This document shows positions 1 to 64,000 of a DNA stretch of 64,000 nucleotides, piece by piece (positions within the stretch are counted from its first letter, which is position 1; every line of letters starts with the position of its first letter). The position numbers and the translations under genes are program-made. Below the pieces are notes generated by a model. That model saw only the letters and a list, made by a program, of their open reading frames with translations, was not told the origin of the DNA and ran no database searches. The DNA comes from Heliocidaris erythrogramma (Eukaryota; Echinodermata; Echinoidea; Camarodonta; Echinometridae): assembly GCA_025617745.1 (NCBI GenBank), contig CM046853.1, positions 30,989,313 to 31,053,312 on the forward strand, given 5' to 3'.

Positions 1-84
1 CTTTTGTGCAGTGGTGTTTTAAAAAGTTGAGGTGTATGACTGCCTACATTATACACACGAAGTATAGGAATGTAGCTATGAGTG
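1..84. mobile_element. Right end of an upstream tandem copy of the same transposon
   Basis: Bases 1-92 repeat 849-940 with a period of 848 bases, so the window opens inside the right terminal repeat of another copy. The two copies are separated only by the 8-mer AATATGAC. Head-to-tail junctions of this kind form a near-perfect palindrome spanning about 1-177, with arms of roughly 84 bases and an 8-base centre. I noticed two mismatches between the arms. Confidence 0.8.
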
Positions 85-92
85 AATATGAC

Positions 93-932
93 CACTCATA
101 GGTACATTCCTATACTTCGTGTGTATAATGTAGGCAGTCATACACCTCATCTTTTTAAAACACCACTGCACAAAAGTCACCAATATTCACTCAAAATCGG
201 CATTTAATTTTCAAAAACCGACCCCAAAATATCCAAGAAATACAATAAATTCAACTCACCAATGTTGGAAAAGATATTTACAAAAATGAAATCCGCAATT
301 TACTGTTGATTCTCGCGAAACGAGCTATCGGAGTCATTGTGTACATTTCCTGGTCGCCGCGGGCGCTGACATCTCCCCAAAAGAGTTTTGTCCTCAAAAA
401 TTCGGTCCCTATGGCGTACACGGAAAAGTTCCGATTTTCTGTGTGCGCGATCGTAAAGATCGATGTGCCCTTGCGATCCCGAGTTTCTTCGTGAACAAAA
501 ATTATATTGGCCGATTTTAGTCTAAGACATCGGTAGTTTGTAAACAACACGCGATCGCGAAACAAATCGGCGGGGATTTCTCCGGTTTTGGACAAGATTT
601 TGACTTTGGATTTTGCTGTAAATATCAAAAGTTCTTCCTAACGGCCATTTGAGGTAGGAGTGAGATTTTTAAGGGCTGAATTTGAAAGCAAGTATTTAAA
701 ATATTTATCTTATTTTCCCCCCCATACCTTTAGTACATGCGACAGAAAATACCAACTATTTTACAGAAATGTACCCGGGAGTGGATATATAGTGGTCGGT
801 TTTTATAAATTAAATGCCGATTTTGAGTGAATCATTGAATGTTTGTGACTTTTGTGCAGTGGTGTTTTAAAAAGTTGAGGTGTATGACTGCCTACATTAT
901 ACACACGAAGTATAGGAATGTAGCTATGAGTG
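93..932. mobile_element. Non-autonomous DNA transposon with long terminal inverted repeats
   Basis: The two ends are inverted copies of each other over more than 100 bases, starting CACTCATAG at 93 and ending CTATGAGTG at 932. The similarity runs inwards past the CACTGCACAAAAGTCAC segment to the CAAAATCGGCATTTAATTT segment. An identical 8-mer, AATATGAC, lies immediately outside each end (85-92 and 933-940), as expected of an 8-bp target site duplication. The interior holds only a 116-codon open frame on the - strand (278-628) that matches nothing I recognise, so the element is probably non-autonomous. An 8-bp duplication fits hAT-like or P-like transposases, but the terminal bases are not a classical hAT end, so the superfamily is left open. 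It sits in the presumed first intron of the RNF113-like gene. Confidence 0.8.
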
Positions 933-1096
933 AATATGACCATTGCTTGCTGATGTGTATGAGTGCATCCTATGACGAGTTAGTACCTTTTAAGAGTCAA
1001 TATGTGGGACTGAAATAAACGAAATCGTCATTTCAATTTTCATCGCTATTCAAATAAAAATATTCAACAACAAAAAAATAAATGAACTTTACGCAC

Positions 1097-1184
1097 CTTC
1101 ATCACTATCGCTTGGTTTTCTTTTTCTTGAGTTTGCAAGTCGCCCTCGTTTCTTGAAAGAGAACTTTGTAACAGATTCCTCCAT
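1097..1184 (-). CDS. Probable first coding exon of an RNF113-like (Cwc24 family) splicing factor
   Basis: Read on the - strand, an ATG at 1184-1182 in a strong context (A at -3, G at +4) opens 29 codons and ends at a good donor, GAAG then GTGCGT (intron from 1096 down). The peptide begins MEESVTKFSFKKRGR and continues SRKRKPSDSDE. This resembles the conserved N-terminus of RNF113A/B and its invertebrate homologues (an F-x-FKK-x-GR block, then RKR and an acidic SDEG-like stretch). Members of that family are CCCH zinc-finger plus RING proteins that act in the spliceosome and as ubiquitin ligases. The exon ends in phase 1. The rest of the gene would lie left of the window. The frame stays open upstream to 1388, but that stretch (proline- and isoleucine-rich) does not look coding and is probably 5' UTR. 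The short match makes this a probable, not certain, call. Confidence 0.55.
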
Positions 1185-1400
1185 GATAACAATTATTATA
1201 ATCCTGATCAGGCTGATGATCTCGACGTTAAATTTCGCAATATTGGTTGAACGCCCTCTTGTGTTGGTCGAACTCTCCCAATCTCGGTTTTCATCACTGA
1301 TCAGAACTCTACACTGGCATACTAGTGGCTTGGGGGTGGGGGCTTGGGGGGTTGCAGCCCAAACAAAAAGATCACGCCAAAAAATCAAATTGCTACCACC
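1185..1400 (-). promoter_or_regulatory. Presumed 5' UTR/promoter of the RNF113-like gene
   Basis: The segment upstream of the RNF113-like start codon is richer in CpG than its surroundings and carries a CCAAT word (CAACCAATATTGCG on the - strand, near 1235-1250). No TATA box is obvious. This is inferred only from position next to the putative first exon. Confidence 0.3.
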
Positions 1401-1801
1401 ATAAACCGATTCAAGTCATCCCTAGAAAGATATTGGAGAAACAATCCAATCAAGTTTGAACCATACCTAAGATGGGATGGAGCAGTAAAGAGGGACAAAT
1501 AAGCTAAGCTTCAAGTCTCTATACCCAAGTATACCCAAGTAAGTAAGATATATGACAAAATTACATTTTCATTTAAAAAATGTCATTTTTTTTTTGCTCG
1601 CTCGCAAGTATTCAGAAATTGGGCCTCGTATGCTTATGCTCAGCCTCAGCCCCCTCAAAAATTTTGGCCATCACGCCACTAGGGGATGGGGGAGTATCAA
1701 GTTCAACCCACGTCATATCCAGCTTCATCCTATTTTACCCTGATCTCATTTGAAATACAAATCTGTCATTAACTTACTTGAGTAGTAAACGTTAATAACA
1801 T

Positions 1802-2435
1802 TTAAAGGGCCCCTGCAACCAAATGCAATTTTTTTGCTGTTGATGTACAGGGATGCATACAACTTATATTCTGTTATTCAAATAATTATCTAAATAATTA
1901 TGTTTCATAGATTTTGAAATGAAATATTTTGTCCAACCTCCTAAGGCTAAAAAAAGCTCCAGATCTCATTCCTGCAATGACATCATCTGTCAATCATCAG
2001 TCAGCTACACTAACATTCTACAATAGACAGTGCAATGTAACTTCCCCCAGCTCAGCACGTGCTCACAATAAAATTGCATGCTTTCAAACAATACCTCCTC
2101 ATTACCATTCTTTTCCTGGTGAGGCTACAGCTTGCCTGACATAGCAACTACTATGTAGACATTGTATGGTCTATTAGAACAGGTGGTCATCTCTTGCAAA
2201 GCTATACACGCCGCTGTCTCTCCTTAGCTCACTAATGATTGACAGATGATGTCACTGCAGGAAAGAGATCTGGAGCATTTTTTTTAGGGTGGAGCGTAGC
2301 ATGTTTGAGAAAATGATTTCAAAAATTGCTTAAAAATCTATGAAATATATTTAGATGAATAACAAAATATGAGTTGTACGCATCCCTGCACATCAACAGA
2401 AATCAACTTGCATTTGGGTTGTAGTGGACCATTAA
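1802..2435. mobile_element. Long-TIR MITE-like element
   Basis: The left arm (about 1806-2000) and right arm (about 2231-2431) are diverged inverted copies. Shared blocks in order from the ends inwards include CTGCAACCAAATGCAA, a GTTGATGTACAGGGATGC block, AGCTCCAGATCTC and CATCATCTGTCAATCAT. Both ends abut TTAA (1802-1805 and 2432-2435). The longer word TTAATAAC also occurs just outside each end (1792-1799 and 2432-2439), so the target duplication could be either TTAA or this 8-mer. No coding capacity is visible in the roughly 230-base core. Confidence 0.7.
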
Positions 2436-2603
2436 TAACGTTGAGTGCAGGAGTTGCACTCAACTTCAATTGGCCATAGAGCTTTTAGGCCAGGAGCCTG
2501 TCCCGAAATAGTTACCCCATTTTACCCATAAGATATGACCCCATCTAAGTCATTGGCAAAAAGGTTGTTAGGTTGACCATAGCCGTCGGGTTTAGCCCCC
2601 AGA

Positions 2604-2703
2604 CCCCCCCCCCCCCCCCCCAAAAAAAAAAAAAAAAAAAAAAACACAAACAAACAAACAAAAACAAAACAAAACGAAACAAAACAAAACAAAACAAAAA
2701 AAA
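2604..2703. repeat. Composite poly-C / poly-A / CAAAA microsatellite
   Basis: Eighteen C are followed directly by a long A run and then by CAAA and CAAAA repeats. The same order (C run, A run, CA-rich tail, all on the + strand) recurs at 18172-18235 and twice within 38406-38560, and without the tail at 33110-33127. Confidence 0.9.
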
Positions 2704-2989
2704 TCGGGTGAATTTCATCACATCTCCCCCATGCACCAAACTTTGTCAGTAGGAAGTAGTATGACTGGACGTTACAAAACACACAAAAACAAAATGACCA
2801 AAATTTCCGCCAGGATGGGGTGTTCAGTTTCTGTAGTTAATTTGTATCTAGAGCTGCATGGAGTCTAGATCAATGTACATGTCATGGAGGTGATTTCCAC
2901 GTTTAGTGGAAAACAATGCCTTTGTATTGTAGATATGAAATTATTTTAATGGTTATAATAATGATTATTCTTAAAGATAATATAGGTTT

Positions 2990-3260
2990 TCCCGTCCAAT
3001 TTCGCACTTAGTGCATGCAAGAGTATAAATAGTTCATTCAATTTCGTTATAGGTCATTCAAAAATTCAAACTAGTCATTCAAAATCGCCATAGGCCAGCC
3101 AAATAATCGTAATGGGCAGTCAGATTCGCCATAGAGCAAGCAAAAGTGTAAAAATATCATTCAGATTCGCCATAGTGCATTCAAATTAGCACGGAAGAAC
3201 ACGTGACTGAAGATAAAGCATTCAATTTCGCCATAGGGTATTCATGTTCCAAACTAATGC
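2990..3260 (+). repeat. Degenerate array of a GCATTCAATTTCGCCATAGG-like unit
   Basis: Variants of CATTCAAATTCGCCATAGG recur about every 20-40 bases (for example near 3055, 3085, 3125, 3165, 3215). The copies are diverged and irregularly spaced, as in an old minisatellite. The same unit appears in the opposite orientation near 4020-4075. Confidence 0.65.
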
Positions 3261-4009
3261 ATCCAATTTAGCTCTGTATTCACATGATTTGTAAACAGTA
3301 ATACATATAAGAATAATTATAATTATGTACATTGTTTGTTAAACATTTAAAGATTCAATTCTTTAGGAATGTCCTCTGACTTCTTTCAACTCATATTTTG
3401 CTTGTCGAGTTTCTGCATTATTTATGTTTGAAAGGTCTGTTTGCGCAACATTTAACACTTTATTGTTAACGTTCTATTTTCTATCTGCGAGATCTTTGTC
3501 AAACATTCTTTGCGCGTTCTCCCAGCGTTACATGGCCCGCTGTCTGGCCCGTGAAATCATCAATGGCTGAAAAAGAGACTGAGTTTTGAGCTTTGAACTT
3601 TAACATTTTGATGAAAAGATTCTTTTACATGATGAAAGTCTTAATATGAGATAAAAACAGAAAATTAAATATGTTAACCATATGAAAGAAGAAAATCCTG
3701 ATATCGTACACATCCTATGATTTATGTCTCTAATCAATGCTTGTAATTGATGAGATGATGCAAAATAACACAAGACAATACACATTATGAAAGAAAATTT
3801 ATAAAGATAAAAAGGCATATGAAATAACATATACACATACAAAATTTGCTTAAATTTACCAACTAGCCCAATAAGGAGCACGACAGTAAGCTGATACAGT
3901 TGCTTTTGTCCGCTCCTTGAGTCATGTGATGAATATGAAAAGAATGAACCCCCCCCCCCCCCTCCCCAACTTAAAACAAGAGTAAGCTCATAAAGTGGGA
4001 AAATATATG

Positions 4010-4085
4010 TGCTAAATTGGATGCACAAATTGTATAACTGGATGCCCAATGGCGAAATTGAATGCTCTAACTTAGCTCCAGAGGG
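4010..4085 (-). repeat. Inverted copies of the CATTCAATTTCGCCAT unit
   Basis: The segment around CCAATGGCGAAATTGAATGC is the reverse complement of the repeat at 3215-3240. The two arrays therefore bracket 3260-4010 as a loose inverted repeat, perhaps the degenerate ends of an old element. Confidence 0.55.
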
Positions 4086-4119
4086 TTTCACAGTATTAAG
4101 AACATAGGCCTATTATAAT

Positions 4120-4442
4120 TTGTAGTATTAGACCAAATGGATATTTTACCAAATGAGTTGTAGACCAAACTGTAATTAAACGAACTGAGACTTGGACCTA
4201 ATGATTATTAAACCAACTGGTCATTAGACGAAATGATCATTAGCCCAATTGGTTGATGGATGAAATGATGATTAGACCAAGTGGTATTTGGACGAATTGA
4301 TGATTAGATCATGTGGATATTAGACCAACTGGGATTAGCGGAAATGGTCATAGACTGATCATTGGACGAAATGTTAATGGACGAAATTATATTAGACCAA
4401 ATGATGTTAGACCAGCTGACAATTGGACCAAACGGCAATTTA
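4120..4442 (+). repeat. Degenerate ATTAGACCAAATGG-type short tandem array
   Basis: About twenty variants of ATTAGACCAAATGAT follow one another at 14-20 base spacing (ATTAGACGAAATGATC, ATTAGACCAAGTGG, ATTGGACGAAATG and so on). Two words stay conserved, the GAC(C/G)AA core and the (A/C)TGRT end, while spacing drifts. The array stops abruptly at a run of 24 C. Confidence 0.75.
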
Positions 4443-4466
4443 CCCCCCCCCCCCCCCCCCCCCCCC
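4443..4466. repeat. Run of 24 C (poly-G on the - strand)
   Basis: This is the longest homopolymer of C or G in the window. The - strand could form a G-quadruplex. Confidence 0.95.
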
Positions 4467-4946
4467 AGTAAGCTGTGATCATTATGCATACGAGCACAAT
4501 ATCGCCAGGGATGGGGGCTGATGTCTCCAAGTGTCTTGCCCGGACATCAACTTTCCCATTTCTTTATTTCTCAAGTAAGCAAAATTTTGACAGTTTACTA
4601 CAATGAAAATGTAAATTCGTCATCAAAATACACTCGATATTGGAATAAAAACAAAAATTATGTTAGACCACCTCGCTGCTCGAGTCCGAGCTGACGGTCT
4701 CCTGAATATTGGCAATTTCAAAATTATCTGGGGGCGGAGCCGCATATCCCCTCCCCCGCTTTGTACACCTATATCTCGATCGTTATCTCAAAAGTCATTC
4801 TAACTGACATTTTAGTTCACCCTATGAGTTCACCTCAAGAGCATGCGTCGTCTCACGGATGACACAAAAGGAGAGGTTATGTAATAATAGACAATAAAAC
4901 AGCTGCTTGTATGCCCTTACCGGTACACGCTCACAACGGTACACAC

Positions 4947-5645
4947 TTTCATCTTTTCTTATCTTTTTCTTCTTTGTCCTCTCCATTTTGTTCTCCGTCC
5001 CCTCTTCCTCCTCTTCTCCTTTTCTTGGACATGTTTTTTTCTCCTCCTCCTCCTCCTTCTCCTCCTCCTCCTTCTTCTCCTTCTCCTTCTTGTTCTTCTT
5101 GTTCTTCTTGTTCTTCTTGTTCTTTTTCTCCTCCTCCTTCTTCTTCTTCTTCTTCTTCTTCTTCTTCTTCTTTTTCATTTTCTTCTCTTTCTGTTTCTTC
5201 TGTTTTAGCACCGGTGGTTATTCTCCTCTTCATATGATTCTGCGAAATAATTCCTTTGGTGATCTTCCCTCTCTTTTGTCATTTTTTCTTACTTCAGGCT
5301 TATTCTGTTCTCTCTTGTTGTTTTTGCCTTTTTCTGTGCACTTTTTCTTCATCCGTTCTCACTTCCTTCTTCTGTTATTTCTATTTCGTCTACATGACTT
5401 ATATTCTCTTATTTTTATTTTCTGATCTCTTCTGTTATATTTTTCTCTCTCACACACACTTCTTCTGCTCTCTCTCCCTCTCTCTCTCTCTCGAACCTAT
5501 CCTGGTTCTTCCCTTGTTTCTCTCTCTCTCTCTTTCTTCCTTCCTCTGTTTTCTGTCTTATACTCTCTCTCTCTCCCTTTCTTATTCTAGAATCCCTCTA
5601 CTTCTGACTAATTTTCTTCCCCTGTTCTATTTCTTCTCTTCTTCT
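4947..5645. repeat. Roughly 700-base polypyrimidine tract
   Basis: The + strand is almost purely C and T, with CTT, CCT and TTGTTC repeats (core 5038-5205) followed by CT-rich runs. Open frames here encode only serine/phenylalanine or lysine/glutamate runs and are not genes. An uninterrupted purine:pyrimidine stretch of this length could form triplex (H-DNA). Confidence 0.9.
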
Positions 5646-5767
5646 CCGTACATGCCTTGCATGTAATTGTCAAACAATTAATGCCAATACATAACCGGAT
5701 ATGTTATCAAAATTTACCGAGAGGAGTTTAATATAAGCTTGTGTAAAATGATCTGACAAACCCAAAC

Positions 5768-5793
5768 AGACAACAACAACAACAACAACAACC
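5768..5793. repeat. CAA microsatellite
   Basis: There are about eight CAA units in a row. Confidence 0.9.
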
Positions 5794-6980
5794 AATATCA
5801 ACACACAAACATTGAAACAAACTAAACAAAATAAAATCTCTGAAAGGGGGGGGGGTGGCACGCATAGTTAAATTATTATAGTGAGATCTAATTAAATTAC
5901 TATTTTTCCGGTTAAATTTTTGTATGCAAAAAATATATAAATGAAAATCATTAATATGTACCTGGAATTTAAAAAACATATATATATTGACATTTTGAAA
6001 TGTGATCGCGAAATCATGTTTTCATTATTATACAGGAGGCGACAATATACAAATATTAAGAAGAATCCATTTTCTTCAGTTTTTAAAGTCTTTCAGTTAA
6101 ATTCTCTAAAATGCTAACTTTATTGACATTTCGGGGTTGTCCTGTCATGTAAATACATCCATTGTGCAAACTTTTCCTTTGTTTGTCGATTTGTCTGCAA
6201 ACGAAGCGTCATCAACCGGGTTTCTTTTTTTTCCACCGGACATACCGTAAACAAAGCAAACAAAGAAATGGCACGCGACTAGCACGAAAGAATTTGAAGG
6301 ATGGTTCTCCGGACTGTAATACGGGCTGTAATTAATATTTCAAGACCAAGGCATTTCTACAAAAGTGAGAATTGATTTTTAGACTGATATGAGGTTGAAA
6401 TATCAAATTCCGCTGCACCGTATTCACACTAATCAAGTACGCCAAAACAAAAAGTATGTAAAATGGTACTGGTAGGCAATATCCCTTTTCTTTGGTTTTA
6501 TGAAAACAATATGAATGAATGAATGAGAGAAAAGGTAAAAGTAGAAAAAGATTATGCAGGCGTAGTGTTTGAGCGTGTGGAGAAAACATCGATGTCATTC
6601 CATGATATCATTTTCCAGATATATGCAATTGGATATATATATATATTTCAAAGTAGTTTGTCATAACTACATGTATATAGGTTAGCCAATCTGCTTGCAT
6701 GGTATGCACGAAACTATATTCTTTTATGTATGACAAAGCAATATTAGAATCTTTTTTTACTCTGTAGTCAATGGAAATTAAAGAGAGTTTTCATATATTC
6801 ACAACTAAACAAATTAATGGGTTATTATACACAGTTTTTATTCACACCTGTTTAGCTAGAGCTATAATTATATACACGTATAAATAAACCGACTGCGGGA
6901 TTTAGCCTCCTTCTCATTTGAATTATTTTGTATTGAAATGTTTTGTTCTGAATACTGCATGTTATTTGAAATGAGTTAAA

Positions 6981-7062
6981 ACGATGTCGGTTGAGAGCCG
7001 AAAGGGCGTTAACTCTGTGTTAAAGTATATGAGTTAACGCCCTTCTAGCTCCAAACAGACGT
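6981..7062. repeat. Small palindromic family, copy A
   Basis: Two arms (6981-7015 and 7031-7062) carry inverted copies of GAGCCAGAAGGGCGTTAACT around a 15-base centre (TGTGTTAAAGTATAT). The centre is the reverse complement of the centres in copies B and D, so this copy is in the opposite orientation. No coding potential. Confidence 0.8.
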
Positions 7063-7525
7063 ATCTAAGCATCACATTAATAATGGAACCATCTGCTAGA
7101 TGAATACCGAGATTTTCATATCCCACTTATGCGTACATCAAAAGGTTTAACATTTGCTCTCTTTATTGATATGAACTGTATACTCCTTGCTCACGTTGAG
7201 TGATTCGCTAATTCCATACAAGAAACATAACTTGTAAGTCTTCAGTCATATATTAATCATCAGCTTTACTGGGATGATATACAAGAATAAGTTTAATAAA
7301 AATATCAGCTATGACTACATGCCTTCCTCTTTTAATATGTCAATTTTGTCTGAAATGTGGAATTGCAGATTTACTGATATGCTACAGTATAATTATACTT
7401 ATCTCCATACCATGTATACTGCCCTTTTCACATGATTGGGTTTACTTACATGCTATACAGCAGTATAATTATTTGTAGAAGAATGAATACAAAGATACAA
7501 TTGTTTTGTTGTTACAATAATATAG

Positions 7526-7640
7526 TAATAATAATACCAACCATAACTTTTAATAATTAATAATAATGATAATAATATTATTGGCATTAATAATAATAAC
7601 AAATATAATGGTAATAATGATAATAATAATAATTATATCT
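7526..7640. repeat. AAT-rich microsatellite
   Basis: Imperfect AAT/ATA repeats flank the fold-back element on both sides (also about 7966-8010), so that element inserted into, or is associated with, this repeat. Confidence 0.85.
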
Positions 7641-7963
7641 CTAACTGCGACTTAAGGCGAATCCTTTTATCTCATCATATTGTTAGGATTCGCCTTAACC
7701 CCAGAGATGCCAACCGTTCCGGAATATGCATGAGGTCAAAATTAAAATGTGAATTACGCAACGGTTGAATGCTTGTGAGAGAAAACATGACAACAATAAC
7801 CATGCTCTCCGCTATTCACTTGTCATGAAAGCCTTGAAATCCACCTCATACATATTCCGGAACAGTTGGCAACTCTGTAACCCACGTTCGTTTCGCCTTA
7901 AAGTCGAATTTCTATTGTGACAGAATAAACCTATTGTTAGGATTCGCCTTAAGTCGCAGATAG
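7641..7963. mobile_element. Fold-back element (outer), split by a nested insertion
   Basis: The ends are inverted copies: CTGCGACTTAAGGCGAATCC at the left and GGATTCGCCTTAAGTCGCAG at the right, a perfect 20-base match, with a few more matching bases outside. The GATTCGCCTTAA word recurs internally near 7686 and, altered, near 7889. Without the nested insert the element is about 140 bases. No open frame. Confidence 0.75.
7702..7877. mobile_element. Nested MITE with 35-base TIRs and 6-bp target duplication
   Basis: The arms 7702-7736 and 7843-7877 are inverted copies over 35 bases with three differences, starting CAGAGATGCCAACCG and CAGAGTTGCCAACTG. The hexamer TAACCC flanks both sides (7696-7701 and 7878-7883), as expected of a target site duplication inside the outer fold-back element. 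The element is 176 bases long and non-coding. Its terminus resembles that of the 1.23-kb element at 30651-31882. Confidence 0.8.
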
Positions 7964-8369
7964 GTAAATAATAATAATAATAATGATAATATAAATAATA
8001 ATAACAATTATTTCTATTGTTGTTGTGCTGTTGCTGTTGCTATAATAGAAACTATTATAAATTGTATGAAATATATCGAGGTTTAATTCTGTTTAAAATA
8101 TTGCCGAACAGTATGTGGAGACAGTACTTAGTACATCGATGTTCGTTAATCATGACTAATGTCGTCTTGGAATACAAGAATGTCGATTTATCAAACAAAT
8201 TAATCCATTGGGGAAAATATCGTTATGTAAAGAGGACATGACCCTTACGGCAGGGAGTGAAATAGATAACATGAGGTGAAGAAATACAAACACATGCACA
8301 CCTACACATAATAGAAAGCGCGAGAGAAAGAGAGAGTTGACATAGAGGGGAGATAAACTATATAAAGAT

Positions 8370-8535
8370 TAGAAAGATGGAGAGAGAGAGAGAGAGGGAG
8401 AGGGAGAAGGAGAGAGAGAAGGAGAAGGGAGATAGATGACGAGAGGGAAATTAGATAAAAGGAAAAAGAAAGAAGGATAAAGGGAAGAAGAAGTAGAAGA
8501 AGAGAGAGAGAGAGGGGGGGGGGGGGGGGGGGGGG
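8370..8535. repeat. GA-rich microsatellite ending in 22 G
   Basis: AGAG-rich purine sequence ends in an uninterrupted run of 22 G (8514-8535). Confidence 0.9.
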
Positions 8536-8890
8536 AGAAGAGATAAGGATGACAGATAAGAAGCCAACCTAATTAGAGTCGCGTGGCAGCCACGAGATGG
8601 GTCTCATAATCCTTATCGACATTTTTGTAAGTAATTACCACACGCCTTTGTCCAATATCGATCATTGGGGTACATTGTGTGCTCCGAGCAGGTGCGAACA
8701 GAACGTGGCAACTAGACCACACCGTAGAACCTGCGGACATCTGTATAGGTTTATCCTGGTCTTGACAAAGGAATTCACTTGGTCCACGAACTAGGCCAGC
8801 TGAGGTTTTTGTTTTGTTCTAATCTAAACGGGTTTTGCTATCGTTGGTGCATGCAGAGAGTCAGAAAGTCTTTGTAAACGCAGCTTTCAT

Positions 8891-8948
8891 AAAGTTGGAA
8901 AGATGATTTTCTCGTTTAAAAAAACGAGAAAATCATCTTTCCAACTTT
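8891..8948. repeat. Perfect 27-bp hairpin with a 4-base loop
   Basis: The arm at 8891-8917 (AAAGTTGGAAAGATGATTTT then CTCGTTT) is exactly the reverse complement of 8922-8948, with only AAAA between. No mismatch is present. Confidence 0.9.
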
Positions 8949-9060
8949 AGGTCAGGTCAGGTAGTGGAAGAGACTAAACAAAAGAGATGGAAAAAAAGTA
9001 AAAAGGAAGATAGAAAAATTAGTAAAAGACACATAGATTAGAGGATGGGTAAGGAGATAT

Positions 9061-9094
<34 letters not shown>

Positions 9095-9095
9095 G
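9061..9095. repeat. GA microsatellite
   Basis: (GA)n with one interruption. Confidence 0.9.
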
Positions 9096-9989
9096 TGTGA
9101 AGAGAGACAGCGACAGAATGAAGGACCGACTGGTCTTGCAGGAGTGATTGATACGCCACATTTTGAAATAATTTAATTGTCATTCTTGACGTTGGTCATC
9201 CAATGTTGACAGAAAAGTATAAGCTTGATCACAAACACAAACCTATAATGATATGTATATATTCATTCACGTATACTTTTCCTCGGTATAGCACGTAACC
9301 TAAAATAATAATGTTAGGAGCAGATGATGATAATGATGCATCTATCTGGAATATTCTATACTGTTGACAGGGGTGCCAAAACACAATATTTGAACGATTC
9401 CAAGAAAATTTAATATTCGCACTCGCTTCTGCATTCAACTTCTGTTTAATTTCATTATTTAAAAAAATATGTTGATTATTTTCATGCATGCTTTGATGAT
9501 TAGCCGATTAATGATTTTTCCTTGTTTGCAATTTGTCTCTGTTAGGTACAACAGGTAATTTATATCACTAAATGTAGTTACTGGTATGTATGCCCTTTTG
9601 CTTTGTATACCAGGGAGGTGGAAGAGATCTCTGTCATGTCTCTGTCCACCCCCCCCCCCTCTACTAATGTAGTTTCGATCACAACAGGTGACATTCTGAA
9701 ACAGGAAGAATAAGCAACATACATAAAAGCTATATTTATATAGTGCTCTATGCAAGAATCTCATCATTTTCCTAAAGCCAGAGATAAATATTATGTTTAC
9801 ACACTGGTGCTGGTGGAGAGAAGACTTGGCAGAAAGAGAGAAGTAAAAAGAAAGAGAGGGGTATAGGTATGCCTAGGTATGCAATCTGATAAAGGCAAAA
9901 AAAAGAGAGAGAGAGAGAGATAGAAGAAGGGAAAAGAGAAAGACAGAGAAGCTATAAAATATCAAGAAGTCGAACAAAAGAACCCCGAT

Positions 9990-10580
9990 TCACTTCACCC
10001 CTACTTCTCAATCGACGTGTCCCACCATCTCGTATGCACGCAGGAGCTCCATCCGACCGAACGAAGAAATGGCACAGAGACGGTCTTCGTTTTTGGGGAT
10101 GGAAATTTCGTACTTTGTTGTGATGAATTATGCACACTCATTTGCATAAAAGCCAAAGCTATTCACCGTATAGTAGGGTTTCTCTCACTCACCATCAGGA
10201 AAAAAACCCCGACCATCTACCTCAACTCCACTCGATTAGTTTGTGTCGTGAGCCGGGGTCGTGTGAGTGCGTGTGTTCTGTAAAGCGCTTTATATATCGG
10301 TGGCAGTGTGATTTATTGGTTGATCTACGTAAAACTGTAAAGCCCCAGCTAGCAAGAGATTTCAAATTTAGAGCACTTCCATTTTTGTTTTAGCATCACC
10401 GTACCACTGGAGTGAAGAGTGAATTTGTAGATATTTTAGCCTGTGTGTGTAGAGTAGTCCAGTCATCCGCGCGAACGCATCTGGAGGATAGCAGGACCAT
10501 ACCACTCCGACACACGTAATAAACACACGACACGCGCCCGCCCGACATTTCTCCTCCTTCCAGCATCTCTTGCATCCAAT
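9990..10580 (+). promoter_or_regulatory. Presumed CELF promoter and 5' UTR
   Basis: This stretch is richer in CpG than the DNA on either side and leads directly into the CELF start codon. Two TATA-like words occur (TATAAAAT at 9953-9960 and TTATATAT near 10290), but neither can be tied to a start site from sequence alone. A TAG at 10455-10457 is in frame with the start codon and no in-frame ATG lies between, so 10581 is the first usable start if the leader is unspliced. Confidence 0.45.
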
Positions 10581-10848
10581 ATGACGAACATGGCAGCCAC
10601 TCAGCTAGCAAGCGGACCCGACACACAACAACCCACCGGCAACCAGGTTTCCCAAGTCGGCAACAAGCCTAACGGAGTTTCATGTGCACCTCAGACCATT
10701 CCTATGAAGGACCATGATGCTATCAAATTATTTGTGGGTCAAATTCCGCGGAATTTGGAGGAGAAAGATCTGCGGCCTATCTTCGAGGACTTTGGCCGCA
10801 TCTACGAGTTGACAGTTCTCAGGGACCGATTCACAGGCGTGCATAAAG
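10581..10848 (+). CDS. CELF/Bruno-like RNA-binding protein, coding exon 1
   Basis: The exon encodes residues 1-89 and one base of codon 90. After a polar, low-complexity leader (1-38) comes [20 protein letters not shown], the signature start of RRM1 in CELF3-6 proteins; LFVGQI (50-55) is the RNP2 motif. RRM1 continues with the [10 protein letters not shown] helix/strand segment and [10 protein letters not shown]. The donor is AAG then GTGCGA at 10849. CELF proteins bind UG-rich RNA and control splicing, translation and decay in nucleus and cytoplasm. CELF1/2 read differently at this point (DAIKMFVGQVPR), so this is the CELF3/4/5/6 clade; the exact orthologue cannot be decided here. A second ATG at codon 4 has an equally good context, so both could initiate. 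Confidence 0.95.
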
Positions 10849-11258
10849 GTGCGAAGGAAATCACTTTTATTATCATGATTAATACAAATTTGTATTTCAA
10901 TATTCATTATGCAATGATGTAATATACTCTTTAAGGGGAGATTGAAGATACAAAATATGGTAATTTGCCATGAACCCCTTCCTATATCAATGGTTTGAAA
11001 GCATTTGTGTGTGCATAATAAATGCTTGTTTTGTACGTACACATGTCAGACATTCTTTGAATGATAAACATCTGAAATGTGAAAGGGATAAAAAGAGAAA
11101 AATTCCTACATACATGGGTTAGGTGTATGTTTCAGCCCTGTAAAAATTATTTTCTTTCTTTTAAAGGTATTTTGGACTTGTGTATAATCATGTAAATGAA
11201 CAAATTATTTGTATAGAATAGTTTAATTTTCTTCATTTTATCTAAATTCACTTTCCAG
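10849..11258 (+). other. CELF intron 1 (410 bases)
   Basis: A GT donor at 10849 and AG acceptor at 11257-11258 (CTTTCCAG after a T-rich tract) bound an AT-rich interval with no other feature. It interrupts the RNP1 motif of RRM1 after the first base of a glycine codon. Confidence 0.9.
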
Positions 11259-11341
11259 GCTGTGCCTTCTTGACATATTGCGACAGAGAAAGTGCAATCC
11301 GTGCGCAGAAAGCTCTACACGAACAGAAGACCCTTCCAGGG
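11259..11341 (+). CDS. CELF/Bruno-like protein, coding exon 2 (83 nt)
   Basis: Joined to exon 1 it completes RNP1 as KGCAFLTYC (89-97) and continues [19 protein letters not shown], the second half of RRM1 in CELF3-6. The length, 83 nt, and the phases (1 in, 0 out) are those of the homologous vertebrate CELF exon as I recall it. The donor is GG then GTATGT at 11342. Skipping exon 2 alone would shift the frame, but exons 2 and 3 together are 132 nt, so skipping both would keep it while destroying RRM1. Confidence 0.95.
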
Positions 11342-12147
11342 GTATGTACACTCATCAATTTCTTCATAGATTTACTAAATTATAGATGGACTGTCAATGT
11401 CATGTCTGACAATTCTGTAATAGAAACTATAATCCTGATATTTAGTAAGCTCATACAATTTTTATATCAGTGATCTGTAAATATACATGCATACCTGATT
11501 TCTATAATTGGCTTGTTGATTGATAAATAGAAAGGAGTGTATGATGAATTGATCACATGACTTTCAGTTATAATGAAAGACTTTATTGAGGCTTAAGTTA
11601 ATGTGAATGCTTACTTGTTGAACATGTGTATATCGATTGGAAACGGGACTTGTAGTAGCAGTATGGAGCAGGAGTATTGAAAAGGGATGACAGGTTAAGG
11701 AAACCAGTAAAGATAGTGCCATTGGTTAAGGTATAAATCTTTATTTACCAAGTTCCCTGAATATGTTATCAAGCTATATATGTCTTGTTGAGATTACAAA
11801 CCGTATACTTGATCCAAAAAGCGACAGTAAACATCTAGAGTAGCTTGCATGTTTGAATGGCTTCCAGCAGGAGGCATACAAAATAAAGCTTTACATTGTC
11901 TGGCCAGCTCTATCCCAAATAATTTATCATTGTTTAAACACCTATTTTCATAAGGTGATCTCACTTGCACAATCACACCCCTATGCATAAATTTGTAAAA
12001 GGCCTTGCTGCTGTCTGCTCTTAGAACAATTCAATGCAGTACACCAGATACCAGAGACATATATCAGGACTGCGATTTATACCCCTCCACATGTACCAAA
12101 CAACAAACAATCCCCCCTTTCCTGTTGCATACAGCATGGAAAGCCAT

Positions 12148-12708
12148 TCAAAAACGGGGGTAACCTTGGTTCAAAATTTGCCCTGCAAATGGCACCCTAC
12201 ACTGGTACATCCATAGAAAAATACAGTTAGTGAGGTATAAACCGCCGTTTTTGTTCCCATGTCCTTTGTGATCTGTCATAAAAGCGTCAAGTAGCCAGGA
12301 AGAAAGCACAATGCCTTTCCAGAAAGGCCTCTTCGAGCTGTTGCTATTATCAAGATGTTGAGTCTTTTGTTTCGGCACGCGAAGGGATTTGTGTAGAAAT
12401 GAGGGGTTTCTGCGTGTGCATTGTAGTATGGAGCATGTTTGCTTGCCTTGCTTCAGGTAGAGGTTAGATTTCTGTTCTTCTAAAGGATTCTCTGGAATAT
12501 CTGGAGAATTTATCAGACACATATCCAAGAGAACAACAAAGGAATGATTTTGTCCGTTTTTTTTTCTACCATTGGCCTTTGACCTTCCCATAAATTTATA
12601 GTACAAGGTAGGCTTCATCAAAAGATATTTCATTCTCCCCTGACATGACCTCTCTGTTCCTGCTTCATTTTCATCTAGCTGTCTCCCTCTATGCTCTTTC
12701 AATATCAT
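12148..12708 (-). other. Unrecognised 186-codon open frame
   Basis: This is the longest open frame in the window that is not simple-sequence. It starts at an ATG at 12708 and has a mixed composition, with a polar N-terminal part and a segment near the end reading LTNCIFLWMYQCRVPFAGQI. I recognise no domain, signal peptide or repeat. It lies inside CELF intron 2 on the opposite strand, with no visible promoter. It could be a nested gene, an exon, a decayed element, or chance; chance is the default in 64 kb of AT-rich DNA. Confidence 0.15.
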
Positions 12709-14989
12709 TCATACTCAAAATACAATGTAGTTTGCAAATATATTTACAAATATGTTTGCAAATATAACACCTCGAATGACACAAACTCTGAAGTGAGACA
12801 CATGTCTACTTACTGAACGATGCACATACAATTTTTTATTAAAATATCATATCACTTACTTGCAGTTATAGAAAACCTCTCATCTTATCGGAGACCATCA
12901 TGGTTCTATCATGAAGTTTCAAAATAACTGTTCTGAAAAGTGATTTTCTATGGGGAAAAACAAAATTTCCAACTCACCGATTTGTTTCTCCCCTACCCCT
13001 AGATAATTATTTACTAAAAATCTTAGACTGAAATTCTAGAATATCATCTAGATTGAACGGAACTTCATAACCACTCATGTTGTAGTGGCATTGCTTCTTT
13101 ATTTTAGAATAGTATATGCTTCTATTGTTTGCCAGAGATATATATGTTTTACCCTTATAATAAGTTTGGATTCTGCTTACTCTGTTAGATATTTTTTTTC
13201 AATAGAATTTATTTAGTGATGCTCTCAAATTGAGATGGATATTCACACATAAAATCTTATTGAAAGATTCTGTTAGAGTTTGTATGATTTTCTTGTACTC
13301 GCCTCTAACTCGGACAAAGTTTTATGAGCTTGAATGTGGGACAAGTTGAATGACCGCGCATGTGTTTCCCCTTTTCTGTCTGACATTTTATAGTGGTTAG
13401 CTAAAATTGATGAATGAAGAATTAGTATTTTACTCAGGAGAATTCTGGTTAGGTATTTTTCTCATTCACTCCAGACTCCTTATTTCTTGATTGTTTTGCT
13501 CTCTCATCATGTTCTGTAATATGTATCCCCCCCCCCCCCATTTTGAAATTGAGCTTTAGAACTTTATTTAATAGTTGTTTGTGGCTGGTAGGAAATGGAT
13601 TCATCTTAATTAAAGTTGAATGATCAATTGTATGGTGCAGACTACCAGTCTCTGATAATGATAAACCAGTATCTGTTTGAAAGTCAAATCTGAGATACAA
13701 TATACATATTTGTAATGCAAAGTCATGCAAAATCAATTTCAAGAAACAAGGAAAACAAACACCGAATAAAACTGTCTAAAAAAATGACTAAATTTCGATA
13801 CTTTTTCTAGAAAGTCACATTCAAGTGAGGCAAAGGCCTTGGATGTACTATTGTGACATTTACACTACCATAAACCTTTTCTTTGTAATACATGGAGGCC
13901 TTAAATTACCATTCAGTACAAGTGAGAGGTACATGTAGTATGTGTTTTTAAGGTAAAAGTCATAATTATATCCTCCCCATCATCAGCATAAAATTTCCCT
14001 TTTTAAAAGGTATTTTTACAATATTTTCCAATAGGTATGTAATGCTAAAACCAGCAGCATTATGCCAACAGTTAATTAATCACATGGGAAAATTAGGAAA
14101 ATGTTTTGAAAGTGTGATTAATGAGGTTTTTCTTTAAAACTAAATGTTTGCATAATATCACTGTAGATGGATTGAGTAAAGAATGTTCCATCTGAAATTT
14201 ATTTAATGAACTTATGGGTGAGATTCCTGTTTTCTTTTTCATTTTCAATGAGTACAGCCCTCAAAATGTTTTTTTTTTTTTAAATGACAGTACGTATTAG
14301 ATAAACAAGAAATTTTGAATGAAACAACAAAACAAGGAAGATATACTCCCTGAAGAAACCTAATGTTCTTCTTGAAGGGCTACAGGGTCATTTCAGTAGG
14401 TTCGAAGCCAAAATTACCCTGGCCCTCATGTATTTTGAACACTGATTGAACTTAGATGACAGCTTAAGTGAATTCCCATAATTTTCAGTTTCTGGTAGTT
14501 ACATTATTGGCGTGATTATCGGCAAATAGATGGAAAGGATACAAGATAATTGTAATCGACTATGTGAGAGATGAGCCATAAATCACATACTGAAGTTTCG
14601 GAAGTAAACTTATTCTCATAAGGCATTGTGCACGACTGTGTAGCTCTGCTCGTCTCCCATGCTGCGTGCTACAAAAACAAGCCAAAATTATTCTATTAAT
14701 GGTCATTACCAAATTTTGTTCCTCAGCACCTATCGAGTAACCCTAGCCTACTAGAAATTGGTTTCTAGGGCAAATGAGATTGCAGCTCAGAGTAGGGAGA
14801 GGTAGGTAGAAGATGGATTAGATTTTTGGGCCCCCGAGTGCCATGTGGTTCTGAGGCAGCTACCAATACGTGGTGGTAACTCAAGATGCGTCACTATTAG
14901 CGATCAGATAAGGGATGACGCCATCTTCAATAATTGAAACAATGGAGGAGTGAAACATTAAACTAAGAGAAATATTAAAATCTAGCTAA

Positions 14990-15330
14990 GATTGATGGTA
15001 TGGATTCGGGGTGGGGGGGGGGGGGAGGAAAGGGGTGAAACGGCGAAGAGGAAACTGGTGGGATCACTTTTCCGGGGTGTCCCATGTGGCAACGCGATGC
15101 TTGCATTCGTGATTGAATCGGGGTGTAGTGTCCACCACGGGAGGCAGGAGATATGCACGGACGAGCCGGGACGAGGAATCCGGTTTCGCATTAAGCTGGA
15201 GAAATCGAATGCAGGACCCGTTACATCAGGGTCCCCGGCACTGTGTATGATTGAAGCGTTTGGGCCGTGTCACCACACCGATGAGGTTGACGATGTGCAG
15301 GGGATCTGGTTTCACCTGCTCTACACCACT
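14990..15330. other. GC- and CpG-richer island within intron 2
   Basis: After GGGGTGGGGGG (about 15008-15026) the sequence is distinctly richer in GC and CpG than its surroundings up to about 15325. The + strand is open for 127 codons (14992-15375), but the predicted peptide resembles nothing known to me. An enhancer, an alternative promoter or first exon, or an old insertion are all possible. Confidence 0.3.
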
Positions 15331-17481
15331 TTATTGATATTCCTGCAATATTTTTTGTCACTTTTCAGTGGGTGAGGATGGAGTGGTAGCATGCAGGTGC
15401 TGTCACGTTAAAACTTTGATACACTATCTATCACACATAGTTTCTACTCAGCCTCCATCATATGCAAGTGTTCATGCTCAAATGAACAATTTTTTGTTAA
15501 GATAGAATTATCAAGCAACGATGGGGAGTACAGTGTGCAGACATAATTGAATTCAGTTACCTCATGCTATTAATTCAGACCTGATGGAGAGGTAGAGAGA
15601 GAGAGAGAGAGAGCAAGAAAGAGTGACGTAGAAAGTAGGAGTGGGAAAATGAAGATCCGCAAGGACAAATGATGGGGACTGCCATCCATGCATGAATAAT
15701 GAATTAAATTAAAATTAGATGTAACAGGATGTGAAAAGTACATTTAGATTGAAACTTGGAAGTGAACATACTTTAATACTTTATATGGATCGTGAAGTAA
15801 CGTAAGTATATACATATCTGTCCAATTTGAATATATTGCTGCTACATTCTACTTTTCAATGCTTTCTTTGATACTGCTTTAATAGCCATCTCATCCATTA
15901 GTCAAAATGTTTTTTTTTAAATCAGGCTCTTAACCGTTATAAATACAAGAAATCTTTTATTTTGATATTGATTATTGTACTGAAAAAACATTGTATAATC
16001 AGTGTTACTGTAAACAATTCCTCGGGGAGTGTTTTTTAAGTGGCGTTTAAGTCTCGTAAGCCGGAAAGTAACCCCGTTTCCATCCCCAAACACGATAACA
16101 CACTTGCATCATAAAACTGAATTCTTGCTTTTAAGCTCCAAGCATTTTATCAAGACATTTTATCAGCTATGCAAAGTGTTCTAGCCTTCTCCTTCTGCAT
16201 GAGCCGAGTCCCTAAAAATACCATTGCTTCAGAAAAGCCTGCCCTTACCCCAGTGCTGTACTATGCCCATAAAAGTACATTCTCTGAGCAAAAACGTCAG
16301 CAGCAGGCAAGCAGTCTGATCCATCCATGAGCGTTGTGTTAGCAGGCAAAGTGCGGACCGAAGGTCATCAGAGTTCATCGCTGATGCCAATTGTCAAAAT
16401 CTGCCTAGAGCTGGCAATAAGGGATGGATTTATTAATAGTATGATGTTTTTGAAATATGTATAGGTTGTTTTATTTGTTTCTAGCAAGAATAGGACCATT
16501 ATTTGGGGGTTGTTATGTTATGTTGTTTTTCCTACTGTACAGGTAAATATCTCACAACTTTATAACCTGGCACACATTTGTGTAATCTCCAAGCTTAGGC
16601 CTAAATCAGCTAAAGGAGTTTTTTAATATTCAAAGTAGCAGATGAAGAAAATAGAAAGGGAGAAAAAAGATTTTTTGTTTGGTTATACTTATTTGTTTAT
16701 TTTCAATGCCTCTATATAGATAGTAGAACATAAGATGTACCTGCAAAAGAACATCCAACCTACATGTACCATGTGGGTGCTATCATTTTGCAGGAAGATA
16801 TTGAAATAGAATATTAGTATTTTTATTTTCAATACCTTGCCTGGTGTTGACATTTAGGTAAAGCAATTCTTCTTTCCCTATCAGTATATTGCAGGCATTT
16901 TGAGTAATTATGAGGGAACTGAAATGCACTTTTTTCGGATTTTTATGTCGGTCATAATTGTGGCTTTGGAATATAAATATATTGCATTATCACTATTTTG
17001 TATTTCCTTTTATTTCTGTGTCTTTGAATAATTGTATATTTAAAAAGAAAAAGAAATATATTTAAATGAATTATTCAATAGATTTATTTTGTATATGCCT
17101 TCATAAGAAATGTTATACTTCCTCAAATTTGATTTAGACATCTATTTCTCTTTCATTTACTTGATCGTTATGTGTAATACTTGCAGAAATAATTACTGTG
17201 TAGGTCATTTCATTTGAATTGTCTGTCACTTCCATTCACTGTAATATTAATTTCTTTGTTATGACGGCGATCACCAACGAATGTAGACATGGTATGAACC
17301 TGATAGCCTATCTGAATGCATAACTGGGAGCGTGTTAGGCGTAATATGCATACCATGGAGATGTCTTAGTTTAACCCTACTGACCCTCCCCACATGTGTA
17401 ATGCATATCTGCCATTCCTGGCATTAGGGCCGCAATTGGGAGCTTGCTGTGTGCACTTCGTAACAGTTCTGTAGCCGGCTA

Positions 17482-17522
17482 CCTCTCTTTCTCCCTCTCT
17501 CTCTCTCTCTCCCTCTCTCTCT
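17482..17522. repeat. CT microsatellite
   Basis: (CT)n with CCCT interruptions. Confidence 0.9.
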
Positions 17523-18171
17523 GTAGTCCATCGATTCTGCAATGTGATTATCAATGACACAACATATAGGTGTAGAGGATTGGATTGAATTAGCTTGGAT
17601 AGAAAACCAAAACAAACAGGCATTTTGAATAATGCAGTCTGTTTTTGATGTCCTAGTCTTATCGGTTGAGTTATTCAAATAACTTTGATTTGAAGGCAAT
17701 TTATTCCTGCTGGCACGCAACTGTCCATCATGTTGTTGTTGTTGAATCATTTTTTTTGGTAATTTATAGGATAGGTGTTGGTATAGAGTAGGCCTATATC
17801 ATGACAAGATGTGCTGTTTCAAGAATGCCATACACTTTAGGATTTGACCCCTAATACCTTTTACCCTTTAACCTATTGTTATATAACGCTTCAAAATAAT
17901 TTTCTTGCTAATTTTTTCCTCTTTGTTTATAAGCCTTCTACCATGACCCAAATTATATTTCAACCTGTTTTTGCCGTTTTCATATTTACTTCTTCATCAC
18001 TATCAGGAATCTGAACATTAAAAAAAGTATTTTAAAAAAATCAGACATGTGTATACATGATATTTCTCATCAGATGCCGACATCATGATTTATTGATTAC
18101 ATGATAATTATGAATCTATTAAGCACCACAATGCAAAGGTTAGAAAATCATTCACAGAGTCACCTCAAGCC

Positions 18172-18235
18172 CCCCCCCCTCCCCCCAAAAAACACATAAA
18201 CAAAACAAAACAAAAGACAACAACAAAACAAACTC
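18172..18235. repeat. Composite poly-C / poly-A / CAAAA microsatellite
   Basis: C runs, an A run and CAAAA repeats occur in the same order and orientation as at 2604-2703. Confidence 0.85.
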
Positions 18236-20267
18236 AATTTCTAAAACCCTATATAAGTAATAAATGAATATTAATATTATGACAGTTCTAATCAGCGACA
18301 TTTGTATGATTTTTCTATGTACAGAAGCAGTGGAGAAATTAAAAAAAAACAAAGAAAAAAAATCTGGACTTGGGCGAATCCAAAATATAATTTGTTTTTC
18401 CTTTCTTGTTAACTTATAACTTTTATTCATTGGATTTCATGTGACCCGTCATTTGGATTTTTTATGTATTAAAAAGGATGAGTGTAATCGCTTTGACATT
18501 TCCTTTCTATCATATATTTTGCCATAAACTTAAAAAATTCAAAATGAAAAGAAGAAGAACAACAACAAAACCCCTCAAGTTATCCTTTAAGCCTTCAAGG
18601 AAAACAGATCATGTTGATACTGCATTGTGAAATGTCACTTTGATGTGTGCAAAAAAAAGCTTAGCGAAATGAGTGTTTTTGATACAGGCATGTATGTGTT
18701 TAAGGTTGAGAGAAATGGGTACACTCATTAGAGTTGCTTACTGTGCGTAGAAGGGTAAATGGATTTACCATTTTACTATTTCCTTAAGCTGCATTACAGA
18801 GGTGGTATTATCATTACGATTTCTATGTTAATTAGGGTATGAAGTCTTGGGAGCTTTTCAGATCTATGAGATAAATAAATAAATGAGTGGGTAGGTTGGA
18901 ATAGAAGTTTTCTTATTATTTTGGTAATCAGCTCGTGATGCTTTGGTAGAGTAAAATAATATGAAGACATTCCTAGACCTAAAGCGGTAGTGGTATTGAA
19001 ATTCTTGATTTTTTTCAATTAGCAGCATCGGTAATCTTTACACTTTCCTAATGAGGAGCAACTACAATGCTATTACAGAAATGAAAGCTTCAGTATACTC
19101 CCATGCCATTGTATTCTAATGTCATCAATTCAAATATATACCTTGGTTATTAGAACTTGAAGTGGAATAAATGAATAATTTAAGATTTAGAGCATATTGG
19201 TAGGAGGTGAATTTGCTCTTATCTTTTCCCCTTTCACCTTTATAAGATCCAGGAATTGAATACGATTAAAATGAAAATAGCAGAAAGCTAATGACCTTTC
19301 GTCAAATATTTGAATTCGTAGATGTAGAATGATCTTAAAAACAGATGATACCCCCAATGTTGTCAAAATTCTGTCAAGGACACACAATACCAATGTATTT
19401 TCTCTTTCACAATTTTAAAACTCTACAGGGTTATTGTTGTAGTTAATATTAGCATGAAGGATGATAACCATACAAAAACTGTCATGAACTTCTTAGATGA
19501 ATTTATTGCAAAGAGAGATAAAAAAAAAACTCCAATGCCTATATCTATTTTCATGAAGAAAGGAGAAGATAAAATTGATCTCTTAGACATACATGTGACC
19601 AGACAAAACCGTAAATGCAATGTTTAGAGAGTATTGATTAATGGAACCAAAATGCAATTTATAACAGGACATGGCTTGGTAAAGTGCAGCTGCTCTGGAC
19701 TGGTGATGTGAAAATAAAGTAAAAAGGAAATTCTTCTAGCTCACACCCCAAGCCTGCGGTTAGATTTTACACAAATTATGCCTTCTTGGGGGTTGTGTGC
19801 TGCACACTATGAAGCTGTGAAGTTCACATGATGTAGTACCTTGCATTTAGATCTTGCCCTTTTTTGTTAACATCGTTATTCATCTTTTTATTTCCCTTCC
19901 TTTCTTTTCCAGTATCCGCTAATTCAACTTACCCCTTTCTTTACGGTCCCCCTCTCTACATCTGTCCTATTTTCCCTTTCCTTTTTATTCTATTCTTGTT
20001 TTATATTTCCCCCCTATTGCTACACTCGTGTCCCATCCTTCACAACTGAACTCTATCCTTTGTCTTTCTTGTCTTTTCTGGTCTTCTCTCTCTCTCTCTC
20101 TCTCTACTCTCCCATTTGCCTATGTGTGCCCCTTATTTCTTTTTATTTGAATTTCACCCATTTCATTAATGCATTATCATGTTTTTAAACAGTGTTATTT
20201 TTCTGGTTAATCCATTCAGAACTGATATTGTCATGTTCAGGAGTTCCTTTTCTTACTCCTGTATTTT

Positions 20268-20389
20268 CAACCCTCCCTCTCTTTCCTCTCTCTCTCTCTC
20301 TTTCTCTCCATCTCTCTCTCTCTCTCCATCTCTCTCTCCATCTCTCTCTCTCTCTCCCTCTCTCTCCATCTCTCTCCATCTCTCTCTCT

Positions 20390-20426
<37 letters not shown>

Positions 20427-20520
20427 CATCTCTCTCTCTCTCTCTCCCTCTCTCTCCCTCTCTCTCTCTCCCTCCTTCCATTTCTCTCCATTTTTCTCCA
20501 CCTCTCTCTCCATTTCTCCT
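20268..20520. repeat. CT-rich tract with CTCTCTCCAT units
   Basis: About 250 bases of CTCT with recurrent CCAT interruptions. The long serine/leucine frames on + and arginine/glutamate frames on - are simple-sequence artefacts. A shorter CT run precedes it at 20083-20106. Confidence 0.9.
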
Positions 20521-23481
20521 CATCTTTAATGTATGCATTTTCCCTCCTCTATCCCATCCATTCACCCTGTTATCATCAACATCAGTACAGCTGTACATGT
20601 CACCCTCCTTGATCGAAGGCGCCTGCTTGCTTGCTGGGAAATGCATTGCAGACCCTCAGACTGCAGGAGAAAGTGAAGCCGGTGATATAAGGAATAGATT
20701 GGAGAACATAAACAAAAGAGTATGAATGTATAATCAGGGAAATGTCTTTATTCTCTTTGCTGTTCCAGTTGCAGTTAACCTGAAAGTACATTAGGTTTGC
20801 AAATACACAGCGGATGTCCGATGCATTTTGCGAAAATCAGAGCAAATATGAACGCCTTGAGTAATGGTACCTGTAGTGGACACTAGCAGTTTCAATAGTT
20901 TTGACAAATATTCACAAAGCAAATATGTATTTGTAGTCACTAGTTGATGAATGAATTGATAATTGTAAAGATATGATTTTTTTTTTTTGGGGGGGGGTAC
21001 AGTATATTTGAATGTCTTTATTAGCTTAAAATTAAAAGGTAACATTCTAATAGTTATGAAAAGAAGACTGGATAAATGAAAGAGAAGAATGAGGGAGATG
21101 AATAGAGGCCCTACATGTAAGTACACTGGCCAAGTAAAATATCAGTCAAAATTCAATGTGAATTTCAGTCATTTTGAATTGGAAATTAGAAGTGCAAGAA
21201 TAAAGTCATAACATTCAGTAGAAAGAATTTGGTAAGAAACTTAACCTTTAACACACCATTATGGCGGAGATGAGTCATAACTACTGAACAATGTATTTTT
21301 TAGAGGATTTCTGCGATGCCAGAAGAAAATGGCAGGTGAAATGTAAGAGTTGATCGAAAAGTGTGATACAGGAGCAAAAATAATAATGAGGACCGTCGTG
21401 AAAGGTCTCATTAGCATCAGAGGATTTTCTTGTATGGAAAATTGTGAGATTAAGAAAATGATTGATAAAAGGATGACAAGATGACGCAAGTGTAGAATAA
21501 TGAGAAAAGTGGAAGAGAATAACTGAAGAAACTTAGAACTTTTTAGTATGGATGAATACATTGACGACTGTTTAAGGTTTGCACAGCATCTATAGAGCTA
21601 GAAGATATGAAGAACAAATATGCAAAGAAGAAGAAGTGAGCAAGAGATAAGGAGACGAGGAGGGAAGATGTAGATCAGAGAGAGAGAGAGAGAGGGCCAA
21701 GAGGATTTCTCATAAGGAGGGGCAGTGCCGGACGAGAAGAAAAAAATTGTGATAGCAGGACACCCGAGATACGATCAGGGGGTTCGTTCGCGTCAGCGGG
21801 GGTAGAACTCGGAAGAAGCTGCGATGAAAAAAGAAGGAGGGCAGTATGTATTTTTTCCTGCCTGATTCATGTTTCCCCCAGTTGACTTAGCAATCTTGTG
21901 TACCTTTTGGCTCCAAGTATTGACTGTTCACTTCTGGACGGGAATTGGGGCAAGGAAGCAATATCCATGTTTGCTTGCAGCTTCAAAAAAGTTACCAGAG
22001 CCAACGGAAGGGTAGGAGGGGGAAAGGGAATGAATAAGGGAAGATGAAATGAGGTGTGGAAAGGGGTCAAGAGGTTCGATTTTGGTGTGCAGTAACAACT
22101 GAGATGAAGATAAGTAATTACAATTGTCAATTTTTTTTTCCACATCTACTCTAGATTGTTTTTGTGTTGATATACTTCTTCTTCTTAATCTTCAAAGGGC
22201 TATGCAGCCTATCATGAGATGATAAAAATATGTGTATAACCAGTTGTTTCTAATTTGATGGAGCTGAGTCAGGTGCTAGAGAATGAAATTCCATGTGAAC
22301 AAAACATTTGAAAGTGGCTCCAACAAAAATATTTTGTAGAAAAGAAACAAATATTGTATTTCTTGAAAAGAATCAACTGCTTTGGCCACTATTTGGTATT
22401 AACAAAATAAAAGAAGAAGCAGAACCTTTGTTGCAGGGGACTTGCGCATCATTGCTAAATTAAAGCAATATTAAGTCAGGGAAAAGCAAAAAGGACCACT
22501 GATTTTGTGGCGGCATTGAGCTTTGAAAAACATATGACCAAAAAAAAAATGTATCTACTAAAGGTTTATATCTTAGGTTTTGTGTTGTGGACCTCAAGAA
22601 AAAGCCCCACATATTTATGAAAAATTGACACATGTAGCCAGGTTGGGATTGGCAAGAGGATAGGGTTGTTTTCCCTACTTTGGACAATGGACATTGCTTT
22701 GTGTACATAAAGTCAGGTTGACAAATGTCCAGCTGGATTCCGCTGTCACTGTTTAGACCATACCGCCGAAAACTTGGCAGAATTGCAAGGAATATAGCAA
22801 GAAAAATTAAAACCTTGAGAGAAAAGGAGGAAAAAAGATAAAATCTAGAAGTAGGACAGAGGTGAAGGTATACTTTATAGGGAGAATGAAGGAAATTACG
22901 TGTGAAGGAAAGAATATATTTTTCATTTGATGAAAATGAAGATTAAAGGAAAAGATAGGAGGTGGAGAAGGACAAAGAAAACGTGCTAAATATCCCAAAA
23001 AATGTGACTGTTTTCAAAGAAAAATTCAGTCAGTCATTAATAATGTTGATAAATTCATGCACTTCTACACATTTGAAATACATCTGGCTACAAAAGAAAG
23101 AAGCGAGGGAAAAACATTCTACAAGATCTTGACATGAAATGAAAACAAGTGTGAAACCTAATATTTGTTTGCATAAACATTAACCAATCTCTGACATTGG
23201 TATTTCCAACAATTCCTGTAAAAAAAAAAAAGAGAGAAAATGAAGTGATCTGACTTCCCTATGGATATCTCAAATTCCTCCCACTCCTATTTTGCAGCCC
23301 CAGGATATTTTCTGACATTTCCAAAGTTTAAGATAAATTGCAAGTTACTACACATGTCTCTAAGAGGGATAACTATTCGTTTTTGTAATTTTACATCATG
23401 GTGTAAGGATAGAAGGACTAGCTATTCAGGAACTATTTTTTTGAAGAAACAGTTACGGGAGAGACCCAAAATGGTAATACC

Positions 23482-23645
23482 CTATGCATAACTTGAGGAA
23501 CACTTTGTCAGGAAATGCCAATAGCATTAAGGCAGTATTCAAATGTAAATATTTATCCTATGTATGGTCTATACATAAATTGAGGAGGAATTTGCAAGGA
23601 AATGCTAATACCATTCCGGCAATATTCAAATATAAATATATACCC
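23482..23645 (+). repeat. Diverged tandem duplication, period 87
   Basis: Copy 1 starts CTATGCATAACTTGAGGA at 23482 and copy 2 CTATACATAAATTGAGGA at 23569. Both continue with AGGAAATGC(C/T)AATA, then CA(G/A)TATTCAAAT and a TAAATAT end. Confidence 0.75.
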
Positions 23646-24717
23646 TTCTAAAGGCAGGAAACAAAAAAGGAGAAGAAAAAAAAGTTTAAGCAGTGGTATT
23701 GCTCCCAGGTAATAAGAACTACAGGAATTTCCAGAACCACTCCTTCATCCATCTCTCCAAGCATCCCTCCCTTCTCTCTGCAAACTGATGTCTCTCAATT
23801 TTGATCGCTCTTTTTCTTTTGAGAGTGATGCACCTTCGATCCCCACCTCGCAAATGCGACTAATGTTTACTCAGTCTATGCTGCATTCTTGTTATTAATT
23901 CTTCGGCCAGCTCAAGTTCGTGCTTCCATCCTTCGGGCTTCTTGTTTGCTTGAAGAGAGACTAGTTAACACAGGATGTGGTGAACAGAAGGGTGGGTGCA
24001 CTTCAAATTCACGTTGACCAGATACATTTCATGAACCCTCTTTGGATTAATCCCAATTTTACAATAAACCGATAAGTGTTGCCAAAAGTGTGAACGTGTG
24101 GTGTATTTTTCCCCCCGAAATGCATTTATACTGTAAAGCGGGAAACGTCCATGACATGAAGATTTGGCAAATTATTGACGACGGCCATTATCGTGCTAAG
24201 CAACGGTGTGAACTGCACAATTCCATGTTATAATTAAATTAATGTTATTGAGTCTCGACCTTTCACACAATTCACAAATGTTTCTGTTTTTAGAGTAGTG
24301 CTTATGGAGAGCATTACTGCCCATCACAAGAATGCAGAATAAAGTTTAATTTTTTTTTAAATTATGAAGGCCAGATTATTTTCCTTCTACCCAACTGCAT
24401 GTGTCCTTCATAATATAGACGAAAGTGCCTGCTTTGGTAGGGAGGTTGGACAACGGGTTTTTCGGATGGGACTTTGGGGGATGCAACTCCAGTGTTGATC
24501 TCCTGTTTGTATTTCATCACACTACTAAATGCTGCAGTAATTATGAGCTAGCGACCGAGGTTTGTTTTCTTGATGTGTTTACATTTCATGCATATTTGGC
24601 CTGCCATTCTGCAGTCGGGGCGAGCCCGATGATGGTTAGGGTTGCCTTATTGGCGGGCAGGAGGAGAGAGTTGCGGAAGAATTGATTATAGATAGAGCTT
24701 GAAATTGGGCAAAGAGT

Positions 24718-24718
24718 A

Positions 24719-24755
<37 letters not shown>

Positions 24756-24830
24756 GATGATGGCGGTGGTGGTGATTTTGTTGTTGGTGATGATGATGAT
24801 GATGAGGACAGTGATAATGAGGAGAAGGAA
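24718..24830. repeat. GAT microsatellite
   Basis: (GAT)n with GGT interruptions gives the poly-Met and poly-Asp frames seen here; no gene is implied. Confidence 0.9.
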
Positions 24831-26564
24831 GAGGAGGATGGTACTAGTGATATTAATGCAAAGAATTTAAGTGATTTTTTTTTAGTATCTATAATTATAA
24901 TGATAAGAAATGTGCAGCTTAAAAAGTTAGATCAAATTTGTATTGATTTGTATTTTTCATTGCAGAAATGTTAAATAAAGGGCTGAAGTAGTGGGGTTTA
25001 TAATTTGTCTCCACCAGGCTTGTACTTTTATAGTTAAAAGTAGTTTCACATCTTATGAAGATGACAATTACCTGCAGTTAATTGAGAGCTGCACTTTGTT
25101 AATTTACTCATAGGGGTCACTTTGATTGAATTAATAGAGGGATTGGATTGTGAGTCTTAATGAAAGTGAAATTGGAACAGCCATGACACAAGACTTGAAT
25201 ATTTAGGAAGCTTAGCTGAAATACATATTATAAAAATAAAAGATTTGAATGTAAAGAAGGAAACATTGCATCCGTTATTGATATATTTTTCAAATTGAAG
25301 AGTGTTAAGGTTTTGTAACTTGTGTACAATGTTACTTATTAATAATAATGGTGGACATGTTTGCAAATTTTGTATGATCATTTAACATTATTTTTGAAAT
25401 TTATACATTAAGGAAAATTATGCATACAGATCATATGTAAAATTCTCACTAGGGACATTTTGCAATTGGACTGACAGAGTGATGCCTGCTTGCTGTCTTG
25501 TGAGTAATAATTACCACCTACGATGGCCATGATAGTATGCGACCATAAAGGTGTCGTACGGTAGGGAGAGTAGAACAAGACCCCTCAGGGTACATGAGGG
25601 ATCACGTCACCTCGCAGAGTCAAAAACATTCTAGCGATAACTCCCGGGACGTTTATTGCAGCTCGAGCATGAAATATCTTTTCTTTGATAATGAAATTGC
25701 TGGGAGAGAATCCTCCCAAAACGTCAGTATTATCGCTCTCTGCTCAGGATGTTTTTAGGGGTAGAGGAGCTGGCTAGAGGAGAGACGGAGGAGCCAGGTG
25801 AAATGTAACTCCTTCTTTTAATGAAAAGTTACTTCGATTGTGTGAGTGTTGTGTTTGTAAGGAAGGCGCCTCCTGATTCTTCCATTTTTTTGGAGGCGGT
25901 TATCCATTACCCTGACTGGAGAAGAATAGGGACGTGCAAAAACACTCTCCATCCTTTTTCTGCAAGTATTTTGATTGTATTGTGTTAGGCTGAGACATCC
26001 TTTGCCATCATGGCTTGGGTCCCCCCTCAGCAAGCCGTGGCAAGAAAATTTGCTCTGTAATCCAAGCCGATAACGAACCGAAGTGCTGCCGGCTTTATAG
26101 ATATCAGATCAGTGACCGGCCGATATCCTGAATAGCGTAGCACGGCTGCTCTGGGGCATTTTGCTTTTTATCGATATTGCATCTTCTTAAGAAATATAGC
26201 TGCTGTATAGGATTACTGCAAATTGTGGTGACTATCAGAGCTATGCTGACATGGAATCCTTTCCTCACGCTTGTTTTATCTATGGGTATAATTCATGTCT
26301 GGTTTTACTTCGTCCTATAACGATAAATAAACCTTATCTGAAAAAGAAACCCTTCACTTGAAAATGGCGGTGATCGGTCTTTGTATCTCTGTCCCTCCAA
26401 AGTGGATCGAAAGATGAAAAGAAGCTTCCATTTTCTGCTTTTACTGTCTTCTCTAGCTCTAGTTTTCTTCTCAGATGCATATTATTTTGAGTGGAAAATG
26501 GAAATGTGTAATGCATGAATTTTGTTTTTCAGTGGAGTTCTTATTGTTTAAGTAAGTAATGTAA

Positions 26565-26745
26565 CAAGACGAGGGGGGAGAGAGAGAGAGAGCAATAAAA
26601 AGAAAGGGAGGGAGAGCAAGAGCAAGAGAGATAAAGAGCAGGGAGAAAGAGAAATATAGGAGGGAGACATAGGGAAAGAGAAAGAGGAATAGACAGAGAA
26701 AGAGACAGAAAAATGGGAAAGGTGAATAAGAGAAAGATAGAATAA
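26565..26745. repeat. GA-rich purine tract
   Basis: Irregular GAGA/AAGA repeats. Confidence 0.85.
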
Positions 26746-27767
26746 ATAAAGCTCCTGTTCCAAAATTAGTCTCCTAGATGAAGCCCAATTATTTACCTAA
26801 TACCAACCAAAATAATCACGGGCCATTTACTAAATTCACTGATATAAGATGCGCAAACAGTGGCGTGGCTCCGGCTCCTCGGTCCTCATTAAGCCCATTC
26901 AATATATCAGGCGGTCTTGTATGCACTGAAATTAACAACACATTATCCAAGGGCATGTGTGAGGCCTACTCTTCTGCATGACGTATAAAGCAAGTACAGT
27001 CAGTGTGTGTCATCGAGAAAAGCAGTTCAAGATTTTTAAAGAACATTTGTAGGTACATGTACATGTAAATATAAGTCAGTCCTTTCGCAAATGGTATTAT
27101 CAGATAGGACTGGTTATTTGAGTATTCATGGCAGTGTATAATTTTGGAAGTGAGAAACAAAACGGTTCCTTGTTTTATCATACCTTTATGAACTATCCCA
27201 GTAAATGTAAATGTCCAATATGTAAAAAGAATAAATTTCTCTTTCCCAGTTTCGTTCATAGCAATGCACAATGAGAATTTAATGAGTTAGGACTATTTCC
27301 TCCCGAGCTCCAAGTTTGCATAAGAAACATATAGAACAATTAACTGACTGCAAATTATGCAGCCATAAACTGAGACAAAGCATTCATAGTGAAGAATCAG
27401 TATTTTGAGGACCATATTTCTTGGAGAGCTCTCTGCCTTACACTGGATTATGTATAGAACACTTAGGGTAATGTAAATAATGGAATCCTTACATTGAGGT
27501 ACGGTAGACAAAGTATTCACAGCAGCTTTTTATTCTTTGATCTAAAATGGTGTGCAGACATAGTTTATTCTAAGATCTTGCACCGTGAGAGAGATCAACC
27601 ATACCTTTAAGGAAATTTGTGTGAGGATGCCATGTATCTTGGAGGAGCATGCACTCAAGCCATCAGTCACCCAGCAAGACCATGGGGGTCTAGAACTGTC
27701 ACTGAGCTTCCTACATGGCTTGTAATCATGATGATTTTCTCAAACATTCGGAGCGTCATCATGCTCC

Positions 27768-27887
27768 GGCTTTACAAAGACGTTTATACTCAGGCTTTGC
27801 AAAGACGTTTATACTCAGGCTTTGCAAAGACGTTCATACTCAGGCTTTGCAAAGACGTTTATACTCGGGCTTTGTAAAGACGTTTCT
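27768..27887 (+). repeat. 25-bp minisatellite, about five units
   Basis: The unit GGCTTTGCAAAGACGTTTAT followed by ACTCA begins at 27768, 27793, 27818, 27843 and 27868 (the last is partial). The units differ at only one or two positions. Each contains the palindrome CTTTGCAAAG. Confidence 0.95.
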
Positions 27888-28230
27888 TCAGAAATACATT
27901 TTATACATGTAGAATTTTACTTGTATTTGTAATTTTTTAAAAATTCTTATCCAGGTAATTTTTCATTCAATTCATTTCAATTTGATACAACTTTATTTTT
28001 CACCCATTATATATGATAACATATAAACAGTACTGTATGGAATAGGTAAAACAATACATGTAGATGAAAGGATACCTTAAAAAGAACAAGAAAAGAAAAG
28101 CACAACAATCATAGAGTAGAAGGCACCTAACAGTATGATAATCAAAAAGCAAGCTAAGTAACACACACACACACACATAAAATGTACAGTACATTGAACT
28201 ACTTCAGCTTTCAAATTCCACATAATCATC

Positions 28231-28344
28231 AAAACCTAACAGTATACACCATTTCTTATTTCAACATTATCAACCTTTTCCAATTGCTTTGAGACGGTTT
28301 CTTTCACAGTGTAATTGCATGACTAGAAGTAGAACTCAACTTTA
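28231..28344 (+). repeat. Dispersed repeat, copy 1 of 2
   Basis: This aligns with 58156-58265 in the same orientation. Shared blocks are AAAACCT, TATACACCA, TTCTTATTT, ATCAACCTTT, GTTTCTTTCACA, GCATGAC and AACTTTAT. By eye about four in five positions match, with small indels. Confidence 0.7.
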
Positions 28345-28870
28345 TCTTTAATGTCTGGATAGTAATTTACACTGTTATGATAATTAGGTGTGCTACAGTA
28401 TGAATGGCTGAGTCCTATAGATATGCTGAAGCATATTTAACTGTATTCCAATCTCATAATATGAATAGATTCAATCCCTTCTCTTACAATCAACATGAAT
28501 GGAAAGATTGTATGAAAATAATTTCTTTTCGTAGTTCCCTTACAACAGACAACAGACTATGAAAAGGACAATAAAATGTATATTATCCATGCATCATCTC
28601 TCATTTCATTGAAAAGAGTAGGATAGGACAGATAAAGGACTTCAAAAAGGAAATAGTATCGGATTGATGAATTTGCTACCAAGGCATACCATCCATATTC
28701 AGCATATGACTGCCATATTTTCTCCGTGCCCACTGAGTGTGATTAATATCAAGTTGTTTTCATACTGGCATTGGTACATTCATTTCCTAGCAACAATTAA
28801 GACTAATCGAAGGTCAACATCATCCAGATAGCTCTTAGCGATTGTGTACATGTCTTGGAGTGTCTTCATG

Positions 28871-29070
28871 TAGAGAAACTTAATCCCACGTCTTGTCTTT
28901 CATCCTCTTGTTCGTCCTCTCCATCTCTCTTTGTCTCTTTTCTCTTTTTATTCCAATGTAAATGTAAAGATACTTTGAGCATAAGATACATGTTTATAGA
29001 GAAATTGTATCCTGTGTCCTGTCTTTTATGTTCTGTTTGTCTCTCCCTCTCTCTTCTCATTTTTATTTCC
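28871..29070 (+). repeat. Weak pyrimidine-rich tandem duplication
   Basis: Segments starting TAGAGAAA at 28871 and 28997 can be aligned through a CTTGTCTTT / CCTGTCTTT block and a TTTTTATT(T)CC end, but much of the match is low-complexity CT sequence. Confidence 0.4.
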
Positions 29071-30289
29071 CATTAAATAACAAAAAACACAACAATAATC
29101 AAACATTCACATGCAAGCATCACATATAGTCAAATGTCAGGCTGTGGGTTTGCAAAATATATTTTTGGATATATTTGATGCTTAGCAAAGTATTCATTTA
29201 TCTTAGAGAAAATAGAAATATTTCTGTTTTATCTTCTGTTCATTCTACAGATAGAATTAGGAACTAGCTGAAATAAGTTTTAATGTGATAAAAATGGTAA
29301 GATCATAATTTAGCATTTTAATTCAATAGATGAATTAAATATCTCATTGCATTTTTTTAGTATTTAATGATAGATAAAGGAATAACAATCAATTGAGTAA
29401 AACCTGGCATTACCTGTATTTAGAAATGTATGTCCTGCATTGCAGAGACTATCTATACTTTACATGTATGTGTGTCTATTAACCAACGAAATCATCATGT
29501 AACAATAACAAGTCGAACGTTTACTTTGTTATTCAATTTTATTGTATGATATGAACTATACTCTTATGCTTATCCAAGTATTTTAAAAATGCATTCTATG
29601 TGATAAGCAATTTGACTTACGACACATAGTTATTCTCAACGCTATTTAAAGTGTTTTTTTTAATGCGGTTGGCAGTCTTAGTTTTTCTACTTTCCTGTGA
29701 TATAATCCGTCTTTGAAATCAGAAGCGATTCCTGCACTCCTTTCTTCTTGTTTGATTGCACTTGATAGCATCTGCTATCATTCACGTTGAGAGACAGAAA
29801 GATGGAACCTCGACCCAAGTGAGCTTTCATCTTGGTTAGATATTAACCCAGTGTGCTGGTAGGAAGGTGATGACATTGTTATTGATTACACAGCCTCTGG
29901 CTATGGCACATATCCCCCCTCTAGTAAGAATATTTGGAGGTACCCTGCATTGAGCATGTCACAACACACCAATTGGGAGATGTATTCAGTAATTGCCCAC
30001 ATTTGGCACATACCAATTTTTCAGTGATAACATGAAATCATGGAAATGGGATTGTTTATGAGTTCATTTTGTGTCTTGCCTGCAAGAGGTGCCATTGACT
30101 CATGTAAAATGAAGATGTATTTACATCATTCCTGCTCTGTTTTCTTCATGGTTTTTCCTGCTTCATAAATATTTTCTCTGCTTCACCATCACCATCACTG
30201 ACTTCATGATCATCTTCATGATGATGATTTACATGAATCGGGATCATTATGGTCATCCAGATCATCATCCAGATCATCATCATCTTCTT

Positions 30290-30650
30290 CTTCTTAGAAC
30301 TGTAGTATCATCATCATTATCATTATCATCTTCTTCATTATCATCTTCTTCATTATCATCATCTTCTTCATTATAATCATCTTCTTCATTATCATCTTCT
30401 TCATTATCATCATCTTCTTCATTATCATCTTCTTCATTATCATCTTCTTCATTATCATCTTCTTCATTATCATCTTCTTCATTATCATCTTCATTATCAT
30501 CATCTTCTTCATTATCATCATCTTCTTCATTATCATCATCTTCTTCATTATCATCATCTTCTTCATTATCATCATCTTCTTCATTATCATCATCTTCTTC
30601 ATTATCATCATCTTCTTCATTATCATCATCTTCTTCATTATCACCATCTT
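30290..30650 (+). repeat. CTTCTTCATTATCAT minisatellite, interrupted by a transposon
   Basis: Units of 12, 15 and 18 bases built from CTTCTTCATTATCATC recur about 24 times. The repeat resumes at 31883-31975 after the inserted element. The - strand frame of Met-Lys repeats is an artefact. Confidence 0.95.
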
Positions 30651-31882
30651 CATACCTGCCAACTCCTCCGTTTTAGACGGAGTTTCTCCGTTTTTCACAT
30701 TTTTAAGAGGCCAAAAAACGGAGTACTCCGTTTTTCTGTTTCCCAGAAAAAAACCCCGAAACTAGTACGATTTTATCGTATTTTGTACGATAAAAAAAGT
30801 AAAATACGACAATACGATATTGCCTATAAAAAAATATGATTTCCCGATCTTTTTTCCTCCTTTTTCTTTTCTTTCTTTAACAAATAAAACAAACAAAGCC
30901 TCAGTTTGGGAGTTTATCGCACTTCTCTCACCGGGGGGAACCCTCTAAGAAAGCAATTACTGAATTAGGACAGGGGTATGTCCGTTACTTACTGCCGACT
31001 CATTAGAAGTCTGTGGTATTCATCTCACATTATTTTGTGATAAGTACCCCGTGGCAGTTCTAGGAGTGGTACCCACCGTACTGCGATGCATTTGTATATG
31101 TGCTCCACATACACTCAAATGACTGCATGACTTGCGGTTTCGCAGAGCTCACCCCTAATTCCTAGGGTTGATTTTGGTCGGGAGTGACATTTTTCAGAAC
31201 AAAAAAATGTAAGAAACTGTATTTTTGGACTTTGTTTGTCCCTATTTATTCTGTATTTAGTTCAAAACTTACGAAATTATTCTCTATTTCGCCAATACTC
31301 CGCCATGACGGCGCTGTTAGTCGGAGCTGTTCTCAACAGCCTTGGCTGCCTGAACTTCGGGGGAGGAGTCCTCAGTAAATGCCTCACTGAGCTGCTTAAT
31401 TGAAGAAATTTCAGTTATGGAAACACTTTACTTATCATCATTTATTTGAATACTACATGTAATATTTGATGATAAATTCATCTATTTCTAAGGTAAGGTA
31501 AGGTAAAACTACAGTGGTGTGATAGTGTACTATATTTGTTTGTGAATGGTATTAAAAGGCAAAGTTAGTCTATTTAATAAAACACATATGCACATCCAAG
31601 CCTACACCAACCCTTACACTCACATGCACACACACCCACCCACACCCACAATGATATGAAATATTAAAAGAGCCACTTTTTTTTTTTTTTTTTACTTTGT
31701 AGATTGAATGACAAGTGACAATTTAAGATAGTATAATTATAATGCAGGAGTTTTAGGGGGCATTACCATGACTACCTTCTGAACCTCTGCCATGGCGCGG
31801 CACTTGGACACCCAGTTGCGAAACGCTGCAGACGCCGCGCTCGCATGACTCAGTTTTTGACTTTCCAATGTTGGCAGGTATG
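30651..31882. mobile_element. 1232-bp DNA transposon inserted in a trinucleotide-type repeat
   Basis: Perfect 13-base terminal inverted repeats, CATACCTGCCAAC and GTTGGCAGGTATG, bound the insert. The hexamer CATCTT flanks each side (30645-30650 and 31883-31888), although the host repeat contains many CATCTT words, so the duplication length is not certain. Near the left end are short palindromes around CTCCGTTTTAGACGGAG. The right subterminal part (about 31795-31850) is CpG-rich. Only a 64-codon frame (31184-31378) is present, so it looks non-autonomous. The superfamily is not assigned. Confidence 0.85.
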
Positions 31883-31975
31883 CATCTTCTTCATTATCAT
31901 TATCATCTTCCTAATTATCATTATCATCATCAATATCATTATCATCATCATCATCAATATCATTATATTGGCATG
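31883..31975 (+). repeat. Continuation of the CTTCTTCATTATCAT minisatellite
   Basis: CATCTTCTTCATTATCAT units resume immediately after the transposon and then grade into ATC/AAT repeats. Confidence 0.9.
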
Positions 31976-32040
31976 TAACTCAATGAGCATCACCCTATGT
32001 AGAGGGACCAATGTCTAGATACTTTTATGCTATTCATAAT

Positions 32041-32136
32041 TTGTTTGCTGAGCGCCAGAAGAGCATTACCTGGTATACTTTAACACAGAGTCAATGCCCT
32101 TCTGGCTCTCAACGCCCTTCTGGCTCTCAACAGACA
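32041..32136. repeat. Small palindromic family, copy B
   Basis: The left arm starts near TTGTTTGCTGAGCGCCAGAA, the centre contains TATACTTTAACACA, and the right arm ends CAACAGACA. The right arm carries a duplicated 17-base segment (GCCCTTCTGGCTCTCAA twice). Confidence 0.8.
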
Positions 32137-32693
32137 AATATGTAAGGTTTATTTGTGGACAAGCTTGACTTATCATTTATCATCAGGGATGCAGAGCATA
32201 ATCTTGGAAAGCATTTGTTCAGGCTGCTGATGGGTTCGAAAAGAAAAGAGGTTGATATCTTGCGTCCTTATAGACCTGTCACTTCAAACAAATCACAGGC
32301 TGTGTAGCATGCGAATGTATTTGATTAGAAACTAAGCCAAAGCCATAGGCAGTACAGGTATAGAAGCTGCTGTACACAATGGGTTGTTTTTTAAATTATG
32401 GAGCTGCTAGAGAAAAAACTTCATTCATTATTGAGAATCCAGGAGAAAATAAACTGTGGCAGGTTTTATTAGTGCGTCTGAAGGAAAACTGTAGCAGGAT
32501 GGAGCTTGATGTTTATATCTTTTGTTTGCTCGCTCTGCATAGAATAATAGGCCTTGGTTTGCATGTAGAGCGGAAAGCAATGCAATCGGGCAGACCACAC
32601 TCTCCCTCCTGTAGCGATTAAAAGATCACAAGGAAGCAAGAATATACAGCCTTGAGGATTTCATTGATATTTCATGCATTGTCAAAATTGTCA

Positions 32694-32772
32694 GCTTGAG
32701 AGCCAGAAGGTCGTTAGCTCATATGCATAGTATTCTTACAGAGTTAACGCCCTTCTGGCTCCAGGCAGACAA
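32694..32772. repeat. Small palindromic family, copy C
   Basis: The left arm (GCTTGAGAGCCAGAAGGTCG) and right arm (GAGTTAACGCCCTTCTGGCT then CCAGGCAGAC) are inverted copies around a centre that has diverged from the other copies. Confidence 0.8.
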
Positions 32773-34348
32773 CTCAGTTGACTTGAAGTAGAGCGACTCA
32801 CTGAACGGTTAGGAAAGGAAACCGGTCATGCAGAGATTTGTGGTCAAGGCATGTATTGCCTTGTAGCTCGATAGAAGCATGTATCGTGAAATTTCATTGA
32901 CAAGTTTAATACGCATGTGCGTACTTTCACCTCTATGTTCCTACACCCCGACTTTTCAACATAGGCTTCAACATGCATGTGCTGCACTGTGTAAGAAAAA
33001 TGAAGTTCTTCACGCACAAGTACTAACTATATCATAATAATGAAGATTTGTAAGGTGCCAATTCAACTTGAACTTAAATGCTCAAGGTGCACTAAGTGCA
33101 AAAGATGAACCCCCCCCCCCAAAAAAAGCAGTGAATTATAGACCAAATGAAGCAGATATGTTTTTAGATTATTCTTAAGCACTCAAACATCTCGTACATG
33201 CGCAGAGTGTCATCTGGACATACTGCTCATTTTTGACATCCATACCTAATGTGTCAAAATTATTTCATCTAATGCAGGAAGTGGGCTGGCAGTGTATTCT
33301 ATTTCTATGTGATGCAGGTGTAGGCTGAGAATCCATGGAACTGTATCGGGTCGATAATCATGACACGGCATAGTTTCATGGAGTTTCCTCATGAATATCA
33401 TCTATAACGGGAATACTACCACAAAACTCAAGAAAGGTGCCAATTTGCCTTGTGAACTAGATTATTTGATTTAAATATGATCTGGCATGGCTGCATACTT
33501 CCAATACTATACAATGTTGTCAACTCTGAACCAGATCGCATATATGGATTAGATGCAAGATCTCTATGAATAAGATGTATTCTAAGAATAAAACTGTTTT
33601 GGGCCATCAAGAATTCTGCTCCAGAATGTTACAGGATGTTTTTCAGTGGATACTTTTCATATTCAGGAATTATGAGTGATTTCTGCAAGACTGCTTGAAA
33701 AGTCAATTTTTTTTTTTCATTTGATGTATGTTAAGAGTGCTTGAGAGAAATTTTAATTATATCATAATTAGGAACAGAGTGGGAATAGGGCTTCATTGGT
33801 CTCTGATCATATCCACTATGCAACCTTTATTTATATTTGCATGTATTCCTCATTGATGGTAAAGGTCATATGATTTAGGACTACTTCATGGTAATCTTGT
33901 TTTGATCTATGAATGGGAATCCCAAAATATTCCGACATGCTAGCAATTATAGACCTGGGTTTTCCTTTACAGTAAGTCATCAATATTGTAGTATTGTGAA
34001 TACATCGGGCAACATTAATTCCTAGGTATTAATTTGCAGAGTCACGTTCTATTTTTGTGGGTATGTTTTAAAAAAACGGAGATAGGAAGTCTACTAATTT
34101 CTGAGGTTCAATAGCCATTGTGGATCTAAAGACAAGAGCTTACAATGATGCATGGTAGTGATTTACTCTATAAAAATAAATATATCAAAGTTCTGGGTTG
34201 AATACACGCACGGAATTCCACTCTGAAATTGTGGGGTCTGATCTGAGAACTAATCCTGTTCGTGAAATCAAAATTTTATTAGGATGCATGGGGAGGAGGA
34301 GATAAAAATGGTGGAAAGGAAATGAGGACTTAAAGCTAGAACTGGGTT

Positions 34349-34370
34349 GTGTGTGTGTGTGTGTGTGTGA
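34349..34370. repeat. GT microsatellite
   Basis: About eleven GT units. Confidence 0.95.
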
Positions 34371-34750
34371 TCAGCAGTTGATGTTTGTGCGTTTACTTGT
34401 CTGATGAATTTGATTGGGGTTTATTACACCTGGCTCGGTCTCCTATTGCTGACCATTCAATAATCAAATTCTCTGATTCATTCATTTGAATTTTTTTTTT
34501 ACTGTTTTTTTTCACGTTTATCCATTTGGTTGGTAGATAGACGGGTGGACGAGATAATTGAGATGAAATCAGATCAAATAAGATAGGAGATTATCTCTGC
34601 GTGGATTTCTGTTTCATTTGATTGCAGGAAATGGACTGGTGTGTGCATTGTATGCATGGTATGCATTCCATTTAAATTTAGAATGATCTACTTTCTTCTG
34701 AGGGTCCTTCTCAGTTGAAATCGGGCCTAGTTTTGTTTAAAAGGGGGCAA

Positions 34751-34976
34751 CCTCGCTAGTCATAAGGACCGCTAGTCATAAGGACCACTATCCATAACGC
34801 GTGACAAGTGAATAGCGGTTTTGTATGAATAGCGGTCCTTCTAAATAACGAGCAAGCCATAGACAAATTACCTCGCTATTCATAAGGACCTCCATTCATA
34901 AGGACCACTATTCATAACACATGTTAAATGAATAGCGGTTTTCTATGGATAGCGGTCCTTATGAATAGCAAGCGGA
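34751..34976. repeat. Tandem pair of 120-bp fold-back units
   Basis: Unit 1 starts at 34751 and unit 2 at 34871, aligning without gaps. Each unit begins CCTCGCTA(G/T)TCATAAGGACC and ends with inverted versions of the same word (GGTCCTTATGAATAGC in unit 2). Each can therefore fold on itself, and the units can pair with each other. The shared core word is CGCTATTCATAAGGACC. Confidence 0.85.
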
Positions 34977-35317
34977 CCTGGTTTTAAACCCCACATATTA
35001 TTTGCAAGAGGTCTTGTTTCACATCTTAAGATGATTGTAATATACACTTGAAATCTGTAGGTATCCCCTTTACAGTTCATTAGATGTTATTGGTTAGATT
35101 TCATAAATGTTTTGATGAATTCCTGTCATTTTCAAGAGTTTTTTACAACAACCTCACATCTTAACATGATATGAATGTTATTTGTTTCAGTTTTATGAAT
35201 GAGAGTATAGTAGCAATCAATTTTTTTTTTATACTGAAGATGAAAACTACCAAACATGGTAAACCACAAAACGGCTTGATGTACTTAACCAATATTATAT
35301 CCAACATATGCAATAAT

Positions 35318-35429
35318 TCAAATTTTGCAGTTCAATATGGCACGAAAAAGAGACATGATAACGAAGCTTTTCGACCTGCACTCATCAGGTTATCACGCAG
35401 GTATAAAATCAAATTTTGCAGTTCAATAT
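35318..35429. repeat. 21-bp direct repeats flanking a roughly 70-base insert
   Basis: An identical 21-base segment (TCAAATTTTGCAGTTCAATA plus T) lies at 35318-35338 and 35409-35429, period 91. The insert between carries the hammerhead-like motif. The repeats could be a target duplication or two units of a tandem array. Confidence 0.85.
35355..35396 (-). ncRNA. Hammerhead-ribozyme-like motif
   Basis: On the - strand the order is: GTGATAAC (stem I, 5' side), CTGATGA (catalytic core), GTGCAGGTC (stem II region), GAAA (core), AGCTTC, then GTTATCAT (stem I, 3' side). The stem I strands pair over 8 positions, seven Watson-Crick and one G-U. Cleavage would follow the C of TTC, an allowed NUH triplet. 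Stem III would be the palindrome AAGCTT, too short to close on itself but able to pair between two molecules, as reported for minimal type I hammerheads of Penelope-like elements and retrozymes. Stem II is poor (one certain pair), and an alternative hairpin, ACCTG with CAGGT, competes. Activity is therefore uncertain. Confidence 0.5.
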
Positions 35430-36218
35430 TCATACCCGTATAAAATCTAAATTGCATACTACATGTCAATTAGACATCTTTAAAATCCTAATTGTAAGTT
35501 TGTGTGAGAGATGTATGGAAGGATACAATCCAAGCCGTCTTTCAAATCAAGAACAAAATAATTCAGAAAAAAACACCCCACATAATGTTTGCTATGCCTT
35601 GATTTAGACCTAGTGTAAACTGCTATCGTAGTACCCCCCAAGAAAAAATATTATGCAGGAGAAACATCCAAGTGACATGACCTATCTAGCAGGATATCTA
35701 GAAGCTTTACCATCATCATACACGTAGCGAGACCCACATGGGCAATATAAATGCAATCAGTGGTATTTTTCCCTCAGCGGAATGCCAAATTCAGCTGCAT
35801 GGTGTTTTCACAATTCGATGGCGGGTTGAGCTAACATCCATGGCTCCATGGGTTATAATCTCATGACTCATGCTGACTCTAAGGTAGTGTTCAGCCTCTG
35901 GGATTCACATAATTTTGTTTTTAGATCGGCACTGCTGCTACGCGCCAATGCCACACACCACTACATACATGGATACAAGCCGTATATATGAAGGAATGTA
36001 GATTTGCCTACCTACACATGTGTGTTGGTATTACTTTGATTATATTCATACATAATGTATGTATTTTTGTCTCTGTATTATTTTCCATCTATTTCAGTAT
36101 TGTTGTTTCATCTATTTAAATTTGTTTTTCTAATTTTAGTATGATAAACAATATACATTGCAGGAGAAGGTGTTCCATCGCACAATTTGAAATAACTAAT
36201 GAAAAGATGAACATGACA

Positions 36219-36295
36219 TATTTAATTCACGAAAATGCATAAGAATAAATTAGCAATTTGCTAATTTCTTCTCATGCATTTTCGTGGATTAAATA
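36219..36295. repeat. Near-perfect 38-bp inverted repeat with one-base centre
   Basis: The arms 36219-36256 and 36258-36295 are reverse complements with three differences; the left arm begins TATTTAATTCACGAAAATGC. No target duplication is obvious. Confidence 0.85.
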
Positions 36296-37708
36296 TAGAA
36301 GAAATAAAATGTAAATATGTACAAATATGTAAAAATGTAAATATAGAAGAAAAAATGTGAGAAAACCGTCATCTACTTTCTACTGAATTCTTTTACTTCT
36401 GAGCCTTTGGTGAAAAAGAAGAGGATGTCAATGTGATCATACAATAAATTTCGTAACTGTACATTGAGTCAAGTAGGATGTACTTCACTGTAGTGAATGA
36501 ATATGCTAATCGTACTTTGTATGTTTGACATGTTCAGTTTAAGGACTTCTGCCTGCAGGGTAGGCAGCTGTTCATTAGGATCATTAAATCTCAAACCTAC
36601 CTTCTCTGACATATCTTGGCTTCAGTGTAGTCACTGCTCAGTTATACTTACTGTTTTTGTGACTGCTATTTGTACGTGGTATATGACGTTGTAATAGGGG
36701 AAAATATGAATAATACTGCTCTGTTTTACTTTCTTTCTTTTGACGGCTACATGTATAGCAGTTGTAATGAATAGAAAAGTGTGAATAATATATTTGCTAG
36801 TGAAAAATAAAGGGGGAAATATTAAAGAGCAGACATTAATTATTTTGTTGGTGTGATCAGTCTTTCTGCTTGTACACAACTACAATTGTGAAGGATTAAT
36901 TTAAAAGGACTTCAGAGAAAAGAAAGTGTACCTCAATAAATTTAAAGTTATAGATTTGCAGTTTGACCTTTCAGTTTGACTTTTCTTTTCTTTTTGTACA
37001 GTTTGTACCCACAATCTGTAAAGAAATAAGACAAATTAATTACTTTTATTATTTACAAATTGAGCTGGTGATTTATAACATTAGGAGATGGTGTAGTTTC
37101 TTTCAGTAGAAATGAGTTAGCTTTCATTTCAAAACATTATTCTGTACGAAATGTTTCTGTCTTGTCATTTGCAATTGGTTGGTTCATAACATACTGCATT
37201 TGGAGATTTACAAATTCGTGAGAGATGATATCAAGCAGATGCAAAAGATTGAATTTCATGAATTTCTTCAAGATTAACATTATCAGAATAATCATTATCA
37301 ACATTTCTACATTATATTTTACAGCAAATCTGCATATTTTCTAATTTGCTACAGTGGACAAAATACATCATCTGACATTATGTTTGCTGTTTTGGTCATT
37401 AAATCATGCTTGGAATAACATTTGTCTGAGGATTTAGAGACTGAATGTGTGGTTGCGATTCAGGATGATTTAAATGACTCACTTTCTCCCGCATTCAGCC
37501 TGTGCAGCATGGACACTTGGTGCAGATGTAATGAAATGTTATGCATGGCTTGCATGCAGTGATTGATGAACTGCACGAATGTTCAATATGTGAAAGAAAC
37601 AGAAGCTTGCTATTTGATGCCAGTTTTGAATTGAGTTTTGAAAAGAGGTGTACACGCTAGAAGAGATTGTTTCTTGAACATTGAATTAATTTCTCTTCAT
37701 TCAAATTT

Positions 37709-37726
37709 GGGGGGGGGGGGGGGGGG
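37709..37726. repeat. Run of 18 G
   Basis: Uninterrupted G homopolymer. Confidence 0.95.
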
Positions 37727-38405
37727 TGGTTATATGATGAACCGTTATGAAAATAAATTGTATTCCGAAGTGCATATCAGATAATTCATCACTGATTATT
37801 ATCCGCTATATCAGTAAATCGTTATTTATTATTGCTATATCTGACTAAAAATCAAGTCATCACCATTACATGCTTTACATAATGGAGGGAATGAAAATAA
37901 GTTTTCTATAAATGACACATACATACATGTAGGAAATTATGTAATTGTTGTATACATGTATGTCAATTCTAAATTTCATCTGTTAATGATATCTCATGCA
38001 GATATGTGATATCTCATGTGGTAGGAGTATTAACAATGTAGGCATGAACTTACACTGATTATGATTAATCTCCAGATAAGAATAATATATTTACTGAACT
38101 GAAAGTTATCCAAATGATTTGAAGAATTCAGAGCACACAGGATGTGTATGCAGTAATATAAACTGAGACGTAAACATGAGGAGACTGTAGTTTTCAAACG
38201 CGGACCTGGTTTTGAATGTGTTTTATTGATTATCTTACTCTTCGAGGATTCAAAATGAAGTAATTTTTTTTCTGCAACGGAAAAAAAAAGATCTCCTTGC
38301 CAGCAACTTCAGTATCCTATAATAAAACTGAAGTATTCAATTTGATTTTAGTTTTGGTAGGTCTCCTTCCCATATGATGGAGTATACCACCTAACCCACC
38401 TGCCA

Positions 38406-38560
38406 CCCCCCCCCCCAAAAAAAATAAAAATAAAAATAAAAAAACAACAAGAAGAAGCAAAACCCCCCCCCCCCCAAAAAAAAAAAAACCCATAATGAAC
38501 AAAAAACAAACAAAAAAAACCAAAACAACAAAAAATGCCAAAACAAATGATGAGGGAAAA
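38406..38560. repeat. Two adjacent poly-C / poly-A composite microsatellites
   Basis: C11 then A-rich sequence, and C13 then A-rich and CAAAA-like sequence, both on the + strand. Confidence 0.85.
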
Positions 38561-39461
38561 TAGAATAACAATCATTGTGTGGTTCACATATCTGCATCTA
38601 ATAACATACAAAAAGTGAGTACATTTTTGCTCAACCCTACTTGCTCTTCATTTACACTCAAAATAATTTGTGTTTTGCCATGGCAGTTTACCAAGTGTGA
38701 ATGAGCGTTGATATAAATAACAAAATGGGGTCTGCATTCAAGGATAGTGTAGATGAGCCTTTGGTGAATCATGCGTGGAGCTTACGGCAATTGTATCTTC
38801 TCTCATGTGAGAACGAAGAATACTTCTTAATGAAAAAAAAAAAGGAGAGTGGGGAAAACCATTCCATCAAAATGACATGCTTATTGATATTCCTGAATGA
38901 AATCAGAAAGCATTTCCATGTTATTGCCAAGCGGTGGAATCTTTTTTTCATGTGTGTGATAGGAATGTAATCTGACAGTGTGAGATTTTTTAAATATTTA
39001 TGTTTCAATATCAGTTATGCATCGTTCATGCAATATTCCAATTACAAAAGTACAGTGTATCTACAAAATATCGAAACCGGTTCACTATCAGTTTGACATA
39101 TTTTAAAGAAGAAAAAAAAAAGCCAGAACTCTTTTTATTTAGAAACAAGCTAATGCACGTTATGAAGTATTAGGCCATATAACTTGATTTATGACCAACA
39201 GCAAAATGAGTTTTCCAATTTAAAGTGAAAGATGATAATGACTACCATTATCCCCTCGTCACTGACCATCAATATTCATAGTGACATCCTATCTGTTGGT
39301 ATAATTCATAACATGTATTGCTACTGCTTCATACTTCCATCAACGATTTTGAGATTTTGGCATATATCATATTCTATGGAATTCTACCAAACCAAAATGT
39401 TCTCATCTCACTTGATTATAAATGATGATTAAGTTCTCCATGGTTGACAACTTTATCATTA

Positions 39462-39715
39462 TCGATGTCATCATCATCATCATCATCATCATCATCACCA
39501 CTATCACCACCATTATCATCGTAACCACATCATCATCATCCTCATCATCCTCATTATCTTCACCACCATCATCATCGTCCTCGTCCTCGTCCTCGTCCTC
39601 GTCGTCCTCGTCATCACCGACAATACAACCATCACCGTCAATACTACCATCACCGTCAATACTACCATCACCGTCAATACTACCATCACCGTCAATACTA
39701 CCATCATTTTCATCA
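39462..39715. repeat. ATC microsatellite grading into an 18-bp minisatellite
   Basis: ATC/ACC and TCG repeats (39470-39608) lead into about five units of ACCATCACCGTCAATACT (39627-39705), the first diverged. The serine-rich and valine-rich frames here follow from the repeat. Confidence 0.9.
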
Positions 39716-40156
39716 CTAAGTCATCATATACCTTATATCATTTACCACATGCCACCTGCACTATTTTCAATTTAGTGCTACATAACACAAGTTTAGCCAT
39801 CTGCAGCGATATATCCCAGAGAACATCATGTTTACATGCAAATTGAAGCATTAAATGTTTGATAGGCATCAATGCTCATAGCGTATAGTAGGCATGGCTC
39901 TATCGGTATACAGCCTACTGCAGCCCTTTGTCTTGAAAATTAGATTTTCCATGTCCATTATATAGCCTCCACATAATGAGACAAAGCCATGGAGACTGGT
40001 AGCATTACACACACTCACAACTGTCCTTTACTCATAATGCAAGGATGCTATTATTGTGATTTTCTACCACTCTTTTTCTATTTCCCTTCAAATCATGTTC
40101 TCTCACCGTGCTTCTGCACATTACTACATCTTACATTCTTGCACTTAATCACATTT

Positions 40157-40233
40157 CGTCTGTTTGCAGCCAGAAGGGCGTTAACTCATCTACTTTAACA
40201 CAGAGATAGCCCCCTTCTGGCTCCAAACAGACG
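40157..40233. repeat. Small palindromic family, copy D (best preserved)
   Basis: Arms CGTCTGTTTGCAGCCAGAAG... and ...CTTCTGGCTCCAAACAGACG are inverted copies around the centre ATCTACTTTAACACA. The whole element is 77 bases. Confidence 0.85.
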
Positions 40234-40847
40234 ATATTTGACATCCTTTGTAAAGTTTGTGTACATGTATGTGTAGGCTGTCTAAACACAGGGAATGACT
40301 ATCAGAAATTGATTGTTTTCTCATCTTGTCTTTTCGATACAACCCTGTCAAAAACGAGCAAGTCTCATTCTGTAACCGTTCTGGCAGGAAGGGTTGTTTA
40401 CTTGAAGGTAACTTACAAGTGGGTCAGTCCTTTTGACTCTTAGAACAGGGCTCCATGATGGTCGTTCGATTACAGCATTGGAGAAAAGGTCAAGTTTTAG
40501 GTACAACTGGCAATAAAATGTTATGATGATGCCAAGGGACTTGGAGAGATGGAAGACTCACTCGATATGTTTGTATGTGTTGTCGAGTGGGTCTGTTATC
40601 ATACATGCATAAGTAGAGCCCAGAGGGAAAACATTTTTTTTTAAAATAAAGTAGGTTCTAAAATTAACATTGATACATTTTTGCCTATCCCAAAGGTCAT
40701 ATAGGTTGGATAACGGGAGTATATGGAGGGTTAAGTTTGTATTGTTTTCATCATTCTAATATAGTGCAACATTAGGAATATATACTGACTAAAAGTAAGA
40801 TTTTAATAACAGTTTTATCCTTTGATAGATGTAGTAGTTTTAGTACA

Positions 40848-40905
40848 TATTGGTAGTAGTGGTAGTGGTAGTGGTAGTGGTAGTGGTAGTGGTAGCAGCA
40901 GCAGA
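40848..40905. repeat. GGTAGT microsatellite
   Basis: GGTAGTGGTAGT units end in AGCAGCAG. Confidence 0.9.
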
Positions 40906-41399
40906 TGCAAAAGCAGAAATTTAGTAGTGGCAGTGTTTATAATGAATCATGTAAGCCTCAGTAGTAATTGATGAGCCTGTAAATAGAATGTATATATTCT
41001 TGTAGAATAGCAGGTGGCTGACAGAAATTGCTAGTAACAGAAAAGAGTGAATAACATACCGTAATTGAAATATAGGTATTTTAGTTTAATGAGATTGAAC
41101 TAGATACGTAATATGTAGGCCGACAGGCACTGATGTTGCATTTTTGAAATATTATATGCATATTCTCAAGGACATTTCTGGACGGACCTTTTCCATTTAC
41201 ATTATACAAGTGTAAATATGAATATTGTATGTGCTTGCCTTCCTGTATAATTCAGTACGACTGCCTTGCTTTGCCTAGTTGGCTTTGTAGCCTTTGTTCA
41301 TGACACTCACACATATACAGGCCATATCTATATGGGACCCAGATGGACGGGGGAAAAATATGGAGAGAGAGAGGGAGAGATAGAAAACAAGAGGGATGC

Positions 41400-41540
41400 A
41401 GTGAAAAAGCTGGCATCCACTCTCCGCAGGGGGTCAAGCCCCGGCACGTGCCGTAATAACTATGGGCTTCTGAGCTACAGCTCTCTGTGCAAACGCACTA
41501 ACAATGCTTGGCACGCGCTGCTATCAAGGTTGAACGGTTG
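41400..41540. other. GC-richer segment with a 12-base CACGTG palindrome
   Basis: The palindrome CGGCACGTGCCG (41442-41453), centred on a CACGTG E-box, lies in a short GC-richer island. It is a possible cis-regulatory element; no gene is seen. Confidence 0.25.
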
Positions 41541-42782
41541 TTGACAGGAGGGTTGGGCTAGACTAGGCTCTTCTCTGTCAGACCCTGTTCAGTTGAGCTG
41601 CAGTCGACCCCACCAATTCCAGAAGATCATTCCAATGTGTTTCTAATGGGTTAAAGCATAACATTTCCTCGTTTTACAGTGCCAGATCTTTTTTTTTTGC
41701 AATGGATCTCATGAAAACATGGATTGGTATCCTGTCAGGATTCCATCTGACAGCATGCTTACATGAGAAAAGATGGAATAGGGTCTGATCTTGTAGACCA
41801 AGTCTTTTGTTTGTGGCATGGTTAGATGAGGATTTGGGGAGGGGGCTGGTAGGATGCTGGGAGGGAAATGGATGAATGAATTGATGAATGGATTGAGTGC
41901 AATGCCTGAGAAATGTGCAACAGGGAGTGTACATTAGATTGTTGCATATTCATGCAAGCCAGTAATACAAAGCAATCACTTAGGAGAAATTTTTACTTGT
42001 ATAACAAAGGCATGAGATGGGAAAATTGATTTTGAGATAGAAATAAGTTTCCATATACCATACCTTTTTAAGAGTCAACAATCATACAAGGAAGCTATAG
42101 CGGCTGATGTCATTGCTAGTATTAGTAACCTGATTTTTTGGGGTAAAGAAATAACATTTATTACAGGATATATCTGTTATGAAAAGAATCTGCACAAGTG
42201 ATTTGTCCGATGCACGTCATGTAACAAAATACATTGCCCACTAGCCTCATGCAAATGAGCAAATTGCCATGAAGGGTAACATCTGACATCAAGATTCGTG
42301 AATAGTAGTACTATTGACAGATACTATTTACGGCGTATGACATCACACACTAAAAGTGCGTTATACATTGTGACAACATGTATTTGCGCATATCGTTTTA
42401 GGCGTGATGATGTCATCATTATGCTTTTGATATCCGCGCAAATAAATCCCTTCTTTAAACTGTTTTATATACTTACGTACGTGTGCGGTCTATACCATAA
42501 GCGTATGGTGCAGATGATCTTAAGTAGATGAGTAGATCATTTAGATTTAGGCTTTTGTTCAAGATGACGAATATAAACCAAATATATACCGCCTACACTG
42601 GGGTATCTGGTTTAACTATAGTACCCTCGGTGAATGAAGACAACCATTTTCCTTTGGGGCTGCACCCTCATGAAAATAGTCTTGGTTCACGTCCCCTCGA
42701 GGACCATATTTCCAACCAGACCCTCTCATGATGGTATATATTTCTATAATATTTTCATGAACTTTATTCCCTCAATGTGCAG

Positions 42783-42955
42783 TTCTCTAGCATTAATTAA
42801 TTAATTACTTTATAATTTATTTGCTACATTAACAATGACTGGCTGCTGAAATTACTGGATCATCTTGACATGACTATTCTCTAGCATTAATTAATTACTT
42901 TGTAATTTGTTGGACTGCTGAAATTACCGGGTCATCTTGACATCACTATGACTGA
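42783..42955 (+). repeat. Tandem duplication, period 94
   Basis: Both copies start TTCTCTAGCATTAATTAATTA (42783 and 42877) and contain CTGCTGAAATTAC then GG, and TCATCTTGACAT. The second copy is shortened in the middle. Confidence 0.85.
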
Positions 42956-44024
42956 GTACTACACACTTTCTGATACTGTACTGTGTGGGTTATAAGGGTT
43001 TGGCTTTGTGTACATCTAGCTGCCATTATAGGTGCACTCTCAGTGTATGTCTAGATAGACTCAGCACTATGCCATAGCACAATGTGAACTTTGACCTCAA
43101 CTTGACATTGAGTGAAGGGAGGGAGTTCAGAACCAAAGTTCATTCATACTGCACCTTTGTTAAACCCTTCAGATTATTGTTCAAAGGAAAATAGCTTTCT
43201 GTTGTATTTTTTTATTTACAGGATGAGGATATAGTAGTTGTCCAAATAATAGTGCCATATTTATGAAAGACCTAAAACTTAGGTAAATTTTATGTCATGA
43301 CTATTTTTGCTTGGTCTATAACGATAACAAAGAAAAATAGAAAAAAAAAAGTGAGATAGAACTATCCTTGAGATTGCTGTGACATTTGAAGGAGAGTATT
43401 AGACAAAAGAAACTGCATCTCAAGGAGTCTGCATATAATAGTGTAGATAATCACAACGAGAAATTGAAAATCAAAGATGAGGGTAGTAGATTAAAGAAGC
43501 TCAAATTTTGAAATGAATACAAAGATAACAATCATAGGATGGGCTGTAATATCTAATTGCTAACAGGCTCATCCCTTCCTACTAAGATCTGTATCTAGAA
43601 GATACAATGTATATCAAATGATATATCTGTCAATGTATTCTTTATGTGGGCATAAACGGGGGTGGCAGGGATGGGATATGTTAGGGGGGTCACTGGGCCC
43701 ATGCCCTCTGCATCATAGCCAACTTGTGAAGCCGAGTGCATGAAACTGGGGCTATAGGCTGTTCAGTCACTGGCGTTTCTGGGTTCATTAAGGCCTAATG
43801 TGATGCCTTCAGAATGAGCCTTTCTCTTTGGCCGCCAGCCCTGCTGTGAATAATTAGCAGTAGGCCTAATCAATACGCCGATGCCACTGTGCATATTGAC
43901 TGTAGTAGGGCACGCACGACTCGAGATGGAAGTGTCTTCGTTGCTGGGAAGCGACAATGAGACTTGCTCTCAATTGCATTAGTCTTTGCAGACTCTGTCC
44001 TAAACTCTTTATTTTCGTCCTTGT

Positions 44025-44150
44025 CCTTTCTCTCTCTTTCTCTCTCTCTCTCTCTTTCTCTCTCCCTCTCTCTCTCCCTCTCTCCCTCTCTCTGTCTCTC
44101 TCCCTCTGTCTCTCTCTCCCCTTCTCTTTCTCTCTCCCCTTTGTCCCTCT
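44025..44150. repeat. CT-rich microsatellite
   Basis: (CT)n with CCCT and GTCT interruptions, grading into pyrimidine-rich sequence to about 44330. Confidence 0.9.
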
Positions 44151-47107
44151 TTGCCTCTGTCTTGCTCTATACATTATATATCTTTTGTTTTTTCGCTTGC
44201 TAGATCTTCCCCCATTCTCTCCTTATTTCACTTGTTTAGTCAGCTTTGTCCCACTGTTCTTTTCCTTTCTTTCCCCCTTTCTTTTGATCCTTTTTACTTA
44301 AAGTGCAATATTTTTTTTTCCTTTCTCTCTTTATGACATTTTCTGCTATACTTTGAATATCATGACATGATTGAAGAGAAGCTTGTGGATATACATGTAT
44401 AATATTCTATTTTTGGAATATTGTAGGCTACAATTCAATGTATCATAATAGAGTTTTATTGATCCTGATTGATCGATATTATGCACACACCCAATATTAT
44501 TCGATTAAACAACGAAATTGCCTTCTCCTTGATGAAATTATACATTTCTCTAGTGGTTTTAATCATGATAATTATATCCCCTTCATGCACTTGAGTAACT
44601 TCTGTTCCTGATGTTTTCTCATTTTTAGAATGCAAACCTAAACTTTTTTGTTATGAGCACAAACTCTAAGTTCAGCTACATGTTTGAGTTAGTAGTTTTG
44701 TACTTATTTATTTTGATGAGTCATCATAAGAAATGGTACCGAGTATATTTCTATGTGCTTCTTTTTTCTGACATTTGATATCCAATTTTTTTATGGTGAA
44801 AGAAATGCTGAACATATTTAACAATATTCCGCATTCACTCATTTTAAAGATAAGTTTTATTAGGTTATTTCATAAATTCTGATGTGGATACTGGATAGCA
44901 ATGGCATGGACATGAAAGAAAAAAAGCAAATGTCAAATTTGATTTTACTGGTCACTAACCTGAAAAGCTTTTCCTGTAAAGATGATATTTTCTTTAAATT
45001 ATGGTTTGCTTTTAATTAATCCCCTATCATATTTGAAGCAGATATGCTGATATTCAAGTGTTCACTCTTAAAATGTATGGGAGGGGGAGGGGATTTTGGA
45101 ATGCTATAGAATGCTTTTGTCATGATATGTAATAAAGCTGCCATTTCCAGTGAATGGATAGATGGATATGTAGATAACAAAAAGAAATATTGATATTAGA
45201 AACAAATAGAACAAAGAGTTTTCTTATAATTAAGTGTTTCTTGCTAGAAACACTGATGCTGTCATCCTGTCTCTGATCATTACGATATATTCTTATAGGA
45301 TGTCAAACCTGTCAAAATGGAGCAAGCGTAAGTATGTTGAGAGATACAGGTCAGTAAGCAAAGTGGCTTCCTCATGTCCTTGGCTTAAATCGGTGTGGGA
45401 TCTACTTTATAACTGTGTGAACAGGCCCTATACTTGACTATAAAGTAGTGTACGGGGCTTGTTTTAAAAGCTTCATGATTGTCAAAATGCCTTTTGGTTT
45501 CGAACTGCTGATTCTAGCACCGCTGTTTGCCATCTATGAACAAGACCCAAGACATTTCAGGTTTTTAGAGAACAGGTTCGTGTTGGTGGAGGGCCGTCTT
45601 AGCACGAGATGGGCGAAAGCGGTAATGGCCTGTCTCTAGTGATATAGACGGAATTGATGATTCTATTTACATTGAATCTCTATTTACCTGAGCAGTTGTC
45701 GAGCTCAGATGCAAATGAGGGATGCCACATTTAGGTTGCGAGATACTAATGAAGGAAGCTGTAAGTGACGTAATAGGCTTGAATGAGACGTTCGTGTCGT
45801 TCTTGCTTCTTACAATGAGATAAGAGAAGCAGGCTTGCTCATTATGGAACAAGTAACGACCTCACCAGAGACGAGGGAGAAGTCCTCGGGCTCTTAAGAT
45901 AGAAATAGAATATAACAGAGGAGAGATATTCATAATGTCACCATAATGTCTACCACGATCTGGAGAAAATGGGTTGTGTGCTCTTTATTTTGAATTTATA
46001 TAGTTCTTACCGATAAGATAATAATGTCTTGAATAACCATTTCCTGAGGAAAGCTCCAAAGTAAAGATAAAGAACTAGTATGCAAGGAAATTTGAGAAAA
46101 CACAAGATAAAGATCAATATAAATCATGTTGGGATTGTATCTGATTTTCCTGTAGTTGAATAGGGACAGATGTTGGATTGTGAAATAGATGATATCTTTG
46201 CTGTATCATGTTGTAAAGTTCATGCTGTTATACCAGGAAATCGATTCATAACAATTTGTAAGCAAAAAACAAAACAACAAACAACACCATATTTCCATTG
46301 AAAGATAATCTTGAGATTTACTATTGATCAAATATAAATTCTAACAGAATCTAACAAAATTATTACTACATATTCTTATGCACATGTATAACTAGATAGC
46401 AACTGCCAAATAATTCAAATGTATATTTTCAAATGTGTAATTGTTGAGTAATAAGCAAATTAACAAGGCTCTCCAATAGATTTCATTAAACGTCTGGACT
46501 ATGTCAAGGCCTAATGCATTGTACCTTGTGTGCATATCTGATGTGGGCATTTGCGGGATACATACATGTATTTGGCTTTCCCAATTTTTTTGCTATTTTT
46601 AAAAGATATTGCTATCTTAATCTTTTATCAAAACAGACAATTTTTACATGCTAACAATTCACAGTAATTTGAATTAGGTTTTCTCCAAATGAAGTTTCAC
46701 TGCCATTGCTTAAATTTGGGCTTAACACCCCCCCCCCCCATTTTTGCCCTTGTCAGAGTTGCCTTTCTCACCAGGCATAGATGTCATTGAGTGAGTGGTA
46801 TTGATTAACAATAGACCACTGATGAGCATTGATTGTCTGTGGTCCGCACGGCATCTGTCATCATTGTGATGTCATCGGGGATTGTTCATTTGCATATCAA
46901 GTGCTATCAAGCTTTCTTTGTGTAGAACACCTTCCGATGGTAGGTAAAGGTAATTACTGGATCCAGTGGATTTCTGTTGACTTGACTTTACTAATGGATC
47001 ACCAATTTTTCAAGATATGACTGGTGTAGATACATGTGTAATGTAGCTATAATAATGATTGTTTCATTTCTAATGAAAGTTTATTTATTGTCCCCACACC
47101 TTCTTCA

Positions 47108-47256
47108 GGGCTTGTTTCATAATTTTTTTTTATCAGTAACAAGTTACAATAATTGTTATAAACTACTGAAATCCTTGAATCTGATTGGCTGAGAGCATAT
47201 TTGCCATAGAAATGAGGCAGTTGTTGTTCATAACAAGTTTTATGAAACGGGGCCCA
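47108..47256. mobile_element. Short MITE-like element with GTTTCATAA termini
   Basis: The left end GGGCTTGTTTCATAA and the right end TTTTATGAAACGGGGCCC are inverted copies. GTAACAAG and CATAACAAG words lie just inside each end. The element is about 150 bases and has no coding capacity. I have the impression that this terminus is common in marine invertebrate genomes, but cannot verify that here. Confidence 0.6.
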
Positions 47257-47436
47257 GATGTGATGAGGATGCACTGCACTTTGAGTATTAGGGAGCATGT
47301 CTATGTGCTTTTCATTTGGATTTAGCATCAGAATATTTTGCTGTGGATTAAAGCAGTAATTATTTCTGCGAAGTCACATCCTTTATTTTACTAAGTAGGA
47401 TAATTATTGTACCTAGTGCAAGATAGTATATGGTAA

Positions 47437-47736
47437 TTAAAGGGATACACCACTAGGCGGCCGTGGGGGAAAGTCAGGATTGCGTAAGCCCCATTCACTC
47501 GTACACAAAGTTTGTGCGTCGAACACGTCCGTCAGACTACTGGGATTACATTTCGGACTGCACGAAGCCAACTGAACCTCGCACGAGAGTTCGAGCTCAG
47601 GTGGAACGTGCATGTGGCGCCGCGACCAGTCTGTCAGAAGTTTGCGCCACGCGGGGCAACGGCATGATCAGGTAATGATCACAGTGTCCTCACGCGGCAT
47701 AAAAAGTCCACAATCTGTGGTTGAGTATCCCTTTAA
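47437..47736. mobile_element. 300-bp MITE with perfect 12-bp TIRs ending in TTAA
   Basis: TTAAAGGGATAC (47437-47448) and GTATCCCTTTAA (47725-47736) are perfect inverted repeats around a CpG-rich interior. Because TTAA is its own complement, the outermost four bases could be a TTAA target duplication, as in piggyBac-like elements. The 70-codon frame inside looks like chance. Confidence 0.7.
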
Positions 47737-47774
47737 TAGTCATTTGTCAGTTGTCAGAAGGGCATTGAATATGA

Positions 47775-48016
47775 TCTAATAATAATGCTGCAAGCAGTGA
47801 GATTTCTGCAGCCCTTTTCCTAAAAAATCCCAGCTACATGTATAGCCAAGCAGCAATAGCATGACTACCAAGCATATGCTCCATTGTATCTGGGTGAAGA
47901 TGGGCAATTGTAGATTAATGCCTTATAAATGGACCTTCCTGCCTGTGCTTTGATTTGAACTCTGACCATCAGATCCATGCATTGTTTGGTGACACATCCA
48001 CTAGGCCAAAACCCGA
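47775..48016 (-). mobile_element. Probable tRNA-derived SINE
   Basis: On the - strand the head reads TGGCCTAGTGGA (A-box-like, 48008-47997) and then GGTCAGAGTTCAAATC (B-box-like, 47967-47952), at tRNA-like spacing. The body extends to an ATTATTATTAG stretch near 47776 that could be the tail. No clear target duplication was found, so the 3' limit is approximate. It lies 40 bases from the preceding MITE. Confidence 0.5.
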
Positions 48017-48229
48017 CTACCAGGGGATAAATATTACAAACGATCATTTTAAAAGAAATCACCCAGCTCTCTTATGCTGCGATGTCCTATCCCCACTGAA
48101 AAAAACCCCAACACATCGGACAGCAGCATCATGGAAATCTCTTAATCCCATCAGCATCCATTCAATTCATAATTCATACATTGATTGCCCAATTCCGCTG
48201 CAATAAACAAGGACTGTTGAGGCGAATGT

Positions 48230-48450
48230 TATTTCAGCGTTTCACCCATGGTGCCATCTCGCCGATTCACGGAGCCAATCGTCCGTGCCCTATCTCAGGG
48301 GGCACTCTTCCTTTTCGGCTTGTTTGAATAATCAATCAGCGCTTGACAGAGATTTAAAGTTCAGGCGGTCTCAGCTTTGGTTCCCTCTCCTTCATGATTT
48401 TTCCGTCCGTTACCGTCCTCGTGCCATGAGCCCAAATGATGAGATCCACC
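48230..48450. other. GC-richer segment, possible regulatory DNA
   Basis: The base composition stands out against its AT-rich surroundings and includes an ATAATCAATCAG word resembling homeodomain-type sites. This is only a candidate enhancer region. No coding signal was recognised. Confidence 0.2.
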
Positions 48451-48823
48451 TACCTGTCCAAACTGGCAATAAAATTAGCCAGACTTATGTCAATATTTGT
48501 ATAATGAGCTAAACAATTCATGGTTTAGTACATGTTGGTTTGTATTTGAGAAAATGGATACAATACATGTATTCTACAATTAGATATCATGAAGTGCACT
48601 ATATTTTTGATTGGCTGAAGCTTATGATACATATTCTGTAATAAGCACTTGTCTCCAACTTACCTTTTCCATACTCCCATTTTTGATTTGCTTTTATGTT
48701 TCCCTTCTCTCAGATTTTCCTTCAATTTGTTTTTTCTTATGTAGTGTACCAATTCCTTCTCCCCCATTCTTGTTCTAGCAATATGTCTCTTTCTTTTCCC
48801 TTTTTTCCTCTCGATCTAAAAAT

Positions 48824-48838
48824 CCCCCCCCCCCCCCC
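48824..48838. repeat. Run of 15 C
   Basis: Homopolymer in a pyrimidine-rich stretch. Confidence 0.95.
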
Positions 48839-50204
48839 ATTGTAATTTTCATTTTTCTCAAGTTTCCTTCTTACTCTCAATCTTTCCCTTTAGAAAATTC
48901 ATTTTTTGTGCAATAAATTCACATTTCTTCAATTTATTATCATTTCCCAGTTGTCTCTGTATATGTAAATAAAAGGTCTATGTTCTTCAGATACCTTACT
49001 TTCCCTCAAATCCCAATCTGATAGCTCTTCGAAGGGGACTTCAACCTGAGAATTCAGTTCAAAAGACATTAATCATTTCCATGAAGCTCCCGTATAATAA
49101 CTCTGGCAGATGTTTGGTGATCAACAGAGCTCAATGATGAACAAAAGGACACAGAAAGTGCCTTATACCTCACCGGATCAGAAATTATCCAGGATGGAAA
49201 TGAAAACAAAGTTTATTCTGGGGCACAAACTGCACCTGAATAATTGAGTCATTATATGCCCGTCTGCGAGCATACGAGTCAACATGCATACTTCTCTCTA
49301 ATGTTTGTTGTGCAACTTAAGCTCACCCACTGTGGGCTAAATTATCTCATATTCATACTAATGAGGTCTTGCAGAAAATGTTTGCGGTTCTCTGTTGAGC
49401 AGTATTTCAAGTTTGCATTCATTGAACCCCTTTTCAAATTTGTACTGATAAACTGGTTAAATGTATTACACTTCGTTGTTGGTATTTTTTTTAATGAAAG
49501 TTGTTTTTTGTAGAAGAATGAGAAATTACATAGGTTATAAAAGTACTGAAATACCCTCAAGCTATTTTCAAACACATTATACCGATTGTAAATCATGTTC
49601 AAAACATGTTTCTCTATTATAGGCGGTGAAAGAAAACATGAGAAAAATAGATTTTTTCATTGAGTCTAACATCAAGGAAGTATAGGGGATTGAGGATGAA
49701 GCAAGCATGTGAGAGAAAGAGGGAGATAAAGAGAAAATTATTTTTGATTAAAAAAAAAGAGAGTAAATTTGCTGATAGAAATATATAATGTTTTGACTTG
49801 ATAATCTAGAGATATATGAGAGGAGTTAAACCTGTTTAAATACAATATAGCTTCAAATAAAAATAACCTTGTGAAAGAATAGTTCTAGTAACAAGGTCTT
49901 GGAAAGAAAAATTATAATTTGTTCTGTGTATACGTATTTGTACTAGCCTCATTGACAGGCCTACATCCTGTATTATTATGGAGTCTGTTTTCATTCAGAA
50001 ACAGTTTTTATTACTTCAGAATTGGGGAGGGGTAATCATATTTCTTTCCAGAGTATTGTTTATCATCATCATATTGCTACTGGCTTCTGCATAAAGTGAC
50101 AACATGAACATGCCCTGGCCATTGGCGAAGGCTATATTGAAAAAAGGAATGATGCTGATAATATATCCATGTGTTTGAGGAAGGGAAATAAAGATGGATG
50201 GATA

Positions 50205-50243
50205 GTGAGAGGAGAGAGAGAGAGAAAGAGTGAGAGAGAGAGA
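50205..50243. repeat. GA microsatellite
   Basis: GAGA repeats with interruptions. Confidence 0.9.
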
Positions 50244-50867
50244 TGGAAGAATTTGAGATATAGGTTTGTTTGTTAGGCATGGGGCGATGTAGAGAAGCAC
50301 GCATATGTGTCACATACGTGATGGGAGTATTGAATCATGTCAAATATTGCAAGCCAAACATCATTATTTCTGTACTTAATGTGTGGCCTGCTGGGCTGCA
50401 TCTCTCCATTGTCTTCATGGTTTGAGGCCGAAGCATGAAATGTATGGTGCACATGCACGGCCATAACTTTGGAATACCCTTGAGTGTCTCCTGCCTCGGA
50501 AAGAGCCAGAATGACATTCTCGACACATTTTCTCCATCGTCTGGCACGAAGAATATTTATGAAATGAAAAGACAAAAAATATTTTCGATATATTGGGAAG
50601 CCCCTTTCCAACAACCATAACTTTCATATCCCATTTGATTTTTTGTAAACAATGTGCTTGAGCATTGAAGTTCTTAATTTTCATTCTTGTTGTTGCTGTT
50701 CAATGTTTTTCTGTAGAGCCATGAAAAGCACTTTGTTGTGAAGCTGATAAGATTATAGGCATAGTGCTTAAGATTTATTTTGAGCAAATCCCAAACATAA
50801 GTTATTTTTTGGATGGTTATAAGTATGACTTCCCTGTTATTATTTTACAAACGTATCCATTTTCCAT

Positions 50868-52705
50868 GAAGAAACTATGTACAAACCCATGTATTTAATG
50901 TCGATGTTTACCAGATTTTGATTTTGTTTTTCTGCTGCATGTCTAAATTTAGCCTTCAATCTCCTATCAAACTAAGACATATCCATCCTTCTGAAAGATT
51001 TGTAACGAAACATAATTAATTGAAACGTGGCGCGTGTAGAATCAGTCCAGGAAATTGGTTATGGTAAGGTAGTGCTCAGGAACCTCTCAAACATTTGCCC
51101 CTACCCATTCCATATATTCTATTTATTGCAATGATGTTGTCTCATCATTCTGGTATGAACTTATGCCATGTCCTCATGACGAGAGTAATGCACTAGGTAT
51201 GTACATGTATGCTTTTAGTTATTTTAGATCATGGAAAATTAAATCAAGAGAATTGCTCTTGATAAACCAGAAAACTGCTTCTGTAATTGCATGTCCAGAA
51301 GAGCAGTATATCAGAAACTATTTTTTATCCATCCACTAATATTTGAATATACATATTTCCTTGCTATCAATATTTACCAGATTACAATTTTTTTTTTTTC
51401 AATTCCATGTCTGAATGTAGCCTTCAAACTAAGGCATATCCATCCTTCTGAAAGATTTGTAATGAAACACAATTAATTGAAACATGGCACGTGTAGAATC
51501 ATTACCATGAAATTGGTTATGGTAAACATTATCGACAGCGATAGTGCTCAGGAACCTCTCAAACATTTTACCCCATTTCACCCCATTTCATGCATTCTAT
51601 TTAATGCAATGATGTCTCATCAGTGTAGCATGAACCTATGCCATTTCCTCTTGACGAGAGTAATGCACTAGTTTTAGTCATTTTGGATCTTGGAAAATGA
51701 AATCAAGAGAATTGCTCTTGATAAACCTGAAAACTGCATCTGTAATGTCCAGAAGAGCAGTACATCAGAAACTATTTTTTTTATCCATCTACTAATATTT
51801 GTATAGACATATTTCCCTGATTACAATTTTTTTTCAAGTCCATGTCTGAATGTAGCCTTCAAACTGAGACATATCCATCCTTCTGAAAGATTTGTGATCA
51901 AATATAATTAATTGAAACATGGCACTTGTAAAATCATTACCAGGAAATTGGTTATGGTAAGCATTATCGACAGAGATAGTGCTCAGGAACCTCTCAAACA
52001 TTTTACCCTATTTCATGCATTCTATTTAATGCGATGATGTTGTCTCATCAGTGTAGCATGAACCTATGCCATTTCCTCTTGACGAGAGTAATACACTAGC
52101 TAGGTATGTATGCTTTTAGTCATTTTGGATCATGGAAAATGAAATCAAGAGAATTGCTCTTGATAAACCTGAAAACTGCATCTGTAATGTCCAGAAGAGC
52201 AGTAGGCCCCTACATCAGAAACTATTTTTTATCCATCTACTAATATTTGTATAGACATATTTCCCTGATTACAATTTTTTTTCAAGTCCATGTCTGAATG
52301 TAGCCTTCAAACTGAGACATATCCATCCTTCTGAAAGATTGTGATCAAATATAATTAATTGAAACGTGGCACTTGTAAAATCATTACCAGGAAATTGGTT
52401 ATGGTAAGCATTATCGACAGAGATAGTGCTCAGGAACCTCTCAAACATTTTACCCTATTTTATGCATTCTATTTAATGCGATGATGTTGTCTCATCAGTG
52501 TAGCATGAACCTATGCCATTTCCTCCTGACGAGAGTAATGCACTAGCTAGGTATGTATGCTTTTAGTCATTTTGGATCATGTGAAATGAAGTCAAGAGAA
52601 TTACTCTTGATAAAGCAGCAAACTGCTCCTATAATTGAATGTCAAAAAGAGGAGTACATCAGAACCAAATTCTTTTACCCATCTACTAATATTTGAGTAG
52701 GTACT
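50868..52705 (+). repeat. Four-unit tandem array, unit about 435-470 bp
   Basis: The anchor AGTGCTCAGGAACCTCTC occurs at about 51071, 51543, 51978 and 52425, giving periods of 472, 435 and 447. Other shared blocks are CATGTCTGAATGTAGCC, CATATCCATCCTTCTGAAAG, GAAATTGGTTATGGTAA, CTTGACGAGAGTAATGC and the near-palindrome TCAAGAGAATTGCTCTTGA. Units 2-4 are clearly closer to each other than to unit 1, which is the oldest or most diverged. No open frame runs through the units. Confidence 0.9.
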
Positions 52706-53118
52706 GTTCATCAAAATACATCCTCAAAAATTTGGTGCATGACTCTGAAATGCCCTAGAGATTGATTTCGAAACTCGATTTCGAGTATAAAATTCAGGAT
52801 GCTTGAGGGAGATTTTATAGAGTACAAGAAACGCATGCTGTTTTTTTGAAAAAAATTATATGAAAGAAAAGCATGTTAACCACAGCATTTCAGGGCAAAT
52901 ATTTCCTTATGTTTTCTTTTAACTAGTATGCATGTTTCTCACATATTTTTAAACTTAAAGTACATGAGAAATTATTTTGCAAACTTGTAACTTTATGAGT
53001 TAAGAAGTGATCTTGTACTCAGACATTTGGTATGGAAACGATTTTTAAAAATGTCTGTGTAGTAAAAATATGAATTAATATATCACCCTTTTGACATCTG
53101 ACTAGCTGCATAGCTGCC

Positions 53119-53291
53119 TGCAGAATGAAATCAGGCAGATATTACAAGCGTAATACTATTGAACTATATCTCAAATTAATCACAATCACAATGAATTGTT
53201 TGATGAAAACCATGCAAAATGAAAGTGGGCAGATATGAAAGACATGATACCATTGAGCGACATCTTAAATTATGTTCACAATGAATTGTTT
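53119..53291 (+). repeat. Diverged tandem duplication, period 94
   Basis: TGCAGAATGAAATCAGGCAG at 53119 and TGCAAAATGAAAGTGGGCAG at 53213 start two copies that both end with CACAATGAATTGTTT. Confidence 0.75.
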
Positions 53292-54119
53292 TTTATTAAA
53301 AGAAATCTTAATATAGGAACACAGAGATATGGTGAAGAGAGTATGATAAAAACAGTGTTCATGACCTGATTTGGATCTAAGTTGACACAACCATTCCAAG
53401 CCCTCTTTTAAAATCCAATCGGCATATTTTAAGTACCCAAACTTAAAAGTGACCCTTCTACTTTTCGACGTAAGCAGCACATGAAAAAAATTTATTATAT
53501 AAAAAACTATATTTTTTGCTTCTCAGAATTTTTTTGAGTAAGTTTGCTGTGAAAAGATTGTTTTTGTTGTGTTTTTTTTTCTTTGCTCGTCAGATATTTT
53601 GGGGAATACTGGCCCCCCCCTTTTTTTTTTAAAACAAAATCCTGAATCCACCCCTGCATGATCAGCTGATCTGCATAACATCCATGCTATGTCACAATGG
53701 AGGCGTGCTGGATGTAAAGAGAGACCAGAATGTGATACATACGGAGAGGGAGTGTGAGTCAGGCATGAAGAAGAGGGCTATAGGGAAGATGGAAAATGGC
53801 CAGGAAACCTGGAATTCATGAATTTGTGGGTGTCCACAGTTCTAAGCCCGAGCTGAAATTTCACTACCACTGTAACACTGAGCTTGTTGAGGCCTAGATG
53901 TGTTGAAGATATTGGAGATATTTGAAGCTGCTATGAAGGCTTAGTGATAAGTCACTGTACTGCCATTTGACGGTGTTGAATTCTGATAAAAATCTGTAGG
54001 GTAAGCCTTCTCATATACATAATAAATGTGTAAGAAGCTATGTGAGACGAACAAGATCCCTCATAATATAATTTTTTGTAAGTGGGTAGCATGAAATATT
54101 GGCAATATGTCTCCAAATT

Positions 54120-54160
54120 TGGGGGGGGGGGGTAGGGCAGAGAGAGAGAGAGAGAGAAGA
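54120..54160. repeat. Run of 12 G followed by GA repeat
   Basis: G homopolymer then (GA)n, as at 8514. Confidence 0.9.
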
Positions 54161-55610
54161 GAAATGAAAGGACAGAAAGTTTGGTTATGTGGGGGTCTAT
54201 CAGGGGTATTTCAGATGATCAGATTTCATTTAGATGTGTTCACAAGAAGGGAATTGGGAAGGGGTGTATCCACAGGAATGGATTGGAAAGGATGTTGGTT
54301 GTGTCCCTAAGCACAAAGTGGGAGGGGTGTGTACCCATGGCAACAGATTGAGAGGGATGTTGGATGGCCTATGAGAACAGAGTGAGTTGTGTGTTTTCTG
54401 TGGAGAGTTGGAGGGACGTGCCAGTGGGAACGGAGCTTGAGCGATGACAAACCCGTCTGGAGTCTGACACTAACCCAAAATGAGATGGCTTGTCTGTTCC
54501 TTGCAGGGATGGTGACATGCTATGTTTATTTCATGTGCAATTGAGCCTGCAGCTGCTGAATGGTAATATTGCATATATGAAGGTGTCCCCAGTATTTAAA
54601 TATTCTGAACATGAAGGCATTTGGGAAGAAAACGAGAGATTATATCCGTAGACCCATCAACTTGGAATGCGACTCCAGTCATCTTGTATTTTTTTGTTCA
54701 TAAAATCACTCAAATAGAAAATTTGAAATCTGCACCGTACTTATTGACTGCTGTATTATCTTAATCCCATAGGTTTCTTACAGGAACCACCCATTTCCAT
54801 CAGGCAATGGGTTAAAATAGATTTCCATTAGACAAGAAATGAGATGTGGAATTGAGTTTGTTCATGACGATAAGAGAAGATTGTGTTTTCATACAGTACT
54901 TTCATATCTTCAGCTGATTGCGCAGAATGTCTATGGCAGTTAGCACCTGGAAACTTGGATGGATTTTTTCCCCCTGTAACTTCCACTCAATTTAAAGAGA
55001 GGCAAAACATAATTATTATAAAACTTCTGGTACACCCACCCCTAAATGACCTACAGACACATGAATGTCTTCATGAATGCCTTCACTATGTATACTGTTG
55101 TCAGTCATCTTGCCTTTCTCCTCATGCAATGACCTTGCTTTTTATAAGATCTTGGTTCAGCCTCTGTATTTTGCTTTCAGTGTTTTGCTTTCAAAACATC
55201 AATTTCTTTCCTTCACTGATTTCATATCCCTATCCTCTGTGTTAAATTATGTATTTTTCTATAGTGTGTCTTTTCTATATCCCTGTTTTAGTATCCCCCT
55301 TTGCTATCCGTCTTGTGTCTCAAATTTGCCATCTTTTTCCTTCATCTATATCAATCTTTACCACTTTGCCTTTCCTTCTCTAATTTGTCACCCTCTCTCT
55401 CTCTTTCTCTTTCCCTTTGTATATTTTTTCCACCCATCTCATCAATATGAAGACACATTCTTGGCCACTCTGGTATTGATCTTCATCCCCACTGTCGCCT
55501 CCCTTGACAACTGACCATACATTCCAACCCCAGAAAAGGACCCTGTGTTTTTAGAAGCGGTGCTGAAATGAATAGGAACCCCTTTTCACTTCCATTCCCT
55601 TTCTCCATCC

Positions 55611-55680
55611 GCCTTCTTATTCTTCCATCCCTCTTCTTATTCTTCCATCCCTCTTCTTATTCTTCCATCCCTCTTCTTCC
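55611..55680 (+). repeat. 20-bp pyrimidine minisatellite
   Basis: CTCTTCTTATTCTTCCATCC repeats about 3.5 times. Confidence 0.9.
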
Positions 55681-56018
55681 CTTTATTTCCAGCTAATTTT
55701 CTGCATTTTTTCCATTCCATTTTTTCCATTCCATTTCACGATGTTGAGCTATATATATATTTCCCTTTGCTGCTCTCATTTTCTTCTTTGTTTCTCTGAA
55801 TTTGTATCCTTCTTTTCCTTCCTCGCTCTCATAATCTCTCTGTCTCTCTCCCTCTTTCTCTTTTAAATGTATCTTTTTCTTTCTCTTTCTTCTGCTATAC
55901 CTCTCTCATCCTTGTCTTTTGTCTAAACGTTTTATTGATCCTATTTCACATGTCAGTCTATTAATTTCCTTGTCCTGCTCTATTTTTTGTCTCTTGATTT
56001 TTCTTGATATCTCTACAT

Positions 56019-56075
56019 CCGTCTCTCTCTCTCCCTCTTGCTCTTTCTCCCCCCCCCCCCCCCTCTCGTTCTCTT
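56019..56075. repeat. CT repeat with a run of 15 C
   Basis: CT-rich sequence interrupted by C15 at 56049-56063. Confidence 0.9.
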
Positions 56076-58155
56076 TCCATTTCTTTCATCCTTGCAAATC
56101 AGCTTGGTGTTGTGATGATACGAGGCTTGTCAATGGCCCACTGTGATAATAATGCATGGGTCAGTGAAATTTTTGTTCCTCCTGCAGAGATCAAATTGCT
56201 TTCAGTTTTCTTTCGCTTTCTTGACTTCTTAAAGGTAACATTCTTCTTCGTTGATCATTTATCTGATAAAAAGTTTATTATCTTGTTTGTTCCTGTGACA
56301 AAAAGGCACCATTATACTTTATTATGATCGTTTTTAATATTATTAGTATGAGAAAAAAACGTGTGTTCATGCAGTGGAGAAATTTAAATGAATTTAAAAG
56401 TGGGATTAAAAAATAATTTACATGCAGAAATATATTTCTTGTCCTTTGTGTAAGGTCAATTATGCAGTAAAAATTGTTCTTGTCTATGATTATACTATTC
56501 ACCTTGCCTGCAGTGAGAATGAGAGCTAAGGGTAACCAAACCAAATTTCATCTTGAACAGAATATGCTGATTATTCTGATTGTTCTCTCAAAATGTCTTG
56601 TTGAGACGGCTTGCATCCGTACTGATGCTAAGATGGAGGGCCATTTGAAGGTATAATTATGCATTCAAGGGTCAGATGTGGAACAACTCCCTTTGTGGAA
56701 ACTCGAGAGTGCAGCATGAATAGTGAAAGAGGCATCTGCTGCGTGATCAGTACATCCAGCTAATAATAAACCCACAAGACAAGGTCATAAATGCCTGGTT
56801 AATTGACCCAACAAACATGACTGAGAAGTGAATGGATGGGACTATTATTACTACAAGCAGGCTTGAATAGGAGCTCTCATGGACATTTTACTAGATTATG
56901 TACTGCTAGTGTCAAAAGAATTCTTTTGAAATGTCTTTTTCTTTGACGTCACTAAGGGTATCTTCCTGTTATGCAAAAAACAATATTACAGATTTTGTAA
57001 CATAAATGCCACAAGTATATCCCCTTCCCATCATGGCAGACTTTAGAAGTCATTACATTTTCAGAAATTTTATTTGTTTGGACAGTACATAAACAGTGGG
57101 ATTACCTGTCATTATTATCACTTTTATATAGTAAATAAATCCAAAATATAATTTCTTTGTACATTTGGAATTGGGATGAGAGAACAAAATGTCCCAGAGA
57201 GAGGAAGTCATTCATTTCTTACACTATGTAATGCCTTTTGTATTTGTCAATTCTGTGAGCACTGCCATACAATAGTCTGTAACATTCGAAAGTGCTTGAG
57301 CTAACGGAACATACATCAGTGAGTACGCTGCATGATGCGAGAAATATCGGAAGCGGCTAAATTGCCACCGTGATATATTTTTTTGACGAAGAAATCTCGG
57401 AAACGAAGAGAAAAACTAAAGGGGAGACTGTCTGAAAATGCCATCACTGCTTCTGCCATCAGCCTGAGGGCAGGACTGGCGAAATGATTGACTAAAAATT
57501 TATACACATGTTCAATTTATTTTGATTGGTCGGAGAGAAAAAAATACTGGCAGAGAACCTCGAATGAGAGGGTTTTATGCCATCTTTACATGTCAAGAAG
57601 GCATAGGGCAATCAGTGTCGTTGAAAGAACTTTTTGGCCTTGTCAGATGTGTTATGAATCACGATTATGATTTAGTGTCTTCGTTTGGGGATGCACGTTT
57701 GGTTGGGATGGCAGTGAAGTTCCATGTTTTGCATTACTCGATGCCAATGGTGGGATGCTGCCTTTCCTTATGGGCAAGTGGATGTTTATATCAGAGGTCT
57801 CATGTACTCAGTGACCGAGATAGGGATGCATAGTGATGCTTGTGGATAGCATGCTGATATCAAGGTGCAGATACATGTACCACAAGTTGTATATTTGATC
57901 GCTTATTTAGTCGTGTATTGAATTTATTTTATTCATTCCCTTTTATATCAGTTTGGAAGAATATCATAGTAGAAATGTACCCTGAAAGGGATTTCTCTTC
58001 AGATGCCCTTCGATTCAAAATATGACGAAAAATAGCTGAAGTGTTTGGGCAGAACATTCATGCCACATCTGTGTGCAGTCCCATACACCCATTTCTGTGC
58101 GGTGCATGTGCTTTTGAGCAATTTTGGGTTGATTTCTTATCACTCTGATGATTCC

Positions 58156-58265
58156 AAAACCTCACACTATACACCAATTCTTATTTAGACATGATCAACC
58201 TTTCCCAATTTCTTCAAGACAGTTTCTTTCACAATGTTATCGCATGACCAGAACTCTAACTTTAT
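58156..58265 (+). repeat. Dispersed repeat, copy 2 of 2
   Basis: Same orientation and block order as 28231-28344, about 30 kb away in the same intron. Confidence 0.7.
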
Positions 58266-58407
58266 AAGTTGTTAGGAAGGCTCGATCTTTCTTGCCAAGG
58301 TCAAAATGGTAAAGGTGCCTCATGTACGAGTAAGTTGTTGGACCAAAAACATGTACATGTATACTGAAAGATACATTACAGAGTCCCATTATGAGCTTGC
58401 AGACACT

Positions 58408-58443
58408 CATTGACATGCATCAGACCATTGACATGCATCAGAC
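58408..58443 (+). repeat. Perfect 18-bp tandem duplication
   Basis: CATTGACATGCATCAGAC occurs twice in immediate succession. Confidence 0.95.
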
Positions 58444-58744
58444 AGCTAGACAAAGGATGTTTACATGGAGGCTATTAAGGTGCCAAGATCTAATCATCTT
58501 TATGGGACCAATGAGTACCGCCACCATCTTCACCCCGGGCAACGATGCCTTCCAGTGGTGGTGAACCCACTGATGTGTTCTTTGGTTGAGGATGGTTCCC
58601 TATGGTCAAATGGGTTATGATTCATCATCCTCAATCAGAGTTGCCATGGCGACATGTCCTCCTGCCATTCATCTATCTGGCAGAGGCACGTGTGTATCAC
58701 ACGCCATTACACATAATGAGAATCGTTTGTGCGCAAGTGCGTAT

Positions 58745-58770
58745 ATATGTGTGTGTGTGTGTGTGTATGA
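58745..58770. repeat. GT microsatellite
   Basis: (GT)n, about ten units. Confidence 0.9.
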
Positions 58771-60079
58771 GCCTATGTATATGTGTATGGTGATGTTGTG
58801 TGTGTTTGAGTTTTTCGTTAGTAGTCAGATGAGGGTGTTGTGGGCTGATGGAAAACATTTTTCTGTTCTATATTCATTGCTTACATTAGTAGTCTGAGTG
58901 TTACGATCGTTTACTTTTTAAATCATTTCATTGACAAAATTAATGAGCAACATTTTATTATTCTCTTTATTAATTAAAGTAGCTTGTAGTGGAAAATATC
59001 TTTCTCCCTCTCATCCTCCCATCCTTGCCTCATAGAAACTCTCTATCCTGTTACATTAACTAGTATGAGTGAAGGTATTGAATGTTAATATCTGAAATTT
59101 ATTGATATCTTGACTTCAGTGTGATTTGGGGTCAAGATGTCATTTGTTATTTGCTAGTGTATGTTATTCCAGATAATAGCAGCAAGTGAATTATGTGATG
59201 AGGGCACCACTATTATTATGTGAAATTAGCAAAATGAACAATCTGATGGCAGGAAATTGGAACGGCAAGGCCGCAAGATATGATTCAAAGTTTTATTCTC
59301 CTAAAAAAAAGTTATAGACAACAGTTGCCATTCCGATGTTCTCCCATATGCCTGCCTTTAAAAAAAATCATAGTACAAAATTTTCTTAATTTAGCATGTG
59401 CGGATATGTCAGTTCCGCACCCCCAAGTGTAGCAAGTCTTCTTTAACTGATAATTAAAATTGCCCTTTTTTTTCTTGTCCATGCATGGCACTCCGATGGG
59501 CCAAAAATCAATAGCACTTGCCACCCATTCTTTCAAACATTGCCTTTGCAGCTGACAGAGGAAATGTAATTTCGCACAGAAACTGTCGGCCCCTCTGCTT
59601 ATTAAAATATCTCCTATGTTCCACTAGAAAGAGTCTTGAAATGAATGGCTTTGTGGTGAATTTTGTAGCCATTCTTCCCAGGTATGCCTGTTCGTAGAAA
59701 AAGATTGTTTGCATGCATTCAAGGCATTTATATAGTCTGCAAAGTAAGAGAGAAAACTTCAGACTTAGCTATTTTTTTCCTTTATTTTACAAGGGTGCAT
59801 ATATACATGTAATTCATGTTTAACCTATAAAGAAAGCATTCATGCTTAATTTAAACATGTCCTTTATATCCTAATGTGGGTGTTTTCCCCATTTTTTTGC
59901 TTTATCATCATCAGATGTAGACAAAGCACATTATTTGGAATGATATGTAAGTTGATTAGGAAAACCAGCCTTTTTATAAGCCCTTTTTTAGCATTCAGAA
60001 ATAAAGGAAGAGGGAAAATGATTAAAAGGAGAAGTTTGTTATCTTCATTAGATCTTAACATATTATACTCTCAGACATA

Positions 60080-60281
60080 TTGATAAAGAGGGGGATAATG
60101 AGAGAAAATTTAATAAAGTGGCTGGAAAAGAAGTAAATACAGCATCAATAAAAACTTCCTTGATGTCTATATCATTGATAAAGAAAGGGATAATAAGAAA
60201 AGATTGAATAAGAGGCAGGAAAAAGGGGGGGGGGGGGAGATATATGTGTATAAGTAGAAACTTCCGCGGATGTCTATATCA
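60080..60281 (+). repeat. Tandem duplication, period 95, with a G13 run in copy 2
   Basis: Both copies start TTGATAAAGA (60080 and 60175) and end ACTTCC then GATGTCTATATCA. The second copy is lengthened by a run of 13 G (60225-60237) that the first lacks. Confidence 0.85.
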
Positions 60282-60870
60282 TGCCTGTTCATGCCGACAT
60301 CATATGGAGACGGAGAGGAGGGAAGTTTAGCCTCATGATTCAATGATTGGGTTCTATGAGGTGTGATAAGAGGGTGAAGATATTTGATTGAGCTGGATTA
60401 GGAGGTGGCGCCGGCTTACAGCGGGGAGGGTGCTCACCACAGCTGGGCTCATGAATTATAAATGTCCTGGCTATAACTGCTAATAGAATTACAGGATCTT
60501 TATGTTGATTTTCTATTGTTTTGTCTGAAAGTTGATAGCTACTTTTTGTCGTTCAAATTTGGTTATTCTCTTCATAGCCAGTTCTTTTTTATTGTTTTTT
60601 TTCCACACTTGTTAGCATTTGATTAAGAATCCTAGTGCACTTTTTAAAAAGGGATAGATTTCTCTGAAGTAAGGTAATCTTTTGGAATATGGGCAATCAC
60701 CTTTTCAAGATATTTAGGCAAACATTTCCCACCCACCCCCCCCCCCCCTCTCTCTCTCTCTTACCATACACAAAATTGTACTCATGATAGGCTTATGTGA
60801 TTTTGAGGCTTTTGTGCTGCTTTTTAATGTCACTTTGAGCAGAATTTGAAAGGAAATTCAAGGTATTGAT

Positions 60871-61792
60871 TAAGCCTGAGTCGAATCGATTGGTTAGCCG
60901 GTGTTCGATCGAAGACATCGACTCCCGAATACGCTTTGGCAAATTCGGTGCATCGATTTGTAGTCCGCCAGATTTTTGACTACCGTAGCCGCCATGAAAA
61001 AATCAAATAAAAAAAGAAACTCCGTAACGTACAGCATATATACTAGCAGAGAACGTGAAGGCGACTTCAAAGTTCAAACTGTTGGCTAACTTTCGCTAAT
61101 TCGCTCGCGGAGGACGTCGCGCTTTACCTGTGCTTTCTCTATGGAAAAGTCGTTTTGTCGTTACGAACTGAAGTTTACGATAATTTTCTTGCACTCTCTC
61201 TGCATTGTCAATTTGACAATTGTATAATTGAACATGATAAATACGGGCATGAGTACGAGTGTTCCTACTTAATTCGCAATAACTAATATCACACTCTCAT
61301 CAAATTGGCAATTACTTCTGAATGATCTCTGAAGCTGAATGAAGTCGAGTCTATATTGAGCGACGAAAAGTTTATTTTTTGTATTGTTTTTTTTTTTTGC
61401 ATCGAACAAACGTGTTCCATTCAGCTCTCCAAAGACAAAGTAAGATTATTAATTCTTTGAATTTGAATCATTGTCGGGTGTGTCGACAATGAGCATCGCT
61501 TCGTGCGACACTAGTGACATTTTAGCTAGCCATACGGACTAGAAACTTAAGATTTTGGCTCGTCCGCTGTGATTTTTACTAACCATTGGCTAGCGGGCTA
61601 TCGTTAATTTCGAGCAGCGAGAGCCCATGCCCGCGATGCCAGCGGACCGGTCACCGGTGCATGGTGCATACACTGCGTGCAACTGTGTGCAACTCTGTTT
61701 TCACCGCACATCATTTATCGATTAACCGGTATTCGATCGAATCAAAGCCGTCGAATCCCGGTTTATGAAATATTCGATATGACTCAGGCTTA
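60871..61792. mobile_element. 922-bp hAT-like non-autonomous DNA transposon
   Basis: Terminal inverted repeats TAAGCCTGAGTC and GACTCAGGCTTA (12 bases, perfect) are flanked by the identical 8-mer GTATTGAT (60863-60870 and 61793-61800). An 8-bp duplication with a TAAG start fits the hAT superfamily. Just inside each end is the palindrome TTCGATCGAA (60904-60913 and 61732-61741) within a shared longer block (CCGGTGTTCGATCGAA / CCGGTATTCGATCGAA), here in direct orientation. The element is markedly richer in CpG than the intron around it and holds no frame above 60 codons, so it is probably non-autonomous and, judging by the intact ends, fairly young. Confidence 0.85.
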
Positions 61793-62125
61793 GTATTGAT
61801 ATGTTATACCAATCTCTTTGAGCTGGTATTTGGTCTTTTTAACAAAGCACATAGGTTTTATCAAATTTACATTTGTGTAATCTGTTCCACGCCATCCTTG
61901 TTCTCATGACCAAGAGATTGAATGAAAACCAGAAGAATTTCCCCGGTGCATTTGAGCCTTTCAGAAGGCAGGTTGAATTGACATTTCCGTTACTGCGCAT
62001 ATTAGTTTCCCACAAATGAAAAATTGAATTAAAAACAACACTGCAAGACAACTTGCCAACACAACAAAAAGAATAAGTGTTAAAAGAAAAAACGCACGAT
62101 ATGTCAGAAAATGCAGGAGAGAAGC

Positions 62126-62162
62126 ATATCTTGCAGGAAGAAGAATATCTTGCAGGAAGAAG
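62126..62162 (+). repeat. 18-bp tandem duplication
   Basis: ATATCTTGCAGGAAGAAG occurs twice in succession, the first copy starting near 62127. Confidence 0.85.
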
Positions 62163-62665
62163 AACAACATTAGAAATGATCACTGTATCATATTTCTATG
62201 CTTTATACTTCAAAGGACCTCTAAAAAAAACATAGGCCCTAAAATTGTTTCTGCATTTCCTGTAGCAATATGCCATAGGCATCTCAAAACTTAATGAAAA
62301 CTGAATTGCATTTAGATTGAATTTATTTCTCCAACACGCTCATGTTTCAATTTTTTTTTTTGCCTGCTCTCATACAAGTAAAGAAAGAAAGCTGCAAATG
62401 AAAGAACATGTCACTGCTTGGACTCGTATTCATCGCTGTCTCTGTGTGCCGAATTCACATGGCGGCCATTAATCAATACTGCGTAAAATGCCGCAAATAT
62501 TTGCAACTTGCTGGCTTTTTTTTTTATTAGCCTGGTATTGATCAGGCAACATTGACAATGCATTGTATCTGGCATTGGTAAACATATTAAAGCTAAGTAC
62601 CTGCTGGTATTGTATTTCAGTTGAGCTACAGAAATATTTATTTGACTTTTTTTTTTCTTCTTCAG

Positions 62666-62714
62666 ATGACTCGTGCATTGCAAGTCAAGCCAGCCGACAG
62701 TGAGAGCAGAGGAG
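62666..62714 (+). CDS. CELF/Bruno-like protein, coding exon 3 (49 nt)
   Basis: After an acceptor with a long T/C tract (TTCTTCTTCAG), the exon reads MTRALQVKPADSESRG (residues 118-133) and ends one base into the next codon at donor GTAAGA (62715). The peptide matches the end of RRM1 and the start of the RRM1-RRM2 linker in CELF3-6 (family form MNRPIQVKPADSESRG). The 49-nt length and phases (0 in, 1 out) fit the homologous vertebrate exon. The next expected exon, starting RRM2 with an EDRKLFVGML-like sequence, is not in the window. Confidence 0.95.
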
Positions 62715-63164
62715 GTAAGAAGATGTTCAAATTTTTTGCAAGCACTAGAGCTGAAAGACATGCATGTTGATTGCAATAGGACATATGATTTCTAACGTGA
62801 ATGTTACAGCATGAGAGAAAATGTCATTGAAGATGTGCAAGCAATCGTACAAGCAATCGCACACCCATTCAATGGCATTGTTGTATGAATAGATAGACAG
62901 GCAGATTATTGAGCAACCATTTCCCCCTTGCTATTTTTCTGTCTCTTTCTCTCTCTCTCGCTCATTCTCCCCCTCTCTTTGTCCCTCCTGCTCTATCTCT
63001 CCCCCCCCCTGTATCTTTCTCCTAACCTCATCCATCCCTCTCTCTCCTCCTCCTCTCTTCCGTTCTCTCCTTTTCCTCTCTTTCATTCCCCTTTTCCTCT
63101 CTTTCCTTCCCCTTTCCTCTCTTTCCTTCCCTTCTATCCTTCTCTTACTTCTCTGTCTTCTCTG

Positions 63165-63206
<42 letters not shown>

Positions 63207-64000
63207 GCTTCGTCTCTTTCTGTGATAGGAAATTATGTAATTTAATTGAATGTTGCATAATTGTGAATCATCTCTTCAATTCTATAGTGTACAAATGATA
63301 ATCCTGCTCTCAGATCTACCAGTGTATGGAAGTAGATGAATGCAAGCATGCAATTTCATCATGTAGGTGGAATCAATGAAATTGGTCTGGTCAATGTACT
63401 GCCTCAACAATGAAATGATCAAAGTGAAGGGGTTTATTTAAAGGAATATTGACAGATTCAATGTACTTCCAAAGTTTGTGGTATTGTAATCGGGTGATAC
63501 TGTTTATTTTTATATTTATTTATTTTTAATTTTTTAATTTTTTTAAAATTTATAGTTATATATTTATTTTTATTTATTTATTTATATTTATATTTTTTTT
63601 CGGGGGTCTAATGTGTATCCATGGAAATCGATATCGATATTAATATGAAGCTCATAATGACAATGATCACCTATCCTGATCAACATCCAGATAAGAGGGA
63701 AATTATTTCAATAAACCGATGGCATCAGAAATGTGCTTCATTTCTGAAAATGAATAACAAAAATAAGGTACCAGGACAAGATAGGTATTTCTGATATATT
63801 GTACATGAATCAGGGCTTCATTGGAATACTTCTTTTTATAGGTAATGATGCATGATTATCACAAAGCCATAGAAAACACCAACAACAGGGACTTCAGATC
63901 CTAGAAGCAGTTCCATCACTTTGCCTGCAGGAATATGCTCCTTGTGAAAAGAAAATGTTATTCCTTCGTAAGAGATAAATGCAAATAGTGTGTTTACCTC
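62715..64000 (+). other. Start of CELF intron 3
   Basis: The donor is GTAAGA. The visible part holds a CT-rich microsatellite (62930-63220) and a TTTA-rich stretch (63500-63600), and no exon before the window ends. Confidence 0.85.
62930..63220. repeat. CT-rich microsatellite tract
   Basis: Pyrimidine-rich sequence with C8 near 63001 and a pure CT run at 63172-63203. The serine/leucine frame here is an artefact. Confidence 0.9.

Follow-up and report, generated by a model that had tools for sequence, protein, structure and literature searches.

A 78-base stretch on the minus strand of the window—the whole 64,000-nucleotide piece of the Heliocidaris erythrogramma genome analysed here—is, with a probability that we put at about 92% for the whole explanation taken jointly, a very short product of recent retrotransposition by a high-copy Penelope-like element (PLE). 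The stretch (35331–35408) carries what is, by its sequence, a real minimal hammerhead of the PLE type, for which self-cleavage is a prediction. The PLE minimal hammerhead is already known as a kind, reportedly from work by Cervera and de la Pena in 2014 and Lunse et al. in 2017; newer are a rule of one tail per inverted copy and a set of breaks at the predicted cut.

Read on the minus strand from 35398 to 35353, the type I core runs GCGTGATAAC-CTGATGA-GTGCAGGTC-GAAA-AGCTTC-GTTATCATGT. An earlier note, made from the sequence alone, had proposed a hammerhead-type core with its invariant positions in order, and both direct reading and a descriptor scan bear this out: CTGATGA (35382–35388), GAAA (35369–35372), AGCTT (35368–35364) and C17 (35363) follow one another, every core position is present in its place, and the cleavage triplet, TTC, is of the NUH type, the cut predicted from the core falling between C17 at 35363 and the G at 35362. 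Stem I is longer than the 8 bp first proposed: its 5′ strand (GCGTGATAAC, 35389–35398) and 3′ strand (GTTATCATGT, 35353–35362), recovered by the descriptor scan and by covariation, make 10 pairs, two of them G-U, and span 35398–35353. Stem II is below normal length, its 9-nt region (GTGCAGGTC, 35373–35381) holding one G-C pair, a U-U mismatch and a 5-nt loop; the pair between its first G and last C, absent from the earlier note, is presumably the usual 10.1–11.1 pair. The palindrome AAGCTT at 35364–35369, evident on reading and in a dimer fold, agrees with the palindromic stem III that had been claimed, and the 6-bp stem III that it offers would be possible only between two molecules or two units. 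The poor stem II and a competing ACCTG/CAGGT hairpin (35374–35390, from folding), named from the outset as weak points, are both real.

Copies of the motif are dispersed through the genome in their thousands, as a search proposed in the earlier note brought out: across the 1.06 Gb assembly containing the window, the 40-nt motif occurs with up to three mismatches at 4,419 places (2,147 and 2,272 in a scan by strand), against none for the reversed control. A 141-bp query found at least 42 places at E ≤ 0.001 (40 of 320 candidates were scored), most of them covering query positions 32–116, and the 78 bases 35331–35408 recur exactly in 42 of 42 loci (L002–L043, several of which overlap). In such copies the motif occupies the termini of a PLE that has a reverse transcriptase, inverted pseudo-LTRs and a tail on one side; the unit is terminal, leading at one end into variable flanks and at the other into the fixed tail. 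Counted with up to two mismatches, its pieces are unequally common (28-nt core 5,959 matches, upstream piece 3,414, tail 2,116).

One such element, L020, has two head-to-head reading frames with a reverse transcriptase domain (RVT_1, E 3.8e-8) and, in the right place, a GIY-YIG-like end that stays below the Pfam cut-off (18.5 vs 22.6 bits). Its protein bears the motifs CRYVDDTF and YRKPTFTG; we take its reverse transcriptase motifs to be PLE-like, and the label ‘telomerase-like’ rests on them. After the motif the ORF reads, in sense, ATG TCT CTT TTT CGT GCC ATA TTG AAA TTT TGC AGT ACC AAG AAA (MSLFRAILKFCSTKK), and in the window its first codons, as far as GCC (MSLFRA), lie at 35339–35356 on the minus strand. 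With its predicted cut 6 nt ahead of the ATG, the hammerhead spans the junction between pseudo-LTR and ORF, and the tail is further ORF sequence, an arrangement that matches the published PLE layout. Among the first 100 exact matches listed, all on the window’s contig, there are 30 neighbours within 6 kb, of which 28 are inverted with their motifs outward, one has the opposite order and one the same direction; 42 of the 100 have no neighbour within 6 kb in this list, which excludes inexact copies. A DNA transposon with terminal inverted repeats, considered as another source, is ruled out by the one-sided tail and the reverse transcriptase ORF. Judged on sequence features—reverse transcriptase, GIY-YIG-like end, pseudo-LTRs with tail, and target-site duplication, all present—the source of the insert is a PLE. 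The Penelope link drawn in the earlier note is upheld, the insert being the extreme end of such an element, and its suggestion of a retrozyme or independent ribozyme-bearing element gives way.

The direct repeats at 35318–35338 and 35409–35429 (plus strand) are identical over 21 bp, or 96% alike over 24 bp, and 70 bp (35339–35408) lie between them, in line with the roughly 70-base insert between identical 21-bp repeats described at the start. The last 8 bases of the first copy, TTCAATAT, double as the PLE unit's end, a microhomology that leaves 13 bp of target only; the duplication is 21 bp with TTCAATAT counted as target and 13 bp with it counted as element. The idea that the insert might be one unit of a 91-bp tandem fails because the repeats are a target-site duplication flanking a PLE unit, which overlaps one of them by 8 bases, and there is no array at this place. 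The window copy starts at the end that lacks the tail, has no inverted partner and ends at TTTTATACC. Queries with the L020 element and with five PLE protein pieces found no further PLE coding or terminal sequence in the window, which accords with the earlier picture of an unusually small insertion with no reverse transcriptase nearby.

The ends of inverted copies were measured by script in 24 pairs (24 different places among L003–L040), and in 24 of 24 exactly one end is a tail end. That end carries 50–60 nt of the ORF, and the no-tail end stops at 8–31 nt; two further pairs outside this set, L044 and L046, also show a single tail end apiece on inspection by eye. The longest string common to both flanks is 11–13 bp in 21 of the 24 pairs and 21–23 bp in the other three, two of which (L009 and L014) lie within repeats, the third (L016) lying outside repeats and having a longer duplication. 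At the no-tail end 0–5 bases are common to target and element (at least two in 17 of 24 pairs, none in six), against 8 in the window copy, more than in any of these pairs. The rule of one tail bears on how PLEs start reverse transcription on two target strands. A class of short, ribozyme-only copies was also considered and rejected: among the first 100 listed exact matches to the 28-nt core, 54 had no exact match to the upstream piece where it would be expected, and most of the 20 examined, chosen as lone copies and extended roughly by script, were longer copies with a changed upstream piece. The longest junction repeat among the short-looking copies (L108, L109, L112, L113 and L127, with L112 and L113 alike) is 8 bp, in L112 and L113, vs 21 in the window.

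Two routes were taken to further subfamilies. The first, a codon pattern for YRKPTFTG that excludes the main family, found 246 places, from which 17 downstream regions of 701 bases were taken; four of the 17 match a relaxed descriptor (stem I of at least 4 pairs), with 4 pairs in L058, 8 in L062, 4 in L068 and 6 in L070, L071 has the core with a changed GAAA, and the remaining 12 regions have no such core. The second, a core pattern demanding a letter other than C before CTGATGA, found 684 places (control 0); 36 copies hand-picked for variety from the first 100 listed, together with the window copy, make 37 rows, 33 of them distinct, in about three subfamilies. Stem I, whose downstream arm the pattern leaves unconstrained, is the main free test because the core letters, like the GCA loop, were fixed by the search pattern. 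It is paired in 84.1% of cells, and both stems together in 81.5%, vs 71.5% in shuffled rows. The covariation score, taken for the two stems together, is 0.346 vs 0.175 ± 0.022 for shuffles (0/500); related rows may beat such shuffles without structure, and slid structures, which give at most 0.113, serve as the control. For pair 1.2, 19 rows have C-G and eight have A-U; a separate count over six pairs gave 168 of 198 cells paired, whereas 2,000 shuffles averaged 145 and never exceeded 162. Six pairs have any double change, with no excess over shuffles (253/500), and RNAalifold, run on the same rows, prefers a different structure with no pair changed on both sides. The second pair of stem II forms in 19 of 33 rows, stem II having 1–2 pairs overall, and 33 of 41 rows have an ATG no more than 14 nt past the cut. 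As far as these rows indicate, stem I is kept by compensatory change across subfamilies; the earlier note had held that a lack of conserved core positions among genomic copies would tell against a hammerhead, and the copies point the other way.

A second PLE clade in the same genome (L047–L054; YRKPTHTDRYLN), of which eight loci were scanned, includes at L047 a CTGACGA with a 6-bp stem II, GAAA, the palindrome ACGCGT in place of AAGCTT, and a 4-bp stem I. L052 holds a changed version similar to the L047 motif, and L051 has a descriptor match unlike both.

Chance resemblance within a PLE end, with stem I kept for some other reason such as a protein binding site or the coding of the protein start, seems to us highly improbable. 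The descriptor (stem I of at least 5 pairs, CTGANGA, GAAA and NUH) matches the whole window once, at this motif, and 150 dinucleotide shuffles of the window gave 16 matches with a stem I of at least 5 pairs, five with at least 6 and none with at least 8. The compensatory changes in stem I also speak against chance, as does a PLE hammerhead at the same junction that is published and cleavage-tested (PMC11167929). What lends chance some weight is that the start codon shares bases with the 3′ strand of stem I, that stem II is poor, that alternative folds are more stable and that Rfam gives no hammerhead score. With Rfam 15, no hammerhead came up at E ≤ 10 either in 351 bases round the motif or in the whole window, across which nothing reached a gathering score; a covariance score at background level had been named in the earlier note as a sign against its proposal, and on this count the result is unfavourable. 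A Hammerhead_1 search of the genome gave no matches, which says little because the same search was silent in 14 of 14 controls. The minimum-energy fold of the 52-nt RNA sets ACCTG/CAGGT within stem I at −12.6 kcal/mol, vs −8.9 for stem I alone; a two-molecule hammerhead fold, with both stems I and the AAGCUU pairing, has −21.9 vs −31.3 for the best dimer fold, and motifs from three other subfamilies fold no better than shuffles.

An origin in a metazoan non-LTR retrozyme, or another satellite-like element with its own hammerhead, is barely credible. Such an origin would suit the small size, the type I core and the weak stem III, ribozymes of this sort being found in retrozymes according to PMC7229834, but there is no tandem array here, of 30 close pairs in the first 100 listed places 28 are inverted, copies are joined to PLE coding sequence, and a long stem II or loops for helix I–II contact are missing. 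It is also improbable, we think, that the short copy is a strong-stop product reaching an mRNA 5′ end close to TTTTATACC, some 28 nt past TATAATATAG. One arm of L035 and the window copy do end within 2 nt of each other, but a genome scan for copies ending there returned three places (L035 itself and two likely T-run variants), with no enrichment seen by a pattern that admits about 9/16 of such copies and misses the window’s by design.

Other copies may bear marks of the predicted cut. A scan for GTTATC plus the ORF start in which the two letters ahead both differ from those of the element gave 14 places, which were classed by eye. Six are breaks at the cut, five of them joined to a second, inverted element piece. 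Four of the breaks are clean (L135, L137, L139 and, with 14 nt of filler, L140). The other two, L132 and L134, are less clean, a short repeat of this stretch immediately preceding the break. The pair L135 and L137 join the ORF at almost the same point and may share a source. Among the other places, three are unbroken with changes (L129, L131, L136) and two have a 19-nt deletion (L130, L133). L128, L138 and L141 carry the core in reverse orientation between the two arms of stem I, suggestive of a flip or a template switch at GATAAC/GTTATC. At a single control position 5 nt further along there were four places, one a break (L144) and three unbroken with changes. Six breaks against one in the control, too few to decide, are a weak hint, suggestive only, that cut RNA serves as a template; template switching at the stem I repeat, as in L128, L138 and L141, offers an alternative way to favour this break spot. 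A fuller account, in which the breaks record hammerhead-cut RNA used as template, an inverted element arises from two target ends starting at two RNA start sites (tail and no-tail) and the window copy is a one-ended product, is doubtful in our estimate, the more so as two of the six breaks are unclean and two others may share a source. Were it true, PLE hammerheads would act during transposition in the animal, a matter left open by published in vitro work.

For the window copy as a PLE product, we infer the priming and the following order of steps. The element’s protein would nick an AT-rich target, the target 3′ end finishing TTCAATAT would pair with AUAUUGAA at the no-tail start site (roughly codon 8 in the ORF), the reverse transcriptase would run through the hammerhead in the direction of the RNA 5′ end, copying about 70 nt before it stopped, and repair would leave the 21-bp target-site duplication. 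The window copy crosses the cut site, and its template was therefore uncut there. The hammerhead would act, if at all, most likely in two-unit or tandem transcripts, where AAGCUU–AAGCUU could supply stem III; a second unit would be needed because no stem III can arise from the palindrome of a lone unit. Cutting would yield an RNA starting GUUAUC-AUG. Activity is doubtful in transcripts of inverted copies because the motif and its complement are both present and should pair together. According to PMC7229834, amphibian hammerheads cleave more readily in dimeric form, and PMC7761336 allows that those of PLEs may do likewise.

The motif resembles the PLE minimal hammerheads treated in two reviews (PMC6155905, PMC7761336) in its type I core, its little or no stem III of its own, its dimer-suited palindrome and its pseudo-LTR location, and differs in a stem II of 1–2 pairs with a GCA loop (GCA being pattern-fixed in 36 rows) and in being missed by Rfam. 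Poseidon of Anolis carolinensis (PAc), as presented in PMC11167929, likewise has a hammerhead at the pLTR–ORF junction, two internal reverse transcription start sites that define the tail, an AT-rich target and extension of both target strands. However, the PAc ORF begins at stem II, with the cut 26 bp inside it, whereas here the cut precedes the ATG by 6 nt; and for PAc in vitro the two strands did not differ in start site, whereas the measured inverted copies here use a different site at each end. Penelope families of Adineta vaga (PMC3846280) share a pLTR with first codons, a 31-bp tail at one of the inverted pLTRs, short target-site duplications and solo pLTRs; several of those solo pLTRs lack a duplication and are ascribed to recombination or deletion, whereas the window copy has a clean one. 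Metazoan non-LTR retrozymes (PMC7229834) are alike in type I core and weak stem III and unlike in their tandem repeats, which yield RNAs of about 170–400 nt, and in helix I–II contacts; these features are absent here.

These copies record how such elements insert, and the role of the hammerhead in PLEs is an open question in the literature, its in vivo activity and role being called a mystery in PMC7761336; the ribozyme was dispensable for insertion in vitro, with no reads beginning or ending at the cut, in PMC11167929. This genome holds thousands of similar copies, many near-identical, with a ribozyme by the start codon, subfamilies with compensatory change and ends that can be counted to the single base, features that open the role of PLE hammerheads to a test by counting.

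The earlier note placed the insert in a CELF intron. The window has two CELF-like exon stretches (about 10581–10850 and 11258–11341, plus strand), and scans of it with a few short CELF/RRM motifs found no later CELF exon; an insertion inside a CELF intron is plausible, with the motif strand antisense to CELF. Hairpin-like stretches at 15–162, 8888–8951 and 40155–40235 resemble several microRNA families at scores well short of the gathering thresholds, on both strands in some cases, and are possibly inverted-repeat elements. Upstream of the insertion, at 34750–34973, two 104-bp stretches are 85% alike, with short direct and inverted repeats (GAATAGCGGTCCTTATGAATAGC-like), and 50967–52626 is a tandem repeat of a 447-bp unit in 3.7 copies with 86% matches.
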